This document shows positions 1 to 64,000 of a DNA stretch of 64,000 nt, piece by piece (the stretch's first letter is position 1; each line of letters starts with the position of its first letter). The notes under the pieces were generated by a model, which was not told the origin of the DNA, did not search any database, and saw nothing but the letters and a program-made list of their open reading frames with translations. The DNA comes from Blautia faecicola (GTDB lineage: Bacteria > Bacillota > Clostridia > Lachnospirales > Lachnospiraceae). The position numbers and the translations under genes are program-made. The stretch covers positions 2,327,501 through 2,391,500 of the forward strand of contig NZ_SDKC01000001.1 in NCBI RefSeq assembly GCF_004123145.1, read 5' to 3'.

Positions 1-559
1 TTCCGGGAGCCGAAGATACCTCCTCATTGTACATAGTCTGGATCGAGTCGATCACAACCACCGTAGGTTTCTCCTTTTCGATCACCTGGCGGATCGTGTC
101 CAGATTGGTCTCGCACAGTAGCCGTAGCCGATCTCCGAACGCACCGATCCTCTGTGCCCGCAGCTTGATCTGTTTTAAGGATTCCTCACCGGAGATATAA
201 AGAACCGATACCTGATCTGCCAGATTTCTGCACACCTGCAAAAGAAGCGTAGATTTTCCGATACCCGGATCACCGCCTACCAGTGTCATCGAGCCCTGCA
301 CGATTCCACCACCAAGAACTCGGTCCAGTTCTTTGATGCCAGTATGGATGCGGTCTTCTTCATCCAGGGAAATCTCGGAAAGTGCCACGGGTTCTGCTTT
401 CTTTCTTCCTGCTGCCTCCTGATGTTTTGTCTGGCTCGGACTCACGGTCTCTTCCACAAACGTATTCCAGCTTTTGCATCCCGGGCACTGTCCCATCCAT
501 TTTGGTGATTCATATCCACATTCCTGACAGAAAAATACTGTTTTCTTCGCTTTTGCCAT
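1..559 (-). CDS. radA: DNA repair protein RadA, N-terminal part (runs off window)
   Basis: RadA is a RecA-like ATPase that promotes branch migration of recombination intermediates. The visible 186 residues hold the N-terminal zinc ribbon (Cys11, Cys14, Cys25, Cys28), the Walker A motif GGDPGIGKST at about residues 95-104 and the hydrophobic VVVIDSIQT strand of Walker B. The C-terminal KNRFG and Lon-like parts lie beyond base 1, so the gene is partial only because of the window edge. It is the last visible gene of the gntR-clpC-hypothetical-radA cluster. The clpC-radA association is common in Firmicutes and is linked to stress and repair functions. Confidence 0.97.
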   Translation of the reverse strand, partial: MAKAKKTVFFCQECGYESPKWMGQCPGCKSWNTFVEETVSPSQTKHQEAAGRKKAEPVALSEISLDEEDRIHTGIKELDRVLGGGIVQGSMTLVGGDPGIGKSTLLLQVCRNLADQVSVLYISGEESLKQIKLRAQRIGAFGDRLRLLCETNLDTIRQVIEKEKPTVVVIDSIQTMYNEEVSSAPG

Positions 560-659
560 ACTCTTTTCTGCTCCTGTTCATCCTCATATACAACATAAGC
601 TGCCACCCTACCGTTTTCCGGTAAGACGACAGCTCTTTTTATCACAAGCTTTTGATTGC

Positions 660-1073
660 TTATAATTTTTCAATCTCTACGCACACGGCTTTATCCGGGG
701 ATAGGTCTGCGCTGAAAGATAATTTTCCTCCCAGATTGGTTTTCATATGACCAACGCTCACATCATCCAGAAGAACTTTGTATTCGCAATCTGCTTCCAT
801 CTCTACTGTAATCTGTGTATTCTCTGTTCCTTCCACAGAAAATACCATACCGTTATTTCCGATCTTCATATCTAAAACTGTGGTTCCCGGAACGGATTCG
901 TATACGAACATTCCGTTTCTCTCCAGCTTTGTAATCTCTTTAAAGGTTTTTACTTTATATAAGTCACCATCATATTCATAATCAGAAAGTTTCGTCTTGG
1001 TGTCCAGTTCATAATTACCGAAACTGATTCCTCCAGCTGCTTCTGTTCTGATCAATTCTTTAATCGTAGCCAT
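660..1073 (-). CDS. Conserved hypothetical protein between clpC and radA
   Basis: A 137-residue soluble protein with no signal peptide or membrane segment. It is acidic and beta-rich in appearance, with alternating hydrophobic residues. I recall close relatives in Lachnospiraceae in the same place, often labelled 'endosialidase' in automatic annotation, but no catalytic motif visible here supports an enzyme name. The start has a strong ribosome site (GGAGGGTACT before ATG). It lies 89 bases after clpC and 100 bases before radA on the same strand, so co-transcription is likely. Function is unknown; a role in stress or surface physiology would be a guess. Confidence 0.8.
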   Translation of the reverse strand: MATIKELIRTEAAGGISFGNYELDTKTKLSDYEYDGDLYKVKTFKEITKLERNGMFVYESVPGTTVLDMKIGNNGMVFSVEGTENTQITVEMEADCEYKVLLDDVSVGHMKTNLGGKLSFSADLSPDKAVCVEIEKL

Positions 1074-1162
1074 AGTACCCTCCTAGTTTTCCTCTGTGCG
1101 TTCCGTCATCTCTGACGTTGCTTTTGTTTTGTATATATTATATAATAAATTCAGAAAAACAT

Positions 1163-3613
1163 CTAGTCATTGACTGAAAATTTAATAACTTTTTTAGATA
1201 CAGACACAATAACCCGGTCTCCTCTGTGGATCTTTCCTTCCAGGATTTCCTCCGCCATCTTGTCTTCCAGTTTGTTCTGGATCGCTCTTTTCAACGGTCG
1301 GGCACCGTATTTGCTGTCAAATCCGCTTTCTGCCAGATAGTCTTTCACACTGCTTCGTACAACCAGTTCGATATCCAACTGTTCTTTGCATCGATTTTCC
1401 AGTTTTTTCACCAGAATATTGACGATCTGCCGGATCTCCTGTTTATCTAACATATGGAAGACCAGGATCTCATCAATACGGTTTAAGAATTCCGGCTTGA
1501 AGATCCTTCTCACTTCTTCCATAACGCCGCGTTTCATATCTTCGTAGTTTTTTTTCTTGTCTTCTCCCTGAGAAAATCCAAGACGTTTTGGTTCTACGAT
1601 CGACTGTGCACCGGCATTGGATGTCATGATGATACAGGTCTGTTTGAAATCCACCTTTCTTCCCTGTGCATCGGTGATATGACCGTCATCCAGCACCTGT
1701 AATAAGATGTTAAATACATCCGGATGTGCTTTTTCAATCTCATCGAACAGGATCACACTGTATGGATTTCTCCGGATCTTTTCGGAGAGCTGACCGCCTT
1801 CCTCATATCCCACATATCCCGGTGGTGAACCGATCAGTTTAGATACACTGTGCTTTTCCATGTATTCCGACATATCCACACGGATCATCGCCTGTTCGGA
1901 GCCGAAGACTGTCTCTGCCAGTGCTTTGGACAGTTCCGTCTTACCTACACCGGTTGGTCCGAGAAACAGGAAGGAACCGATCGGTCTTGCCGGATCTTTC
2001 AAGCCCACGCGTCCACGTTTGATCGCTTTGGCGACTGCTTCCACCGCTTCTTCCTGACCGATTACCCGTTTGTGCAATTCTTTTTCCAGACCTGCCAAAC
2101 GTTTGGACTCTTTCTGTGCAAGTTTCTGTACCGGAATCTTGGTCCAGCTGGATACAATCTGCGCGATATTTTCTTCGGTCACCTGCATTTTTTTATTTTT
2201 ATAGCGCTGTTCCTGACGTTTTTTCAATTTTTCGTAGGATCCTTCCAGTTCTTTCTGTTCTTCCTGTAACTCCCGTGCTCTTGAAAAATCGCCTTCTCGA
2301 ATCGCTTCTTCTTTTTCCCCGGAAATTACATGCAAGTTCTGCTCCATCTCTTTTAACTGTGGAGGCACTGCAATCCCTGCCAGCTGTACCCGCGAAGACG
2401 CTTCATCCATCAGATCGATGGCTTTGTCCGGCAGATGACGATCAGCGATGTAGCGGATAGACATCTTGACTGCTGCCTCCAGCGCATCATCGGTAATGGT
2501 AACTCCGTGATGTTTTTCATAATAAGGACGTAGTCCCTTCAGGATCTCAACCGCCTGCTCTTCGGTCGGTTCTTCTACCGTAACCGGCTGAAATCTTCGT
2601 TCCAGTGCCGCATCTTTTTCAATATGTTTTCTGTACTCTTCAATCGTAGTCGCACCGATGATCTGAATCTCTCCCCTCGAAAGAGACGGCTTTAAAATAT
2701 TGGACGCGTCCAGTGCTCCTTCCGCACCGCCAGCTCCGATGATCGTATGCAGTTCATCAATAAACAGCAAAATCCCCGGATGTTCCATCACTTCTGTGAT
2801 CACTTTTTTGATTCTTTCTTCAAATTCCCCGCGGTATTTGGATCCTGCCACCATACCGGACAGATCCAGAACGACCAGCCGTCTGTTTTTCATTTTTTCC
2901 GGCACCAATCCCTGTGCGATCCGCTGGGCAAGTCCTTCTACTACCGCTGTTTTTCCAACTCCCGGTTCGCCGATCAGACACGGATTATTTTTCGTCCGAC
3001 GGCTTAAGATCTGGATCACGCGTCCGATCTCTTCTTCTCTTCCGACCACCGGATCCATAACTCCCTGCCGCGCCATCTCGGTAAGGTCTCTGCTGTACTG
3101 ATCCAGCGTCGGCGTGCCTGTAGCCGCTTCATTTTGGGATCTTGCATTGCCATTATCTCTTGGATTCGCAACTTCTTCTCCCATCGCTGTCAGAACTTCA
3201 TTCTGCAGTTTTCGGATATTTACTCCCATCGTGTGCAGCAGACGGGTTCCCATACAGTCTACTTCCCGCAGCATCGCAAGCAACAGATGTTCTGTTCCTA
3301 TCTTTTCACTGCGAAGATCATCTGCTTCTTCCACAGCTCCTTCCAGCATTCTTGCCGCCCGTGGTGTATATCCTGCCCGATCCGCAGTCAGCACATTACT
3401 CTCTTCCGGTGCAATCAGTTTCCGGATCATTTCCATCAGCCGTTCTTCACTGATTCCCATATCACGCAGAACCATACCGGCTGTTCCCTCTTCTTCGTGT
3501 AAAAGACCTGCCAGCAAATGTTCCGTTCCGATATAACTATGTTTACATCTGCGCGCTGTCTTTTCCGCATATTTTACCGCTGTCTTTGCCTGATTCGTAT
3601 ATTGTGTACTCAT
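1163..3613 (-). CDS. clpC: ATP-dependent Clp protease ATPase subunit ClpC
   Basis: HSP100/AAA+ unfoldase that feeds substrates to ClpP. The 816 residues show two N-terminal Clp repeats (about 5-145), AAA-1 with Walker A GEPGVGKT at 215-222, a middle region with a UVR-type coiled coil, AAA-2 with Walker A GPTGVGKT, and a ClpB-D2-type C-terminal domain. I chose the ATG at 3613 (MSTQYTNQ) because a GGAGG site lies 12 bases upstream and family members start here; the open frame extends 26 residues further without support. The usual Bacillus partners ctsR, mcsA and mcsB are absent next to it; a GntR regulator lies directly upstream instead. Confidence 0.97.
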   Translation of the reverse strand: MSTQYTNQAKTAVKYAEKTARRCKHSYIGTEHLLAGLLHEEEGTAGMVLRDMGISEERLMEMIRKLIAPEESNVLTADRAGYTPRAARMLEGAVEEADDLRSEKIGTEHLLLAMLREVDCMGTRLLHTMGVNIRKLQNEVLTAMGEEVANPRDNGNARSQNEAATGTPTLDQYSRDLTEMARQGVMDPVVGREEEIGRVIQILSRRTKNNPCLIGEPGVGKTAVVEGLAQRIAQGLVPEKMKNRRLVVLDLSGMVAGSKYRGEFEERIKKVITEVMEHPGILLFIDELHTIIGAGGAEGALDASNILKPSLSRGEIQIIGATTIEEYRKHIEKDAALERRFQPVTVEEPTEEQAVEILKGLRPYYEKHHGVTITDDALEAAVKMSIRYIADRHLPDKAIDLMDEASSRVQLAGIAVPPQLKEMEQNLHVISGEKEEAIREGDFSRARELQEEQKELEGSYEKLKKRQEQRYKNKKMQVTEENIAQIVSSWTKIPVQKLAQKESKRLAGLEKELHKRVIGQEEAVEAVAKAIKRGRVGLKDPARPIGSFLFLGPTGVGKTELSKALAETVFGSEQAMIRVDMSEYMEKHSVSKLIGSPPGYVGYEEGGQLSEKIRRNPYSVILFDEIEKAHPDVFNILLQVLDDGHITDAQGRKVDFKQTCIIMTSNAGAQSIVEPKRLGFSQGEDKKKNYEDMKRGVMEEVRRIFKPEFLNRIDEILVFHMLDKQEIRQIVNILVKKLENRCKEQLDIELVVRSSVKDYLAESGFDSKYGARPLKRAIQNKLEDKMAEEILEGKIHRGDRVIVSVSKKVIKFSVND

Positions 3614-3657
3614 GCAGCGTTCTATCCTCCATTTTTCGTGTCCTTTTTGCCCGCAGA

Positions 3658-4059
3658 TTATTCCAACGGGTCTTCGGGGGATTGCTCCCACATATCATAG
3701 ATTTCATCCAGCAGCTGATGTGCTTCCTGTCTGGATATATTATGGCATCTTCCCTTCGCCAGAATGATATACAGATTCCGACGCATCTCTTCCAGTGCCA
3801 GCAATTTATTCGAATCGATGCAGATCACCGCACCTTTTCTCCGGTCTATGGATACGATGCCCTCTTTTCTGAGAACCGCGTATGCTTTATTTACTGTATG
3901 CATATTGATCCCGATACATTCTGCCATCTGTCTTACCGACGGAAGCGTATCTCCGTCCTGCAGTCTGGATGTCGCGATTCCCAGTATGATCTGGTTGCGA
4001 AGCTGCATATAAATCGCTTCTTCACTGTTAAAGTCTATCTCCAGCAATTCTATCTGCAT
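3658..4059 (-). CDS. GntR-family transcriptional regulator (YtrA type)
   Basis: A 133-residue regulator. The N-terminal winged helix-turn-helix (about 10-80) has the typical GntR pattern: 'YMQLRNQI' helix, 'LPSVRQMAECIGIN' recognition region and 'NKAYAVLRKEGIV'. The short C-terminal tail with helical character, and no large effector domain, fits the YtrA subfamily, whose members usually control the operon they sit in. The gene precedes clpC by 44 bases on the same strand. A perfect inverted repeat at its promoter (4088-4106) is a likely autoregulatory operator. It probably controls clpC in place of CtsR; that role is inferred from position only. Confidence 0.9.
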   Translation of the reverse strand: MQIELLEIDFNSEEAIYMQLRNQIILGIATSRLQDGDTLPSVRQMAECIGINMHTVNKAYAVLRKEGIVSIDRRKGAVICIDSNKLLALEEMRRNLYIILAKGRCHNISRQEAHQLLDEIYDMWEQSPEDPLE

Positions 4060-4087
4060 CTGTTCACCCTGCTTTCTCTTTTCTGTG

Positions 4088-4124
4088 TGTTATACATCAT
4101 ATAACAGATCCCACGGTTTGTAAA
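4088..4124 (-). promoter_or_regulatory. Promoter and candidate operator of the gntR-clpC operon
   Basis: Reading leftward: -35 TTTACA (4119-4124), 17-base spacer, -10 TATGAT (4096-4101). A perfect inverted repeat TGTTATA-CATCA-TATAACA occupies 4088-4106 and covers the whole -10 box. A dimeric repressor bound here would block RNA polymerase, and the adjacent gntR gene is the obvious candidate. Confidence 0.7.
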
Positions 4125-4132
4125 GCAGACCC

Positions 4133-4768
4133 TTACTGATATTCCCGGATCAGACAGTATTGTTTTAGATTAAAGTTCTTTTTTAAGATTCCATACTCTT
4201 TGAACTGGAACTTTTTGTAGAATTCCAGATTTTTTTCGTTGTGTGTTTCCAGTGAAATCATCATTCCATGTTCCTGGGCATACCGGATTGCTTCATTCAT
4301 CAACATCGCTGCCATTCCGTGGTGCTGCATCCTTGGATGAACCGCCAGGTAAATAATATGCAGTCGTTTTGTCTGATGAAGCTGTTGTGTCCAGCTCGAA
4401 TTCAGGTAGTCACCGCCTTTGATAAAATTATAAAAGGTATGAAAAGACGGATCCTCCTTGATCAGATACAGATCATTTTGCAGGGTAGCCTTCGCTTCTG
4501 TCAGCAGGAAATGAAACAGATTGTAGGACTCCGTCTCATCGGATACCACCAGCACGCTGTTAAGTTCTTCGCTGTCCGCAAAAATCTCACATGTTTCATA
4601 GAATTCATCCATATCGCAGTGGAACAGCTCCGGCATCAGACGTTTTCTCACATCCGGATCCGGGATCAGTGTCTCGTACAACGGATCGTGTGCAAAACAA
4701 ATATTTAAAAGTTCCTCTAACTTAGGTAAATCTTCTTTTTTTACCCTATATAACTTATCGCTTTCCAT
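4133..4768 (-). CDS. GNAT-family N-acetyltransferase
   Basis: A 211-residue protein. The C-terminal half carries the GNAT acetyl-CoA binding motif A: a hydrophobic strand 'IIYLAVHP', then RMQHHGMAAML (a variant of the usual R/Q-x-x-G-x-G/A pyrophosphate loop) and a helix. 'THNEKNLEFYKKFQF' is the common motif B region. The N-terminal part is more variable. The substrate cannot be read from the sequence. The ribosome site is weak. The gene lies between the gntR promoter and the M28 peptidase gene, 30 bases after the latter, so it is probably transcribed with the peptidase. Confidence 0.85.
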   Translation of the reverse strand: MESDKLYRVKKEDLPKLEELLNICFAHDPLYETLIPDPDVRKRLMPELFHCDMDEFYETCEIFADSEELNSVLVVSDETESYNLFHFLLTEAKATLQNDLYLIKEDPSFHTFYNFIKGGDYLNSSWTQQLHQTKRLHIIYLAVHPRMQHHGMAAMLMNEAIRYAQEHGMMISLETHNEKNLEFYKKFQFKEYGILKKNFNLKQYCLIREYQ

Positions 4769-4798
4769 ATTTTTCAGCGGGTTTCCCCGTCACCTTTC

Positions 4799-6829
4799 TT
4801 ATTGTTCCTGTATCGGATGCACAAAATGTTCTTTCACGGTTTGATAAATCTCTTCCATTGTCTGTTCTGCCATTTTGTACTGTTTATCGATTACTTTTGC
4901 AAGTGCTGCTGTCTCTTCCCGACAGTCTTTTTCTCCTGCTTCTTCTTTTTTCAGCAGCTGTTTTACCAGATCGTACAGATTTTCATGCTGCATCAGACGT
5001 CTGTATCCCCATTTCAGCCGTTCTTTCGGCTGATGGTACACATAATCGGTAAAATGTCTGTAGACTTCTTTATCAAACATAAATGCATAGGCATTGTTAT
5101 CCACATCATACAGTTTTCTGAGTGCCACCGAAAGTTCTCCCTCTTCGAGATTCTTTTTGGCTCCCTCTAAAAGGTGGATATTTCTCAGTAAAATCTCATG
5201 TGGATAGAATACATTTCCGTACCAGTCAATGCGGACAAATGCATCCTGTTCTGTTTTGAAGCGTTTCAGAAGTTCCGTCTCTGTCTGTCGCAGGCTCTGA
5301 TACAGTGTTTCCCGTTGTTCCGGATCTTCGCACGCTTTATATGCACTGTTTTTCTGCATGATCCACCGGTAATTTTCTTCCTGCTGTTTTTCTGCTCCGG
5401 TCAGTAATTTGCTGATTGTTTCGTATTTTTCTTCCAGACAGCTGTTTTCACAGGATTTTACCAGTTCCAGACCTTCCTGTGCGCGTTTCATAACACCGGT
5501 AAAGGAAAGTGGTACTACGGCTGTCGCGTCGATTGCCAGAATCAGCAGTGCATACAGTTCATGATGGAACTGGTAGACCTGCGGATCGTAGTATTCGTCG
5601 TTGTCAAACTGTGAGTGATAGTGTGTCTCCATAAAACTTCCGCCGGTAAAATCATTTACCATGGACGGGATTCCTGCGATCGCCATCGAAAAGTCATCGG
5701 ACCAGGTTTCGATCGGAGATACCACGGATGCATCCTCCGGATACGCTCTCGTAAGAACCGGGAGGTCTTCCAGAAATTGTTCCAAAAATGGCTGATATTC
5801 ATAACAGCTTCGGATCCGCGCCCCGGCTCCGTGTGCCAGCGCCGGAAGTTCAAAGTTCAGGTCGGCGATTACTTTTCCCACCCATTCCGGATGTGCGGTA
5901 AAGACCTGTTCGTAGGCACCCGTCGACCAGTCAAAATCCGAATCGATCACGCCCCATTCTTCTGCTGCCATCGCGCAGATCAGGATCGTATTTTCCGGCT
6001 GAATCTTCGCATCGATCAATGCTTTCGCGATTCCGAACATCATTGCCACCGCCGTATTATCATCCTGAAATCCGTCAAAATACGAATCGTAATGAGCAGA
6101 AAGCACGATCATACGGTCTTTGCGTTTTCCCGGAATCTGACCAGTGATATTATAGGTTTTGCACTCCGGCATCACCCGGCTGTCCGCTTCGAGTGTCACC
6201 CATAGTTCCCGGCTCTGCTGGTTATCTAGCTGTTCTTTCAGCCACTGAGCGTCTCTTCTGGATATGGAAAATGCAGGAGCATCTGCAGGTCCTGCGATAT
6301 CCTGTGCATTTAACGCGTCTTCATCAATCTCGCCGTAACCGCCCTGCTGCACCGCGATCAGTGCTTTTGCGCCTTTCAGATGTGCCTGATATACCGGAAA
6401 ATTGATCCACCATTCGTCACGCTGATTAATGTCAACTAATACCAGTTTATTTTTTACATCGATGTCTTTATAGTCTAACTCTGTTCCTTTTCCAACATAG
6501 ACCAGTGGATATTCTTCCGCTCCATCGGTCACACAGTTGGTCTGGTAGGCTCCCAGCTGGATCTCACGTTTCTTTCCGTTTTCATCCAGCACATACAGAA
6601 CCGCTTTGCGAAATTCCCACCCATCCACGGTAATCTCGTCTTTGGTTACCTCGGACAGGCCAATCTCTTCCATCTCTTTTTTTAACATCTCGCCGGTCAG
6701 AAACTCTGCTTTTGATCCTGCCGACCGATATCCCAGCACCGGATTACACCGATACATCTCCATACGTTTTGCCAGTTCATAGGAATATGGAATATCCAGA
6801 TGTGTTAATACTTTCTCTTTCTCGTTCAT
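4799..6829 (-). CDS. M28-family zinc peptidase (aminopeptidase-like)
   Basis: A 676-residue protein. A PA-type insert region (about 90-210) precedes the M28 catalytic core. The core shows 'VLSAHYDSYFDGFQDDNTAVAMM' in broken form: the HYDS strand gives the first metal-binding His and Asp, the DDNTA turn gives the bridging Asp, and 'AAEEWG' the catalytic Glu pair. A later 'METHYHSQFDNDEYY' segment supplies the last metal His. The C-terminal 230 residues are mostly helical and not assigned. No signal peptide is visible, so it probably acts in the cytoplasm. The start has a strong AGGAGGG site. It has its own promoter at 6894-6922. Confidence 0.88.
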   Translation of the reverse strand: MNEKEKVLTHLDIPYSYELAKRMEMYRCNPVLGYRSAGSKAEFLTGEMLKKEMEEIGLSEVTKDEITVDGWEFRKAVLYVLDENGKKREIQLGAYQTNCVTDGAEEYPLVYVGKGTELDYKDIDVKNKLVLVDINQRDEWWINFPVYQAHLKGAKALIAVQQGGYGEIDEDALNAQDIAGPADAPAFSISRRDAQWLKEQLDNQQSRELWVTLEADSRVMPECKTYNITGQIPGKRKDRMIVLSAHYDSYFDGFQDDNTAVAMMFGIAKALIDAKIQPENTILICAMAAEEWGVIDSDFDWSTGAYEQVFTAHPEWVGKVIADLNFELPALAHGAGARIRSCYEYQPFLEQFLEDLPVLTRAYPEDASVVSPIETWSDDFSMAIAGIPSMVNDFTGGSFMETHYHSQFDNDEYYDPQVYQFHHELYALLILAIDATAVVPLSFTGVMKRAQEGLELVKSCENSCLEEKYETISKLLTGAEKQQEENYRWIMQKNSAYKACEDPEQRETLYQSLRQTETELLKRFKTEQDAFVRIDWYGNVFYPHEILLRNIHLLEGAKKNLEEGELSVALRKLYDVDNNAYAFMFDKEVYRHFTDYVYHQPKERLKWGYRRLMQHENLYDLVKQLLKKEEAGEKDCREETAALAKVIDKQYKMAEQTMEEIYQTVKEHFVHPIQEQ

Positions 6830-6893
6830 TGATACCCTCCTGCCAAACGGTGCCTGACATTTGCTGTCGGGATCGTATTCTTATGTCGGCTTT

Positions 6894-6922
6894 ATTATAC
6901 CGCGCGCACCTCTGACTGTCTA
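6894..6922 (-). promoter_or_regulatory. Promoter of the M28 peptidase gene
   Basis: Reading leftward: -35 TAGACA (6917-6922), 17-base spacer, -10 TATAAT (6894-6899), about 60 bases before the start codon. Confidence 0.65.
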
Positions 6923-6957
6923 TTTTAATTTTTTTGCATAATTTTTCAAAAAAAGTG

Positions 6958-6986
6958 TTGACTTTTCTGTTTTACGGGGATATAAT
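6958..6986 (+). promoter_or_regulatory. Promoter of tRNA-Leu
   Basis: -35 TTGACT (6958-6963), 17-base spacer, -10 TATAAT (6981-6986). The predicted transcription start is about 25 bases before the mature tRNA. Confidence 0.8.
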
Positions 6987-7015
6987 ATCACTTGTCTTTC
7001 AGATAAAGAAAGCGC

Positions 7016-7099
7016 GCGGGAGTGCTGGAATTGGCAGACAGGCAAGACTAAGGATCTTGTGGGTGTATGCTCGTGTGGGTTCAAGTCCCATCTCCCGCA
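7016..7099 (+). tRNA. tRNA-Leu(AAG)
   Basis: An 84-base class II tRNA. The acceptor stem GCGGGAG (7016-7022) pairs perfectly with CTCCCGC (7092-7098) and the discriminator is A. The anticodon stem CAAGA/TCTTG encloses the loop CTAAGGA, giving anticodon AAG. A long variable arm follows, then the T arm with loop TTCAAGT. The class II variable arm and anticodon identify leucine. The 3' CCA is not encoded. It stands alone, with its own promoter and terminator. Confidence 0.96.
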
Positions 7100-7112
7100 T
7101 ACAGAGAAAAGG

Positions 7113-7152
7113 GCAGAAAGCTTTGATTTTATTCAGGTTTTCTGCTTTTTTT
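7113..7152 (+). terminator. Terminator of tRNA-Leu
   Basis: Stem GCAGAAA (7113-7119) pairs with TTTCTGC (7139-7145), followed by seven T residues. Confidence 0.85.
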
Positions 7153-7298
7153 ATTGTCTAAATGATACGATTTTTATCTCACGCCGTCTCACGTTTTTGG
7201 GTGGTGGGGCTACTATATCTTGTGGTGGCTGTAGGGCGGATAAAACCAGTTGGTCTTTTTGTTCGGTGTTGATTCGGGTGAAAATGTAATGTTTTAAT

Positions 7299-7443
7299 GT
7301 TACTGTTCACTGGTAATATCCCGCGAGGTGTTTTTTGTGAGCGAAGGTCACAGAAAACCCGAGACATATCGCGCGAATTTATGCGAACAGCATAAATTCT
7401 GTGCATCGCGCAGCGTGTTGCTGGGCACGGAGTGAACAGTAAC
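7299..7443 (-). mobile_element. MITE copy A (145 bp, 13-bp perfect TIR, 8-bp TSD)
   Basis: The ends are GTTACTGTTCACT and its exact reverse complement. The direct repeat GTTTTAAT flanks it at 7291-7298 and 7444-7451, as expected for target duplication. There is no coding capacity. Its reverse complement aligns closely with copy D at 48671-48812 (shared blocks such as GATGCACAGAATTTATGC, GCATAAATTCGCGC and ACACCTCGCGGGATA), so it lies in the opposite orientation. Internal arms form hairpins, for example ATTTATGCgaacaGCATAAAT. Together with the tRNA terminator and the toxin promoter it accounts for the 7100-7595 gap. Confidence 0.9.
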
Positions 7444-7482
7444 GTTTTAATTTTTAGTCTATTCATACGGAATACTTTCCAT

Positions 7483-7511
7483 TTGAACATCTGTTTGCAA
7501 TGTAGTATACT
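7483..7511 (+). promoter_or_regulatory. Promoter of the small toxin-like gene
   Basis: -35 TTGAAC (7483-7488), 17-base spacer, -10 TATACT (7506-7511). The -10 lies inside the perfect 14-bp palindrome TGTAGTATACTACA (7501-7514); a second palindrome TTGTACAA follows at 7516-7523. Either may be an operator. The predicted mRNA leader is about 75 bases long. Confidence 0.7.
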
Positions 7512-7595
7512 ACATTTGTACAATCGAATAGAAAGCAGGATGTGATTTCTGATTATTTTATGCCCTCTGATCTTATGAAAGGAGGGTGATGCCCT

Positions 7596-7718
7596 ATGAA
7601 CGCAATGAAAGTTCTTACTTTATTGTTAGTAGTTTTTGAGACTCTGTCTTACATAGACAATCATAAAAAGAAACATAAGCGTAAAAAGAAACGCAAAAAG
7701 AAAAATAAAAAGAAATAG
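7596..7718 (+). CDS. Small basic membrane peptide, candidate type I toxin
   Basis: A 40-residue open frame too short for usual gene finders. Residues 4-20 (MKVLTLLLVVFETLSYI) would form one membrane helix; residues 23-40 are almost only Lys, Arg, Asn and His. A very strong ribosome site GGAGG (7581-7585) lies 10 bases before the ATG, within 'AAAGGAGGGTGATGCC', which resembles the start region of short holin-like type I toxins of Firmicutes. The frame ends inside a bidirectional terminator, and a convergent promoter on the other strand would make an antisense RNA to its 3' end, as in txpA/RatA. I do not recognise the peptide itself. The toxin role is inferred from architecture. It could instead be a harmless small membrane protein. 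Confidence 0.6.
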   Translation: MNAMKVLTLLLVVFETLSYIDNHKKKHKRKKKRKKKNKKK

Positions 7719-7806
7719 CATCCTCTACCGCCCAAAGTTTAGGATGCTATTTCTTTTTTAGCTAATTGACAGAGGGCAAATCGGAGTCATATCCGATTAC
7801 CTTTCT
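7700..7806 (-). ncRNA. Candidate antisense RNA (antitoxin) to the small peptide gene
   Basis: The RNA is predicted from the minus-strand promoter at 7813-7841 to the bidirectional terminator. Its 5' part can form the hairpin AATCGGA/TCCGATT (7779-7785 with 7792-7798). Its 3' part is the exact complement of the peptide mRNA's last 15-20 codons' worth of sequence and terminator. End coordinates are estimates. Confidence 0.5.
7711..7759. terminator. Bidirectional terminator shared by peptide gene and antisense RNA
   Basis: Perfect 14-bp stem AGAAATAGCATCCT (7711-7724) with AGGATGCTATTTCT (7741-7754) and a 16-base loop. T runs follow on the plus strand (7754-7759). On the minus strand the A-rich peptide coding end (7699-7714) gives the T run. 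The stop codon of the peptide lies within the 5' arm. Confidence 0.85.
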
Positions 7807-7812
7807 AATTTG

Positions 7813-7841
7813 ATCATACACTTGAGCACTTGTTTTTGCAA
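7813..7841 (-). promoter_or_regulatory. Promoter of the candidate antisense RNA
   Basis: Reading leftward: -35 TTGCAA (7836-7841), 17-base spacer, -10 TATGAT (7813-7818). It faces the peptide gene. I see nothing else that can be supported between 7842 and 8013. Confidence 0.6.
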
Positions 7842-8013
7842 ATGCTCTTTTTAATTTTCCTACTAAGGTTCTTTTGTAATATTTAGAATAAAATCACATT
7901 ATTCACATTTGTTTTCTGTATTTTCCCTGTGTTTCTAAAAAGTAATGTTACTGCGAACAGGAACAAGTAATGATCGAAACCGTCCCATTCACTGTCAACA
8001 CAATACTTCCCAC

Positions 8014-8042
8014 TTGCACCCTTCTTTTCTCTTCGCTATAAT
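8014..8042 (+). promoter_or_regulatory. Promoter of the oxidoreductase gene at 8089
   Basis: -35 TTGCAC (8014-8019), 17-base spacer, -10 TATAAT (8037-8042), giving a leader of about 40 bases. Confidence 0.75.
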
Positions 8043-8088
8043 AAATACATGACAAAATCTTATAGAAAGAGTAAGAAAGGACACCGTT

Positions 8089-9066
8089 ATGAAAGAATAT
8101 AAGTGGGCTACTCTCGGATGTGGCGTGATCGCCAATCAGCTGGCACAGGCGTTTGCTGCAAACGGACGGAAACTATATTCCGTAGCAAACCGTACGCACG
8201 AAAAGGCAGTTGCTTTTGCTGAGAAATATGGAATTGATAAAGTTTATGATCAGATTGACGATGTATTTTCGGATGATGAGGTGGACATTATCTATATTTC
8301 CACTCCGCATAACACACATATTTCCTACCTTCGGAAGGCTTTACGTGCCGGAAAACATGTACTCTGTGAAAAATCCATTACCCTCAACGCTGAAGAACTG
8401 GAAGAAGCGGTTCGTCTCGCTGAAGAACATCATGTAGTTCTTGCCGAGGCCATGACGATTTTCCACATGCCAATCTACAAGGAACTTCGCAGCCGGATGG
8501 ATGCCGGGGAATTCGGGGAACTTCGGCTTTTGCAGATGAACTTCGGAAGTTACAAAGAGTATGACATGAAAAACCGCTTTTTCAACCGGAATCTCGCGGG
8601 CGGAGCACTGCTTGATATCGGTGTGTATGCGCTGTCTTTCCTTCGCTGGTTTATGTCCTCAAAGCCGGATCAGATTCTCTCTCAGGTAAAATACGCGCCT
8701 ACCGGCGTGGACGAGCAAGCATCAATTCTGCTGAAAAACAAAGAGGAGGAAATGGCTACCGTCATTTTATCTCTACATGCCAAACAGCCCAAACGGGGAA
8801 CGATCTCTTTTGATAAGGCTTACATCGAACTTTTCGAGTATCCGCGGGGCGAAGAAGCCATCATCACTTATACGGAAGACGGTCACAAAGAAGTGATATC
8901 CGCCGGTTCTACCGACCGGGCGCTGGAATATGAAATTGCAGACATGGAAGCGGCAGTTGCAGGAGAAGCGGATCGGATACATCTCGACTATACGATCGAT
9001 GTGATGGATATGATGACCTCGATCCGGAAAGACTGGGGGATGACATATCCGGAGGAAGAACACTGA
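8089..9066 (+). CDS. Gfo/Idh/MocA-family NAD(P)-dependent oxidoreductase
   Basis: A 325-residue dehydrogenase. The Rossmann dinucleotide motif is at the N-terminus (ATLGCGVIANQLA, about 7-19), followed by 'CEKSITLNAEE', the family EKP-like motif with Ser in place of Pro. The C-terminal half is the alpha/beta substrate domain, with 'GGALLDIGVYALSFLRW' (the usual GG-x-x-x-D-x-G/H-x-x-D/H region). The substrate is probably a sugar or polyol but cannot be told from the sequence. It is one of few plus-strand genes, with its own promoter, and it has no partner genes beside it. The start has an AAGGA site. Confidence 0.9.
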   Translation: MKEYKWATLGCGVIANQLAQAFAANGRKLYSVANRTHEKAVAFAEKYGIDKVYDQIDDVFSDDEVDIIYISTPHNTHISYLRKALRAGKHVLCEKSITLNAEELEEAVRLAEEHHVVLAEAMTIFHMPIYKELRSRMDAGEFGELRLLQMNFGSYKEYDMKNRFFNRNLAGGALLDIGVYALSFLRWFMSSKPDQILSQVKYAPTGVDEQASILLKNKEEEMATVILSLHAKQPKRGTISFDKAYIELFEYPRGEEAIITYTEDGHKEVISAGSTDRALEYEIADMEAAVAGEADRIHLDYTIDVMDMMTSIRKDWGMTYPEEEH

Positions 9067-9343
9067 TTTTTCACTCCTGACCGCGGCTATACATAAATAT
9101 GCATATTAGAAACATCTTGCACCTATAAAAAACAAATGCTTGATAAATACTTATTGTTTTTGCAGTATTTATACAACTTTCATACAACTTAAAACTCTTA
9201 TATAACGAGATAAAATACGCTTCACAAATTTTACTCGTTATCGCAGCAATCTCCAAGATTTCATGCAAGCATGAACTTTGGCTCGTTGCTCGCGTAATTT
9301 AAAATTGATCCACTGAATCAATTATTGATATGCAACACAGAAA
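9067..9343. other. Intergenic region with a long imperfect hairpin
   Basis: AT-rich gap with no credible gene. At 9245-9290 an imperfect hairpin has the perfect core TTCATGC-AA-GCATGAA (9260-9275), extended by CCAAG/CTTTGG and AGCAA/TTGCT. Just upstream, ACGAG and CTCGT arms surround AAAT/ATTT. It could be a worn repeat element or a structured 3' end. No 8-bp flanking duplication was found. Confidence 0.45.
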
Positions 9344-9390
9344 AACAGGGGCAGAAAACGATTCTTTCGTCTTCTGCCCCTGTTATTTTT
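9344..9390. terminator. Terminator after purD (works in both directions)
   Basis: Perfect 13-bp stem AACAGGGGCAGAA (9344-9356) with TTCTGCCCCTGTT (9372-9384) and T-rich tails on both strands. It ends the pur operon and may also end the transcript from 8089. Confidence 0.9.
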
Positions 9391-9399
9391 TACCTTATC

Positions 9400-10671
9400 T
9401 TATGCCTCGTCAATCGCTTTTCCAATATCATGACGATAATATTTGTTATCAAACTCTACCAGATCAATTGCTTTATACGCATTCGCTCTCGCCTGTTTCA
9501 GATCGTCTCCTTTTGCTACTACACCCAGCACACGACCGCCGTTTGTCACGATCTGTCCGTCTTTCTTTGCGGTTCCTGCGTGGAATACATAGTAACCTTC
9601 TTTTTCTTTGAATGTATCCAGTCCTTTGATCGGGAAGCCTTTCTGATAAGATACCGGATACCCGTCAGATGCCAGAACGACGCACACGGCTGCGTTGTCT
9701 TCGAATTCCAGATCGATCTGATCCAGCGTTCCGTCAATACATGCCTCAAACACATCGATGATATCGGTCTTCATTCTCGGAAGAACAACCTGTGCCTCCG
9801 GATCACCGAAACGGGCATTGTACTCAAGTACCTTCGGACCGTCTGCGGTCAGCATCAGACCGAAGAAAATGATTCCCTTGAACTCTCTTCCCTCTGCTGC
9901 CATCGCATCTACCGTTGCCTGATAAATATGTGCCTTACAGAATGCATCCACTTCTTCCGTATAGAACGGGCTTGGAGAGAAGGTTCCCATACCACCGGTA
10001 TTCAGTCCCTGATCTCCGTCTTTGGCACGTTTGTGATCCTGCGCGGAAGTCATCGGTTTGATGGTTTTTCCGTCCACATAAGTCAGAACAGATACCTCAC
10101 GACCGGTCATGAACTCTTCAATTACCATCGTATTGCCGGCATTGCCGAATTTTTTATCTTCCATGATCTCTTTGACACCGTCTTGTGCTTCTTCCAGTGT
10201 ATTACAGATCAGTACACCTTTTCCCAGTGCCAGTCCGTCCGCTTTCAAAACGATCGGGAATTTTGCGGTTTCCAGATAGGCAAGCGCTTCCTGCGGATCG
10301 GTAAAGTTTTCATAAGCAGCTGTCGGAATGTTGTATTTTTTCATCAGATCTTTGGAAAATGCTTTGGAGCCTTCCAGGATCGCTGCATTTTTTCTCGGTC
10401 CGAATACACGCAGTCCCTCTGCCTCAAAGGCATCTACCACGCCGCCAACCAGCGGATCGTCCATACCGATGACGGTCAGATCGATCGCTTTTTCTTTTGC
10501 AAAAGCCACCAGTTTGTCAAATTCCATCGCACCGATGTTGACACATTCTGCATATTCTTCAATTCCCGCATTGCCCGGTGCACAGTAGATTTTGTCAACT
10601 TTCGGACTCTGTGCTACTTTCCATGCGATAGCATGTTCTCTTCCGCCGCTCCCTACGATCAGTACTTTCAT
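9400..10671 (-). CDS. purD: Phosphoribosylamine--glycine ligase
   Basis: GAR synthetase joins 5-phosphoribosylamine to glycine with ATP, the second step of purine synthesis. The 423 residues match the normal length. 'VLIVGSGGREHAIAWK' opens the N-terminal domain. The ATP-grasp domain follows with 'PIVLKADGLALGKGVLI' and 'MVIEEFMTGREVSVL'. 'EYNARFGDPEAQ' holds the metal-binding Glu/Asn. It is the last gene of the purE-M-N-D operon, 11 bases after purN, with an AGGAGGAAA ribosome site. Confidence 0.98.
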   Translation of the reverse strand: MKVLIVGSGGREHAIAWKVAQSPKVDKIYCAPGNAGIEEYAECVNIGAMEFDKLVAFAKEKAIDLTVIGMDDPLVGGVVDAFEAEGLRVFGPRKNAAILEGSKAFSKDLMKKYNIPTAAYENFTDPQEALAYLETAKFPIVLKADGLALGKGVLICNTLEEAQDGVKEIMEDKKFGNAGNTMVIEEFMTGREVSVLTYVDGKTIKPMTSAQDHKRAKDGDQGLNTGGMGTFSPSPFYTEEVDAFCKAHIYQATVDAMAAEGREFKGIIFFGLMLTADGPKVLEYNARFGDPEAQVVLPRMKTDIIDVFEACIDGTLDQIDLEFEDNAAVCVVLASDGYPVSYQKGFPIKGLDTFKEKEGYYVFHAGTAKKDGQIVTNGGRVLGVVAKGDDLKQARANAYKAIDLVEFDNKYYRHDIGKAIDEA

Positions 10672-10682
10672 GTCTTTTCCTC

Positions 10683-11306
10683 CTATCTGGATCTTACCAG
10701 TCCGTCCACTACCTCTATCTTATCATTTGCAATCAGATCAATCGCTTTCGGCATGATCACCCATTCTGCCTCTTCCATAACTCTTCGCTGCAGAACTTCC
10801 GGGGTATCTCCCTCTTTCACTTCTACCGCTTTCTGCAGGATAATCGGACCGGTATCCGTTCCCTCATCTACAAAATGCACGGTAGCTCCGGTTACTTTTA
10901 CGCCTCTTTTTAACACACCTTCATGCACTTTCAGTCCATAATAGCCAGTTCCGCAAAAAGACGGGATCAGTGCCGGATGAATGTTGATGATCTTATTCGG
11001 ATATGCCTTCACCATGATCTCCGGAATCACAACCAGACATCCTGCCAGGACTACCAGATCTACATCGTAAGACTGGATCGCTGCCAGAAGCGCCTCGTTA
11101 AATGCTTCTCGCGTCTCATACTGTTTCGGAGAGATGCATCTTGCCTCGATACCATGTTTTTTCGCCCGCTCCAGTGCGTAGGCGTTGGCATTGTTACTGA
11201 TCACAACGGAAATCTCCGCGTTGGTGATGGTTCCGTTTACTATGCTGTCGATGATCGCCTGAAGATTGGTACCGCCGCCGGATACCAGAACTGCCATTTT
11301 TAACAT
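10683..11306 (-). CDS. purN: Phosphoribosylglycinamide formyltransferase (folate-dependent)
   Basis: Third step of purine synthesis: transfer of the formyl group from 10-formyl-tetrahydrofolate to GAR. The 207 residues carry the phosphate loop 'VSGGGTNLQAI', the catalytic 'INIHPALIPSF' (Asn-His) and 'DEGTDTGPII' (Asp). The ATG at 11306 overlaps the stop region of purM by 7 bases (ATGTTAA) and has a GGGAG site; a second ATG three codons on is possible. The overlap indicates translational coupling. Confidence 0.97.
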   Translation of the reverse strand: MLKMAVLVSGGGTNLQAIIDSIVNGTITNAEISVVISNNANAYALERAKKHGIEARCISPKQYETREAFNEALLAAIQSYDVDLVVLAGCLVVIPEIMVKAYPNKIINIHPALIPSFCGTGYYGLKVHEGVLKRGVKVTGATVHFVDEGTDTGPIILQKAVEVKEGDTPEVLQRRVMEEAEWVIMPKAIDLIANDKIEVVDGLVRSR

Positions 11307-12325
11307 AAGGTCACTCCCTTTTCACCTTCTGTGATTTTACCGACAACGTACGGCGTATCGCCTGCTGCACGCATAGCTTCCATGGTCTTGTCCACATCTG
11401 CCGGATCTACGGCAACGATCATACCGATACCCATATTGTAGGTGTTGTACATCATCTGTTCTGCGATATCCCCTTTCTTTGCCATCAGGGTAAAGATCGG
11501 AGGGATCGGATAGCTGTCTTTTTCGATCACTGCGTGAACACCGTCTTTTAACATACGCGGAATATTTTCATAGAATCCGCCACCGGTGATATGGCTGCAT
11601 GCTTTTACGGTCACACCTGCATTTTTTACATTTTTCAGAGCTTTTACATAGATTCTTGTAGGCGCCAGCAGTGCTTCTCCCAGTGTGGTTCCCAGTTCGT
11701 CATAATAGGTATCCAGGGATTCTTTTGTCATATCGAAAACTTTTCTTACAAGAGAAAATCCGTTGCTGTGTACGCCTGTGGATGCCATACCGATCAATAC
11801 ATCTCCGTCTTTCAGGTTTTCGCCGGTGATCATCTCTTTTCTGTCGCAGACACCAACGGCAAATCCTGCCAGATCGTATTCCTCTTCCGGCATCAGACCC
11901 GGATGTTCTGCTGTCTCGCCGCCGATCAGGGCTGCATCGGACTGTACGCATCCTTCTGCCACACCGCTTACGATCTGTGCGATCTTCTCCGGATAGTTCT
12001 TACCGCAGGCAATGTAATCTAGGAAGAATAATGGTTCTCCGCCTGCACAGGCAATATCATTCACACACATGGCAACCGCATCGATTCCGATGGTATCGTG
12101 TTTGTCCATGATCATCGCCAGTTTTACTTTGGTTCCGCATCCGTCTGTTCCGGACAGCAGTACCGGATCTTCCATCTCTTTGATCTTTTTCAGAGAAAAT
12201 GCACCGGAAAATCCGCCAAGTCCGCCAAGAACTTCTTCTCTCATAGTTCTTTTTACATGTTCCTTCATCAGTTCTACGGATTTGTAACCTGCTTCAATAT
12301 CTACTCCAGCTTTCTTGTAATCCAT
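11300..12325 (-). CDS. purM: Phosphoribosylformylglycinamidine cyclo-ligase (AIR synthetase)
   Basis: Fifth step of purine synthesis, closing the imidazole ring with ATP. The protein starts MDYKKAGVDIEAGYK at the ATG at 12325, backed by a GGAGGATC site and the family's conserved N-terminus; the longer open frame to 12352 lacks support. Characteristic blocks are 'LLSGTDGCGTKVKLA', 'CVNDIACAGGEPLFFLDY', 'GGETAEHPG' and 'HITGGGFYENIPR'. It gives 341 residues, a normal length. It lies 29 bases after purE. Confidence 0.98.
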   Translation of the reverse strand: MDYKKAGVDIEAGYKSVELMKEHVKRTMREEVLGGLGGFSGAFSLKKIKEMEDPVLLSGTDGCGTKVKLAMIMDKHDTIGIDAVAMCVNDIACAGGEPLFFLDYIACGKNYPEKIAQIVSGVAEGCVQSDAALIGGETAEHPGLMPEEEYDLAGFAVGVCDRKEMITGENLKDGDVLIGMASTGVHSNGFSLVRKVFDMTKESLDTYYDELGTTLGEALLAPTRIYVKALKNVKNAGVTVKACSHITGGGFYENIPRMLKDGVHAVIEKDSYPIPPIFTLMAKKGDIAEQMMYNTYNMGIGMIVAVDPADVDKTMEAMRAAGDTPYVVGKITEGEKGVTLC

Positions 12326-12354
12326 CTTGATCCTCCATCTGCTCTGCGGCACTT

Positions 12355-12861
12355 TTATTTTGTATAGTTCTTATATCCTACTTCTTTTAATTTTGCGTCT
12401 TTTGCTTCTACTTCTTCTTTCATTTCCTGTGTATATGCTTTCAGGCGGGAGAGCAGCGCATCGTCAGATGTTGCAAGAATCTTTGCTGCGAGAATCGCTG
12501 CATTGGCTCCTCCGTTGATTGCCACGGTTGCCACCGGGATACCGGTCGGCATCTGTACGATCGAATACAGGGAATCTCTGCCTCCCAGAGAAGTGGTATG
12601 CATCGGGATACCGATCACCGGCATCGGGAAAATAGCAGCACACATACCCGGCAGATGGGCAGCCATACCGGCGCCTGCAATGATTACTTTAAATCCTTTC
12701 TCCTCTGCGCTCTTCGCATACTCAAAGAATACATCTGGTTCTCTGTGTGCAGAAATAATCGTCATCTCGTAATCTACGCCTAATTTTTCCAACATTGCTG
12801 CGGCTTTGCTCATCACCGGCATGTCAGAATCACTTCCCATAACAATTCCTACTTTAGCCAT
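12355..12861 (-). CDS. purE: N5-carboxyaminoimidazole ribonucleotide mutase
   Basis: Class I PurE moves the carboxyl group from N5-CAIR to give CAIR. The 168 residues carry the signature 'GSDSDMPVM' near the N-terminus, 'SAHREPD' with the active-site His, and 'AGAGMAAHLPGM'. It is the first gene of purE-M-N-D. The presence of PurE of the mutase type implies a purK elsewhere, which is not in this window. The operon starts at the promoter at 12941-12969, whose leader has repeated TACTTATTAGT boxes. Confidence 0.97.
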   Translation of the reverse strand: MAKVGIVMGSDSDMPVMSKAAAMLEKLGVDYEMTIISAHREPDVFFEYAKSAEEKGFKVIIAGAGMAAHLPGMCAAIFPMPVIGIPMHTTSLGGRDSLYSIVQMPTGIPVATVAINGGANAAILAAKILATSDDALLSRLKAYTQEMKEEVEAKDAKLKEVGYKNYTK

Positions 12862-12884
12862 TGCTTGTCTCCTTTGCTCATAAA

Positions 12885-12969
12885 TACTTATTAGTTCTTC
12901 TTATAAGTAGTTTTAATTAATTCATCCCTACTTATTAGTAATAATACTAAGTCTGTCACTTCTTGTCAA
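12885..12969 (-). promoter_or_regulatory. Promoter of purEMND with repeated operator-like boxes
   Basis: Reading leftward: -35 TTGACA (12964-12969), 17-base spacer, -10 TATTAT (12941-12946). The 11-mer TACTTATTAGT occurs twice (12885-12895 and 12929-12939), 44 bases apart; the second abuts the -10 and spans the likely transcription start, and related ACTAAGT and TTATAAGTAG words lie between and beside them. They could bind a purine repressor. No purine riboswitch was recognised. Confidence 0.65.
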
Positions 12970-12999
12970 TATAAATCATGAAAATTGCCAGGAACAGTC

Positions 13000-13034
13000 A
13001 AAAAAAGAGAACCTCCCCACAGGCTGTTCTCTTT
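13000..13034 (-). terminator. Terminator after the sugar isomerase gene
   Basis: Stem AGAGAAC (13006-13012) with GTTCTCT (13026-13032), extended inside by GCCT/GGGA-type pairs. On the minus strand a run of six or more T follows. Confidence 0.85.
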
Positions 13035-13043
13035 TCTTCTCTG

Positions 13044-13880
13044 TTATCCGATCAGTTGTTCCAGATATTCTTTTCCTGCCAGAATATCTTTTTTCTGTTC
13101 TTCTCCTGAGATTTCTCTCTCGATGGTAATATCTCCGTCATATCCCGCTTCTTTTAACCGTTCGACAAAGACCGGATAATTGACCTTTCCCTGCCCGATC
13201 GGCACTTCTTCTCCAAGAAAATGACCGTCCGTCGGGTATTTTCCGTCTTTTCCGTGGACACCGCGCACATATTCCCCGAAGACCTCCAGCGCATCCACCG
13301 GGTTAGCTTTTCCGTACATTAAAAGATTCGCCGGATCCAGATTCACTCCCACGCATCCTTCGCCCACGCTCTTTTCAATATCCTGCATCGCACGTTTCAA
13401 TGTAACCGGCGTCTCCTGTCCGGTTTCGAATAAGAAGACCTGTCCGTTCTTTTTGCACCGTTCTGCCACTTCTTTGCAGGCGTTCAGTGTTCCCTGATAA
13501 TTAGGATCATATGGATTTTCCGGCATATAGCCTACATGGGTGACAAAATCAATGACACCCAGTTTCTTTGCAAAATCGGAACCTTCCAGAAGCATTCTCA
13601 CGCGCTCTGCCCGATAATCTGCCGGAACCAGACCGAGTGTCAGCTGACCATCATAAAAATCCCAGACTTTCCGTCCGCCCCAGCCACACCAGAATGCACT
13701 GATAGTAATCCCGTGTTTTTCGGCTGCCGCCAGAATCGCTTCTGCTGCCTTCTCATCGTTGATAATTTTCCGCTCCCAGCATACCAGCTGACAGCTCTCC
13801 ATGCCCATCGCACGGACTTCCGCAAATTTTTCATCAATATCTGTGTCCGCTTCCATACGGACGATCACTCCTACCCGCAT
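13044..13880 (-). CDS. Sugar phosphate isomerase/epimerase, xylose isomerase-like TIM barrel
   Basis: A 278-residue AP-endonuclease-2-family TIM barrel. The start is the ATG at 13880 (MRVGVIVRMEAD), preceded by GGAGGGAACAT; the longer frame is unsupported. Metal-binding candidates are seen in 'FLFETGQETP' (Glu), 'GVNLDPANL' (Asp), 'GVHGKDGKY' (His) and 'TIEREISG' (Glu), the usual E-D-H-E ring. It lies 19 bases after the oxidoreductase at 13900-14937, and the pairing of such an isomerase with a Gfo/Idh/MocA enzyme is typical of inositol or sugar catabolic modules. The exact substrate is unknown. Confidence 0.9.
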   Translation of the reverse strand: MRVGVIVRMEADTDIDEKFAEVRAMGMESCQLVCWERKIINDEKAAEAILAAAEKHGITISAFWCGWGGRKVWDFYDGQLTLGLVPADYRAERVRMLLEGSDFAKKLGVIDFVTHVGYMPENPYDPNYQGTLNACKEVAERCKKNGQVFLFETGQETPVTLKRAMQDIEKSVGEGCVGVNLDPANLLMYGKANPVDALEVFGEYVRGVHGKDGKYPTDGHFLGEEVPIGQGKVNYPVFVERLKEAGYDGDITIEREISGEEQKKDILAGKEYLEQLIG

Positions 13881-13899
13881 ATGTTCCCTCCTGTATTTC

Positions 13900-14937
13900 T
13901 CAGATATACATTTCTTTTTTCTCACGAAGATACAGCTTCGCAGCTTCCCACTCTTCCAATGCCTGTTCTACGGATTTTACGCCTTCCTGAAGCGGCGCGA
14001 GAGTGATTTCTTTTCCATCCTGCAGACATTCCAGAAAATACTTGATCTCTGTATAATATGGTCCGAGGTTCGTGATGTTGATACCGGTATTCGTCTGTCC
14101 CTCATACTCCGGATGCAACTCGGGAACAATCTCTGTTCCATCAGCTTTGTATACCGCAAGCCCCGGCTGCCCTGCCTGATTAAAGTAAACAGTTCCTTTT
14201 TCAAAATACGCCCGGAATCCTGCCTGGAATTTCGGTATCGGAGACACATCCCACACCCCTTCTGCTGTAGCAAATACATCACCGAACTCATAGGTGGTAA
14301 TTACCTGATTGATCATACCGGAGTCAAATGTCGTTGCCCGCACTTCAAAATCATCCGGCTCTCCCAGCATGTATCTTAGGAAATCCAGATCATGGATGTG
14401 AAGATCCAGCACGACCGAACCGCTCTTTTTCTCATCATGGAACCATCCCTCAAATCCCCAGCGGACATTGCCGCTCACACGTTGCATCACGATCGATTTA
14501 AGCTTTCCGAGTGTCTTGTTATCGTACACTTCTTTCAGATAGCGGTATTCGTCAAAGGCACGGACCACCTGTCCTACCATGACTTTCACTCCTGTTTCTT
14601 TCTGTGTCTCCAAAAGCAGTTCTCCTTCTTCTCTGGTCAGGCAGACCGGTTTTTCTACCAGAACATTCATGCCCTTTTTCATCGCTGCTACGGCATGCTC
14701 TGTATGCAGGTAGCTTGGAAGGCAGATATGTACTGCATCCAGATTTTCACGTTCGATCAGTTCCATTCCATAAGTATAGGTCCGCGCTTCGGGAAATTCT
14801 GCTGCTGCTTTCTGTAAAAATTCTTCCCGGCAGTCCGCCAGTGCGACCACTTCCACATCCATCTGGGAAGACAGAACTTTTAAGGACAGATAATGAGTAG
14901 TTCCCATTCCGCCACATCCAATGACTCCTACTTTCAT
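13900..14937 (-). CDS. Gfo/Idh/MocA-family oxidoreductase (inositol dehydrogenase-like)
   Basis: A 345-residue NAD(P)-dependent dehydrogenase. The Rossmann motif 'VGVIGCGGMGTTHY' is at residues 2-15 and 'VLVEKPVCLTREEG' is the conserved EKP motif. 'SGSVVLDLHIHDLDFLRYMLG' in shorter blocks (DLHIHDLD) matches the catalytic Asp/His region of inositol and scyllo-inositol dehydrogenases. It is the first gene of a two-gene unit with the isomerase downstream. A MITE (copy B) lies 55 bases before its start codon, so its promoter is either inside or beyond the element. Ribosome site GGAGGTATC. Confidence 0.9.
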   Translation of the reverse strand: MKVGVIGCGGMGTTHYLSLKVLSSQMDVEVVALADCREEFLQKAAAEFPEARTYTYGMELIERENLDAVHICLPSYLHTEHAVAAMKKGMNVLVEKPVCLTREEGELLLETQKETGVKVMVGQVVRAFDEYRYLKEVYDNKTLGKLKSIVMQRVSGNVRWGFEGWFHDEKKSGSVVLDLHIHDLDFLRYMLGEPDDFEVRATTFDSGMINQVITTYEFGDVFATAEGVWDVSPIPKFQAGFRAYFEKGTVYFNQAGQPGLAVYKADGTEIVPELHPEYEGQTNTGINITNLGPYYTEIKYFLECLQDGKEITLAPLQEGVKSVEQALEEWEAAKLYLREKKEMYI

Positions 14938-14992
14938 CTTTTGATACCTCCTCTTGCTGTTTCCTGTGTATTTATGTATTATTTTGTGTTTT

Positions 14993-15134
14993 GTAACTGT
15001 TCAGTACCTTCACAGTTACGAGCCAAAATGCATTTAAAATCACCTTCGGTGATGGCATTTTGGCTTGTATGTCTCAGGATTTTAGCATATTCATGCCAAA
15101 ACACTTCGCGGTACAGTGGCTACTGAATAGTTAC
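14993..15134 (+). mobile_element. MITE copy B (142 bp, TIRs, 8-bp TSD)
   Basis: The ends are GTAACTGTTCAGTA and TACTGAATAGTTAC (one mismatch between the inverted ends). The direct repeat TGTGTTTT flanks it at 14985-14992 and 15135-15142. Internal hairpin: AGCCAAAATGC ... ATCACC-TTC-GGTGAT ... GCATTTTGGCT. The right half (TGTATGTCTC, CATATTCATGCCAAAACAC) matches copy D. It sits directly upstream of the oxidoreductase start at 14937. With the terminator at 15216-15279 it fills this gap. Confidence 0.9.
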
Positions 15135-15215
15135 TGTGTTTTTTGCTTTTTTTCTCTTTTACATTAGCATTGCCTGTAATTTCTGTCAATTTTTATTTTT
15201 ACCTGCTCAAATTTC

Positions 15216-15279
15216 AAAAGCGACCGGAAATCAACTCAGAACTTTTCAAGGTTCTCTCTGATTTCCGGTCGCTTTTTTA
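15216..15279. terminator. Terminator after the M29 aminopeptidase (bidirectional)
   Basis: An 18-base arm AAAAGCGACCGGAAATCA (15216-15233) pairs with TGATTTCCGGTCGCTTTT (15259-15276). T runs follow on both strands. Confidence 0.9.
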
Positions 15280-15295
15280 TCCTCTGTGTACTTTT

Positions 15296-17350
15296 TTATT
15301 TTTCCAGCGCATCCAGTTCTTTATTCAGTTCTTCTGTTCCTGCAAGCACAAATCTTCCATCCTGAATCAGCGAAATCTCTCTTCCGTCCTCCGTCTCCAC
15401 CAGAATAGCTCCTAGTTCATCGTACGGGATCGTGATATCGGTGTGGCAGCCAAAATACGCCTTGCTCACATCTTCTTTTCTCAGGATCGAGACTTCATTG
15501 TCTCTCGCTATGATCTCTTTTCCATCCGGGTTATATACTTTCGTATCTTCTGCCCAGCTGTAACACGTATCTCCCACTGCAAAGTGCGGTCCTGTCTTTT
15601 CTGCGATCAGGATCGGAAGTTTCGCCTCGATGCCATATTCTCTCGCCACCCGGTATGCCGTTGTGTTGGTTCCGATCGCAAACTCACCCATCGGAAGTGT
15701 CGGATGATGATAGAGAATATTTTCCCGGATGTATTTTTTATTTTCTTCCTCGGAATCAAAATTGGTACAGGTATAGTCTGTAATCTTTCCATCCGTAAAA
15801 TCCAGTTCCAGATTCTGATACTGCAGTTCATTCAGATAAACTTTCGTTACATGCAGCTTTCCGTTTGTTCCCGCCAGTTTCGGAGAGGTAAATACTTCCC
15901 CCACCGGGATATTGACATCTGCCACGCAGTTTTCAAAATTCGTCTGTTTTTCCGGATCTTCCAGTTTGTGAAGCTGTACACGCAGATCTGTCCGGTTTTC
16001 ACCTTTTCCCAGAATATGCACACTCGTTCCAAGATCCAGTGCATCGATCAGCTTTTGCTGAATCTGCTGATACAGATTATAGTCCAACGTATTGATTTTT
16101 ACCGTCTCACGAAAGATTTCTTCAAACTGATCTCCGATCGCCGGTACCGGATAGGCGATGATCGTGAAACTTCTCTCCTCGCCTTTGATATAACGGTTCG
16201 TAATCTGACCAATCTCATTTTGCATATGCACTTTTAACTTCTGCTGCTTTTCCGTAAGCTTCATCGCATATTCACAGGTCTCCGGTACAAATGGCCGTTC
16301 TCCGAAGATTTCCACAACGGCAGGTCCGGCATGCACACCCGCCAGTTCCTTATAAGTTTCATATGCCCCGCGGGTTGCCCGCAGCTTCCGGCTGACAAAA
16401 TCATCATCCAGATACAGTGCAATATCGTTACGGTGGTCATAGTCAAACTGTGGATTCGGAATCGCTCCGTAATAGCCGATCCGGTGCAGTCCCTTATTTA
16501 CCATGTGCACAGCACTCCGGTAGATCACCGGCTGTAATCCCATCTGCTCAAACTGCGTAATCGCAGCACGGATCATCCGCTCAAATCCCAGCACATACCG
16601 AATATTCACGGTTTTCTTTCTGGACAAATCTTTGCCGGTAGCGATAAAACCGATCCGATAACCTTCCGTATAGGTACACGCCATCGCAGTAATTTCTTCT
16701 TCCGGCAGCGTATTTAAAAAGGCGGCAGTCTTTTCTTCCTCTTCGGTCACATATTCACCGAACTGATACAGATACCGAAGATCCTTCAGATCTGCATCTT
16801 TTATGATCTTTACTGCAAAATCCAGTGACGGATCCACCGCCTGGCGCACCCGTTCTTCTACCATCTCCTGACAGTAATCGTTCACATACCAGTATAAGAT
16901 TTTCCGTACATTTTCTCTGGTCGGTACTTCCCCGTCCTCAAACTCGCTGTACACCTGCAAAAACAGTTCCAGTCCCACCAGAAAATCCCAGTTTTTCTGC
17001 TCCCAGGCATACACGATCATTCCGCGAAGTTCTGTATACAGAAAACTTAATAAAACGCCTAAATCTTCTCCCAGCATCTTTGCCGCATAATCCGGACTTG
17101 CATAGGAAGTCGGGTAGTTCTCCGGCAGAATATCCTGATAGCACTGCGTATTTTCCCGGCGCAGCTCTTCCAGGGACAGTTTTTTCATCTCTCCGGCTTC
17201 CACCCGGTCGCGCAGGCGGATCATCTCTTCGAGAAATCCGGCTGTTTTTTTAAAAAAGTCCAGATACGGCTTTGCCACCGTCTTTTCCTCCCGGATCTCG
17301 CGGATCCTTTCCACAGCCAGATCATATCTTTCTTTTGCTAATTCATCCAC
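15296..17350 (-). CDS. M29-type aminopeptidase with long N-terminal extension
   Basis: A 684-residue protein. The C-terminal half (about 310-680) is an M29 (AmpS/AmpT-like) metallo-aminopeptidase. Metal and catalytic residues are visible in 'VGEVFTSPK' (Glu), 'MGEFAIGTNT' (Glu), 'TGPHFAVGDTCYSW' (His, Tyr) and 'GCHTDITIP' (His, Asp). M29 enzymes usually have about 410 residues, so the first 270 residues are an extra helical region I do not recognise. I prefer the GTG start at 17350 because AGAGGG lies 7 bases before it; a TTG two codons earlier is the alternative. It follows a small membrane protein gene by 38 bases. Confidence 0.88.
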   Translation of the reverse strand: MDELAKERYDLAVERIREIREEKTVAKPYLDFFKKTAGFLEEMIRLRDRVEAGEMKKLSLEELRRENTQCYQDILPENYPTSYASPDYAAKMLGEDLGVLLSFLYTELRGMIVYAWEQKNWDFLVGLELFLQVYSEFEDGEVPTRENVRKILYWYVNDYCQEMVEERVRQAVDPSLDFAVKIIKDADLKDLRYLYQFGEYVTEEEEKTAAFLNTLPEEEITAMACTYTEGYRIGFIATGKDLSRKKTVNIRYVLGFERMIRAAITQFEQMGLQPVIYRSAVHMVNKGLHRIGYYGAIPNPQFDYDHRNDIALYLDDDFVSRKLRATRGAYETYKELAGVHAGPAVVEIFGERPFVPETCEYAMKLTEKQQKLKVHMQNEIGQITNRYIKGEERSFTIIAYPVPAIGDQFEEIFRETVKINTLDYNLYQQIQQKLIDALDLGTSVHILGKGENRTDLRVQLHKLEDPEKQTNFENCVADVNIPVGEVFTSPKLAGTNGKLHVTKVYLNELQYQNLELDFTDGKITDYTCTNFDSEEENKKYIRENILYHHPTLPMGEFAIGTNTTAYRVAREYGIEAKLPILIAEKTGPHFAVGDTCYSWAEDTKVYNPDGKEIIARDNEVSILRKEDVSKAYFGCHTDITIPYDELGAILVETEDGREISLIQDGRFVLAGTEELNKELDALEK

Positions 17351-17388
17351 AGGCAATCCCTCTACATTTCTTTTTACTTGTTCTCGTT

Positions 17389-17703
17389 TTATAATCCAAT
17401 CAGGATCAGTGCCAGCCAGCCCACGGAGATCACTCCGTTTGCCATCGCCCCCATCACACTGAACCGATAATTTTTTCCTTTTTCTTTAAAACTCTTCATT
17501 CCGATCACAAAGCCGCTGACCGAAAAAAGCACTGCCATCAGACCAAGCGCTCCGATCCAGCTTTCTGCTTTCCCTTCCCAGAAAAAAGAGAGACACGCAG
17601 ATACCAGAAACAGCAGCAGCGAGCAGCCGGCAAAAACCATTGAAGAAAAACCGCCCTCTGTCTCTTCTTTCCTGGTAAATGTGTATTTAAATTTTCTTCT
17701 CAT
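17389..17703 (-). CDS. Small three-helix membrane protein (DUF6142-like)
   Basis: 104 residues with a basic start (MRRKFKYTFTRK) and three hydrophobic segments at about 22-42, 51-68 and 81-103. It resembles the DUF6142 membrane proteins of Clostridia; this is from memory and uncertain. Function unknown. It overlaps the end of the VanZ-like gene by 17 bases, which argues for co-translation. Confidence 0.75.
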   Translation of the reverse strand: MRRKFKYTFTRKEETEGGFSSMVFAGCSLLLFLVSACLSFFWEGKAESWIGALGLMAVLFSVSGFVIGMKSFKEKGKNYRFSVMGAMANGVISVGWLALILIGL

Positions 17704-18160
17704 AAATCATTCTCCTTATCCCGTTACAGATCCAAAAGGACAGATACCCGAGCAATACACCAAGTGTATTTAAGATCAGATCGTCCACATCAAAACATCC
17801 CACTTTAAAAACCAGCTGGATCGATTCCACCAGAAGACTTAAGCCAAATCCAAGAGCCGTTACCACAGCTCCGTTTCGTAAGCGTCTGCTCAGAATCGGA
17901 AGAAAGAATCCAAACGGCAGGAAACCGATCACATTTCCCGCCAGATTCAGAAATGCCACCCAGAATCCTACCCGGTGACGATAGATCCAGAATCTTTTGA
18001 TTTCTTGAAACGGTGTCAGATTGTATCGATATATCCGCTGATCAAAGCTTGTCCTTCCGTACTCCTCCGAAAGGAACAGAAAATAGACCAGCAATCCTAT
18101 ATAAATCACAAACAGAATCCAGCTTATGATCCGGATTCTGTTTTTTGTTTCTTTTTTCAC
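17687..18160 (-). CDS. VanZ-like family membrane protein
   Basis: 157 residues with about four membrane segments. The family pattern is clear: 'NLTPFQEIKRF', then 'NLAGNVIGFLPFGFFLPIL' in pieces, 'LVESIQLVF' and 'FDVDDLILNTLGVLLGY'. VanZ proteins are named for low-level teicoplanin resistance, but most chromosomal members have unknown roles in the envelope. It is preceded by a 51-residue membrane peptide gene and overlaps the next gene. Confidence 0.9.
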   Translation of the reverse strand: MKKETKNRIRIISWILFVIYIGLLVYFLFLSEEYGRTSFDQRIYRYNLTPFQEIKRFWIYRHRVGFWVAFLNLAGNVIGFLPFGFFLPILSRRLRNGAVVTALGFGLSLLVESIQLVFKVGCFDVDDLILNTLGVLLGYLSFWICNGIRRMIYEKKI

Positions 18161-18204
18161 TTCTTTATTTACCCCTTGATCCCCGTACTTCGGCTTACGC
18201 CTTT

Positions 18205-18360
18205 CTAAAAAGTAATCTGATATTTCTGTTTCAGAAGCTTCGCTCCTGTCACGATCATCAACACACCGGAGACAATTCCTGTCACCAGTACCACGATGCC
18301 GAGCGCAAGGCTGGCACCGCCGCTGTGGGAAATTGTCCGGTAAATTTTTTCATTGTTCAT
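18205..18360 (-). CDS. Small single-helix membrane protein (51 residues)
   Basis: The start codon ATG at 18360 is preceded by GAGGTAACAG. The product starts MNNEKIYRTISHSGGAS, has one long hydrophobic helix at about 17-40 (LALGIVVLVTGIVSGVLMIV) and a basic tail KLLKQKYQITF. It lies 21 bases after pyrE and 44 before the VanZ-like gene, all on one strand, so it is probably real and part of the same transcript. I do not recognise the family. Confidence 0.75.
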   Translation of the reverse strand: MNNEKIYRTISHSGGASLALGIVVLVTGIVSGVLMIVTGAKLLKQKYQITF

Positions 18361-18381
18361 CTCTGTTACCTCTTTCCCTTT

Positions 18382-19062
18382 TTATTTTGCACCGTACTGT
18401 TCATAATATGCGTCGATGGCTGCTTTTAACGCATCGTCGATCACTACTTTTCCGTTGCATTCTTTGTTATACAGGCATTCTACCACATCTGCCATGGATA
18501 CGATCGCTGCAGTTTCAAATCCATACAGGTCTTTGATCTCATCCAGCGCGCATTTTTCTCCGCCTTTTCCTACTTCCATACGGTTCAGAGATACCATCAG
18601 ACCAACGATTGTTACATCTGCTGCATTTCTTACTTTCGGTACGGTCTCCTCCATGGATTTACCGGAAGTTGTGACATCCTCGATCATGATGACTCTGTCA
18701 CCGTCTTTTAATTTACTTCCCAGGAAGCTTCCCTTATCTGCACCGTGATCTTTCTCTTCTTTTCTGTCGGAGCAGTAGCGTACTTCTTTTCCATAAAGTT
18801 CACTGTAGGCGATAGCCGTTACAACGCCAAGGGGAATTCCTTTGTAAGCCGGTCCGAATAATACGTCAAAATCATCTCCGTAAGTATCATGAATTGCTTT
18901 TGCATAATACTCACCCAGTCTCTTCAGCTGAGATCCTGTTACATAAGCACCTGCATTCATAAAGAACGGTGATTTTCTTCCGCTTTTGAGCGTAAAGTCA
19001 CCGAATTTTAATACGTCACTCTCTACCATAAATTTAATAAAATCCTGCTTATACTGTTCCAT
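18382..19062 (-). CDS. pyrE: Orotate phosphoribosyltransferase
   Basis: Converts orotate and PRPP into OMP. The 226 residues include 'DVLFGPAYKGIPLG' and the PRPP-binding motif 'DRVIMIEDVTTSGKS' with the acidic pair. The length and 'LKSGRKSPFFMNAG' N-terminal block match the larger clostridial PyrE type. It is separated from pyrCFKD by amt-glnK and has its own promoter (19119-19147). Ribosome site AGGAGGATG. Confidence 0.97.
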   Translation of the reverse strand: MEQYKQDFIKFMVESDVLKFGDFTLKSGRKSPFFMNAGAYVTGSQLKRLGEYYAKAIHDTYGDDFDVLFGPAYKGIPLGVVTAIAYSELYGKEVRYCSDRKEEKDHGADKGSFLGSKLKDGDRVIMIEDVTTSGKSMEETVPKVRNAADVTIVGLMVSLNRMEVGKGGEKCALDEIKDLYGFETAAIVSMADVVECLYNKECNGKVVIDDALKAAIDAYYEQYGAK

Positions 19063-19118
19063 GCTCTGTCATCCTCCTGTTTTTCGGCGTGCGCCCGAAT
19101 TTTTCCATATCTATGATA

Positions 19119-19147
19119 AGTATACTACGTTACGCACTTTTTTTCAA
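19119..19147 (-). promoter_or_regulatory. Promoter of pyrE
   Basis: Reading leftward: -35 TTGAAA (19142-19147), 17-base spacer, -10 TATACT (19119-19124), about 55 bases before the pyrE start. Confidence 0.7.
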
Positions 19148-19182
19148 CTGTTGCGTGAACCTGCGCTTTTCCGTATATATGC

Positions 19183-19215
19183 CAAAAGAACGGCAGTGAA
19201 AAACCGCCGTTCTCT
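19183..19215 (-). terminator. Terminator after glnK
   Basis: Stem AGAACGGC-AG (from 19188) with CCGCCGTTCT (to 19213), giving on the minus strand GAACGGCGG ... CTGCCGTTC followed by TTTT. Confidence 0.8.
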
Positions 19216-19219
19216 TAGT

Positions 19220-19567
19220 TTAATTCAACGCATCATATCCTGTCTCTTTTGTCCGGATCTTCATCGCTGTCCGGATCTCATAGCTGAAGATTTTTCCGTC
19301 TCCCACCTCTCCGGTATACGCTGCTTTCTGGATCGCCTCGATCGTCTTTTTCTCCCATTCTTCGGAAGATACCACGATCTCAAATTTGATCTTCGGCTGC
19401 ATGACCACATCCACCTGAGTTCCACGAACCAGTTTTTTATATCCACGCTGAGTACCACATCCCATAACCTGAGATACGGTGATGCCATTCACTTTGATAT
19501 CATTTAACGCCTGTTTGACATCATCAAAGACTTCCTCTCTGACGATGGCTTCTACTTTTATCATCAT
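19220..19567 (-). CDS. glnK: P-II family nitrogen regulatory protein
   Basis: A 115-residue trimeric signal protein that senses 2-oxoglutarate and ATP/ADP and plugs the ammonium channel. It follows amt by 18 bases, the classic pairing. The family core is seen in 'MGCGTQRGYKKLVRGTQV', 'MQPKIKFEIVVSSEEW' and 'GEVGDGKIF'. In the T loop, the position of the uridylylated Tyr51 of proteobacterial GlnB/GlnK (in LYRGAEY) is Val here (LVRGTQV), so control by uridylylation is unlikely. Confidence 0.95.
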   Translation of the reverse strand: MMIKVEAIVREEVFDDVKQALNDIKVNGITVSQVMGCGTQRGYKKLVRGTQVDVVMQPKIKFEIVVSSEEWEKKTIEAIQKAAYTGEVGDGKIFSYEIRTAMKIRTKETGYDALN

Positions 19568-19585
19568 AATTTTCTGTTCTCCTTT

Positions 19586-20830
19586 TTATGAATCCAGTCC
19601 ATTGAAGGTCGGATACGCACTTTCACCCTGTTCAGAGATATCCAGACCGATTCTCTCTTCTTTGTCGCTGACGCGGATCGGCGTAATGCGTTTTACCAGC
19701 CACAGACAGATCAGTGTTCCGACAATAGCAACCGCTGCCGTCACAACGATGCCGACAATCTGTGCGACAAAGAGCCAATACTCTCCGAAGATCAGTCCGT
19801 CCCAGCGTGCCACCGGGTTAATGGAACTTTTTGCAAAGATTCCGGTTGCGATACCTCCCCAGATACCGCCGATTCCATGGCATCCGAAGGCATCCAGTGC
19901 ATCATCAATTTTCAGTTTCCCTTTAATTGTAGAAATCGTAAAGCAGCAGATCGGGCTTACCAGTCCACCGATCAGGAAAGAAGACCAGATCGGAACAAAT
20001 CCTGCTCCCGGTGTGATGGCCACCAGACCGATGACCAGTCCGGTGGACGCACCAACCAGTGTCGGTTTTCCGTCCTTGATCACATCTATCAACATCCAAG
20101 TCAGCATCGCACTGGCACTGGACACCGCTGTCGTCAGAAATGCATGTGCTGCCAAACCATTCGCTGCCAATGCGCTTCCCGCGTTGAATCCGAACCAGCC
20201 GAACCATAACAGAAATGCTCCCAGCGCTACAAACGGTATATTATGTACTCTATATGCTGTATTTTCATAACCTTTTCTTCTTCCCAGTATGATGGCAAAT
20301 ACCAGTGCGCTCACACCGGAACTGATATGAACCACATTACCGCCGGCAAAATCCACGGAACCGATCTCTGCCAGGAATCCGCCTTCGCCCCATACCATAT
20401 GTGCCATCGGATAGTATACCAGAATCGACCAGAACAGAACAAAGAAAAACAGGGCTTTGAATTTTACCCTTCCCACCAGGGATCCCGTGATCAGCGCCGG
20501 TGTGATCATTGCAAACATCATCTGAAAGGCAATATAAACAAAATGAGGAATCGTTGCCGCATACGGTCCTGCATCATCCATTCCGATTCCGTTCAGGCAA
20601 AACCATCGGAAATCACCGATTATTCCGCCGTGATTGCCACCAAAAGAGAGGGAATATCCGAAAAGTATCCACATAACTACGGAAAGTCCCATGATAAAGG
20701 TACACGCCATCATAGTATTTACCACATTTTTTCTTCGCACCAGCCCTCCATAGAAAAAGGCAAGACCCGGTGTCATAAAAAATACCAGTGCCGTGCAGAT
20801 CAACATAAATCCAGTGTCTCCTGCGTTCAT
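19586..20830 (-). CDS. amt: Ammonium transporter (Amt family)
   Basis: A 414-residue inner-membrane channel with about 11 helices. The opening 'GFMLICTALVFFMTPGLAFFYGGL' (shown in the sequence at about 6-29) and 'FGCHGIGGIWGGIATGIF' carry typical family residues; 'VVHISSGVSALVFAIILGRR' holds the first pore His and 'FGCHGIG' the second. It imports ammonium and is coupled to the PII gene downstream. The promoter and a 5' leader hairpin lie at 20873-20951. Confidence 0.97.
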   Translation of the reverse strand: MNAGDTGFMLICTALVFFMTPGLAFFYGGLVRRKNVVNTMMACTFIMGLSVVMWILFGYSLSFGGNHGGIIGDFRWFCLNGIGMDDAGPYAATIPHFVYIAFQMMFAMITPALITGSLVGRVKFKALFFFVLFWSILVYYPMAHMVWGEGGFLAEIGSVDFAGGNVVHISSGVSALVFAIILGRRKGYENTAYRVHNIPFVALGAFLLWFGWFGFNAGSALAANGLAAHAFLTTAVSSASAMLTWMLIDVIKDGKPTLVGASTGLVIGLVAITPGAGFVPIWSSFLIGGLVSPICCFTISTIKGKLKIDDALDAFGCHGIGGIWGGIATGIFAKSSINPVARWDGLIFGEYWLFVAQIVGIVVTAAVAIVGTLICLWLVKRITPIRVSDKEERIGLDISEQGESAYPTFNGLDS

Positions 20831-20872
20831 AATAACATCCTCCTTTTTTCTTACGCTTTTTAATCTTACGCA

Positions 20873-20951
20873 AAAGGCGCCAGAAGAAATATTTCTTTCT
20901 TCTGACGCCTTTGTCGGCTCTTATTATAGCAAAAGGTTCTGTTACTTTCAA
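20873..20951 (-). promoter_or_regulatory. Promoter and 5' leader hairpin of amt-glnK
   Basis: Reading leftward: -35 TTGAAA (20946-20951), 17-base spacer, -10 TATAAT (20923-20928). The transcript then starts with a large hairpin: AAAGGCG (20873-20879) pairs with CGCCTTT (20906-20912), with an inner 9-bp stem CAGAAGAAA/TTTCTTCTG and a six-base loop. There is only a short T run, so it may be a protein-binding or stability hairpin rather than a strong terminator. Confidence 0.7.
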
Positions 20952-20971
20952 GTGGTAAATTAATAAATTTA

Positions 20972-21874
20972 CTATTTGACAATACCAACCATATCTTTTA
21001 CGGATGAGAAACCGTTTTTCTTCATATAGGCTTCGATTCCGTCGATCACTTCCATCGTCACTGCCGGATTGTGGAAGTTGGCGGTTCCCACAGATACAGC
21101 GCTTGCTCCGGCAAGGATGAACTCAATTGCGTCCTCTGCGCAGGAGATACCGCCCATACCGATGATCGGGATGTTGACTGCCTGTGCCACCTGGTAGACC
21201 ATACGGACAGCGATCGGTTTTACGATCGGACCGGATACGCCGCCGGTTTTATTTGCCAGGGCAAAGGTCTTTCTGTTGATATCGATCTTCATACCGGTCA
21301 GTGTGTTGATCAGAGATACCGCATCGGCACCACCGGCTTCCGCTGCCTTTGCAATCTCTGTGATATCCGTTACATTCGGTGTCAGTTTCATGATCACCGG
21401 CTGTTTTGCGATTTTTTTGATCTGTCCGGTCAGTTCTTCCACATGATGTGCATCCTGACCGAAAGCCAGAAATCCTGCATTGACATTCGGGCAGGAAATG
21501 TTGATCTCCATCATGTCAATCGGTTCGTCTGCCAGCCGTTCTACCACCGCCAGATATTCTTCCGGTGCGTGTCCGCATACATTGACAATGATTTTTGTAT
21601 CGTACTGTTTCAGAAACGGGATATCTCTTTTGCAGAACAGATCAATTCCAGGGTTCTGCAAACCAATCGCATTCATCATACCACCGTAGACTTCTGCCAC
21701 GCGCGGGGTAGGATTGCCGCTCCATGGAACATTTGCCACACCTTTGGTGGTCACTGCTCCCAGACGGTTCAGATCCACATATTCTGAAAATTCTTCTCCA
21801 GATCCAAATGTTCCGGATGCCACAGTTACCGGATTTTTCCATTCTACGCCGGCAATATTTACACTCATATCCAT
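20972..21874 (-). CDS. pyrD: Dihydroorotate dehydrogenase B, catalytic subunit
   Basis: Class 1B enzyme that oxidises dihydroorotate to orotate with FMN, passing electrons through PyrK to NAD. The 300 residues have 'NPVTVASGTFGSG', the catalytic loop 'MEINISCPNVNAG' (Cys as base), and 'GMGGISCAEDAIEFILAGASAVSVG' in pieces as the FMN phosphate site. The start ATG shares its A with the TGA stop of pyrK, showing translational coupling. Confidence 0.97.
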   Translation of the reverse strand: MDMSVNIAGVEWKNPVTVASGTFGSGEEFSEYVDLNRLGAVTTKGVANVPWSGNPTPRVAEVYGGMMNAIGLQNPGIDLFCKRDIPFLKQYDTKIIVNVCGHAPEEYLAVVERLADEPIDMMEINISCPNVNAGFLAFGQDAHHVEELTGQIKKIAKQPVIMKLTPNVTDITEIAKAAEAGGADAVSLINTLTGMKIDINRKTFALANKTGGVSGPIVKPIAVRMVYQVAQAVNIPIIGMGGISCAEDAIEFILAGASAVSVGTANFHNPAVTMEVIDGIEAYMKKNGFSSVKDMVGIVK

Positions 21875-22656
21875 CAGATTTCCACCTCCGTAGAAAGAAA
21901 GACCGGTCCGTCTTTACAGATTCTCTTATTGTTCACGTTGCTGTGTGCATCTTTTTCTTTTGACTTGCAGACACATGCCAGGCAGGCACCGATACCGCAT
22001 GCCATACGCTCTTCCAGTGAAATATAACATTCGATATTATTTGCCTCGGCATACTGTTTGATCGCCCGAAGCATCGGTGTCGGACCGCAGGCATAGATGA
22101 TATCCGCTTCCAGTTTCTGTTCCCGGATTGCATCCATTACATTTCCCTTTGTTCCCACGCTGCCATCTTCTGTGGAAATATACAGTTCTCCGGCTGCTTC
22201 AAATTCTTCTTTTAAGAAGGTCTGCGCGTTGCGGTATCCCACAACGATTTGTTTTTTCTCGCACTGCATCTGTTTTGCCAGTTCCAGGATCGGCGGTACT
22301 CCGATACCTCCGCCCATCAGAAAAACTCGTTTTCCCTCTGCTTTTTCTACAGGGAAACCATTTCCCAGCGGTCCGATCACTGGGATCGTATCTCCGGCTT
22401 TCAGTCCGGAAAATTCTTCGGTTCCGGTCTTCGTTCCCGTGACACGGTACACCAGGCGAAGGCGACTGTTTTCCCGGTCGATCTCACAAAGACTGATCGG
22501 ACGGGGAAGTAGTTTGCTTCCATCCTTACTATACAACGATACAAACTGTCCCGGTTTTGCTTCTTTCCCGATGTTTTCCGTCTGAATCCACATGCTGAAA
22601 ATTCCGTCACCAATTTCTTTCTGACAGATCACAGTACAGATTTCTTTCTTTTTCAT
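21874..22656 (-). CDS. pyrK: Dihydroorotate dehydrogenase B, electron transfer subunit
   Basis: An FAD and 2Fe-2S protein that links PyrD to NAD. The start is the ATG at 22656 (MKKKEICTVICQ) with an AGGAG site; the frame extends 16 residues further without support. 'LLPRPISLC' is the FAD-binding motif, 'GGGIGVPPILELA' the NAD region, and the C-terminus has the iron-sulfur cysteines (ACGIGACLACVC and a later Cys in 'KRICKDGP'). 260 residues, normal length. It lies 25 bases after pyrF. Confidence 0.96.
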   Translation of the reverse strand: MKKKEICTVICQKEIGDGIFSMWIQTENIGKEAKPGQFVSLYSKDGSKLLPRPISLCEIDRENSRLRLVYRVTGTKTGTEEFSGLKAGDTIPVIGPLGNGFPVEKAEGKRVFLMGGGIGVPPILELAKQMQCEKKQIVVGYRNAQTFLKEEFEAAGELYISTEDGSVGTKGNVMDAIREQKLEADIIYACGPTPMLRAIKQYAEANNIECYISLEERMACGIGACLACVCKSKEKDAHSNVNNKRICKDGPVFLSTEVEI

Positions 22657-22681
22657 GTTCGATACTCCTGTCTTTTCCAGT

Positions 22682-23611
22682 TTATTTTGCCGCCTGCAGT
22701 GCACCGTCGATATCTGCGATCATATCTTTTACCGCCTGACGAGATGCCTCTGCAAAGTTCTGAGATCCAAACTGTGCATATGCTTCCTGTTTGTATGCTG
22801 CGATGATACCTCTGGAAGAGTTGATGATCGCACCCAGTCCGTCTTCATTAAAGAAATGTACCAGATCTTTTCCTCTTCCGCCCTGTGCGCCGTAGCCAGG
22901 TACCAGAATAAAGGTCTTCGGCATCAGTTTTCTTAATACTTTTCCCTGTTCCGGATACGTTGCTCCTACAACCGCACCGATATAGCTGTAGGAATCGCCC
23001 ATATGTTCTTTGCCCCACGCATCTACCTGTTCTCCTACCCACTCATACAGCGGACGACCGTCGATCAGACGATCCTGGAACTCTCCGCTGGACGGGTTGG
23101 AAGTTTTTACCAGGATAAACAGGCCTTTGTTTTCCTCTTTGCAAACCTTGATGAACGGTTTGATGCCGTCAGAACCGAGATACGGATTGACAGTAGCAAA
23201 ATCCTCATCAAATCCTGCGAACTGCTGGGAACCTACTTTTACTTTTCCCAGATGACCTACCGCATAAGCCTCGGAAGTGGAACCGATATCTCCACGTTTT
23301 ACATCACCGATGACTACCAGTCCTTTTTCATGGCAGTAATCCACGGTCTTTTTAAATGCTTTCACACCTTCGATACCGAACTGCTCATACATGGCAACCT
23401 GTGGTTTTACCGCCGGGATCAGATCATAGGTAGCATCCACGATTTCTTTATTAAACTGCCAGATGGCTTCTGCTGCACCTTCGAGTGTCTCACCGTACTC
23501 TGCAAATGCACGTTTCTGGATGTGTTCCGGTACATAATTTAACATCGGATCAAGACCTACTACGATCGGTGCATGTGTTTTCTGAATTTTCTCAATCAAT
23601 TTATTAATCAT
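22682..23611 (-). CDS. pyrF: Orotidine 5'-phosphate decarboxylase (subfamily 2)
   Basis: Final step to UMP. The 309-residue length and 'VIGDVKRGDIGSTSEAYA' catalytic block (Lys-Asp residues) mark the longer subfamily 2 found in Clostridia. 'VGLDPMLNYVP' opens the barrel and 'LVPGYGAQGG' is the phosphate-binding segment. It is the second gene of pyrC-F-K-D, 48 bases after pyrC. Confidence 0.96.
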   Translation of the reverse strand: MINKLIEKIQKTHAPIVVGLDPMLNYVPEHIQKRAFAEYGETLEGAAEAIWQFNKEIVDATYDLIPAVKPQVAMYEQFGIEGVKAFKKTVDYCHEKGLVVIGDVKRGDIGSTSEAYAVGHLGKVKVGSQQFAGFDEDFATVNPYLGSDGIKPFIKVCKEENKGLFILVKTSNPSSGEFQDRLIDGRPLYEWVGEQVDAWGKEHMGDSYSYIGAVVGATYPEQGKVLRKLMPKTFILVPGYGAQGGRGKDLVHFFNEDGLGAIINSSRGIIAAYKQEAYAQFGSQNFAEASRQAVKDMIADIDGALQAAK

Positions 23612-23659
23612 CTGTTTTTCTCCTCGCCTTTTGCTTTCTGTATGTTGTCTGTTTCCTGT

Positions 23660-24940
23660 TTATTTATCTTCATATACGACTCTTCCACCACAAATCGTCA
23701 CTTTCACTTTGCCGTTTACTTTTTTACCATGGAACGGTGTGTTCTTACCCTTCGATACAAAATCTTTCACATCGATCACATACGATTCTTTCGGATCGAT
23801 CACAACCACATCCGCATCTTTTCCCGGTTTCAGGGATCCTTTGTTGGCAAGATGCAGGATCTTCGCCGGATTGTAACTCATCTTTTCTGCCATCTGCATC
23901 GGTGTGATCCATCCTTTGTCCACCAGTTCGGTGATGGTCAGAGATACACTGGTTTCCAGTCCCACGATACCAAACGGCGCGCTCTTCATAGAAACACCCT
24001 TTTCCACCATCGTATGTGGTGCATGGTCGGTGCTGATCACATCAAAGACATCATTTTTCAGTCCTTCCAGAAGTGCCTGCCGGTCTTCTTTTGTGCGCAG
24101 TGGTGGATTCATCTTATAATTAGTATCACCTTCCACGATATCATCCGAAGTCAGTGTAAAATGATGGGGGCATACTTCACCGGATACAGAGATTCCTTCT
24201 TCTTTTGCCAGACGCAGCATCACTTCACTGTCTTTTGTGGAACAATGACAAAGATGCAGGTGGCATCCGGTATCTTTTGCGATCAAAATATCTCTTGCTA
24301 CAATAGTATCTTCCACTGCGTTACAAATTCCAGGCAGACCAAACTTCTCGGAATTGGTATCTTCATTCATACAGCCGCCGTTTACCATATGAATATCTTC
24401 ACAATGTGCCAGTACCGGAATATTCATGCGTGCTGCAATCTGCATCGCTTCTTTATAAATCTGCGCATTCATAACAGATTTTCCATCCTCACTGATCGCC
24501 GGCGCGCCCGCCCGAACCATCCCTTCAATATCAGAAAGTTCCTCGCCTTTCATCCCCTGAGTGATAGCTCCTGCCTGCAGGACATTGACCAGATTACACT
24601 GCGTTGCTTTATTTTTCACATAAGAAAGTCGTTCCGGATTATCAATGACCGGTTTTGTGTTTGGCATAGCAACCAGTGTTGTAACACCACCCCTTGCCGC
24701 AGCCTTCGATCCGGTAAATACATCCTCTTTATGTGTCAGCCCCGGATCGCGCAGATGTACATGCATATCGATCAGCCCCGGCATGACGTAGCAGCCTCTG
24801 GCATCGATCACCCGATCGGCTTCTTCTTTGATGTTCTCTTTCACTTCCTGGATCTTATCATCTTCCAACAGTACATCTGCAACCTGATCCAGCTTTGTAT
24901 CCGGATCGATCACATGACCATTTTTTATCAGGATTTTCAT
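23660..24940 (-). CDS. pyrC: Dihydroorotase
   Basis: Closes carbamoyl-aspartate to dihydroorotate. The start is the ATG at 24940 (MKILIKNGHVID) with AAAGGATG upstream; the frame running to 25039 crosses the putative promoter region and is not used. The zinc motif 'MHVHLRDPGLTHKED' (His-x-His), the later His residues in 'VLAHCEDIHM' and 'LHLCHCSTKDSE', and 'ISTDHAPHT' identify a class I enzyme. It has 426 residues. It is the first gene of the pyr operon. A hairpin GTTCC/GGAAC in its leader does not match a PyrR-binding loop well. Confidence 0.95.
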   Translation of the reverse strand: MKILIKNGHVIDPDTKLDQVADVLLEDDKIQEVKENIKEEADRVIDARGCYVMPGLIDMHVHLRDPGLTHKEDVFTGSKAAARGGVTTLVAMPNTKPVIDNPERLSYVKNKATQCNLVNVLQAGAITQGMKGEELSDIEGMVRAGAPAISEDGKSVMNAQIYKEAMQIAARMNIPVLAHCEDIHMVNGGCMNEDTNSEKFGLPGICNAVEDTIVARDILIAKDTGCHLHLCHCSTKDSEVMLRLAKEEGISVSGEVCPHHFTLTSDDIVEGDTNYKMNPPLRTKEDRQALLEGLKNDVFDVISTDHAPHTMVEKGVSMKSAPFGIVGLETSVSLTITELVDKGWITPMQMAEKMSYNPAKILHLANKGSLKPGKDADVVVIDPKESYVIDVKDFVSKGKNTPFHGKKVNGKVKVTICGGRVVYEDK

Positions 24941-25075
24941 ATTGCATCCTTTCCTGAAGCTTCTGCATCTTTTGCATATCTTCACACTTTTTTTCGTTCC
25001 CTCTTTCTGTAAGGAACCCTGTTTTCCATCTACTATCATACACGAAAACTGTACTGAAATAAAGCCTTTTTCTGC

Positions 25076-25104
25076 TTGACTTTTACAAATATTCCAACTA
25101 TAAT
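25076..25104 (+). promoter_or_regulatory. Promoter of the cold-shock gene
   Basis: -35 TTGACT (25076-25081), 17-base spacer, -10 TATAAT (25099-25104). Its start point lies about 165 bases before the coding region, so the transcript has a long leader. Confidence 0.85.
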
Positions 25105-25110
25105 GAGCAT

Positions 25111-25272
25111 TGTAGAAGGAAATTGGATATATCTAATATTACCCATCGGGCTGAACGGGATTATTATTTATTTTATCAATGCTAATCTCCAGAGCCGGGT
25201 GGATTTTTTATCTCTGGAATTATTCTTCTGCATTATATTTTCTATTTATTTTATTTTTATGGAGGTAATATC
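25111..25272 (+). promoter_or_regulatory. Long 5' leader of the cold-shock mRNA
   Basis: About 160 AU-rich bases between the predicted start and the ATG. Long structured leaders are usual for csp mRNAs, where they change fold with temperature. A 66-codon frame overlaps this stretch but begins within the -35 box, so it is not a gene. Confidence 0.6.
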
Positions 25273-25473
25273 ATGAACAAGGGAACTGTAAAATGGTTCA
25301 ATGCTGAAAAAGGCTATGGTTTCATCACAGGAGAAGACGGAGCAGATGTATTCGTTCATTTCTCTGCAATCCAGGGAGAAGGCTTCAAATCCTTAGACGA
25401 AGGACAGGCTGTAACTTATGATTTAACCGAAGGCGCTCGCGGAATGCAGGCAGCTAACGTTGTAAAATTATAA
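25273..25473 (+). CDS. Cold-shock protein (CspA family)
   Basis: A 66-residue single-domain RNA chaperone with the OB fold. Both RNA-binding motifs are present: 'KGYGFIT' (RNP1) and 'VFVHFSAI' (RNP2). The start has GGAGGTAATATC. It is a single-gene unit with a promoter, a long leader and a strong terminator at 25492-25525. Confidence 0.98.
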
Positions 25474-25491
25474 TTTTAAGAAACAAGAGAG

Positions 25492-25525
25492 AACCGGCAG
25501 GCTTTGAGGGTCTGCCGGTTTTTTT
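25492..25525 (+). terminator. Terminator of the cold-shock gene
   Basis: Perfect stem AACCGGCAG (25492-25500) with CTGCCGGTT (25512-25520), then a T run. Confidence 0.95.
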
Positions 25526-25614
25526 GTATTGTATAGCAACAGTTGATCCAGTGGAGCAGTTTTGATTACTCTTTTTATTGAGAATTCCATCATCCTCCCT
25601 TCGCTGTGCCCTGA

Positions 25615-25780
25615 CTAGAGCGTGTTTGAAAAAGGCTTTTCGTGAGCTGCGAGTCCCAGTTTGTGGGAGATTTTATCCGAATGAGGGCGGCGTAGCGGGC
25701 TACGGCAACCGAATAAGGGTAAAATATACCGCAAAGTGGGGCTTGCAGATTGCGGAAATGATTTTTCAGACACGCTCTAG
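25615..25780. mobile_element. 166-bp palindromic element with 19-bp TIRs
   Basis: The ends CTAGAGCGTGTTTGAAAAA and its inverted partner differ at one base. The whole element is a long imperfect palindrome centred near GTAGCGGGCTAC: for example 'CTGCGAGTCCCAGTTTGTGGGAGA' on the left is mirrored by 'CTGCAAGCCCCACTTTGCGGTATA' read from the right on the other strand. If the target duplication is TA, the element proper is GAGCGTG...CACGCTC (25618-25777). The ends resemble those of IS5-type elements (IS427 group), which is from memory. No coding capacity. It is unrelated to the GTTACTGTTCA elements. Confidence 0.75.
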
Positions 25781-25814
25781 AACGCTGTGGAAGAAATTGT
25801 CTCCTGTGTCCCAT

Positions 25815-25846
25815 ACAAAAAAAGCAGACCCATACGGATCTGCTTT
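25815..25846 (-). terminator. Terminator after rpmF
   Basis: Stem AAAGCAGA (25821-25828) with TCTGCTTT (25839-25846); on the minus strand it is followed by TTTTTTT. Confidence 0.9.
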
Positions 25847-25859
25847 CTAATTGCTTGAA

Positions 25860-26042
25860 TTAAGCTTCCTGAGAAACGATTTCTCTCTTGTTGTAGGAAC
25901 CACAAGCTTTGCATACTCTGTGAGGCATCATCAGCGCACCACATTTGCTGCATTTTACCAGGTTCGGAGCAGCCATTTTCCAGTTTGCTCTTCTTTTATC
26001 TCTTCTGGCTTTAGATGATTTATTCTTTGGACAGATGGACAT
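25860..26042 (-). CDS. rpmF: 50S ribosomal protein L32
   Basis: 60 residues with the L32 start (MSICPKNKSSKARRDKRRANW) and a four-cysteine zinc ribbon CSKCGALMMPHRVCKACG. The zinc form is intact. It follows the DUF177 gene by 3 bases, the almost universal pairing in bacteria. Confidence 0.98.
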   Translation of the reverse strand: MSICPKNKSSKARRDKRRANWKMAAPNLVKCSKCGALMMPHRVCKACGSYNKREIVSQEA

Positions 26043-26045
26043 CAG

Positions 26046-26573
26046 TTACACCTCCTTAAAATTCTTAAATATATCACTGATAACAGCCATTCTGGGATCT
26101 AAATCTGCCGTATCGCAATCACAGGATCCCTGATTTAGATTTGCTCCACAACGGCTACAGATTCCTTTACAGTCCTCTTTGCAGAGTACCCGCATTGGCC
26201 AATTGATTAGTATTTCATTATGCAGCAGCTTATCGGTATCCAGCTCTTTGTTCTGGATAAAACTGCTTTCATCCAATGCCTCAATCCGTTCTTCCTCGGA
26301 CAGCTTCATATCAATCTCCTCGTCATAATCGACCGGACATGATACCAGCACCGGCTCCAGACATCTGGAACATGGAATCCATACAGCAACCTGACCTTCC
26401 GCACGGATACTCAGAATCTGATTCTCTTTGTGCTTGATCGTCAGCATCACCGGCTCGTTCTCTCCATAAGAAAACTCACCCAGTTCACAGGAAAAAGTAT
26501 CTCCTGACGACAATATTTCTACCTGTTGTTGCTTTCCTTCATGAGTCAGTAATTTGGATAAATCAATCAGCAT
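26046..26573 (-). CDS. DUF177 (YceD-like) protein
   Basis: A 175-residue member of the DUF177 family, which is linked to 23S rRNA/ribosome maturation in bacteria and plants. It carries CSRC at about residue 68 and CKEDCKGICSRCG near residue 140, the usual Cys cluster. It is encoded directly before rpmF and shares its promoter, which has a perfect consensus. Confidence 0.93.
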   Translation of the reverse strand: MLIDLSKLLTHEGKQQQVEILSSGDTFSCELGEFSYGENEPVMLTIKHKENQILSIRAEGQVAVWIPCSRCLEPVLVSCPVDYDEEIDMKLSEEERIEALDESSFIQNKELDTDKLLHNEILINWPMRVLCKEDCKGICSRCGANLNQGSCDCDTADLDPRMAVISDIFKNFKEV

Positions 26574-26599
26574 AATTCACTCCTAACCACACTTCTCCA

Positions 26600-26628
26600 A
26601 TTATACAGAAGCATTTTCTTTTTGTCAA
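26600..26628 (-). promoter_or_regulatory. Consensus promoter of DUF177-rpmF
   Basis: Reading leftward: -35 TTGACA (26623-26628), 17-base spacer, -10 TATAAT (26600-26605). Both boxes match the sigma-A consensus exactly. Confidence 0.9.
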
Positions 26629-26707
26629 CTGTTTTTTCCTGACAACCTGCAATATTTCTGAAATATTTTTACAATAATTACAGATTGTCCTGTCTTTCAG
26701 TGGGAAG

Positions 26708-26745
26708 AAAATCCCCTTCGGCTTACAGTCAAAAGGGGACTTTCT
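26708..26745 (-). terminator. Terminator after ackA
   Basis: Stem ATCCCCTT (26711-26718) with AAGGGGAC (26733-26740), GAAA/TTTC around it, and a T-rich tail on the minus strand. Confidence 0.75.
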
Positions 26746-26777
26746 TTTATATATAATCTTACAGTTTTTCTCTGTTT

Positions 26778-27968
26778 TTATACCAGAGCTACTGTTTCAC
26801 GGCAGATAGCCAGTTCTTCGTTTGTCGGGATTACTGCAACTTTTACTTTGGAATCCGGAGTAGAAATTACGATTTCTTCTCCTCTGTGTCCGTTTGCATC
26901 TTTGTCCAGTGTAACTCCCAGGTAACCCAGATAGCTTACTACTTTTTCACGTACCGGAATTGCATTCTCACCGATACCTGCGGTAAATACGATCGCATCT
27001 ACACCGTTCATAGCTGCTACATAGCCGCCAACGAATTTTGCGATACCGTATGCCAGAACATCGATTGCATTTGCTGCATCCTGGTTTCCGCCTTCTGCTG
27101 CTTCGTTCAGATCACGGAAGTCACTTGACAGACCGCCGGACAGACCGAACAGACCGGATTTTTTATTCAGTACATTCATTATCTGGGAGATATCCAGGTT
27201 TTCTTTCTTTGCGATGAATTCCATGATAGCCGGATCGATGTTACCGGAACGGGTTCCCATAACAACACCTTCCAGTGGAGTCAGACCCATGGTGGTATCT
27301 ACACATTTTCCGTTTACTACGGCACTGATAGAAGATCCGTTACCCAGATGGCAAACGATTACTTTGGAGTCTTCCGGGTTCAGTCCCAGGAATTCTACGG
27401 CACGTTTGGATACAAAGCTGTGGCTTGTACCATGGAAACCGTATCTTCTTACTTTGTAGTTCTTGTAGTATTCCAGTGGCAGACCGTACAGATATGCTTT
27501 TGCAGGCATGGTCTGATGGAAAGCGGTATCAAATACTGCTACCTGCGGTACACCTGGCATCAGTTCGCCGCATACACGGATACCGATCAGGTTTGCCGGG
27601 TTGTGCAAAGGTGCCAGATCGTTACACTCTTCTACAGCCTGGATTACTTCGTCTGTGATAACTACGGAAGAAGCAAATTTTTCTCCGCCGTGTACGACAC
27701 GGTGTCCGATTGCATTTACTTCTTTCAGGCTTGCGATTGCACCTGTTTTATCATTGGTCAGGGCATCCAGAACCATCTGGATGGCTTCTTTATGTGTCGG
27801 CATGGAAGCTTCTGTGATTTCTTTGTCGCATCCTGCTTTCTGGTATACCAGTCTTCCGTCGATTCCGATTCTCTCACAGAGACCTTTTGCCAGAACTTCT
27901 TCTGTATCGGAGTTGATCAGCTGATATTTCAGAGATGAACTTCCGCAGTTGATTACTAATACGTTCAT
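26778..27968 (-). CDS. ackA: Acetate kinase
   Basis: Makes ATP from acetyl phosphate, the energy-yielding end of acetate fermentation. The start is the ATG at 27968 (MNVLVINCGSSSLKYQ) with a GGAGGAAG site; five extra upstream codons are unsupported. 'VFDTAFHQTMP' and 'RRYGFHGTSH' are signature blocks and 'GTRSGNIDP' follows. 396 residues, normal. It lies 40 bases after pta in the same unit. Confidence 0.98.
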   Translation of the reverse strand: MNVLVINCGSSSLKYQLINSDTEEVLAKGLCERIGIDGRLVYQKAGCDKEITEASMPTHKEAIQMVLDALTNDKTGAIASLKEVNAIGHRVVHGGEKFASSVVITDEVIQAVEECNDLAPLHNPANLIGIRVCGELMPGVPQVAVFDTAFHQTMPAKAYLYGLPLEYYKNYKVRRYGFHGTSHSFVSKRAVEFLGLNPEDSKVIVCHLGNGSSISAVVNGKCVDTTMGLTPLEGVVMGTRSGNIDPAIMEFIAKKENLDISQIMNVLNKKSGLFGLSGGLSSDFRDLNEAAEGGNQDAANAIDVLAYGIAKFVGGYVAAMNGVDAIVFTAGIGENAIPVREKVVSYLGYLGVTLDKDANGHRGEEIVISTPDSKVKVAVIPTNEELAICRETVALV

Positions 27969-28008
27969 GTTTTCTTCCTCCACTTAAACATCCTTTTATG
28001 TATCTGTT

Positions 28009-29022
<1,014 letters not shown>

Positions 29023-29043
29023 CTATTTTGCTCACTACATAAA

Positions 29044-29072
29044 ATTATACTCTTTTTCCTTTACAGTGACAA
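29044..29072 (-). promoter_or_regulatory. Promoter of pta-ackA
   Basis: Reading leftward: -35 TTGTCA (29067-29072), 17-base spacer, -10 TATAAT (29044-29049). Confidence 0.8.
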
Positions 29073-29118
29073 GGTTAGTTAATTTTTTAACATATATTCT
29101 TTATTTCTCCGGAAAGCC

Positions 29119-29147
29119 TTGTTTTTCTGCATTTTCCCTGTTAGAAT
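29119..29147 (+). promoter_or_regulatory. Promoter of tmcAL
   Basis: -35 TTGTTT (29119-29124), 17-base spacer, -10 TAGAAT (29142-29147). It points away from the pta promoter; the two lie 46 bases apart. Confidence 0.6.
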
Positions 29148-29182
29148 GAGAAAATAATTTATGTATTTTTTGAGGTGCAACC

Positions 29183-30409
29183 ATGAAAATTGCCGGAATC
29201 ATCGCGGAATATAATCCGTTTCACACAGGACATGCCTATCATATACAGAAAACAAGAGAACTTACAGGAGCCGATTATATCGTCGTTGTCATGAGCGGAG
29301 ATTTTGTACAGCGGGGAGCACCCGCCTTGTATTCCAAGCATCTGCGCACTCGGATGGCACTTCTCGGCGGTGCGGACCTGGTCTTCGAACTGCCGGCAAC
29401 CCATGCCTGCGAGAGTGCGGAATTCTTTGCGCAGAGTGCCGTCGGACTGCTTGACGGACTCGGCTGTGTGGATGTTCTTTCTTTTGGAAGCGAAAGCGGA
29501 GACATCGAACCGTTTTTACAGCTCGGAGCTTTTCTTGCCACCGAGACGCCGGAATATCAGAATCTTTTAAAAAAATATCTGAAGAAAGGTGAATCCTTCC
29601 CCAAAGCGCGCAGTCTTGCCCTTCAGGAGCTGCTTTCGGACACCGATACAGATACCGGAACCTTTTTGCAGACGCCGAATAATATTCTCGGTGTGGAATA
29701 CTGTAAGGCACTCTGCCGACGGAACAGTCCGATCCGGCCGTTTACGGTGAAACGCGAAGGAAACGCCTATCACGAGGAATCATTAAAAGAACAGTTTCCT
29801 TCTGCTTCCGCTATCCGTGCCCTGTGGAAATCTGCGGACTGCAAGATGTCAGATTCTACTGTATCTTCCTGTTTTCCGCCCGCCATATCTGCGCTTCTTT
29901 CGCAGACTTTCTCCTGCCCGCAGTTTCTGGATGAGGAGGATTTTTCTCCTTATCTTCGCTGGCTTCTGTTTTCGACAGACAAAGCACAGCTGGCTTCTTA
30001 TCAGGATGTCACACCGGACTTTGTGCAGCGTCTTTTTCACACCAGAGGTTCTTATGAGAGCTGGGGACAATATGCGGCACTTTTAAAGACGCGGGAACTT
30101 ACCTACAGCCGAATCTGCCGGATGCTGATGCACTGTCTGCTGCAGATTTCCGATGTGCCGCCTCTTTCCTACGCCCGCCTGCTCGGTTTCCGCCGTCAGG
30201 CATCACCGGTACTCTCCGCACTCAAAAAGCACAGTTCCATCCCGTTCATTACAAAGGCAGCGGATGCATCTTCCCTGTTGTCCGACGAATCCGCTGCTGT
30301 TTTTGCAAAAAATGTGGAGGTTTCCAATCTTTACGAGAGTGTCTGGTGTGAAAAATATCACACCCCGTTTGTGCATGAATATCAGAAACCTCTTATCATT
30401 CTTCCCTGA
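29183..30409 (+). CDS. tmcAL: tRNA(Met) cytidine acetate ligase
   Basis: A 408-residue member of the YlbM/TmcAL family (DUF795), which uses ATP and acetate to acetylate cytidine-34 of elongator tRNA(Met). The N-terminal nucleotidyltransferase fold shows 'GIIAEYNPFHTGHAYHI' (HxGH) and 'VVMSGDFVQRGAPAL'. 'EFYNPFNP'-like substrate region is represented by 'PNNILGVEYCKAL'. It is divergent from pta-ackA, a common arrangement in Clostridia and suggestive because both use the acetate pool. Confidence 0.93.
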   Translation: MKIAGIIAEYNPFHTGHAYHIQKTRELTGADYIVVVMSGDFVQRGAPALYSKHLRTRMALLGGADLVFELPATHACESAEFFAQSAVGLLDGLGCVDVLSFGSESGDIEPFLQLGAFLATETPEYQNLLKKYLKKGESFPKARSLALQELLSDTDTDTGTFLQTPNNILGVEYCKALCRRNSPIRPFTVKREGNAYHEESLKEQFPSASAIRALWKSADCKMSDSTVSSCFPPAISALLSQTFSCPQFLDEEDFSPYLRWLLFSTDKAQLASYQDVTPDFVQRLFHTRGSYESWGQYAALLKTRELTYSRICRMLMHCLLQISDVPPLSYARLLGFRRQASPVLSALKKHSSIPFITKAADASSLLSDESAAVFAKNVEVSNLYESVWCEKYHTPFVHEYQKPLIILP

Positions 30410-30426
30410 TACCGAGCTCTCATTTT

Positions 30427-30464
30427 CTGCCGATAACTGTTTCCCCTGTTATTGGCAGTTTTTT
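30427..30464 (+). terminator. Terminator of tmcAL
   Basis: Stem CTGCCGATAAC (30427-30437) with GTTATTGGCAG (30448-30458), then TTTTTT. It meets the end of the convergent adhesin gene. Confidence 0.9.
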
Positions 30465-32805
30465 ACTGTTTTTTTCCGTTTTTCTCCTCCGATGCTTTCA
30501 GATGATTGACTTCCACATCATCGTGAGAGTACTCATCAAAAAATACCTTCCGGTTCTCAAATATCACACTTCCGTCTTCCAGTGTCAGATCCGCCGTAAT
30601 CTCCGATCGGATTTTCTGAATTCCGTTTACGGTATCCAGCAATGTATTTTTTACGGTCACATTCGGATCTGAGGACGATGCATCCGTCAGAATATACCGT
30701 GCCGTCAACGGAAGTTCTTCCACCTGATACTGTCCTGCCGGAATGCCGTTCACTTCTGCTTTTCCAACCAGATATTCCTGCTCCTTCACGGATTGTTTCG
30801 TAAAATGAATCATACACTGATACCAGCGCTGAATGCCATCCAGATCTTTTCCCGAGATCCGAAAAAAGAAAGTCGGCGTACCGTGATCCCATACCACCTC
30901 GTCTGCCCTGATTTTTTTCCAGATCGTGAACTTCCGCTCCGGATAATTGTATGCTTCCAGCACAAGATCTGTCGTACCTGCTTCTGTTACCGTAATCTCC
31001 TGCTGCCATCTTCCGCTGTAATGCGCCGGTACTTTTGTTTCACGAATCAGAAATTTTCCCTGATTCTTTCCATCTGCCTTCAGCATCTGCACTGTCTCAT
31101 ACTGCCGGCTTTCGCTGTTGAATATCAGTGTCTGCTCCGGGACGGTACTGTATGTCCCGTTTTCCTGTATCCAGGGAAACACCTGAAACTCCGCATCCGG
31201 AAGCACTTCTTTTGTTTTGCCGTCGTATTTCTTTACCGCCACATGCATCCCGGAAGCTGCTTTTTCATCGCAGAAAACCTCCGGCTCCTCGATCCATGGA
31301 GAATAAAATCCATTCTCATTCATTCGTACCTGGCGTCCTCCGTATTTTTGATATTCTTCCTCATCTTTGCTGTTTTTCAGCTGATACTTCGCGCTATAAT
31401 GTTCGGGCGGCTCCTCTTCCCGGATCAGAAACCATCCGTCTTCCGTATCGGTATATGCAATATTTTCCAGCTGATAGCTGCCATCCTGCATATCTTCAAA
31501 TTCTCCGATCTTTTTACTGTACGCATTGTCCTCATATCCCCATAGTGAAAATTTTGCACCTTTCAGACTGCTTCCGTCATTCTGGTCTTTTTTATAAATC
31601 GTCAGATCTGCCGTAACCTGTGGGATATTCAGATTTGCCGTTTGTTCCATCTTGGTGGTTCCACCGGAGCCATCCCAGGTCAGCAGACATACGTCCTGAA
31701 AATTGGATGCAGCCTTGCATCGGTAGATTCCCGCTCCCCAGTACCGGGGAATACTTGCGGTTACCGTGACCGGTATCTTTTTCCCGGTCAGCTGCCAGCG
31801 TTTGTACTGTTTTTCCGGTATACCCACCCGGAAATCACTGTACGTCTCCTTTCCGCTTTTCTCGACATAAGCACCCTGCGGAACCGATATCTCATATCCG
31901 GTCAGCTGTTCCCGGAAATCATATCCGTAATAGCTGGTAAATACACCGTGAAACGTTCCACCGGACAGATAATTTCCATTGAGCAGCTGCCAGCTGTCGC
32001 TGTAACCGGTCAGTGAAAACTTTGCCTGATCCATATTCAGCCAGCCGTCCCCGGTAAATCCTCCGTAATTATTGCTGTTATTTGCCCCGTTTACGATCTT
32101 TTCAATCCTGTCATACGCGAGGTTCTTTTCCGCTGTCGTCGCATTGCTCTGGTTCATTCCGTTTCTTGCCGCTGCAAGGGTATACTCTCCGTTCAGGATA
32201 TGGATTGCCACCTGCGTGATAAAATAATCCATCTGCCAGTCCCCGGTAGAATACGGACCAAACCGACACGGATACCCGTAATAAAGCGCACCGTAGTACA
32301 TCGCATAGGCTATTTTCCGGTTATTCCATCCGATAAATTCCATTCCAAGACCACCGATCGGACAGTCCTTCTTAAACTCCACACAATAGACATAGCGCCA
32401 CTTTCCCCCGCCGTCTACATTTTTATCATCGCCTTCGATGTACTTGATTCCCATTCCCATGTTCGGTGTTGATGTAGTTCCCGATCCTCCGGTTTTTGAC
32501 AAAAACTTGTCATAACGGACATTGGATACAGGAAGTGTCGCACTGTTGTCAAAAGAATAGGTATCTATATCCGAAGATGTCTGTTGTTTCAGATAAAACT
32601 GGATGCCTTCTTCCTCCTGCTGCTCTGCGGCTTCTTCGTTTGTTTCCTTTTCTTCCAGTTCTTCTTCCTGATATACTTCCGCCTGTTCCTGCATCCCGGT
32701 TCCGGCTCCGTAAATTTTCATTCCACCTGCCAGAGCCAGAGCGGACAGAAAGATTCCAAATGCCAGCCCCGAAACCGTATGTTTGCTTTTTATCCACCTT
32801 CTCAA
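30463..32805 (-). CDS. Thioester-domain surface adhesin with Cna-B-like repeats
   Basis: A 780-residue exported protein. Residues 10-35 form a signal peptide, followed by a Glu-rich linker (41-66). A Cys-Gln thioester (TQXA) domain spans about 95-330: Cys141 in YCVEF and Gln198 in ITQVAIHIL are the expected cross-link partners. Such domains bind host amines covalently. Three Cna-B/SpaA-like domains follow at about 398-500, 520-620 and 625-770, each with a Lys pair near the start (IYKKD, AVKKYD, IWKKI) and a Glu-containing motif (REEEPP, RETKVP, EELP) as used for isopeptide bonds. The C-terminus is hydrophilic with no LPXTG motif or membrane anchor, which is unusual. The TTG start overlaps the sipW stop by 4 bases (TTGA). 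It is the last gene of the operon. Confidence 0.88.
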   Translation of the reverse strand: MRRWIKSKHTVSGLAFGIFLSALALAGGMKIYGAGTGMQEQAEVYQEEELEEKETNEEAAEQQEEEGIQFYLKQQTSSDIDTYSFDNSATLPVSNVRYDKFLSKTGGSGTTSTPNMGMGIKYIEGDDKNVDGGGKWRYVYCVEFKKDCPIGGLGMEFIGWNNRKIAYAMYYGALYYGYPCRFGPYSTGDWQMDYFITQVAIHILNGEYTLAAARNGMNQSNATTAEKNLAYDRIEKIVNGANNSNNYGGFTGDGWLNMDQAKFSLTGYSDSWQLLNGNYLSGGTFHGVFTSYYGYDFREQLTGYEISVPQGAYVEKSGKETYSDFRVGIPEKQYKRWQLTGKKIPVTVTASIPRYWGAGIYRCKAASNFQDVCLLTWDGSGGTTKMEQTANLNIPQVTADLTIYKKDQNDGSSLKGAKFSLWGYEDNAYSKKIGEFEDMQDGSYQLENIAYTDTEDGWFLIREEEPPEHYSAKYQLKNSKDEEEYQKYGGRQVRMNENGFYSPWIEEPEVFCDEKAASGMHVAVKKYDGKTKEVLPDAEFQVFPWIQENGTYSTVPEQTLIFNSESRQYETVQMLKADGKNQGKFLIRETKVPAHYSGRWQQEITVTEAGTTDLVLEAYNYPERKFTIWKKIRADEVVWDHGTPTFFFRISGKDLDGIQRWYQCMIHFTKQSVKEQEYLVGKAEVNGIPAGQYQVEELPLTARYILTDASSSDPNVTVKNTLLDTVNGIQKIRSEITADLTLEDGSVIFENRKVFFDEYSHDDVEVNHLKASEEKNGKKQ

Positions 32806-33296
32806 GTGATCTGTCTCCTTTCTTCTCCTGTCGGGTGCACGATCAGCAGTAAAACAGCTGCTGCCACTGCCAGAAACAGAATCTTCTTTTTTTGCAGCCA
32901 GTTCGCCACATACCCCGCATACGGCACATGAAATACCATTTTTCCAAGATACTGCCCGTACGATACGGCTGCGGGATCTTCTGTCTCATTGGCATCTCCC
33001 TGCGTCACCCAGATTTCTTTCTCTGCATCCTTTTTTACCACCCGGTGAAGTACCGCAATCCCGTTTTTCAGTTTATATGCAATGACATCTCCGGTTTCTA
33101 TCTGTTCCGGCGGAATATTCGAGCAGGTATAGGTAATGCTTCCCACCGGAACTGCCGGTTCCATCGATCCACTCACAACAATTCTCGGTGTACAGCCCGC
33201 CACCCGTGGAAAAATAAACAGCAGAACCCCTGCAATTCCTGTCAATGTCAGAAGGATCCGCAGTCCATACTCTGCATATCTGATCATTTTTCTCAT
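32802..33296 (-). CDS. sipW: Signal peptidase I, SipW type
   Basis: A 164-residue membrane peptidase of the ER/archaeal (SipW) kind. Catalytic Ser44 is in VSGSMEP and the second catalytic residue is His84 in VLHRVV, where ordinary bacterial signal peptidases have Lys. An N-terminal helix (about 12-32) and a C-terminal helix (about 138-155) anchor it. SipW enzymes process TasA-type substrates; three such proteins are encoded directly upstream. 7 bases from the previous gene and overlapping the next. Confidence 0.95.
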   Translation of the reverse strand: MRKMIRYAEYGLRILLTLTGIAGVLLFIFPRVAGCTPRIVVSGSMEPAVPVGSITYTCSNIPPEQIETGDVIAYKLKNGIAVLHRVVKKDAEKEIWVTQGDANETEDPAAVSYGQYLGKMVFHVPYAGYVANWLQKKKILFLAVAAAVLLLIVHPTGEERRQIT

Positions 33297-33303
33297 CTGC
33301 TCA

Positions 33304-34449
33304 TCACTTCCTTACCGGCCGCTTTCTGCCAAGCAGCATGAAAAGTAAAACAATTGCCGCACCGACTGCCGTCACCAGATAACCGATCGGTTTCTGCGGG
33401 TCTCCGGTGCTGACTGCAGTTGCTATTTTTCCGGTTTCTTCTTCTCCTGTGGTAAACCAGAACTTTATTTTTCCTTTCTGCAGCGCATAAGTATTATCCG
33501 CGGCCTTCGCAAGGGAAAACGTAAACCGTAACTGTTTTTCCTCCTGTGGTGCAAGTTTTCCCAGGGATTGCAGTTCTTTTGGTGTACATGCTGCCGCACT
33601 TCCCTGATACAGAATCCGGTTTTCTTCTTTTTCAAGCAGTTCCACCTTCAGTTCCATCTTTTCCAGCAATACACTCTGTTCCTGTGTTTCCGCTCTGAAA
33701 AATACTTCCCGTTCTTTTTCGGTCGTATTTTTCAGCCGGATACTTCCCGTCTGGCTTTTTCCCGGAACAAAGGTTTCGAGTGTTTTCATGCATCCTTCTT
33801 GTTCTACCGCAAATCCCTGCACCTGCTCGGCAAGTAACAGTTCCACTTCCTCTGTGTCTGCCGTCTGTTCCTGTATGTCTCCCCCCGGTGCATACTGAAT
33901 CGGAAAGGTGTACACCTTCATCCCCCACGGATCTTCCCCCGTAAAATTCGGTGAAAAATATTCTGCCTGTACTGCCTCTGCACGGACACAGGCCTTCCAC
34001 ACATTATCTTCATCCGGTGTTTTCCATTCCCATGGGATTCGGATTCCCTGAAAGAACTCCACCTTTTCTCCCGGTTTTACCGTATGCTTATAATAGAAGT
34101 AATCACCATCCCGTACCCAGTCACTGCTGATTCCTTCCAGATTTTCCAGTGACAGTGGTTTTTCTGACTCTTTCTGTGAGGAAAAAGACACCGTTGCCCT
34201 CACATAACATTCCGCTCCGTCATTTCGGATTCGTGGAATCTTTGATACAAAACCACCGGGCAGTACATCTTTTCCGTTTTTCCAGGGTACTTCTTTTCCT
34301 TCCTCCAGCATATATTCTTTCAAGCAGATATCCACTTTTCCGGTATTTGCCTGATACAGAACATATACTTTCGGGAGTGCATAGATTCCTGTCAGCCCGA
34401 GAAGCGCAAGCAAACACAAGATACTGCCGATTTTTCCTGTCTTTTTCAT
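33304..34449 (-). CDS. Membrane-anchored TasA/camelysin-like surface protein
   Basis: A 381-residue protein. It has an N-terminal signal segment (about 7-30), a TasA/camelysin-like region ('PGGFVSKIPRIRNDGAECYVR', with 'YVRATVSF' resembling the neighbouring proteins), a Glu-rich linker near 195-210, and a second beta-rich domain (about 225-335). It ends in a membrane helix (about 353-374, YLVTAVGAAIVLLFMLLG) and a basic tail RKRPVRK. 'STGDPQKP' before the helix looks like a worn sortase signal but lacks a proper xPxTG. It could be the base or anchor of a fibre. The ATG overlaps the previous stop by 4 bases. Confidence 0.75.
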   Translation of the reverse strand: MKKTGKIGSILCLLALLGLTGIYALPKVYVLYQANTGKVDICLKEYMLEEGKEVPWKNGKDVLPGGFVSKIPRIRNDGAECYVRATVSFSSQKESEKPLSLENLEGISSDWVRDGDYFYYKHTVKPGEKVEFFQGIRIPWEWKTPDEDNVWKACVRAEAVQAEYFSPNFTGEDPWGMKVYTFPIQYAPGGDIQEQTADTEEVELLLAEQVQGFAVEQEGCMKTLETFVPGKSQTGSIRLKNTTEKEREVFFRAETQEQSVLLEKMELKVELLEKEENRILYQGSAAACTPKELQSLGKLAPQEEKQLRFTFSLAKAADNTYALQKGKIKFWFTTGEEETGKIATAVSTGDPQKPIGYLVTAVGAAIVLLFMLLGRKRPVRK

Positions 34450-34973
34450 TTTTCCTGCCCTTCTTCCCGTTCCATCAGATGTGCAAATGCCTCTCTGCTG
34501 TTTTCATGTCCTGCTGCCTGTACGCTTTCGGTATAGACGGTCAGATCAAAATCCGTGATTTCTTCCTCGCTCTCCCAAGTCAGTCCATACAGAAGCACCT
34601 CTGTACGTTCTTTGGGATTTACGATATCGGTATAATAGTAATACCCGTCTTCTGCAAGTTCCCACCGGCTGCTTCCCATCAGAAGTCTGGCTCCTTCTTC
34701 TGCCTCTTTACTGCTGAACAGACAGCAGGCTCTCACATACATCGGACCCCGTCCGGTATTGGTAAACGTCACTTCTTTTTTGATCTTTTCCCCCGGTTTC
34801 AGTTCCGGATCCGGAAATTCCTCTTCTATCTCCACTTCATTCATACCGACAGAAAGCGTATTATCCTGCCGGCTCTGGTCGGTAAACCAGCCGTATATGG
34901 TTCGTCCACCGACCAGCAGCATCATCATCAGCAGCGCAGACAGGAGTCCTGTAACAGTCATGACTCTTTTCAT
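34446..34973 (-). CDS. TasA/camelysin-like exported protein
   Basis: A 175-residue protein with a signal peptide (about 5-23) followed by GWFTDQ and 'NTLSVGMNEVEIEEEF', a close variant of the SipW-type cleavage region. Then comes a compact beta domain: 'LKPGEKIKKEVTFTNTG', 'YVRACCLF' and 'YYYYTDIVNPKE'. It is shorter than Bacillus TasA and resembles TapA/camelysin members. It lies 18 bases after the gene at 34992-35687 and overlaps the next by 4. Confidence 0.85.
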   Translation of the reverse strand: MKRVMTVTGLLSALLMMMLLVGGRTIYGWFTDQSRQDNTLSVGMNEVEIEEEFPDPELKPGEKIKKEVTFTNTGRGPMYVRACCLFSSKEAEEGARLLMGSSRWELAEDGYYYYTDIVNPKERTEVLLYGLTWESEEEITDFDLTVYTESVQAAGHENSREAFAHLMEREEGQEK

Positions 34974-34991
34974 TCCTCCCGTTCCTTTCTA

Positions 34992-35687
34992 TCATGAAAA
35001 ACTTTCTGCCAGTTCTCTCTGATTGGAAATGATCTTCCAGATTTCTACCGCATTATTGGTTCCTCCGTTCAGATCTGTTGTCTGGATACCAAATGCTTTG
35101 ATTCCGATCTTATACATGCCGTTTTCGAGTCCCTGACCTTCCATTGCATTGACAAACGTAACTTCGCGGAACAGATTTTTTGTGGTTTCCTGTGGTTTTA
35201 CCACGGTACAGGTTCCCTGTGCTCCGGCATAGGCATACAGATGTTTGACTGCTGTTTTTTCTCCTGTCTCATCTGTGACATCCACAGATCCCAGTAATTT
35301 CCAGGAGCTGTCTGTCTGATAGGTATACAGTTCTCTCACTACTTCCGGATTTCTTGTGCCGTCATTGTTTACCGTAACGATCTTTTTGCACGGAACTTCC
35401 ACGGTCATATAAACAAACGCATCGTTCGTTCCGGTATTTTTTACCTGCGGATCTTTCTCGATGGTCTGATTCGGTGTCATGTTTTCCGCTTCGTCCGGGA
35501 TGTCGTTCCCGTTTTCATCCGGTTTTTTGTCCCACTCCGGCTCTTCCAAATCAATCGTGACTTTTCCAACCGTAAAGGTATTGGTTTTTTCGTCCTGATC
35601 GGTAAAGTACGCAGATACGGAGCCTACCAGAAGGACAGCTGTGATTGCAGTGATACCCATATATTTTTTCCATGTGTTGTTTTTCAT
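34992..35687 (-). CDS. SipW-dependent TasA-like fibre protein
   Basis: A 231-residue exported protein and the first gene of the operon. The signal peptide (about 8-26) ends in SAYFTDQDEKTNTFTVGKV, the textbook SipW-type signal. The mature part is acidic and beta-rich, with 'KNTGTNDAFVYMTVEVP' and 'NLFREVTFVNAMEG', matching the TasA/camelysin fold, and could be the main fibre subunit. Its ribosome site GGAGATC is formed by the end of the fourth 12-bp repeat in the leader. Promoter candidate at 35943-35971. Confidence 0.88.
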   Translation of the reverse strand: MKNNTWKKYMGITAITAVLLVGSVSAYFTDQDEKTNTFTVGKVTIDLEEPEWDKKPDENGNDIPDEAENMTPNQTIEKDPQVKNTGTNDAFVYMTVEVPCKKIVTVNNDGTRNPEVVRELYTYQTDSSWKLLGSVDVTDETGEKTAVKHLYAYAGAQGTCTVVKPQETTKNLFREVTFVNAMEGQGLENGMYKIGIKAFGIQTTDLNGGTNNAVEIWKIISNQRELAESFS

Positions 35688-35698
35688 ATTTGTGATCT

Positions 35699-35746
35699 CC
35701 TTTGATATGTTTTTTGATGTGTTTTTTCATGTGTTTTTTGATATGT
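35699..35746 (-). repeat. Four tandem 12-bp repeats in the fibre operon leader
   Basis: Read on the minus strand the units are ACATATCAAAAA, ACACATGAAAAA, ACACATCAAAAA and ACATATCAAAGG. The last unit merges into the ribosome site (AAAGGAGATC) 11 bases before the ATG of the TasA-like gene. Nothing else supportable is seen in 35747-35901. Confidence 0.85.
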
Positions 35747-35901
35747 TTCATTGAAATGGAAATGTTGAAAATGTTGTTTATCTTGTTCTTATCTCGATCA
35801 CCCCTCTTTTCCTGTGTTGAGGCGCAAAAATACTCTGCTCCTGACCTTCTTGTTTCGTTTTTCATAAAATGGAATGGATGGCAGAACTGCCGGAATGAAC
35901 C

Positions 35902-35942
35902 AAAAAAGGTTCTGTCAGATAAAGAACTATCTGACAGAACCC
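35902..35942 (-). terminator. Terminator after the UPF0210 gene
   Basis: Perfect 14-bp stem GGTTCTGTCAGATA (35908-35921) with TATCTGACAGAACC (35929-35942); TTTTTT follows on the minus strand. Confidence 0.88.
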
Positions 35943-35971
35943 AGTATAACAGTCCTGCACCCAATGTGCAA
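35943..35971 (-). promoter_or_regulatory. Promoter candidate of the SipW/TasA-like operon
   Basis: Reading leftward: -35 TTGCAC (35966-35971), 17-base spacer, -10 TATACT (35943-35948). The expected start (near 35936) lies within the 5' arm of the terminator hairpin at 35902-35942. Confidence 0.55.
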
Positions 35972-35994
35972 GTCTTTTTTGAAAAATATTCCTC

Positions 35995-37359
35995 TTAGTT
36001 TTTAAAGCTGTGGATCGGCGCCGGAATTCTTCCTCCGCGGTTGATGAAATCATCGCAACGGAACGTATTCACAGGCATTACCGGTGCATAACCGAGTAAT
36101 CCACCGAACTCTACGGTTTCTCCCACACCTTTTCCGATGACCGGGATCACGCGGACTGCTGTGGTTTTCTGGTTTACCATACCGATTGCCATCTCATCTG
36201 CGATCATACCGGAAATCGTAGTTGCCGGTGTATCTCCAGGGATCGCGATCATGTCCAGACCTACCGAGCAGACACAGGTCATGGCTTCCAGTTTTTCCAG
36301 AGACAGTGCTCCCAGATTGACGGCATCAATCATTCCCTGATCTTCGCTGACCGGAATAAATGCTCCGCTTAAGCCGCCGACATAGGAGGATGCCATAACA
36401 CCACCTTTTTTCACCTGGTCATTTAACATGGCAAGTGCAGCTGTGGTTCCCGGTGCGCCTACACGCTCCAGACCGATCTCTTCCAGAATCTGAGCAACAG
36501 AATCTCCGATTGCCGGAGTCGGTGCCAGAGACAGGTCTACGATACCAAACGGTACGTTCAGTCTCTTGGATGCTTCCTGTGCAACCAGCTGTCCGACACG
36601 GGTGATCTTGAATGCGGTCTTTTTGATGGTTTCACACAGAACTTCGAAGTTCTCGCCTCTTACTTTTGACAGGGCGTAATTTACAACACCAGGTCCGCTG
36701 ACGCCGACATTGATAATTGCGTCTGCTTCTGTCACACCGTGGAAAGCACCTGCCATAAACGGGTTGTCATCCGGTGCATTACAGAATACAACCAGTTTTG
36801 CACAGCCCAGAGAATCGTCTTCTTTTGTAGCCTCTGCGGTGGCAAGAACCATCTCACCCATCAGTTTTACAGCATCCATGTTGATACCGGTCTTTGTGGA
36901 TCCCAGGTTTACGGAGCTGCAGACACGCTCGGTTTCTGCAAGAGCCTGCGGGATGGAACGGATCAGCAGTTCATCTGCTTTTGTCATCCCTTTGGATACC
37001 AGTGCAGAATAACCACCGATAAAGTTTACGCCTACTTCTTTTGCTGCTTTATCCAGTGTTTTTGCCAGTGTGACAAAGTCTTCCGGTGTTTTACATGCTG
37101 CACCGCCGATCAGTGCGATCGGGGTAACGGAGATTCGTTTATTTACAATCGGGATTCCGTATTCTTTGGAGATATCTTCACCGGTCTGTACCAGATTTTT
37201 TGCCAGTCCTGTGATCTTTTCATAAACCTTCTGATTGACTTTTTCCAGATCACTGTCGATACAGTCTAACAGACTGATACCCAGTGTGATGGTACGCACA
37301 TCCAGGTTTTCCTGCTCAATCATCTTATTGGTTTCGTTTACTTCGAACATATTAATCAT
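35995..37359 (-). CDS. UPF0210 (DUF711/PFL-family) protein
   Basis: A 454-residue conserved protein. Blocks such as '[12 protein letters not shown]', '[13 protein letters not shown]', '[23 protein letters not shown]' (in pieces) and '[18 protein letters not shown]' identify UPF0210. Its fold relates to glycyl-radical enzyme (PFL-like) proteins, but the activity is unknown. The ATG at 37359 has AGGAGGGC upstream. It almost always follows a small ACT-domain protein, as here (23 bases apart), which suggests amino-acid or metabolite sensing. Confidence 0.92.
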
Positions 37360-37382
37360 TTTTCTGCCCTCCTGCGCCGGTC

Positions 37383-37655
37383 TTAGATACGATGCATCTT
37401 GTTAAAGATATCCTCATGCTGACAACGGATATTTACACCGATCTCTTCACCCAGTGCGTTCAGTTCTTCTGCGATCTCGCCGGTTGTTTTTTCACATGCG
37501 CTTGCATCTGTGATCATCATCATGTTGAAGTAGCCATCCAGGATCGTCTGCGTGATATCAAGAATATTCACCTGATTGTCTGCCAGATAAGTACAAACTT
37601 TTGCAATGATTCCTACAGTATCTTTTCCTACTACTGTGATAATTGTTTTTTTCAT
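37383..37655 (-). CDS. ACT-domain protein (UPF0237)
   Basis: A 90-residue single ACT domain: '[21 protein letters not shown]' (split here as [13 protein letters not shown] and CTYLADN) and '[19 protein letters not shown]'. ACT domains bind amino acids or related ligands. The partner is the UPF0210 gene immediately downstream. The ligand is unknown. Confidence 0.93.
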
Positions 37656-37667
37656 CTTTCTTCTCCT

Positions 37668-38465
37668 TTACACTTCTACTACTTCTGATGCTGTATCTCT
37701 GTGAGCGACATCAATCCGGAAATCCTTTGCTTTATAAGGATTATCCCCCATCGTCACCTCTGCACAGACGGTCTCATAAGCCAGCGCCTCGTAGTTGTTT
37801 TCTCTGCTCAGATGTCCCAGCAGGATCTGTTTCATATTATCATGAAGCAGCTGACAAAGCAACTGTCCTGCCGTCTCATTGGACAAATGACCTTTATCCC
37901 CTAAGATTCTCCGCTTCAGGTAGTAGGGATATTTTCCTACCTGCAGCATATTTACATCGTGGTTTGCTTCCAGAAGCAGGGCATCCAGTCCCTTCAGGTT
38001 TTCCACGATATAATCATCATAAACACCCATATCGGTAGCGATCCCGACTTCCCGTTTACCCTGCCCGATCCGGTAGGCAACCGGCTCAGCGGCATCGTGA
38101 GAAATCCGAAACGGGTGTACGGTGAGATCCCCGATCGGGCAGTCCTGATCCGGTATTACTTCATGGAAAATACCTTCCGGCATTTTCCCGAGGCTTCCGG
38201 AATCTTCCATGGCACGGATCGTTCCCGCTGTCGCATAGATCGGTACCCCGCATTTTCTTGCCACCACACCGAGTCCCTTGATATGATCCGAATGTTCATG
38301 TGTGACCAGAATCCCATCCAGGTCCCCCGTGGTAAGATCCAGGGAATTCAGCCCGAACTCCACTTTCTTTCCACTGATTCCCGTATCTACCAGAAGATGA
38401 GTTGTATCGCTCCCCACATATATACAGTTTCCGCTGCTTCCGCTTGCAATACTACATAGTCTCAT
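37668..38465 (-). CDS. MBL-fold metallo-hydrolase (YycJ/WalJ-like)
   Basis: A 265-residue metallo-beta-lactamase-fold protein. 'VTHEHSDHIKGLG' is the HxHxDH metal motif and 'FRISHDAAEPVAYRI' and 'LGHLSRENN' supply further ligands. 'CSIASGSSGNCIYV' at the start is typical of the WalJ/YycJ group, linked in Bacillus to coordination of cell division and replication. The ATG at 38465 overlaps coaE by 14 bases; a longer frame to 38540 is not needed. No walRK genes are in the window. Confidence 0.9.
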   Translation of the reverse strand: MRLCSIASGSSGNCIYVGSDTTHLLVDTGISGKKVEFGLNSLDLTTGDLDGILVTHEHSDHIKGLGVVARKCGVPIYATAGTIRAMEDSGSLGKMPEGIFHEVIPDQDCPIGDLTVHPFRISHDAAEPVAYRIGQGKREVGIATDMGVYDDYIVENLKGLDALLLEANHDVNMLQVGKYPYYLKRRILGDKGHLSNETAGQLLCQLLHDNMKQILLGHLSRENNYEALAYETVCAEVTMGDNPYKAKDFRIDVAHRDTASEVVEV

Positions 38466-39060
38466 CAATCTGCATCCTTTGCATCTTTTGTTGAATCTGT
38501 TCTTTTGTTTCTTTGAAATCACCACTGTTGTCAATCTCAAAATCGCAGTGATTGCTGAATTCTTCCTCGCTGAGCTGGTTTCTGAAGATACTGCGGCATT
38601 TTTCTTCTGAATATCCTCTGTTTTGTTTCAATCGCTCCATGCGGGTTTCTTCATCCGCATAAATATACCACAATTCGTCACAGATTTCATCATATTTATC
38701 TTCAATCAGCAAAGCCGCTTCCACGATGAAGATGTCTGTCTCATTTTCTTCTTCCCGTTTTATTGCTTTTCTGATATATTCTTTTACTGCCGGATGAACG
38801 ATCGCGTTCATCTTTGCAAGCATCTCTTTGTCCTCAAAGACAATCTTTGCGATCTGTTCCCGGTCCAGTGTCTCATCTTCCTTTAAAATCCCCACTCCGA
38901 ACAGGTCTACAATGGCACTGTAGCAGGCTTTTCCCGGCCGCATGACCAGATAACCCACTTCATCTGCTTCCACAACCGTCGCATTCCAGTTCCCTGCGAT
39001 ATAGCCAAGGACTTCGCTTTTTCCGGCTCCTACTCCGCCGGTTACTCCTATCACCTTCAT
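38452..39060 (-). CDS. coaE: Dephospho-CoA kinase
   Basis: Last step of coenzyme A synthesis. The 202 residues have the P-loop GGVGAGKSEV at about 8-17, 'EADEVGYLVM', and a lid region with 'RMERLKQNRGYSEE'. It follows polA by 50 bases, the usual polA-coaE order of Firmicutes (without fpg here), and overlaps the MBL-fold gene. Confidence 0.96.
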   Translation of the reverse strand: MKVIGVTGGVGAGKSEVLGYIAGNWNATVVEADEVGYLVMRPGKACYSAIVDLFGVGILKEDETLDREQIAKIVFEDKEMLAKMNAIVHPAVKEYIRKAIKREEENETDIFIVEAALLIEDKYDEICDELWYIYADEETRMERLKQNRGYSEEKCRSIFRNQLSEEEFSNHCDFEIDNSGDFKETKEQIQQKMQRMQIDETM

Positions 39061-39110
39061 CTGGTATCTCCCCTTTCTTTCGTTACCGTTTCCCGTATTC
39101 CGGACAGCAA

Positions 39111-41747
39111 TTATTTTGCTTCATACCAGTTTTCTCCTGTGTGCATATCCACCTCCAGCGGAACAGACAGATCTGCCGCCTGGCGCATCTCACGCTCCAG
39201 AATCGCAGATACCTCTTCCACTTCTTCTTTCGCCGTCTCGATCAGCAGCTCATCATGTACCTGCAGCACCAGGCGGGAGCGGAGATGTTCGCTTCGAAGT
39301 GCCTGATTGACACGGATCATCGCAATCTTTATGATATCCGCAGCCGTTCCCTGAATCGGAGAGTTCATCGCGATTCGTTCCCCGAAAGAGCGCTGCATAA
39401 AATTGCTTGATTTTAATTCCGGTACCGGGCGGCGGCGTCCGAACATCGTAAGGCTGTATCCGTCCGCTTTCGCTTTTTCCACTTCTCCGTCCAGATAACT
39501 CTTGATCTTCGGATAGGTGGCAAAATATTTTTCGATATAATCGGCTGCTTCTTTTCTTGTGATACTCAGATCCTGGCTCAGTCCGAAAGAACTGATCCCG
39601 TAGACGATGCCGAAGTTGACTGCTTTCGCATTTCTTCTCTGTAACGGCGTTACCTCATCAAACGGGATATGAAAAACCTGAGAAGCTGTCATCCTGTGGA
39701 TATCCTGCGCCTCCCGGTACGCTTTGATCAGCATCTCATCCCCGGAAAGATGCGCCAGCACACGAAGTTCAATCTGTGAATAATCCGCATCCAGGAATAC
39801 AAAACCGTCTCTCGGAACAAATACTTTTCGGATCAGCCGTCCCAGTTCCATACGCACCGGGATATTCTGCAGGTTCGGTTCTGTACTGCTGATTCTTCCG
39901 GTTGCTGTGATCGTCTGGTTGAAGGTGGAATGGATTCTTCCATCCTCCCCGATATAGCCTGCCAGTCCGTCTGCATACGTGGATTTTAATTTTGTAAGCT
40001 GTCGGTATTCCAGAATGTCGGCAACAAACGGATAGTCCGGTGCCAGTTTGTCCAGAACATCTGCCGCGGTGGAATATCCGGTCTTTGTCTTCTTTCCACC
40101 CGGCATCTGCATCTTTTCAAACAGGATCACACCCAACTGTTTCGGAGAATTGATATTAAAGGTCTCTCCGGCTTCCTCGTAAATCTTCTCCTCCAGCTCC
40201 CGGATACGGACTTCCAGTTTTTCCCCGTACAACTTCAGTTCTTCTCCTTTTACAAGGATTCCCTCTTTTTCCATATCGTCCAGGGTAAATACCAGAGGCA
40301 TCTCGATCTCTTCAAACAGGTTCCACATACCGGCTTCCTGTAAGGCTTTTTTCAGGGCATCCTTTCCGTGAAGTGCCACATACGCCTGATAGGCTCCGTA
40401 GGCTGCCGCCTGTTCGTTGTCTGCTTTTTTCGGATCCGGCTTTTTCATTCCTGAAAATACTTCTTCCTGCGACGGAAGCTGCTCTCCCAGATATTCTTTT
40501 GCCACATCGTCATAGGTGTAATCACTTTTCAGCGGATTCATCAGATATGCACCGATGCCAAGATCAAAGATTCCTTTCCGTTCCGGAATCTCTATCTTTT
40601 TACGGATGGATTTTACATCCCAGGCTCCAATCTCGGAACTGCCCGCAAAAAGCCGCTCCAGATGACCGCATAACACACCTTCGGTCTGGAAGCCTTCCAC
40701 CGGGAAATACACCACTTCCTGATCTTCCATCGCTACCGCGACACCGCGGATTCCTTCCATCCCGTCCACGACAGCCACGCCGGTCTGTGCGGACTGTTCT
40801 GCCTGGTTCCAGATATTTTCCGCCTCTGCAAAATCTTCTACGCTCCGCCAGGAAGGTAGTTCTTTCTGTTCCGTCTCCTGCTGGTCAAATCTGGATAACA
40901 GATTCTTGAATTCCAGCCGTTTGAAGTAATCATACGCTTCCGGCGTATACAGATTACCCATCCGGGCAGCCTCCCAGGAAAATTCTACAGGACTTTCTGT
41001 ATCGATGGTTGCCAGTTTTTTACTGAGCACCGCAAGATCATAGTGATCCCGCAGGGATTCTTTCGCTTTGTTTGGTTTGATCTCCTCGAGATGCTCATGG
41101 GCATTCTCGATCGAGCCGTAAGCTGCGATAATTTTCGTCGCTGTCTTTTCACCCACGCCCGGGATTCCCGGAATATTATCCGCGGTATCTCCCATCAGGG
41201 CTTTCAGTTCAATGATCTGCGGCGGCGTCACCTGATACGTCTCGAGTACTTCTTTCGCGTGATAATCTTCCACCTCTGTCTTTCCGCCTTTGGTCTTCGG
41301 AATCCGGATCAGTACATGATCGGTAGCAAGCTGCAGAAGATCCCGGTCACCCGACAGGATCGTTGCATCCATCCCCTTCTTTTCCGCCAACCCGGCAATG
41401 GTTCCCAGCAGATCATCTGCCTCGTATCCTTCCTTCGTGACAATAGCCACACCCATCGCTGTCAGAACCTCTTTGATCAGCGGAACCTGTTCCCGCAGTT
41501 CTTCCGGCATAGGTTTTCTCGTTCCTTTGTAAGCATCATACATTTTATGACGGAACGTAGGCGCATGAAGGTCGAATGCAACTGCCAGATATTCCGGTTT
41601 TTCTTCCTCTAACACCTTCGTCATAATATTTAAAAATCCGTACACCGCATTGGTATGCAGCCCTTCCCAGTTCGTCAGGTTGGGCAGCCCGTAATACGCA
41701 CGGTTCAAAATGCTGTGTCCGTCAATCAGTAAGATTTTTTCACTCAT
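39111..41747 (-). CDS. polA: DNA polymerase I
   Basis: An 878-residue repair polymerase. The N-terminal 5' nuclease (about 1-290) has 'LLIDGHSILNRAYYG' and 'EADDLLGTIAG'. The middle exonuclease-like domain (about 310-470) lacks the DxE and other acidic residues of proofreading enzymes, as in Bacillus PolA, so it is probably structural. The polymerase domain has 'DYSQIELRVLAHLSGD' (motif A), 'RRNAKAVNFGIVYG' (motif B) and 'QVHDELL' (motif C). Confidence 0.98.
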   Translation of the reverse strand: MSEKILLIDGHSILNRAYYGLPNLTNWEGLHTNAVYGFLNIMTKVLEEEKPEYLAVAFDLHAPTFRHKMYDAYKGTRKPMPEELREQVPLIKEVLTAMGVAIVTKEGYEADDLLGTIAGLAEKKGMDATILSGDRDLLQLATDHVLIRIPKTKGGKTEVEDYHAKEVLETYQVTPPQIIELKALMGDTADNIPGIPGVGEKTATKIIAAYGSIENAHEHLEEIKPNKAKESLRDHYDLAVLSKKLATIDTESPVEFSWEAARMGNLYTPEAYDYFKRLEFKNLLSRFDQQETEQKELPSWRSVEDFAEAENIWNQAEQSAQTGVAVVDGMEGIRGVAVAMEDQEVVYFPVEGFQTEGVLCGHLERLFAGSSEIGAWDVKSIRKKIEIPERKGIFDLGIGAYLMNPLKSDYTYDDVAKEYLGEQLPSQEEVFSGMKKPDPKKADNEQAAAYGAYQAYVALHGKDALKKALQEAGMWNLFEEIEMPLVFTLDDMEKEGILVKGEELKLYGEKLEVRIRELEEKIYEEAGETFNINSPKQLGVILFEKMQMPGGKKTKTGYSTAADVLDKLAPDYPFVADILEYRQLTKLKSTYADGLAGYIGEDGRIHSTFNQTITATGRISSTEPNLQNIPVRMELGRLIRKVFVPRDGFVFLDADYSQIELRVLAHLSGDEMLIKAYREAQDIHRMTASQVFHIPFDEVTPLQRRNAKAVNFGIVYGISSFGLSQDLSITRKEAADYIEKYFATYPKIKSYLDGEVEKAKADGYSLTMFGRRRPVPELKSSNFMQRSFGERIAMNSPIQGTAADIIKIAMIRVNQALRSEHLRSRLVLQVHDELLIETAKEEVEEVSAILEREMRQAADLSVPLEVDMHTGENWYEAK

Positions 41748-41786
41748 GTTTTATTCCTTTCTCAGACTTTTCCCCGATTACCCGGT

Positions 41787-42137
41787 TCAAAAAAGTCTGG
41801 GCAGTTCCTGATGTCCCAGATAGGAAAGCACCAGAACCAGTAGTACTATGAAAAAAAGCACACCAAGAAAAACCGCTGTTTTCCGGAAAATATTTCTCCG
41901 TCTCACCTGCCGTTCTCTGGTGTGCAGATCTTCCTGCAGCATCTTCGGAATATTATAGGATTCCAGATTTTCCTCCTCCAGATACCGCATACCCACACTG
42001 ATAATGTAATAGGTCTCCAGTTCGTCATAACACTCCCGGCAGGATTTTACATGTTCCAGAAATTCTTCCAGCTCCCGCCCGCTCAGGGTATGATCGATAT
42101 ACGCTTCTATTTTTGTCAGTGCTTCTTCACATTTCAT
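41787..42137 (-). CDS. Anti-sigma-factor-like zinc-finger membrane protein
   Basis: A 116-residue protein. Residues 1-45 form a putative zf-HC2 domain with H-x3-C-x2-C in HVKSCREC, as found in anti-sigma factors, and one membrane helix lies near residues 86-108. The start is the ATG at 42137 with a GAGGAATT site. No sigma-factor gene is adjacent, which is unusual for this family, so its partner is unknown. It lies 39 bases before polA on the same strand. Confidence 0.75.
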   Translation of the reverse strand: MKCEEALTKIEAYIDHTLSGRELEEFLEHVKSCRECYDELETYYIISVGMRYLEEENLESYNIPKMLQEDLHTRERQVRRRNIFRKTAVFLGVLFFIVLLVLVLSYLGHQELPRLF

Positions 42138-42228
42138 AATAATTCCTCTCTCTGTGCCGGTCACTTCCCGGACAATCCCGAACTGGCTTCATCATACCAC
42201 GAAACCGGGAAAAATTGAAGAGGAAACC

Positions 42229-43572
42229 TTATTCTTTATATTTTCGTATAATTACCACATAACTGACGATCAGTAAAATCGCCGCTCCGCTCCATGCACT
42301 GATCTCCGCATAAAAAATTCCATCCTCACCGATCAGTTTCGGCAGCAACAGCGCCACACCCACTCGCATGCAGAATTCCACAACGCCGCTGGCAAGCGGT
42401 ATCAGTGTATTGCCCAGTCCCTGAATGGCTGAACGATAGACATACAGAAGATATAAAACCCACAGAAATATTGCCATTATAAACAGATACTTGTATGCAA
42501 TATCCAATACCTGTTTTACCTGCCCCGCTTCTCCGGATACAAACAGTGACAGGATATTTCTTCCGGTAATCACCATCACACCGGCTATCACAATAGATGT
42601 AATCAGTGCCATGTAAACGCCACTGCGGACACCATTTCGGATCCTGCGATATTTTTTGGCACCGAGGTTTTGTCCTACATACGTGGTAATGGCATAGCCA
42701 TAGGATACCGATGCCATCTCAAGCACACCGTACAACTTATTAGCAGCTGTAAATCCTGCCACAAACAGGAATCCAAATCCATTCACCACGTACTGTACCG
42801 TAAGTCCTCCTACAGAAATAATCACATTCTGTATTGCCAGCGGAGCTGCCAGTTTTAAAAGCCGCAGACTCATCGCCGGCTGCTGATGAAAATCTTCTCT
42901 TGTCAGACGCACATCCGGAATGTGCCGCAGGACCGACAGACAATACGCTGCTGAAAAGCCCTGTGCGATCACCGTGGCAATCGCTGCTCCCAGTACACCC
43001 CAGCCAAACACTGCCACAAACAGAAGATCCAGTCCCACATTGATAAACGCTGCCATAATCATGGCAATCAGAGGAGATCTGCTGTTTCCCAGTGCCCGCA
43101 GGATTGCGGCAAAAATGTTATACGCTGCAATGATTGGAATTCCTGCAAATACCATTCGTATATACATCAAACTCAGTCCGATAACATTCTCCGGAGTATG
43201 TAAAAACTGCAGTACCTGTTGAACGGTCACTTCGCTCAATACCAGTACAATTATGGAAAGTATCGCTGTCAGTACATAGCTTTTTGCTACTGCTCTTTTC
43301 AGATTTTCTTTCTCTCCTGCACCGTAATACTGGGATATCAGAATTGAAAAGCCCTGCGCCATCCCTGTCATGATACCAAATACCAGCCAGACAAGCCAGT
43401 CTGCAGCCCCCACTGCTGCCAGAGCTTCCACACCGACCACCTGACCGACGATCATCGTATCTGCCATCGTATAAAATTGCTGGAACACGTTTCCAAGCAT
43501 CAGTGGAATGGCAAAGGTGATGATCAGTTTCCCAGGAGATCCGCTGGTCATATTTTTTTCATTTACCGCCAT
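42229..43572 (-). CDS. MATE-family efflux transporter
   Basis: A 447-residue membrane protein with about 12 helices in two similar halves. The N-terminus 'ITFAIPLMLGNVFQQFYTMADTMIVG' (in pieces, residues 18-43) and 'GIPIIAAYNIFAAILRALGNS' are typical of the MATE/DinF group. It exports drugs or organic cations in exchange for Na+ or H+; the substrate is unknown. MITE copy C lies 46 bases upstream of the start. Confidence 0.93.
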   Translation of the reverse strand: MAVNEKNMTSGSPGKLIITFAIPLMLGNVFQQFYTMADTMIVGQVVGVEALAAVGAADWLVWLVFGIMTGMAQGFSILISQYYGAGEKENLKRAVAKSYVLTAILSIIVLVLSEVTVQQVLQFLHTPENVIGLSLMYIRMVFAGIPIIAAYNIFAAILRALGNSRSPLIAMIMAAFINVGLDLLFVAVFGWGVLGAAIATVIAQGFSAAYCLSVLRHIPDVRLTREDFHQQPAMSLRLLKLAAPLAIQNVIISVGGLTVQYVVNGFGFLFVAGFTAANKLYGVLEMASVSYGYAITTYVGQNLGAKKYRRIRNGVRSGVYMALITSIVIAGVMVITGRNILSLFVSGEAGQVKQVLDIAYKYLFIMAIFLWVLYLLYVYRSAIQGLGNTLIPLASGVVEFCMRVGVALLLPKLIGEDGIFYAEISAWSGAAILLIVSYVVIIRKYKE

Positions 43573-43618
43573 AATTATTTCCTTCCCGTCTCCTTTTCTT
43601 GCTTTTATTTGATTTATT

Positions 43619-43687
43619 GTAACTGTTCGGTACCTTCACAGTTACGAGCCAAAACGCCTCGCGAGATACTACCTACTGAATAGTTAC
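43619..43687 (+). mobile_element. MITE copy C (69 bp, internally deleted, 8-bp TSD)
   Basis: The ends GTAACTGTTCGGTA and TACTGAATAGTTAC match copy B. The direct repeat GATTTATT flanks it at 43611-43618 and 43688-43695. Compared with copy B it lacks the segment between two GCCAAAA words: B reads GAGCCAAAA...ATGCCAAAA-CAC, C reads GAGCCAAAA-CGC. It sits just upstream of the MATE gene. Confidence 0.88.
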
Positions 43688-43715
43688 GATTTATTTTACC
43701 TAAGAGTCTGAGGGA

Positions 43716-44099
43716 TCACAAGTTCTGTTTTTCACAAAGTTTTTCGATATTTTTAGTAATTATTACCGCGATTTTTGTTCCTGCAACTTCTGTCAGCACC
43801 ACATCCCCGATGTACACTGGAGCCTCTACAACCACTTCTTTTAACTGTCGGATGCAGTCCATCACTGCACTCTTCGGAATATCTGAAGCTGTCTTTACCG
43901 GTACCACCGGAAGGCTGCCGCCATGTACCCGCACCGTCGTGGTCACGATCCTTGTCGGATTGGTCACCTCTTTTTTCCCGTATTCTGCTCCTCTTTTACA
44001 GGTGTTTCCTTCTACTTTTTCCACCTGTCCGTCCTTCAGTGTAACCTGCAGCTGACATCCCATGGGGCAGCAGATACAGGTCAGTTTTTTCTCTTCCAT
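43716..44099 (-). CDS. DUF1667 protein of the glycerol operon
   Basis: A 127-residue protein with a Cys cluster near the start (CICCPMGCQL), later 'EGNTCKRGAEYGKKEV', and a DUF1667 core. In many anaerobes this family accompanies a GlpA-like dehydrogenase and an FAD/NAD oxidoreductase as a third subunit. The Cys residues could bind iron-sulfur or metal. It lies 3 bases after the FAD oxidoreductase. Confidence 0.9.
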   Translation of the reverse strand: MEEKKLTCICCPMGCQLQVTLKDGQVEKVEGNTCKRGAEYGKKEVTNPTRIVTTTVRVHGGSLPVVPVKTASDIPKSAVMDCIRQLKEVVVEAPVYIGDVVLTEVAGTKIAVIITKNIEKLCEKQNL

Positions 44100-44102
44100 G
44101 GT

Positions 44103-45368
44103 TTACTCCTCCTCTATGCTGATGGTTATCTCTTCCGGTCTCTCGTCAGATAACAGAGCGTCTTTTTTTATGTATACTGTCTCCATCTCTCCCGGTGCCA
44201 TAACCGGGCGTTTTTTTCTCAACAGTACCGTATCACCAGATCGTACCACGATACTTGCCCTCTGGTACACCGCCCCCACACGGAACCTCACCGGCAATTT
44301 TTCTTCCATATATGCCGGACGGATCTTCGCCGGAACCGTATAGCGCACACCAGTTCCGCATTTGACTAAAACTTCCGCTGTCTCCTCCGTTCTTCCTGTC
44401 TTTACAAATGCAGCCGCACAATTTCCCGCCATAGATGCCTCCTGCGATACAAAATCCACCAGGTCATGCACATGCAGGACATTTCCACAGGCAAATACAC
44501 CCGGGATACTCGTTTCCAGACTCTCATTGACCACCGGACCTCCGGTTACCGGATGGAGGCGGACACCGAGTTTATCGGAAAGTTCATTTTCCGGGATCAG
44601 TCCTACCGATAACAACAGCGTATCGCAGGTATATTCTTCTTCCGTTCCCGGAATCGGCTTCCGGTTCTCATCCACCTGTGCCAGTGTCACCGCTTCCACC
44701 CGTTCTTTTCCTTTGATATCCACCACGGTATGGCTTAATTTTAACGGAATCCCAAAATCATCCAGACACTGGACAATATTTCGTTTCAGACCGCCGGAAT
44801 ACGGCATCAGTTCTGCCACAACCTTGACTTTCGCCCCTTCAAGTGTCATTCTTCTTGCCATGATCAGCCCGATATCCCCGGAACCCAGGATCACGACTTC
44901 TCTGCCCGGAAGATATCCCTCAATATTGACCAGCCGCTGTGCGGTTCCCGCCGAATAGATGCCTGCCGGACGATACCCCGGAATATTCAGCGCCCCTCTC
45001 GGACGCTCTCTGCATCCCATGGCAAGGATCACTGCCTTTGCCTGAATGGTAAATAATCCGTCTTTCCGGTTCAGTGCTGTGATTTCTTTCTCCGGACTGA
45101 TATCCAGAACCATCGTCTCGAGAAGATACGGAATCTTTCTCTTTTCCGTTTCCACCTCGTACCGTTTTGCATATTCCGGTCCGGTCAGTTCTTCCTGAAA
45201 TGTATGCAGTCCAAATCCGTTATGGATGCACTGATTCAGAATACCTCCCAGCTCTTTGTCACGTTCCAGGATCAGGACATCCTGTACCCCCTGGTCATAT
45301 GCTGCGCAGGCTGCGGCAAGTCCTGCCGGTCCCCCGCCGATAATTACAATATCATATGTTGCCTTCAT
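44103..45368 (-). CDS. FAD/NAD(P)-dependent oxidoreductase of the glycerol operon
   Basis: A 421-residue pyridine nucleotide-disulfide-type flavoprotein. FAD site: 'VIIGGGPAGLAAACAAYD' at about 6-23. NAD site: 'VVILGSGDIGLIMARRM'. A second FAD motif: 'TSIPGVFACGNVLHVHDL'. It lies 15 bases after the GlpA-like gene and before DUF1667, forming what is probably a three-part anaerobic glycerol-3-phosphate dehydrogenase (GlpA/B-like function). Confidence 0.92.
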   Translation of the reverse strand: MKATYDIVIIGGGPAGLAAACAAYDQGVQDVLILERDKELGGILNQCIHNGFGLHTFQEELTGPEYAKRYEVETEKRKIPYLLETMVLDISPEKEITALNRKDGLFTIQAKAVILAMGCRERPRGALNIPGYRPAGIYSAGTAQRLVNIEGYLPGREVVILGSGDIGLIMARRMTLEGAKVKVVAELMPYSGGLKRNIVQCLDDFGIPLKLSHTVVDIKGKERVEAVTLAQVDENRKPIPGTEEEYTCDTLLLSVGLIPENELSDKLGVRLHPVTGGPVVNESLETSIPGVFACGNVLHVHDLVDFVSQEASMAGNCAAAFVKTGRTEETAEVLVKCGTGVRYTVPAKIRPAYMEEKLPVRFRVGAVYQRASIVVRSGDTVLLRKKRPVMAPGEMETVYIKKDALLSDERPEEITISIEEE

Positions 45369-45383
45369 CTTACTCCTCCTCGC

Positions 45384-46820
45384 CTACAGGCTGTCCTTAT
45401 TGTATCCTTTGATCAGCCGGGAATTTTTTCCTGCTTTTGTGATTGTCTCCATCGGTACATTCCATTCTCTTGCCAGAATCTCCATGGTTTTCGGAGAACA
45501 GAAGCCCGCCTGACATCTTCCCATACCTGCCCGGGTTCTCCGTTTGACTCCGTCAAGAGACTTTGCCGGGATCGGGCGGTGAATAGCTTCCACGATTTCC
45601 CCTTCTGTCACCGTCTCGCACCGGCAGATCACATTGCCGTAAGCCGGATTTTTCCGGATCAGTTCCTGATACTCTTCTCTGGAAAGTTTTTTCGGATCCA
45701 CAAGCCCTTTTCTTTTTTCCACAAAATGCTCTTTCTTCTTCGCATACAGGTGTGTGCTCACCAGCTCTGCCACCAGCTCTCCGATCGCCGGTGCACTGGT
45801 AAGTCCCGGCGATTCGATTCCCGCACAGTCAAAAAATCCTTTTGCATCCTCCACTTCCTGAATGATAAATTCATGTCCGGCTTCATGCGCTCTCAGTCCT
45901 GCAAACGAGGTAATCACCTGGCGAAGCGGCAGCTTCGGAACGCTTCGCACCGCCTTCTGTGCCACTTCATCCAGTCCTCCTTTTGTGGTGTTCGTTCCCT
46001 CTTTCTCCTCAATATCCAAAGCGGTCGGTCCCACTAAAAGATTGCCATGTGTGGTCGGTGTCACCAGCACGCCTTTTCCATACGGTCCCGGTGTCTGGAA
46101 AATCGTATGGTGCACGGTTGTACCCGCTTTTTTATCCAGCAGATAATATTCTCCCTTTCGCGGTGTGATATGGATCTTTTTTGCACTTACCATATTGTGA
46201 AAGACATCCGCATAGACACCCGCCGCATTGACCACACACCGGGTCTCGTATATTTTTTCTTCTGCATGGATCCGGTAGCCGCCTTCTGTCTTTTCAATCT
46301 GTTCCACTGCGGTGTCAAAATAAAATTCTGCTCCGTTTTCACAGGCATTCTCCGCAAGTGCAAGGTTCAGTTCAAACGGACACACAATACCGCCGGTCGG
46401 TGCATACAGGGCTGCATACACTTCTTCGGAAAGATCCGGCTCCATCCGGCGCACTTCATCGCCGGAAAGAATTTGAAGTCCTTCCACACCGTTTTCCTCG
46501 CCCTGTTCTTTCAGTTTTTCCAGACGATTCCTCTCTTCTTTAGCAAAACAAAGTACCAGGGAACCGTTTCGCTCAAACGGAATATCCAGATCTTTCGCCA
46601 GCTGTTCCATCATCCGGTTTCCCCGCACATTCATCTTTGCCATCAGACTGCCCGGACTGGCATCAAATCCGGCATGCACGATTCCGCTGTTCGCCTTGGA
46701 TGTTCCACAGCAGACATCCTCTTCCTTTTCCAGTACCCCGATTTTCAGATCATACCGGGATAATTCCCGGGCAGCAGCACTCCCGCTGACACCGGAGCCT
46801 ATAATTATTACATCATACAT
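45384..46820 (-). CDS. Anaerobic glycerol-3-phosphate dehydrogenase-like FAD protein
   Basis: A 478-residue flavoprotein. The ATG at 46820 (MYDVIIIGSGVSGSA) has AGGAGGGAAAG upstream; the longer frame is unsupported. A DAO-type FAD domain spans most of the protein. The C-terminal BFD-like 2Fe-2S domain (about 395-460) has 'VICRCETVTEGEI' and 'GRCQAGFCSP', giving four cysteines as in GlpA. It follows glpK by 155 bases, with a hairpin terminator in between. It oxidises glycerol 3-phosphate to DHAP, by context. Confidence 0.9.
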   Translation of the reverse strand: MYDVIIIGSGVSGSAAARELSRYDLKIGVLEKEEDVCCGTSKANSGIVHAGFDASPGSLMAKMNVRGNRMMEQLAKDLDIPFERNGSLVLCFAKEERNRLEKLKEQGEENGVEGLQILSGDEVRRMEPDLSEEVYAALYAPTGGIVCPFELNLALAENACENGAEFYFDTAVEQIEKTEGGYRIHAEEKIYETRCVVNAAGVYADVFHNMVSAKKIHITPRKGEYYLLDKKAGTTVHHTIFQTPGPYGKGVLVTPTTHGNLLVGPTALDIEEKEGTNTTKGGLDEVAQKAVRSVPKLPLRQVITSFAGLRAHEAGHEFIIQEVEDAKGFFDCAGIESPGLTSAPAIGELVAELVSTHLYAKKKEHFVEKRKGLVDPKKLSREEYQELIRKNPAYGNVICRCETVTEGEIVEAIHRPIPAKSLDGVKRRTRAGMGRCQAGFCSPKTMEILAREWNVPMETITKAGKNSRLIKGYNKDSL

Positions 46821-46857
46821 AATCTTTCCCTCCTGTAAATAAACGCGATAGATAAAA

Positions 46858-46911
46858 TGAAAAAAGACAAGCCGAAAAACACCCGTCACCGGATGTCTTT
46901 CCTGCCTGTCT
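46858..46911 (-). terminator. Intercistronic hairpin between glpK and the GlpA-like gene
   Basis: AGACAAGC (46865-46872) pairs with GCCTGTCT (46904-46911, one G-T pair); an inner stem ACACCCG/CGGATGT is also possible. A T run follows on the minus strand. It could attenuate the downstream genes. Confidence 0.65.
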
Positions 46912-46975
46912 CTGTTCTCCGCAAGTTCTTATTGAATTGTTTGTTTTACTTTAACAACTACTTTTGCTGTTATTT

Positions 46976-48490
<1,515 letters not shown>

Positions 48491-48496
48491 TCATTT

Positions 48497-48556
48497 CAAA
48501 AGAAAAAGAGCAAACGAACCAAAGCGGCGCGCGCCGCCAGGTAAGCTCGCTCTTTT
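48497..48556 (-). terminator. Leader terminator of glpK (possible antitermination site)
   Basis: AAAAGAGC (48504-48511) pairs with GCTCTTTT (48549-48556). The loop region holds a self-complementary GGCGGCGCGCGCCGCC. On the minus strand the tail is TTTTTCTTTT, directly before the glpK ribosome site. In Bacillus, glp leaders end in such terminators and are read through with GlpP and glycerol 3-phosphate. Confidence 0.75.
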
Positions 48557-48602
48557 CTCCTGCTTCGTTTATTTATGGTCTGCATACCATAGTTTTGTAT
48601 AT

Positions 48603-48631
48603 ATAGTACCATAAACCATCTTTTGAAGCAA
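48603..48631 (-). promoter_or_regulatory. Promoter of glpK operon
   Basis: Reading leftward: -35 TTGCTT (48626-48631), 17-base spacer, -10 TACTAT (48603-48608). The leader is about 120 bases long. Confidence 0.55.
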
Positions 48632-48670
48632 TATTTTCCGTCATTTTTATCTATGATTCTTATCTATTAT

Positions 48671-48812
48671 GTTACTGTTCACTCCGTTCTCAGTAACACG
48701 CTTCGCGATGCACAGAATTTATGCTAACCGCATAAATTCGCGCTGTATGTCTCGGGATTTTGGCATATTCATGCCAAAACACCTCGCGGGATAGTAGCGT
48801 GTGAACAGTAAC
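48671..48812 (+). mobile_element. MITE copy D (142 bp, TIRs, 8-bp TSD)
   Basis: The ends GTTACTGTTCAC and GTGAACAGTAAC are perfect inverted repeats. The direct repeat TCTATTAT flanks it at 48663-48670 and 48813-48820. Internal hairpins: AATTTATGC/GCATAAATT and TTTTGGCAT/ATGCCAAAA. It lies between the glpK promoter and the end of recJ. Confidence 0.9.
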
Positions 48813-48833
48813 TCTATTATTTCATCTGATCTT

Positions 48834-50552
48834 TCAATCAAACTGATAATGCCGAATGATCACCTGCAGGCTTTCCCGTCCCTGATACACGTTGATATCC
48901 GGGTAGTATACGATGGCAATTTTCTGTTTTCCTCTCGCCTCCTCGGCAAATGCATCGCCATCCCCAAAGTACACGCCGTCCATCGGATAACCGTTTTCAT
49001 CGGTCAGACGCATCTTTACGACATTCCGATTTTTTCCAAAGACACGCAGCTGACTGATCCACAGATTTTTCTGTGCAAACAGCGGCTTTTCATTTCCTTT
49101 TCCGAACGGTTCAAGCAGGGACAGTTCCCGCACCAGATCCTTGCGGATATAATGAATCGGCATCGGAACATCGATTGACACTTTTTCTACAAGATCATCC
49201 TGTGACAGCCCGGAGCTCTCATTTAATTTTCTGCGGAATGTTTCCACATTTTCTTCCTCCAGTGACAGTCCTGCCGCCATCGGATGTCCGCCGAATTTTG
49301 TCAGATATTCCTTACACTCGCAGAGTTTCTCGTACATCGAATAGGCTTCAATTGACCGTCCCGATCCTTTGACACCCTCTTCCCCTCTGGTGAGCACAAA
49401 GGACGGTTTGTGGTATCGCTCACGCAGACGGCCGGCGATAATGCCCGCCAGACTCTCATGACATTCCGGCAGGAAGACTACCAGAACCGTATCTTCCATC
49501 ATGGAAGTGGATTCTACCTGTTCGATGGCTTTTTCTACTCCCTGTGCGGTCATCTCCTTGCGGCTCTCGTTCAGATTCTTCAGATCACCTGCCAGCACGG
49601 CTGCTTCCTCTCTGGTCTCTGCCAGCAGCAGCTTAAGGGCACGCTTTGCCGTATCCAGCCTTCCCGAGGCATTCAGACACGGACCGAGGACGAATCCGAT
49701 ATGATAGGGACTGATATTCTCCGGTTCGAGACCATTTACCCGGATCAGTTCCTGTAATCCCAGGTTCGTCGTGTGATGGAGTCCCTGCAAACCTTCCTTT
49801 ACCAGAATCCTGTTCTCATCCTTCAGATCCATCACATCTCCGATCGTTGCGATTCCCGCAAAAGGAAGCATCCGGTCTACCAGATCCACTTCCGGTACCA
49901 TTTTCTCATACAGTGCTTCCATCACTTTCATTGCCACTACCGCACCGCAGAGTCCGGAAAACGGATACCCACAGTCTTTCTGTTTCGGATTGACAACGGC
50001 ATCCGCCGGCGGCAGAATCTCTGTCCTACCGTTTTCGGTTTCTTCAAACGGCACCTCGTGATGATCTGTCACGATCACCGTCATTCCTAGATCTTTCGCT
50101 TTCTGAATCTGTGTTGCCGCTGCGATTCCATTGTCGCAGGTAATAATCGTATCTCTTTTGTCCTCCCATGCCTGTTCGATCAGATGTTCATTGATTCCAT
50201 ATCCGTCCATGATGCGGTTTGGAATCACCATGTCCGCATCCGCTCCGAGTCCCCGCAGGCTCACCAGTAAGATATAGGTGGACATCACTCCGTCAATATC
50301 ATAATCTCCGATGATCCGGATCTTATTTTTATTCGTTATCTTTTCCTGCAGGATAGCCACTGCTTTTTCCATGTCTTTTAGCAGCCATGGACTGTAGAAA
50401 TCTTTCCGGCTTCCATGCAGATATTTCTCAATCGCTTCCTCCCCGATCACATCGCGGTTGCGGATAATCCTCGCCGTAACCTGATCAATGCCGAAGTGCT
50501 CTCCGATTTCCTTAAAATCAGCACGTTTCGCTGCTACCATCCATTTTTCCAT
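48834..50552 (-). CDS. recJ: Single-stranded-DNA-specific exonuclease RecJ
   Basis: A 572-residue DHH-family exonuclease. The start is the ATG at 50552 (MEKWMVAAKRAD), with AGGAGCAG upstream. Motif I is 'IIGDYDIDGVMS', motif III 'VTDHHEVP', and the DHHA1 region has 'FGGHPMAAGLSLEE'. The C-terminal OB-like domain is present. It lies downstream of secDF, as in many Firmicutes, but a terminator hairpin (50583-50616) stands between them. Confidence 0.97.
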   Translation of the reverse strand: MEKWMVAAKRADFKEIGEHFGIDQVTARIIRNRDVIGEEAIEKYLHGSRKDFYSPWLLKDMEKAVAILQEKITNKNKIRIIGDYDIDGVMSTYILLVSLRGLGADADMVIPNRIMDGYGINEHLIEQAWEDKRDTIITCDNGIAAATQIQKAKDLGMTVIVTDHHEVPFEETENGRTEILPPADAVVNPKQKDCGYPFSGLCGAVVAMKVMEALYEKMVPEVDLVDRMLPFAGIATIGDVMDLKDENRILVKEGLQGLHHTTNLGLQELIRVNGLEPENISPYHIGFVLGPCLNASGRLDTAKRALKLLLAETREEAAVLAGDLKNLNESRKEMTAQGVEKAIEQVESTSMMEDTVLVVFLPECHESLAGIIAGRLRERYHKPSFVLTRGEEGVKGSGRSIEAYSMYEKLCECKEYLTKFGGHPMAAGLSLEEENVETFRRKLNESSGLSQDDLVEKVSIDVPMPIHYIRKDLVRELSLLEPFGKGNEKPLFAQKNLWISQLRVFGKNRNVVKMRLTDENGYPMDGVYFGDGDAFAEEARGKQKIAIVYYPDINVYQGRESLQVIIRHYQFD

Positions 50553-50582
50553 ATTTGTCTGCTCCTGTTTCCTCTGTGATTG

Positions 50583-50616
50583 AAAAAAGCTGCTGCATCG
50601 CTGCAACAGCTTTTTT
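50583..50616 (-). terminator. Terminator between secDF and recJ
   Basis: AAAAAAGCTGCTGC (50583-50596) pairs with GCAACAGCTTTTTT (50603-50616) with one G-T type pair; T runs on both strands. Confidence 0.85.
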
Positions 50617-50628
50617 GCTTACTGATTT

Positions 50629-52776
50629 TTATTTTGCACGTTTTCCAACTTTTGTCTTCAGAACATACCACAGAGCACCTGTGATGCATACGGAAGAATA
50701 AGCACCGCATACGATACCTACCATGATCGGAAGTGCGAACTCACGGATAGAAGATACACCCATAACAAATACTACAAAGATTGTAATAAAGGTTGTGAAA
50801 GATGTATAAATACTTCTGGTCAGTGTCTGGGTAATACTTAAGTTCACCAGTTCTTTCAGATCCGCTTTCTTGCCCGCAGTCTTCAGATTCTCACGGATAC
50901 GGTCGAAAATAACGATGGTCGCATTGATAGAATAACCAACGATCGTCAGCATGCAGGCGATAAAGGTATTACCTACAGAGATTCTTGACAGTGCATAAAA
51001 TGCCAGAACTACCAGAACATCATGTAACAATGCCAGAACCGCACTGGATGCAAAACGTACATCTTTGAAACGGAACCAGATGTACAGCAGCATACAGATT
51101 GTAGCGATCAGGACTGCCACGATAGCATCTCTTCTCATCTCGGAACTTACCGTCGAGGAAATACTCTCCGCAGTGATCTTGCTTTCATCCACACCAAAGC
51201 TGTCTACCAGTTTCTGATTCAGTTCCTGACGTTCATCCAGAGTCAGAGATCTTGTCTTGATGATAACCGCATTGCTGTCAGCAACTTTGGAAATCTGAAT
51301 ATTCGCATCACCGGTTACTTCCTGTACTACCGGTTTTACCTGGCTGTCAAGATCGTCGATGGACAGGTCTTCATTGAAAGTTACATTCGTAGAAGTACCG
51401 CCCATGAACTCCAGGCTGTAGTTCAGTGCTTTTCCGTCTTTTGCATGGAACACGCCCATACCGATCGGTGCAAGCAGAATCAGGATAATGGAAATCGTAA
51501 AGAATACTTTTCTCTTTCCAAGGAAGTCGATCGTTTTTCTTTCTTTCTGTCTTCCGTAGAATTTTTCATCGCGGAGTCCCACGGCATAGAATGCATTTAC
51601 CAGCAGTCTGGAGATTACCAGCGCGGTAAACATGGAAAGAACGATACCAAGAGCCAGTGTCATGGCAAATCCTTTGACACTTCCGCTTCCCATTGCACCC
51701 AGAACGGCTGCTGCGATCAGGGTTGTGATGTTACCGTCCACGATGGCGGACATCGCTTTCTGGAAACCGATCTTGATGGCACTTCTTACGCTCTTACCTG
51801 CTGCAATTTCCTCACGGATACGTGCATAGATGATAACGTTCGCATCTACCGCCATACCGATGGAAAGAATGATACCTGCGATACCCGGAAGGGTCAGTGT
51901 CAGGTCAAAGGCATTTAACATAACCAGTTCCAGACCGGTATAGATTGCCAGTGACAGGGCAGCTACCACACCCGGCAGTGCATAAACAACGATCATAAAG
52001 ATTCCAACCAGTACCAGACCGATGGCACCGGCGATCAGGCTTGTCTTAATTGCCTGCTGTCCCAGCTGTGCACCTACCACGTTGGAACGAAGTTCTTCCA
52101 GTTCCAGTTTCAGGGAACCGATACGGATAATCGATGCCAGTTCTTTTGCTTCTTCGATGGACTGCTGTCCGCTGATCTGTGCTTTACCGTCAGAGATGAC
52201 TGCCTGTACAACCGGTGAGCTGATGGTTTCTCCATCATACACGATAGAGATTCTCTTCTGCAGGTTTGCTGCAGTTGCATCTGCAAACTTTGTGGTACCG
52301 TCTTTGGTCAGTGTCAGTTCCACAATATACTGTTTGGTTCCGGTCTGTGAATCCTCTGTGACACCGCCTTCTGCACCGGCGATATCGCTTCCGTCGAGAA
52401 CCACGTTGCCGCTTTCATCCTGGAACTCCAGAGATCCCGGTTTACCAAGATCTTCCAGAATCTTGTTTGCATCGGTAACACCAGGAATTTCTACGGTGAT
52501 ACGGTCATCACCTTCCTGATATACCTGTGCTTCTTCACTGTAGTCTTCCACACGTTTCTGAAGTTTATAGACGGTATCATCCATATCTTCCTGAGACGGA
52601 TTGTCTCCTTTTGCCTGGTAGGTGATACTTACACCACCGGCAAGATCCAGACCGGTCTTGATGTTTCTTGCAGATCCGGTCCCTGTCGGGCCAAATCCCA
52701 CAGCAGTTGTGAATGCCAAAAGACCAATCAGAACTACTGTAAGAACCAGCACAAGAACTCCCTGTTTCTTCTTCAT
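50629..52776 (-). CDS. secDF: Protein translocase SecD-SecF fusion
   Basis: A 715-residue membrane protein that uses the proton gradient to help Sec export. The SecD half (1 to about 420) has the N-terminal helix, the P1 periplasmic domain ('GLDLAGGVSITYQ', about 42-54), and helices with 'ITLPGIAGIILSIGMAVDANVIIYARIREE' in pieces, including the key Asp. The SecF half has 'LEFMGGTSTNVTF' and 'VGYSINATIVIFDRIREN'. Fused SecDF is common in Firmicutes. It lies 4 bases after scfB. Confidence 0.97.
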   Translation of the reverse strand: MKKKQGVLVLVLTVVLIGLLAFTTAVGFGPTGTGSARNIKTGLDLAGGVSITYQAKGDNPSQEDMDDTVYKLQKRVEDYSEEAQVYQEGDDRITVEIPGVTDANKILEDLGKPGSLEFQDESGNVVLDGSDIAGAEGGVTEDSQTGTKQYIVELTLTKDGTTKFADATAANLQKRISIVYDGETISSPVVQAVISDGKAQISGQQSIEEAKELASIIRIGSLKLELEELRSNVVGAQLGQQAIKTSLIAGAIGLVLVGIFMIVVYALPGVVAALSLAIYTGLELVMLNAFDLTLTLPGIAGIILSIGMAVDANVIIYARIREEIAAGKSVRSAIKIGFQKAMSAIVDGNITTLIAAAVLGAMGSGSVKGFAMTLALGIVLSMFTALVISRLLVNAFYAVGLRDEKFYGRQKERKTIDFLGKRKVFFTISIILILLAPIGMGVFHAKDGKALNYSLEFMGGTSTNVTFNEDLSIDDLDSQVKPVVQEVTGDANIQISKVADSNAVIIKTRSLTLDERQELNQKLVDSFGVDESKITAESISSTVSSEMRRDAIVAVLIATICMLLYIWFRFKDVRFASSAVLALLHDVLVVLAFYALSRISVGNTFIACMLTIVGYSINATIVIFDRIRENLKTAGKKADLKELVNLSITQTLTRSIYTSFTTFITIFVVFVMGVSSIREFALPIMVGIVCGAYSSVCITGALWYVLKTKVGKRAK

Positions 52777-52780
52777 TTTC

Positions 52781-54145
52781 TTATACCTCTTCTTCTGCCA
52801 TTGCAGCTTTTATCATGATTGCACACTCTACACGCTTACGCTCCAGCTCGCAGCCCACTTCGTAAACATCATCGATCTTGCCTTTGAAGTTATAGGAGTT
52901 TGCCGCACAGCCGCCGCTGCAGTAGAACCGCGCAAAACATTTCTTACATGCCTCTTTTGCATAGACGTTGCAGTTTTTAAAGTCTTTGCAGATTGCAGGT
53001 TTTGTGATTCCCTCATCCACATTACCGAGAAGGAAATCTTCATTTCCTACAAACTGATGGCACGGATACAGGTCGCCCCAAGGGGTAACTGCCAGATATT
53101 CCGTTCCTGATCCACATCCGGACAGACGTTTGTATACACATGGACCACCGGTCAGATCAAGCATAAAGTGGAAGAAATTAAATCCGTTTCCTTCTTTATT
53201 TCGTTTGATCATCTCTTTCGCCAGGTTATCGTACTCTTCAAACAGTTTCGGAAGATCTTCCGGCTGCAATGCGTAATCCGCATCCGAAGGTGCCACAACC
53301 GGCTCTACAGAGATCTGTTTGAATCCCAGATCTGCCAGATTCAGTACATCCTTGGAAAAGTCGAGATTATAATGGGTAAATGTACCACGGGCATAATATT
53401 TGTCCTGGTTACGGCTCTCTGCCCATTTCTGGAACTTCGGAACTACCAGGTCATAGCTTCCGGCACCTTTACGGAACGGACGCATATGATCGTGAACTTC
53501 TTTTCGTCCATCGATACTCATAACCACGTTGCCCATCTCTTTGTTACAGAATTCCATCACTTCATCATTGACCAGAACACCGTTGGTGGTCAGTGTAAAA
53601 CGGAAGTTTTTATTATATATCTTTTCCTGCTCTCTTCCGTAAGCTACCAGGTCTTTGACAACCTGCCAGTTCATCAGAGGTTCCCCTCCGAAGAAGTCTA
53701 CTTCCAGATTTCTTCTGCTTCCGGAATTGGCGATCAGGAAATCCAGTGCTTTCTTTCCTACTTCGTAGGACATCAGTGCACGTCTTCCATGGTATTCTCC
53801 CTCTTCCGCAAAGCAGTACTTACAGGCCAAGTTACAGTCATGCGCAATATGCAGACACAGCGCTTTGACTACCGTTGGCCGCTCTTTAAAATGCTCGATC
53901 GCATTTTCATAAATGTCCTCGGTAAACAACATTCCCTGATCGGTCAACTCCTGAATCTCTTCGAGAGCCGTCTTCAGGTCTTCTTTGGAATAAGAAGCAG
54001 ACAGTTTTTCTGTCACTTCTCCCTTCGAACATCCCTGATCCAGCAGGGCGATACAGTCATATACAATATCATCCACCACATGAACTGATCCGCTGTTTAC
54101 ATCAAGAACAATTGCGTATCCATTACTTTTATATTGATGAATCAC
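52781..54145 (-). CDS. scfB: Radical SAM maturase of SCIFF peptide
   Basis: A 455-residue radical SAM/SPASM enzyme that makes thioether bonds in the SCIFF peptide. The start is the GTG at 54145 (reads as M-IHQYKSNG), which has a GGAGA site 7 bases upstream; the longer TTG frame is less likely. An N-terminal peptide-binding (PqqD-like) domain spans about 1-90. 'CNLACKYCF' (CxxxCxxC) binds the catalytic cluster. The C-terminal SPASM region carries many Cys residues (CGSGTEY, LYPCHQF, CKDFKNC, CKKCFARFYCSGGC) for two more clusters. The substrate gene lies 126 bases upstream. Confidence 0.97.
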   Translation of the reverse strand: MIHQYKSNGYAIVLDVNSGSVHVVDDIVYDCIALLDQGCSKGEVTEKLSASYSKEDLKTALEEIQELTDQGMLFTEDIYENAIEHFKERPTVVKALCLHIAHDCNLACKYCFAEEGEYHGRRALMSYEVGKKALDFLIANSGSRRNLEVDFFGGEPLMNWQVVKDLVAYGREQEKIYNKNFRFTLTTNGVLVNDEVMEFCNKEMGNVVMSIDGRKEVHDHMRPFRKGAGSYDLVVPKFQKWAESRNQDKYYARGTFTHYNLDFSKDVLNLADLGFKQISVEPVVAPSDADYALQPEDLPKLFEEYDNLAKEMIKRNKEGNGFNFFHFMLDLTGGPCVYKRLSGCGSGTEYLAVTPWGDLYPCHQFVGNEDFLLGNVDEGITKPAICKDFKNCNVYAKEACKKCFARFYCSGGCAANSYNFKGKIDDVYEVGCELERKRVECAIMIKAAMAEEEV

Positions 54146-54197
54146 TTTCTGTTCTCCTTTTTCTTTTCTCAATCAGCAGTTTTTATCCGATGCACAA

Positions 54198-54234
54198 CAA
54201 ACAAAAAGCAAGCAGCGGCTTTTTGAACCGCTGC
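54198..54234 (-). terminator. Hairpin between scfA and scfB
   Basis: GCAGCGG (54212-54218) pairs with CCGCTGC (54228-54234); TTGCTTTTTG follows on the minus strand. It probably lets through only part of the transcripts, giving more peptide than enzyme. Confidence 0.75.
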
Positions 54235-54271
54235 CTGTTATGTTCCAAGCATCATGGAGCCTGTCGAATTC

Positions 54272-54415
54272 TTATTTTGTGTTTTCGCAGCTCTGATTTC
54301 CTACTGTACAAGAAGTCTTGCAAGCAGACTGGCAGGATGTCTGACATTCGCCACATCCACCTTTTTTCATTGTGTTCTGTAAACTTTTTGTATTTAAAGT
54401 TTTGATATGTTTCAT
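54272..54415 (-). CDS. scfA: SCIFF peptide precursor (six cysteines in forty-five)
   Basis: A 47-residue peptide too short for usual gene calling. It starts MKHIKTLNTKSLQNT and contains exactly six Cys residues (21, 24, 28, 32, 36, 43) in its C-terminal half, as in the SCIFF family of Clostridia. The maturase scfB is next on the same strand. Ribosome site AAGGAGGAAGC. Mature SCIFF carries Cys-to-Thr thioether links; Thr27, Thr34 and Thr37 lie between the cysteines here. Its biological role is not known. Confidence 0.96.
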   Translation of the reverse strand: MKHIKTLNTKSLQNTMKKGGCGECQTSCQSACKTSCTVGNQSCENTK

Positions 54416-54447
54416 TTTTGCTTCCTCCTTATGTTATTACTTCTTGC

Positions 54448-54475
54448 ATTATAGCATATCTTCCTTCATTTTCAA
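54448..54475 (-). promoter_or_regulatory. Promoter of scfA
   Basis: Reading leftward: -35 TTGAAA (54470-54475), 16-base spacer, -10 TATAAT (54448-54453). Confidence 0.75.
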
Positions 54476-54513
54476 AGAGTTTTTTTCGCAACTTCTTCCT
54501 ATTTACGCTATTT

Positions 54514-54897
54514 TCACGCGCCCGCCACCATCGCGCCCAAAGTTGACGATCCGGCGCAGATGAGCAGCGTAAGAAATGCACCTTTCACTCCCGTTCCTAT
54601 ACCCGCACCGGAAAACACCGTAATGCTCATCAGAATGATCCAGTACATCCCTCCGAGTACCATTCCCCACAGATATCTCTTTCTTTCCGCTGTTTTTCCC
54701 ATATAGATTCCCCCGCAGAGTCCAGAGAGCACATAAACAGCCAGAATACCTGCGGATACTTTTCCCTCATCCAGCTGGCACTTCAGCAAAAGCAATGCCA
54801 GAAGCAAAAGTCCTGTCCCGCTGACCAGGTACGATACGATCAGTCCTTTCACGACTCTGCTGCTCTTTTGTATCCAGATGCTTTTCCCTGTATCCAA
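54514..54897 (-). CDS. TIGR04086-family membrane protein
   Basis: A 127-residue protein with four membrane helices (for example 'GLIVSYLVSGTGLLLLALLLL' and 'GILAVYVLSGLCGGIYMG' in pieces). TIGR04086 proteins are regularly found next to the SCIFF genes in Clostridia, as here. I prefer the TTG start at 54897 since GGGAGGG lies six bases before it; an ATG at 54912 has no ribosome site. The ribosome site is itself the 3' arm of the terminator of the gene upstream. Confidence 0.85.
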   Translation of the reverse strand: MDTGKSIWIQKSSRVVKGLIVSYLVSGTGLLLLALLLLKCQLDEGKVSAGILAVYVLSGLCGGIYMGKTAERKRYLWGMVLGGMYWIILMSITVFSGAGIGTGVKGAFLTLLICAGSSTLGAMVAGA

Positions 54898-54931
54898 AAA
54901 AATCCCTCCCATACAGTACTATATGGGAGGG
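54896..54931 (-). terminator. Terminator after the NPKTG surface protein
   Basis: Perfect 10-bp stem CCCTCCCATA (54904-54913) with TATGGGAGGG (54922-54931). On the minus strand it is followed by ATTTTTTT, which runs into the start of the next gene. Confidence 0.88.
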
Positions 54932-54956
54932 TTGTTCGTTCTATACCTTATCGGTC

Positions 54957-56903
54957 TCAGATTTCTTTTTTACGGGTTTTCTTACCGGCAATACCGAGTA
55001 CTGCAAGCGCTGCTGCCGCAAATCCTGCATACCAGGCTGTCTGCTGCATATCGCCTGTTTTCGGATTTACTCTTCTCAGTGTTGTGCCGGAAGACTTCTT
55101 ACCGGTCTGGGACTGTGTGGTCTGGCTCTTCTGCGTATTTTTCTTTGTCACACTTCCGGATGTACTTCCTGCGGACACATTCGGTGTCAGTTTTGTCGTC
55201 GTGCCGGAGGAAGAAGTGGTATTTTTATTTCCATACGCTTTATCCGTATTTCCTACCAGAGACTGACTTCCTGCCAGCTTCAAACCTGCTACATCGTACG
55301 GGCTGAAAGAAGTTGTCACAAAACTCAGTGTTCCGTCCGCATTATAAATCGGAGTGATATATTCGACGCTTCCGTCTTTCAGATAATGGATCACAACAAG
55401 TTGTGTATAAAGCTGATCGTCCGGTGCAGGCATCGTAATGCGCACCTGCTGTCCATTTAACTGATATTCACATTCATTCATCAGATCCCACAGCTGCATC
55501 TCATACGGGCTGATAAAAGTATCTGCATTCTGACCTGCCAGAACGGAGCTGTCGGACTTATCGTTATTCAGCTGTACCTGAAACTGGATATACCATGGAA
55601 AATCTCCGGCCACCGTAACGCCGTTGCTTGTCCGATTGACCGTCTTCGCTCCTTCCTGGGCTGTCTGTAACAGTACCAGGCTGTCAGACTCAATGTATGC
55701 TTTCTGTGCTTCCGACAGTGCTTCGTATTCTTTTGTGGCTGCCACGATTGCTTCTACTTCTTCCGGTGTTGTCACCTCACTCGGGAGGAAATCCAGCTGT
55801 TCCTGTACAGCTGCGATCTCATTCATTTGCTCCCAGGTAAGTCCTGACGGCTTCTGTGTGCTGTCCGTATCCGGTGTCTCTGTTCCCGGTTCTTCCGGTG
55901 TCTCAGGTGTCGGCGCTGCCGTATGATCTTCTGCCGGTACTTCCGGTTCTGTCGACGGCTCTGCAGTCGGTTCCGGTGTTGCAGTCGGAGCGGTCACTCC
56001 TGTATCGGAATCCGCCGGTTCTGTCACCTCAGGTGTTGGCTCCGGAGTGGTCTCCGTCTGTTCAGGAGCTTCCGGTGCTGTGGTCGGCTCCGGTGTTACG
56101 GTCACTTCCGGTGCTGCCTCCGGGGTCGGAGTGGCTTCCGGTGTATCGGTCACTTCCGGCGTCGGCGTTACTTCCGGTTTCAGAGATTTTACACGAACCG
56201 TGATCTGTCTGGTAACGGTCTCACTTTCCGCATCCCAGCCCTTTTCCTTGCTGTAATCAATCTTTTTCATGTCATACGGATGGAAAACCACCTGATAGTC
56301 CGTCTCGTATTCGGACGGAACTGTATCCTCGTCTTTCCAGGAAAATACACCGTCGCCGTCGCATCCTTCCAGCGAAATTTCCGATAATGCTTTTGGATCT
56401 TTTACGGTGATCACTTTGGGAACATAGATATTTTCTTTTTCCACTGCACCTTCCACCTTGCCGTCTCCGGTAATGTCTTCGGTGTACATACGGACATTGT
56501 CCAGTTTCAGGCTTCCGTTTACCTGAACCAGTGCCTCTTCAAAATCTTTCGCACGGCGGATAGAAACGCCGGATGGCAGTTCCCATGTCTCCTCATCCTC
56601 TACGGTAACGGTTCCGCTGATTCGGATCACGCCGGACTCTCCTGCAAGTTCTGCTGCCTTTTCAAAGCTTTTTACTGCCTCATCCTGGCTCTCGCCGCTA
56701 TTCTTATCATTTCCCGTTTTTCCATTCAGATATACGATAGTTTTTTCTTCTTTCTTTTCCCCATCCTGAGTATCTTTCTGGTCTTTTGCAGACTCCGCAT
56801 ATACCATCTGACCGGTTGTGGAAGAAAGAACCATCACAGATGCCATCACCATTCCCACCGTCTTCATGTATCGCTTCGCTGCCGGTTTATTATTTTTCTT
56901 CAT
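54957..56903 (-). CDS. Sortase-anchored Pro/Thr-rich surface protein (NPKTG)
   Basis: A 648-residue exported protein. Signal peptide at about 14-37. The N-terminal beta-rich region (about 45-225) includes 'IVYLNGKTGNDKNSG', reminiscent of parallel-beta or Big-type surface domains. A Pro/Thr/Glu-rich repeat stalk spans about 240-350 (units such as TPEVT, TPEAT, APEV). After a second folded region (about 365-560) comes a Thr/Ser-rich stretch, then NPKTGD at about 614, a membrane helix and the tail GKKTRKKEI, a sortase signal of the NPxTG type. I chose the ATG at 56903 because GGAGAG lies 9 bases before it. No sortase gene is in the window. Ligand unknown. Confidence 0.85.
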   Translation of the reverse strand: MKKNNKPAAKRYMKTVGMVMASVMVLSSTTGQMVYAESAKDQKDTQDGEKKEEKTIVYLNGKTGNDKNSGESQDEAVKSFEKAAELAGESGVIRISGTVTVEDEETWELPSGVSIRRAKDFEEALVQVNGSLKLDNVRMYTEDITGDGKVEGAVEKENIYVPKVITVKDPKALSEISLEGCDGDGVFSWKDEDTVPSEYETDYQVVFHPYDMKKIDYSKEKGWDAESETVTRQITVRVKSLKPEVTPTPEVTDTPEATPTPEAAPEVTVTPEPTTAPEAPEQTETTPEPTPEVTEPADSDTGVTAPTATPEPTAEPSTEPEVPAEDHTAAPTPETPEEPGTETPDTDSTQKPSGLTWEQMNEIAAVQEQLDFLPSEVTTPEEVEAIVAATKEYEALSEAQKAYIESDSLVLLQTAQEGAKTVNRTSNGVTVAGDFPWYIQFQVQLNNDKSDSSVLAGQNADTFISPYEMQLWDLMNECEYQLNGQQVRITMPAPDDQLYTQLVVIHYLKDGSVEYITPIYNADGTLSFVTTSFSPYDVAGLKLAGSQSLVGNTDKAYGNKNTTSSSGTTTKLTPNVSAGSTSGSVTKKNTQKSQTTQSQTGKKSSGTTLRRVNPKTGDMQQTAWYAGFAAAALAVLGIAGKKTRKKEI

Positions 56904-57043
56904 TATCCACATCTCTCCTGCTTGTATTCTCAGCTGCGGTTTCACAGCTTTTTTTACTACTTTCACAGTTATTCAATTTTATATTATAACATATACTTCT
57001 CTTTTTCAACACCCTAAAAAATATGATTTTACAAGAATTTGTC

Positions 57044-57072
57044 TTGATTTTTGAATCGAATTCCTGTATATT
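57044..57072 (+). promoter_or_regulatory. Promoter of the CNNM/CBS gene
   Basis: -35 TTGATT (57044-57049), 17-base spacer, -10 TATATT (57067-57072). Confidence 0.65.
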
Positions 57073-57112
57073 CAAGTACAACTACTACATATTTTCAAAG
57101 GAGTGAATATTT

Positions 57113-58399
57113 TTGGATTCTGGCGACGCCATACAACTAATTGTGTTACTGCTGTTAATTTTGCTTTCCGCATTTTTCTCTTCCGCAGAGACGGCCATGA
57201 CTACAGTCAACAAGATCCGTATCATGTCTCTTGCTGACGATGGGAATAAAAAAGCAAAAACCTTATTGAAAATTATTGAAAATCCGGGAAAGCTTCTGAG
57301 TACGATCCTGATCGGCAATAATATTGTCAACCTGTCGGCATCTTCTCTGGCAACCACCTGGACCACGAGAGTTCTTGGTAATGCCTTTATTGGTTTTATC
57401 ACCGGCGTTCTGACCTTGCTGATTCTTCTGTTTGGTGAGATTACTCCGAAAACCCTGGCAACATTACAGGCAGAAAAAATCTCTCTTGCCTATGCACCGG
57501 TAATCTATCCTCTGACCAGGCTGCTGACTCCTGTAATTTTCCTTGTGAATCTGCTTTCGCGAGGTGTCTTATTTCTGCTTCATGTAGATCCCGATGCCAA
57601 GCCAAATGCCATGACAGAGCAGGAACTTCGTACCATCGTGGATGTCAGTCATGAAGACGGTGTCATTGAGAGTGAAGAACGGCAGATGATCTACAATGTT
57701 TTCGATTTTGGTGATTCTCAGGCCAAGGATGTGATGGTTCCGCGTATCGATATGTCTCTGATCAATGTCGATGCCACCTATGAAGAAGTGATTCAGGCAT
57801 TCCGGGAGGACGGTTACACCCGTTATCCGGTCTATGAAAATTCTACAGACACCATCATCGGTACTCTGAACATGAAAGACCTGATCCTGCGGGATCCGAA
57901 CAAAGCTTTTTCTGTACGGGATTTCCTCAGAAAACCTTATTTCACCTATGAATATAAGGGAACCGCAGATCTTTTAATGGAAATGAAAGAATACGCGGTA
58001 AACCTTGCGATCGTCCTCGACGAATACGGTGCCACCGCCGGTATGATCACATTGGAAGATCTACTCGAAGAAATCGTCGGAGAGATCCGTGATGAATACG
58101 ATGCCGACGAAGAGGAAGATTTTAAAGAAATCGTTCCGAAACGGGAATATCTTGCAAAAGGTTCCGCCAAACTGGATGATCTGAATGAAGCTCTGGATTT
58201 GCATCTGGAAACAGAGGATTATGATTCCATCGGAGGTTTTGTGATCGAACAGCTCGATCACCTGCCGGTTCCCGGAGAATCCTGTATCACAGATAACCAC
58301 CTGAAACTGGTTGTTGATCAGGTAGACAAAAACCGGATCGAACTTGTACACATCTATATACCGGAAGATTTTTACGATAAAAAAGAAGAAGAGGATTAA
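57113..58399 (+). CDS. CNNM/HlyC-CorC family membrane protein
   Basis: A 428-residue protein of the 'hemolysin' group, now seen as magnesium/cation transport-related. The order is DUF21/CNNM membrane domain (about 1-185, helices at 8-25, 60-80, 95-115 and 130-150), two CBS domains (about 205-330, 'KDVMVPRIDMSLI' and 'LAIVLDEYGATAGMITLEDLLEEIVGEI' in pieces), and a C-terminal CorC_HlyC domain. The start is TTG, with AAAGGAGTG seven bases upstream. It stands alone, ending in a terminator that overlaps its stop codon. Confidence 0.93.
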   Translation: MDSGDAIQLIVLLLLILLSAFFSSAETAMTTVNKIRIMSLADDGNKKAKTLLKIIENPGKLLSTILIGNNIVNLSASSLATTWTTRVLGNAFIGFITGVLTLLILLFGEITPKTLATLQAEKISLAYAPVIYPLTRLLTPVIFLVNLLSRGVLFLLHVDPDAKPNAMTEQELRTIVDVSHEDGVIESEERQMIYNVFDFGDSQAKDVMVPRIDMSLINVDATYEEVIQAFREDGYTRYPVYENSTDTIIGTLNMKDLILRDPNKAFSVRDFLRKPYFTYEYKGTADLLMEMKEYAVNLAIVLDEYGATAGMITLEDLLEEIVGEIRDEYDADEEEDFKEIVPKREYLAKGSAKLDDLNEALDLHLETEDYDSIGGFVIEQLDHLPVPGESCITDNHLKLVVDQVDKNRIELVHIYIPEDFYDKKEEED

Positions 58400-58416
58400 C
58401 CCCTTCTTCTTTTTTG
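58384..58416. terminator. Bidirectional terminator between convergent genes
   Basis: AGAAGAAGAGG (58384-58394) pairs with CCCCTTCTTCT (58400-58410); T runs on both strands. It includes the stop codon of the CNNM gene. Confidence 0.8.
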
Positions 58417-58424
58417 TTATATCT

Positions 58425-61400
58425 TTATTCCACACTCTTTAACGATTCGATCATATCAATCTTTTTCAGTCGGTAATACATCATTCCGTTGACAAACAGT
58501 GCAAATGCCAGTGTGATCAGTCCGCTGTACAGGAAACTTCTAAAAAAGATATTTCTTCCGAACATCATCATATCCACTTCCACGGTCTGGATCACATTTC
58601 CATGTAGGAAAGCACCGATTCCCACACCTGCGAGGATACCGAATACGGTAAGTACCATATTCTCACGATACACATACGAAGCCACTTCCCCGTCGTAGAA
58701 TCCAAGCACTTTCAGCGTTGCCAGCTCTCTTTGGCGTTCTGTTATATTGATATTGTTCAGATTATACAGTACCACAAATGCCAGCAGACCTGCCGATACG
58801 ATCAGAACCACGATAACGATATTCAGAGAGCGCAGCATGTTGCCGATCTCACTGATCAGATCCGACGTAAAGGAGATGGCTGCGATCTCCGGATGTTCCA
58901 TGATCGTCTGACCCAGTCCGTCCTCGTAACTGTCTGAGGTATCTTCGTAGCGAAGCAGCAGCTGGTTATATTCTGCCGGTTTTCCGAACAAGGTCTGATA
59001 TGTGTCTGTCGTCATATAAATAAAATGCCGCACATAATTTTCGACAATCTCCGTGATCTCCACTTTCACGATCTGATCACCTTTTTTCATCTGCACCGTA
59101 TCGCCAACCTTAAGTCCCAGAAGATCCGCCGTCTTCTCACTGATGGCAGCTCCCTGCGTCGGAAAATCATAATGTTTTCCACTGACCCGGTCACGCAGAT
59201 CAAAGAAATCTCCGAAATGCGTCAGATCCTTCGGTACTTCCATCACCGCATCCACACTGCGCTTCGGTGACTGCAGTTCCACACTCTGGCAGTACATCTC
59301 CAGAATCTGCTGTATTCCCGAATATTCTTCCATCTCGCTTTGTACCTGTGCCTTTTTCTCTTCCGTGGCATTCCCGTTAAAAACGGCGCTTGCCTGATAG
59401 GTAAACAGGTTGACAAACTGATTCTTCGCGATCGCTGTGATCGAATCCTGCAAGCCGAATCCTACTACGATCAGTCCCATACAGCCGCCGATGCCGATCA
59501 CCGTCATAAAGAACCGCTTTTTATAACGGATCAGATTCCGGATCGTTGATTTTGTCGTAAAGTTCAGATGTTTCCATAAAAACGGGATTCGTTCCAGAAG
59601 GATCCGTTTTCCGTTTTTCGGAGCCTCCGGGCGCATCAGCTGTGCCGGGCGAGCTGCCAGTTCCTTATAACATGCCGCTACGGTTGCCACACCGGTACAC
59701 AGTGCACTCGCAAGGATCGCAAGTCCTCCCTGCTCCCAGTTTAACGGGGTCAGATATTCTTTCATTCCTGTATACAGCATACCGTATGCATTCATGATCA
59801 CCCACGGCAGGATCTTTTCTCCGATCAGCACTCCGACAAATCCACCGGAGATTGTAAACATCAGTCCGTAGGCAAGATATTTTGCGGCGATCACACCGTC
59901 TCCATAACCCAGTGCCTTCAACGTACCGATCTGCTGCCTCTGCTCCTCGATCATTCGGGTCATCGTCGTGAGGCTGACCAGCGCTGCTACCAGAAAGAAA
60001 ATCACCGGAAAGAATTTTCCGATATTTGTGATCCGCGCCGCATCTTGTCCGTAATTTTCTGTGGAAGTCACCTGATCGCGTCCCCATACATACCAGTCCG
60101 GAACGCTCAGATCCGCCAGTTCTTTTTCCCCGTCTGCAATTTCTTCTTTTGCGTCTGCCAGTTTCTTCTCTGCCTTCCGGCTTTCTTTTTTGTATTCCTT
60201 CCAGCCATCCTCCAGTTCCATTTCTTTTGTGGCAATCTCATCTTTTGCCTCCTGGAGTGCACTTTTTCCATCCGCAATCTGCTGTTTTCCGTCAGAAAGC
60301 TGTGCCTTTCCATCTGCAAGCGTCGCTTTTGCCCCGGCGATCCGCTGTTTTCCATCCGCAATCTGTGTTTTCGCCTGCCCGATCTGCGCCTCGCCATCCG
60401 TCAGCTGTTTTTGTGCCTGACGGATCTGACTTTCCCCTGCGGCAAGCTGTTCCTTCGCCTGTGCGATTTTCTCCTCGCCCGCCGCAAGTTCCTGACGATG
60501 CGTACTGATTTCCGTTTCCCCGGCTGAAAGCTGCGCCCTTGCCTGCTCGAGTTCTCCTTTTCCCTGCCGGATCTGCGTCAGATTTCCGTTGAGTTCCGCC
60601 TCTTTCTGGGCAAGCGCTTCCTTTTGTGCTTCCAGTCCGGCAAGCTGTGTCCTCAACTCCTGCAAGGCAGCCTCTATCTGCTCCAGCTGTTCCGCATCCG
60701 GTTCTTCCATCTGCGAGAGCTGTTCTTTTTGCGCCTCCAGCCGGGTGATTTCTTCCTGCACGCTTTGCATACCGGCGGCAAGCTGTGCCTGTCCTTCCTG
60801 TACCTGTGCGATGCCCGCGGTCACTGCTGCCTCATTTGCATCCAGTTCTTTTTCCTTTTCTTCCAGCTGCGTTTTCTGTTCTTCCAGTTTCGCCGCCTGC
60901 TCTTCGAGCTGACTTTTTGCTGCATTTAACTCTGCTTCCTGCGTCTGTAACTTTGTCTTTCCATCCGTCAGTTCTTTCTGTTTTGCGGCAAGTTCCTGTT
61001 TTCCGGCTGTAAGTTCCTGCGTTTTCTGCTGTAACTGTTGTTCACCGGCAGTCAGTTCTTTCTCTTTTGCGGCAAGCTGGCTCTCACCATTTTGCAGTTC
61101 CGTCTCTTTCTGGACCAAAATGGCTTCTTTTTCCTTCAGTTCTTTTTCCTTCTCAGTGATGGTATCTTTCGCCTCTTTGATCTGAGAAGTGCCGTCTTCC
61201 AGCGTCTTTTTTCCGTCCGCCAGTTCCTTTTCACCGTCCGCTACCTGTTTTCTGGCATCGGAAAGTTTCTCTTCTCCCTCCTGGTAAACCGTATCATATC
61301 TTCGCTGGCAAGCTTCCTCTTCCAGTTCTTCTACCCGGTTTTGTACCTGTTTTACGGTCTTTTCATAAGAGGTACTGTAACTTTCCAGTTCTTTTGCTCC

Positions 61401-62048
61401 ATCCACCTGCACATAGATTTCTGTATAAATCTCACTGGTAAATGTCTCCGGAAGCAACAGCCCAAAACTGTCGATGCTGCCGTTTCCGATACTTCCCGTT
61501 CCACGGGTCAGATCCATATAATAGGGCAGCGTTGCCGATCCTACGATCGTAAATGTTTCCTGACTGAGATCATCGGAAAGTGCCGTGTCCGTACCGCTCT
61601 CAAATGTCACCTGATCACCGATCTTTTTTCCGGTTCCATCCAGAAACTTCTGATCTACCAGAATCTCGTCCGTTTTCTGTGGCAGCCGCCCCTCGAGAAT
61701 CTGCGTTTCATTCACGCCGTCCTCCAGCGCAATCAGCTTCACTGCCTGTTCTTTTTCTCCCTCTTTATGTAATACTTCTAACGTATGCCCACCGGTTACC
61801 TGTGCCACGCCTTTCACCTTTTCGATGTCTTCCACATCCGCGTCCGTAAGCCCCAGCGTTCCCAGTACCCGCAGATCCATGTAATTTGTCTGATCGTAAT
61901 AGGCATCCGCCGAAGTCTTCATATCTCCTTCCGCTGAGCGGATACCGGAAAAAAACGCCGCACCCAGCAGGGAGATGAAAAATACGGATAAAAACCGTCC
62001 TTTGTTCTTTAAAATCTCTCTGAAAAAATCCTTCCGAAATGCTTTCAT
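58425..62048 (-). CDS. FtsX-type ABC permease with giant coiled-coil domain
   Basis: A 1207-residue membrane protein. The first helix lies at about 15-35. An extracellular MacB-like part follows, then a very long coiled coil (about 250-645) built of 7- or 14-residue units such as LADGKxQI, LxAGExQL and AKxxLADG. Three helices follow (near 675, 725 and 775), a second extracellular domain (about 860-1050), and the last helices near 1070, 1125 and 1165. 'EEQRQQIGTLKALGYGDG' and 'ERQRELATLKVLGFYDGE' are the coupling motifs contacting the ATPase, encoded next door. This architecture, with two FtsX repeats and a long stalk, suggests mechanical work across the wall. Substrate unknown. Confidence 0.9.
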   Translation of the reverse strand: MKAFRKDFFREILKNKGRFLSVFFISLLGAAFFSGIRSAEGDMKTSADAYYDQTNYMDLRVLGTLGLTDADVEDIEKVKGVAQVTGGHTLEVLHKEGEKEQAVKLIALEDGVNETQILEGRLPQKTDEILVDQKFLDGTGKKIGDQVTFESGTDTALSDDLSQETFTIVGSATLPYYMDLTRGTGSIGNGSIDSFGLLLPETFTSEIYTEIYVQVDGAKELESYSTSYEKTVKQVQNRVEELEEEACQRRYDTVYQEGEEKLSDARKQVADGEKELADGKKTLEDGTSQIKEAKDTITEKEKELKEKEAILVQKETELQNGESQLAAKEKELTAGEQQLQQKTQELTAGKQELAAKQKELTDGKTKLQTQEAELNAAKSQLEEQAAKLEEQKTQLEEKEKELDANEAAVTAGIAQVQEGQAQLAAGMQSVQEEITRLEAQKEQLSQMEEPDAEQLEQIEAALQELRTQLAGLEAQKEALAQKEAELNGNLTQIRQGKGELEQARAQLSAGETEISTHRQELAAGEEKIAQAKEQLAAGESQIRQAQKQLTDGEAQIGQAKTQIADGKQRIAGAKATLADGKAQLSDGKQQIADGKSALQEAKDEIATKEMELEDGWKEYKKESRKAEKKLADAKEEIADGEKELADLSVPDWYVWGRDQVTSTENYGQDAARITNIGKFFPVIFFLVAALVSLTTMTRMIEEQRQQIGTLKALGYGDGVIAAKYLAYGLMFTISGGFVGVLIGEKILPWVIMNAYGMLYTGMKEYLTPLNWEQGGLAILASALCTGVATVAACYKELAARPAQLMRPEAPKNGKRILLERIPFLWKHLNFTTKSTIRNLIRYKKRFFMTVIGIGGCMGLIVVGFGLQDSITAIAKNQFVNLFTYQASAVFNGNATEEKKAQVQSEMEEYSGIQQILEMYCQSVELQSPKRSVDAVMEVPKDLTHFGDFFDLRDRVSGKHYDFPTQGAAISEKTADLLGLKVGDTVQMKKGDQIVKVEITEIVENYVRHFIYMTTDTYQTLFGKPAEYNQLLLRYEDTSDSYEDGLGQTIMEHPEIAAISFTSDLISEIGNMLRSLNIVIVVLIVSAGLLAFVVLYNLNNINITERQRELATLKVLGFYDGEVASYVYRENMVLTVFGILAGVGIGAFLHGNVIQTVEVDMMMFGRNIFFRSFLYSGLITLAFALFVNGMMYYRLKKIDMIESLKSVE

Positions 62049-62058
62049 CCCTTTCCAC

Positions 62059-62763
62059 CTACCATTCTATCTCTTCCACCGGTGTGGGATTCTCGTTTTG
62101 CACCATCTCTGCCACCTTTCCGTTCCGGATCCGCACGATCCGGTCTGCCATCGGCGTCAATGCAGAGTTGTGCGTGATGACGATCATCGTCATTCCCTTT
62201 TTCCGACAGGTATCCTGCAGCAGCTTCAATATCGCTTTTCCGGTCACATAGTCCAGTGCACCGGTCGGCTCATCACAGAGCAGCAACTTGGGATTTTTTG
62301 CCAGTGCTCTGGCAATTGCCACCCTCTGCTGCTCCCCGCCGGAAAGCTGTGCCGGGAAATTGTACATGCGTTCCCCCAGCCCCACTTCCTCGAGAACCGT
62401 CTTTGCATCCAGCGGATCTTTACAGATCTGAAGCGCCAGCTCCACATTTTCCAGTGCGGTCAGGTTTTGCATCAGGTTATAAAACTGAAACACAAAACCA
62501 ATGTCCTCTCTCCGGTACTGGATTATCTTTTTTCCCTTTAGCTGATCCACCCGGGTTCCATCCACGGATACTTTTCCTGTCGTCGCGCTGTCCATGCCGC
62601 CGAGAATATTTAATACCGTTGTCTTTCCTGCTCCACTCGGTCCGACCACAACCACAAATTCTCCCTTTTCCACCTGAAAAGAGATGCCGTCTGCGGCCTT
62701 AATCGTCACTTCTCCCATCTGATAGGTTTTTGTCACCTGATCCAGTTCCACATATGCTGCCAT
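62059..62763 (-). CDS. ABC transporter ATP-binding protein (MacB/LolD-like)
   Basis: A 234-residue ATPase: Walker [10 protein letters not shown] at about 42-50, Q-loop 'FVFQFYNL', signature [15 protein letters not shown], Walker B '[12 protein letters not shown]', and the switch His in 'ITHNSAL'. It is 10 bases upstream of the FtsX-type permease and so its partner. Such pairs act as efflux, peptide-sensing or mechanotransmitting systems. No two-component system is nearby. Confidence 0.96.
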
Positions 62764-62829
62764 AACACCCTCCTGTCTTTCGTATGAAATGATACTATCC
62801 TGTTCGTATTATCTGTTTATCCGAATTCC

Positions 62830-63462
62830 TCAGATACTCCACGAATCCGCTTCCCTGCAAAAGATCCGTTGCAGCTGTTCCCCACATTTTTCCACTTCTC
62901 CCAGTACTTCCCTCCTGCCTTTTTGCGTGTCAAACCAATTTTCCCGGTTGACTCCCACATCCGAAGGGCAAATGAGAAAGGTTGTCTGTGGATATAAGTA
63001 CTGATAATACAGCTTGCATCTTCTGGCATGCTGGGCTTTGCAGCAGATAATTGCCTTTTTCACCCGAATGCCCGCTGCATCTGTCACTTTTCTGGAGTTG
63101 ATCGCATTCTGATAGGTAAATGTAGCCGCATCTTCCCGCAGGATCACTTCTTCCGGTACGCCTTCTTTTCTTAGCACATCTCTCATAAATTCCCACTCGG
63201 TCTGATACGGTCCCGGATAGTTTTCCTGCATCGCCTGTACCCCTGCAAATGCTCCTTTTCCGATACTGTATTTCCCGGAAGGCAGAATCCAGGGTGCCAT
63301 CCCTTCTTTCCACAGCCGCGCCGCCTCTATGGACATCTGCGGAAATCCGTTTCCCGGCACAAAGAGGATATCTGCCTTCTCCGGTTCATCTTCCACAAAA
63401 ATAAAATCACTGATCTGATCTAAAAAACGCTCATATTCTCTGTCTTTCTTTTGTATTCCCAT
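62830..63462 (-). CDS. YdcF-like (DUF218) protein
   Basis: A 210-residue protein of the DUF218/YdcF family. 'ADILFVPGNGFPQMSIEAARLW', shown in pieces as ILFVPGNG and SIEAARLW, is the first conserved block. 'EDAATFTYQNAINSRKV' and 'IICCKAQHARRCKLYYQ' are the others. There is no membrane segment, so this is the soluble E. coli YdcF kind. Family members bind SAM or act on envelope carbohydrates; function here is open. It follows the amidase gene by 28 bases. Confidence 0.88.
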   Translation of the reverse strand: MGIQKKDREYERFLDQISDFIFVEDEPEKADILFVPGNGFPQMSIEAARLWKEGMAPWILPSGKYSIGKGAFAGVQAMQENYPGPYQTEWEFMRDVLRKEGVPEEVILREDAATFTYQNAINSRKVTDAAGIRVKKAIICCKAQHARRCKLYYQYLYPQTTFLICPSDVGVNRENWFDTQKGRREVLGEVEKCGEQLQRIFCREADSWSI

Positions 63463-63490
63463 GGATCTGCTCCCTTCTTCGTCCTGGCTC

Positions 63491-64000
63491 CTACCGGGTC
63501 GTGATCAACGTCTGATATCCGTCCCGCCGGAGCCTCTGTTCCATCAAAACGGCATTGCCGAGCTGTTCGAAAGCCCCGACCTGCACTTTATAATATCCGT
63601 CCTGCTGTAAGATATAAGACGGATATCCCTTATCCAGCAGTTCATAATTCATCCGGTCTGCATTTTCTTTGTTCTTAAATATCCCCACCTGTACCCGGTA
63701 CAACAACGGATCTTCCACCGTCTCCTGATCCAGCGTGCCAAGAATCGCTTCCGCAATGGCTTCTGCGATTTCTGAAAATTTTTCATCGAACAACTGGTTA
63801 TCCGCTTCGCTGTTGATAAAGCCCACTTCAATCAGAAGCGCCGGCATATTTGTTCTTCGCAGTACCACAAGCCCCGGCCGCTCTTTCACGCCAAGATTCC
63901 GAAATCCCACATCTTCCAGCGCCCCGTCAATGGCCTCCGCCATCTCCAGTTTGATCCCTGATTTATCGTAGATCAGCGTCTCCACGCCCTGGTACTGATT
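63491..64000 (-). CDS. N-acetylmuramoyl-L-alanine amidase with SPOR domain, C-terminal part
   Basis: The visible C-terminal 169 residues belong to a cell-wall amidase cut by the window edge. The Amidase_3 end has 'FRNLGVKERPGLVVLRR' and 'MPALLIEVGFINSEADN', with the catalytic zinc-site Glu in LLIEVG. A SPOR domain follows: 'LLYRVQVGIFKNKENAD' and 'YYKVQVGAFEQLGNA', two repeats that bind denuded septal peptidoglycan. The upstream reading frame continues through base 64000 without a stop. It acts in cell separation or spore formation. Confidence 0.93.
   Translation of the reverse strand, partial: NQYQGVETLIYDKSGIKLEMAEAIDGALEDVGFRNLGVKERPGLVVLRRTNMPALLIEVGFINSEADNQLFDEKFSEIAEAIAEAILGTLDQETVEDPLLYRVQVGIFKNKENADRMNYELLDKGYPSYILQQDGYYKVQVGAFEQLGNAVLMEQRLRRDGYQTLITTR

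Follow-up and report, generated by a model that had tools for sequence, protein, structure and literature searches.

Among the closest described counterparts of the locus analyzed here are fibre systems built with SipW-type signal peptidases. TasA fibres, which had been taken to be amyloid-like in the original prediction for this locus, are donor-strand fibres and not cross-beta amyloid (PMC9674648). The accessory protein TapA nucleates the fibres with an N-terminus that mimics the donor strand of TasA (PMC9674648, PMC10151520). For the polymers encoded by sipW-bsaABCRSD in C. perfringens, independence of sortase has been described (PMC7395162). A stretch of 64,000 nucleotides from the gut Lachnospiraceae bacterium Blautia faecicola (the window) encodes related proteins together with a large adhesin without a wall anchor. 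A donor-strand fibre with a plug-in adhesin, probably at its tip, and a sortase-anchored base is regarded as the likely product of this locus, albeit with clear reservations in the absence of a complex model and of wet-lab data.

The operon and its TasA-like proteins

Five tightly packed genes, P1 to P5, occupy positions 30463-35687 on the minus strand of the window (Table 1), with intergenic distances of 18, -4, 7 and -4 nt in this order. All open reading frames were found at the coordinates first given for them; together with the spacing and the family matches, this bears out the predicted five-gene SipW/TasA-like operon with a thioester adhesin. The operon is flanked by the same housekeeping genes in five species of the genus, and GGCAGTTCTGCC is found upstream of P1 in five of five genus members.

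Table 1. Features of the operon and its leader, with positions in the window
Feature	Position	Strand	Basis or remark
Hairpin (strong) with U-tract	35907..35942	-	immediately downstream of promoter-like TATACT
Dyad CGGCAGTTCTGCC in operon leader	35880..35892	-	single copy in the 3.74-Mb genome
P1, 231 aa, fibre subunit of the camelysin/TasA family, probable shaft	34992..35687	-	PF12389, TIGR04088, AlphaFold model
Mature N-terminus of P1, AYFTDQDEKTNTFTVG, donor-strand motif	35565..35612	-	conservation; counterpart of TasA donor strand
P2, 175 aa, minor TasA-like subunit; SipW-type signal peptide	34446..34973	-	TIGR04090, PF12389, alignment of 10
P3, 381 aa, TasA-like N-terminal domain, second domain, sortase-type C-terminus; probable wall-anchored base	33304..34449	-	
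Sorting signal of P3, codons of TGD (residues 348-350)	33400..33408	-	invariant in homologues
P4, 164 aa, SipW-type (ER-type) signal peptidase, Ser44/His84	32802..33296	-	TIGR02228
P5, 780 aa, adhesin without wall or membrane anchor, TTG start	30463..32805	-	
Thioester-domain head of P5	31624..32574	-	Pfam matches in homologues, fold match
Codon of Cys141	32383-32385	-	P5 head
Codon of Gln198	32212-32214	-	P5 head
Final CnaB-like domain of P5	30535..31044	-	conserved ahead of the tail even where the heads differ
Donor-strand mimic EYSHDDVEVNHLKASEEKNGKKQ, forming the C-terminal tail of P5	30466..30534	-	profile/HMM comparisons; disordered in model

As predicted for a TasA-like and a camelysin-like subunit, P1 and P2 both exceed the cut-off of 22.5 bits for the Peptidase_M73/camelysin family PF12389, with 27.0 and 28.4 bits, respectively. 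P1 carries a SipW-type signal peptide according to TIGR04088 (33.6 bits, cut-off 19). P2 also passes the cut-off of 60 for the BsaA family TIGR04090 (64.4 bits), below which P1 remains with 34.3. The AlphaFold model of P1 is a beta-sandwich (pLDDT 84) with mature residues 1-15 unstructured, and the TasA fibre structure 8AUR is found at rank 10 of its structural matches (E 0.013, probability 0.84), amid cohesins and other beta-sandwiches. On the basis of this model, folding of P1 as the TasA jelly-roll is only weakly supported. A profile search for P1 relatives in 398 genomes of the phylum returned matches only in the genome of B. faecicola itself and in a single distant one, and a sequence-profile search of solved structures for TasA relatives returned none at E < 0.01. 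In the mature N-terminus of P1, the residues A, Y, T, D, N, F and G of the donor-strand motif are invariant among 12 homologues, and this motif corresponds to the TasA donor strand 28-38 plus F39 (PMC9674648). Polymerization of P1 into fibres by such a strand is inferred from family membership and the motif.

P3 is related to P1 by hhalign (probability 92.9, E 3.8e-7), and all 11 homologues share a C-terminus with an invariant TGD, a hydrophobic stretch and a basic (K/R) end; the genome encodes six sortases. P3 is thus probably anchored to the wall by sortase, although the attachment itself is inferred from the signal. The original prediction of an anchored relative of the subunits is retained for this 381-residue protein, but not the assumption that it is merely anchored in the membrane. 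The predicted SipW-type peptidase with Ser44 and His84 was confirmed for P4, which contains this dyad and scores 87.1 bits with TIGR02228 (cut-off 51.85). Its score of 72.2 with the Bacillus SipW equivalog NF046067 is below the cut-off of 190, indicating a related protein that is not the Bacillus equivalog.

The adhesin P5 and its missing anchor

Four species of the genus have orthologues of P5 with 52-67% identity. Without exception, 8 relatives and 12 thioester-domain homologues retain both Cys141 and Gln198, which, like the three CnaB/SpaA domains, had been correctly predicted. PF08341 (TED) and PF20610 (TED_2) each match 9 of the 12 homologues with E up to 0.1; P5 itself stays under both gathering cut-offs (20.5 versus 22 and 18.0 versus 27, respectively). 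The best fold match of the head model is the TIE protein 6FWV of B. anthracis (E 8e-24), and superposition with 6FWY gave a Z of 11.0 over 226 residues with an rmsd of 8.3. Judging from the conserved residues and the model, the head is a probable thioester warhead; the Cys141-Gln198 bond itself is inferred. No thioester-domain relatives were found at E < 0.01 in a sequence-profile search of solved structures, a thioester-domain search of plasmid and phage records gave no match, and a first scan of genome contigs with the whole adhesin as query found nothing. For the final domain, no fitting model exists in NCBIfam or Pfam, where SpaA/DUF7601 matched only weakly or at the borderline. The resemblance of GG.xIYG to P2 had raised the possibility of a SipW-type signal peptide on P5, but this was dropped since the signal peptides of the relatives L020 and L021 are ordinary.

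At the C-terminus of P5, neither an LPXTG motif nor a transmembrane segment or a basic end is present, and a sortase motif is absent from all relatives encoded in SipW/TasA operons. The complete thioester adhesins encoded away from such operons (n = 9) have sortase-type or hydrophobic C-termini. Loss of the anchor by a sequencing error or frameshift is ruled out, since every operon relative likewise lacks one. The predicted absence of an LPXTG or membrane anchor thus holds, and what would have refuted the system idea, a sortase motif carried by the relatives but lost here, was not encountered among those in SipW/TasA operons.

The C-terminal tail and the donor-strand motif

The last approximately 20 residues of P5 (EYSHDDVEVNHLKAS) align without gaps with the N-termini of the mature TasA-like subunits, and the match falls at the positions of TasA F29, D31, and F39, the first and last of which have been named as TasA contacts (PMC9674648). 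In monomer models, the P1 N-terminus is unstructured, as is the tail, which lies outside the last domain and is disordered (residues 692-714). A profile of 12 columns, made from the tails of 26 operons, was searched against 603 proteins. Among the non-tail proteins, subunit N-termini accounted for all of the top ten matches and for 24 of the top 30, compared with a mean of 1.6 and a maximum of 19 of 30 in 500 column permutations. A tail HMM blind to the donors ranked subunit N-termini first to fourth, with weak single matches (E 0.03-5) for this short motif. Conversely, a donor profile ranked the tail first of 476-1538 whole-protein windows in 14 of 26 adhesins; among 159 other proteins, only 2.5% had a C-terminus that reached a rank fraction of 0.002. 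Other windows outscore the tail in L024, L025, L106, L108, and L158. Compared with the subunit motif, most tails are without the first aromatic residue and the glycine, and H is as frequent as D. The tails are mutually related, so the loci are not independent.

Heads vary (TED, VWA, weak PA14) among the tailed adhesins of 550-1600 aa while the docking end is kept. In a prospective check, all eight further loci found only via the domain before the tail carry SipW, subunits and a tail, and the tail holds rank 1 with the donor profile in five of them. L114 is a SipW locus without a tailed protein. A tail-on-fibre adhesin design appears to be common to many relatives and was not found described.

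That the tail is an unrelated C-terminal feature, such as a sorting signal or the strand that ends the final CnaB-like domain, and resembles donor strands by chance or convergence is very improbable. The motif is indeed short and lies behind a final domain that most members of the set share by homology, so that the tails share ancestry, but this explanation is at odds with the unstructured position outside the last domain, with the recurrence of the likeness in the prospectively found loci and with the lack of a hydrophobic/basic sorting signal. It also fails to account for the control region just upstream of the tail, which yielded 3 of 30 subunit matches versus 24. The tail is a copy of the donor-strand motif of the subunits as far as similarity goes, and its plugging into a subunit is inferred from this similarity. 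Since P5 has no wall anchor but ends in such a copy, it is therefore probably mounted on the fibre by its tail. This copy provides a sequence basis for the earlier suggestion that either the fibre or the anchored 381-residue protein holds the adhesin in place.

Outside the tails themselves, the tail profile matches best at the N-terminus of a P3 (L107). As donor-like N-termini also occur in the P3 proteins of related operons, the partner and polarity of the tail remain open, and any assignment of them is inferred. The tail might dock straight into wall-anchored P3, which has a TasA-like domain and whose type may suit the tail as a partner given the L107 match; the adhesin would then be a short surface protein beside the fibre and not at its end. 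This arrangement is considered rather unlikely because the mobile-element-like loci L024 and L025 are reduced to P1 and a tailed adhesin without P3, although their genomes do hold a chromosomal P3.

Proposed fibre and comparison with known systems

For the preferred donor-strand fibre with a plug-in adhesin, P4 would trim the TasA-like subunits and expose N-termini that follow the pattern A-[YF]-F-T-D-x5-N-x-F-x-V-G. Each exposed strand would complete the beta-sandwich of the next subunit, an assembly inferred from TasA by way of family membership and motif. P1 would form the shaft, P2 a minor subunit and P3 the base, which sortase is inferred to fix to peptidoglycan via the TGD signal. P5 would be secreted free, and its C-terminal tail would plug into an unfilled groove, most simply that of the first P1 subunit. 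The thioester head would thus be presented at the fibre end, where Cys141-Gln198 could, by inference, form a covalent bond with amines on the surface of host or neighbour cells.

Alternatively, the adhesin could nucleate the fibre as the N-terminal strand of TapA does for TasA (PMC9674648, PMC10151520), its tail serving mainly as a chaperone-like first donor strand, with adhesion being secondary. The shared operon with SipW and the subunits is compatible with such a role, which nevertheless appears quite improbable for proteins of 550-1600 aa whose pilus-adhesin-type heads (TED, VWA) exceed the needs of a nucleator. Nucleation of this kind overlaps with the plug-in fibre and does not exclude it.

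The biological role is likewise inferred. If the plug-in fibre exists, it would explain how many gut Lachnospiraceae display large anchorless adhesins, and TasA-type fibres would gain an adhesive function beyond a matrix role alone. The tail would provide a short sequence rule for recognizing such adhesins, its partner could be tested by peptide, and the question of which components occupy the ends of TasA-like fibres would become directly testable.

The locus shares with the B. subtilis TasA-TapA-SipW fibre the SipW-type peptidase, the camelysin-family subunits, the donor-strand motif at the mature N-terminus and an accessory protein mimicking the donor strand. In contrast to TapA, a small protein with the mimic at its N-terminus, the mimic is here located at the C-terminus of a 780-aa adhesin, and the operon additionally has a sortase-type anchored TasA-like base. 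SipW and BsaA-family subunits, as seen from the TIGR04090 match of P2, are also found in the C. perfringens system; an adhesin with a thioester head or tail was not found described for it in the accessible part of the report (PMC7395162), and no two-component system linked to the present operon was seen. With TIE adhesins such as B. anthracis TIE (6FWV) and S. pyogenes Cpa, P5 has in common the TED-like fold, the conserved Cys and Gln and the CnaB-type repeats. Typical TIE members are attached by sortase, whereas P5 has no anchor and ends in a donor-strand-like tail. It is tentatively favoured that Bacillota possess widespread undescribed donor-strand pili, in which a TasA-like shaft on a sortase-anchored TasA-like base would carry interchangeable adhesins (TED, VWA, others) at the fibre end via a C-terminal donor-strand mimic. 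In function, these would be the Gram-positive equivalent of chaperone-usher pili with FimH-type tip adhesins, which are alike by analogy in strand complementation and a dedicated adhesin, but the present system has no usher or outer membrane, and P5 would be a strand donor, not an acceptor as FimH is.

Gene content of the operon and predicted anchoring of its products

The operon consists of five minus-strand genes with intergenic gaps of 18, -4, 7, and -4 nt, in line with the predicted tight packing (overlaps or at most 18 bases). The same housekeeping genes flank it in 5/5 genus genomes examined, one of which corresponds to Oliverpabstia intestinalis, and the five-gene operon is not an annotation accident. 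The subunits P1 (231 aa) and P2 (175 aa) both exceed the cut-off for Pfam Peptidase_M73/camelysin and pass TIGR04088 and TIGR04090, respectively, while P4 passes TIGR02228 and contains the Ser44 and His84 residues noted for this SipW-type signal peptidase. No family match was obtained for P3 (381 aa), which is related to P1 across its whole N-terminal domain according to a profile comparison (probability 92.9, E 3.8e-7).

The adhesin P5 contains three SpaA domains, which correspond to the three Cna-B-like domains of the original prediction. The best fold match of its predicted structure (mean pLDDT 80) is the TIE protein 6FWV from Bacillus anthracis (E 8e-24), with which it aligns over several domains at once (Z 11.5, 490 residues, rmsd 11.6); the thioester domain 6FWY from E. 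faecium aligns with Z 11.0 (226 residues, rmsd 8.3). Cys141 and Gln198 are invariant among relatives, and this invariance and the top fold match support the proposed thioester-type head, the formation of the bond itself being inferred. Of 12 relatives, 9 are recognized by Pfam thioester domain (TED) models, for which P5 of the window falls just under the cut-off (20.5 vs 22).

As had been claimed, P5 has neither an LPXTG motif nor any other wall or membrane anchor. TED adhesins outside SipW/TasA loci (L053, L055, and L057-L063; the sequence of L056 is truncated) have sortase-type or hydrophobic/basic C-termini. In 11/11 homologues, the C-terminus of P3 consists of an invariant TGD followed by a hydrophobic stretch and a basic end, and six sortases are encoded in the genome. 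On the basis of these sortase-substrate features and sortases, P3 is better read as a putative wall-anchored base than, as originally described, as a merely membrane-anchored relative.

The adhesin tail and the proposed donor strand of the subunits

In P5 relatives, the final CnaB-like domain, with FENRK as its last strand, is followed by the terminal motif W/Y-x-x-[YFL]-[ST]-[DH]-x5-N-x-[FIL]. This tail aligns without gaps with the motif A-[YF]-[FL]-[TS]-D-x5-N-x-[FLIV]-x-[V]-G, which is found at the mature N-termini of the subunits after removal of the signal peptide. When the motif is placed on the TasA sequence, F29 and F39 fall on the hydrophobic tail positions 2 and 12. The donor strand of the TasA fibre comprises residues 28-38, and contacts to the next subunits are made by F29, I32, and F39 (PMC9674648). 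Residues 1-15 of P1, its proposed donor segment (block means of 34 and 52), lack structure in the monomer model, as does the P5 tail (692-714) in its own; this is consistent with the lending of a strand.

With a donor profile built from 44 subunit N-termini (14 columns in an earlier version), the tail was the top window of the whole protein in 14/26 adhesins (547-1609 aa), and the median rank fraction was 0.0019 for adhesin tails vs 0.017 for 159 other proteins. When a tails-only profile was applied to 603 proteins, subunit N-termini represented 10/10 best and 24/30 best non-tail proteins; 500 column permutations yielded a mean of 1.6/30 (maximum 19), the reversed profile 0, and the stretch directly upstream of the tail 3. 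The register of this profile was picked with the motif known. When the last 34 residues were aligned donor-blind, without such knowledge, the resulting HMM had subunit N-termini as matches 1-4, each of them weak (E 0.03-0.8). Because the tails share ancestry, these counts are not independent events.

Linkage to SipW/TasA loci and distribution

In a prospective search of 200 family genomes with the final domain without tail as profile, eight previously unseen loci were taken. Each of these loci has genes for a SipW-type peptidase and for TasA-like subunits, and the large protein has the tail in 8/8 (for example AFTDTDLCVNHFGT, KLTDTDVVKNSLVI, and NFSHADVMENSFTV), which the donor profile ranked first of about 1300-1500 windows in 5/8. 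Nearly all complete SipW/TasA loci examined have a tailed protein, L114 being an exception; L119 and L120 are interrupted by contig ends. Among tailed adhesins, the proposed docking end is constant while the heads vary, comprising TED (L106, which passes the cut-off with 45.6 bits), VWA (L116), and, as weak matches, PA14 (L117) and AgI/II C2 (L109). FKWLDGTAIMPNRFSIKT and WIDGNTRCRNIFNST occur terminally in or within large proteins of a genome from another family. The mobile-element-like modules L024 and L025, located beside integrase-type genes, consist of two genes for P1 and a tailed thioester adhesin; SipW, P2, and P3 are absent from them.

Matches were found in 16/397 family genomes for the thioester-domain profile, in 17/392 order genomes for the P3 profile, and in 14/200 family genomes for the final-domain profile. 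Carriers include Oliverpabstia intestinalis, Blautia parvula, and Candidatus Pullilachnospira species.

Location of the operon, its leader elements, and other loci (L numbers, compared loci; G000, C1 and C2, genome and contigs)
Feature	Location	Strand	Observation
SipW/TasA operon	window 30463-35687	minus	
Direct repeats	window 35690-35745	minus	Imperfect, 12 nt, ACATATCAAAAA-like, just 5' of the P1 ribosome site; found in L019 too
Dyad	window 35880-35892	minus	CGGCAGTTCTGCC in the operon leader, single copy in the genome; core GGCAGTTCTGCC kept upstream of P1 in 5/5 genus members; might serve as an operator or leader element
Promoter-like element and hairpin	window 35907-35970	minus	TTGCAC-17-TATACT, directly followed by a 16-bp hairpin with U-tract; stem preserved in O. 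intestinalis (L019) with a paired G-C to A-T change; hairpin may be the upstream gene's terminator or an attenuator
L023, second complete set	G000 C2, 16000-35900		SipW, P1, P3 carrying VKTGD, tailed thioester adhesin of 1124 aa, P2-like protein; on a 129.5-kb contig of its own within the same genome, which may be an extrachromosomal element
L026, third SipW locus	G000 C1, 2897000-2914000		Two class C-like sortases, TasA-like proteins, SPKTGD-anchored protein, 334-aa protein with GSGIVNHFENKDG close to its end; hybrid of TasA-type and sortase pilus genes
L027	G000 C1, 1058000-1077000		Several clustered proteins of 277-329 aa with TYAWY/TYAWF-type N-termini; two SipW-like signal peptidases

Proposed assembly and relation to known systems

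In TasA fibres, each subunit inserts its N-terminal strand into the groove of the following one; the fibre is initiated by TapA, which donates its own N-terminal strand (PMC9674648, PMC10151520). In the simplest reading, the C-terminal strand of the adhesin would be donated to the first P1, with P2 or P3 as possible alternative partners. This would place the adhesin at an end of the fibre, which of the two not being settled, and P3 would hold the opposite end to the wall. The P1 model does match the fold of the TasA fibre 8AUR, but not distinctively.

The original prediction knew of no described system with this gene set, and a literature search, from which subscription literature was mostly absent, likewise found none in which SipW/TasA occurs together with a thioester adhesin or with a C-terminal mimic of the donor strand. 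The sipW-bsaABCRSD operon of C. perfringens encodes SipW, BsaA, and further secreted proteins (PMC7395162). Not found described, the present operon is filed as a variant of donor-strand TasA-type fibres.
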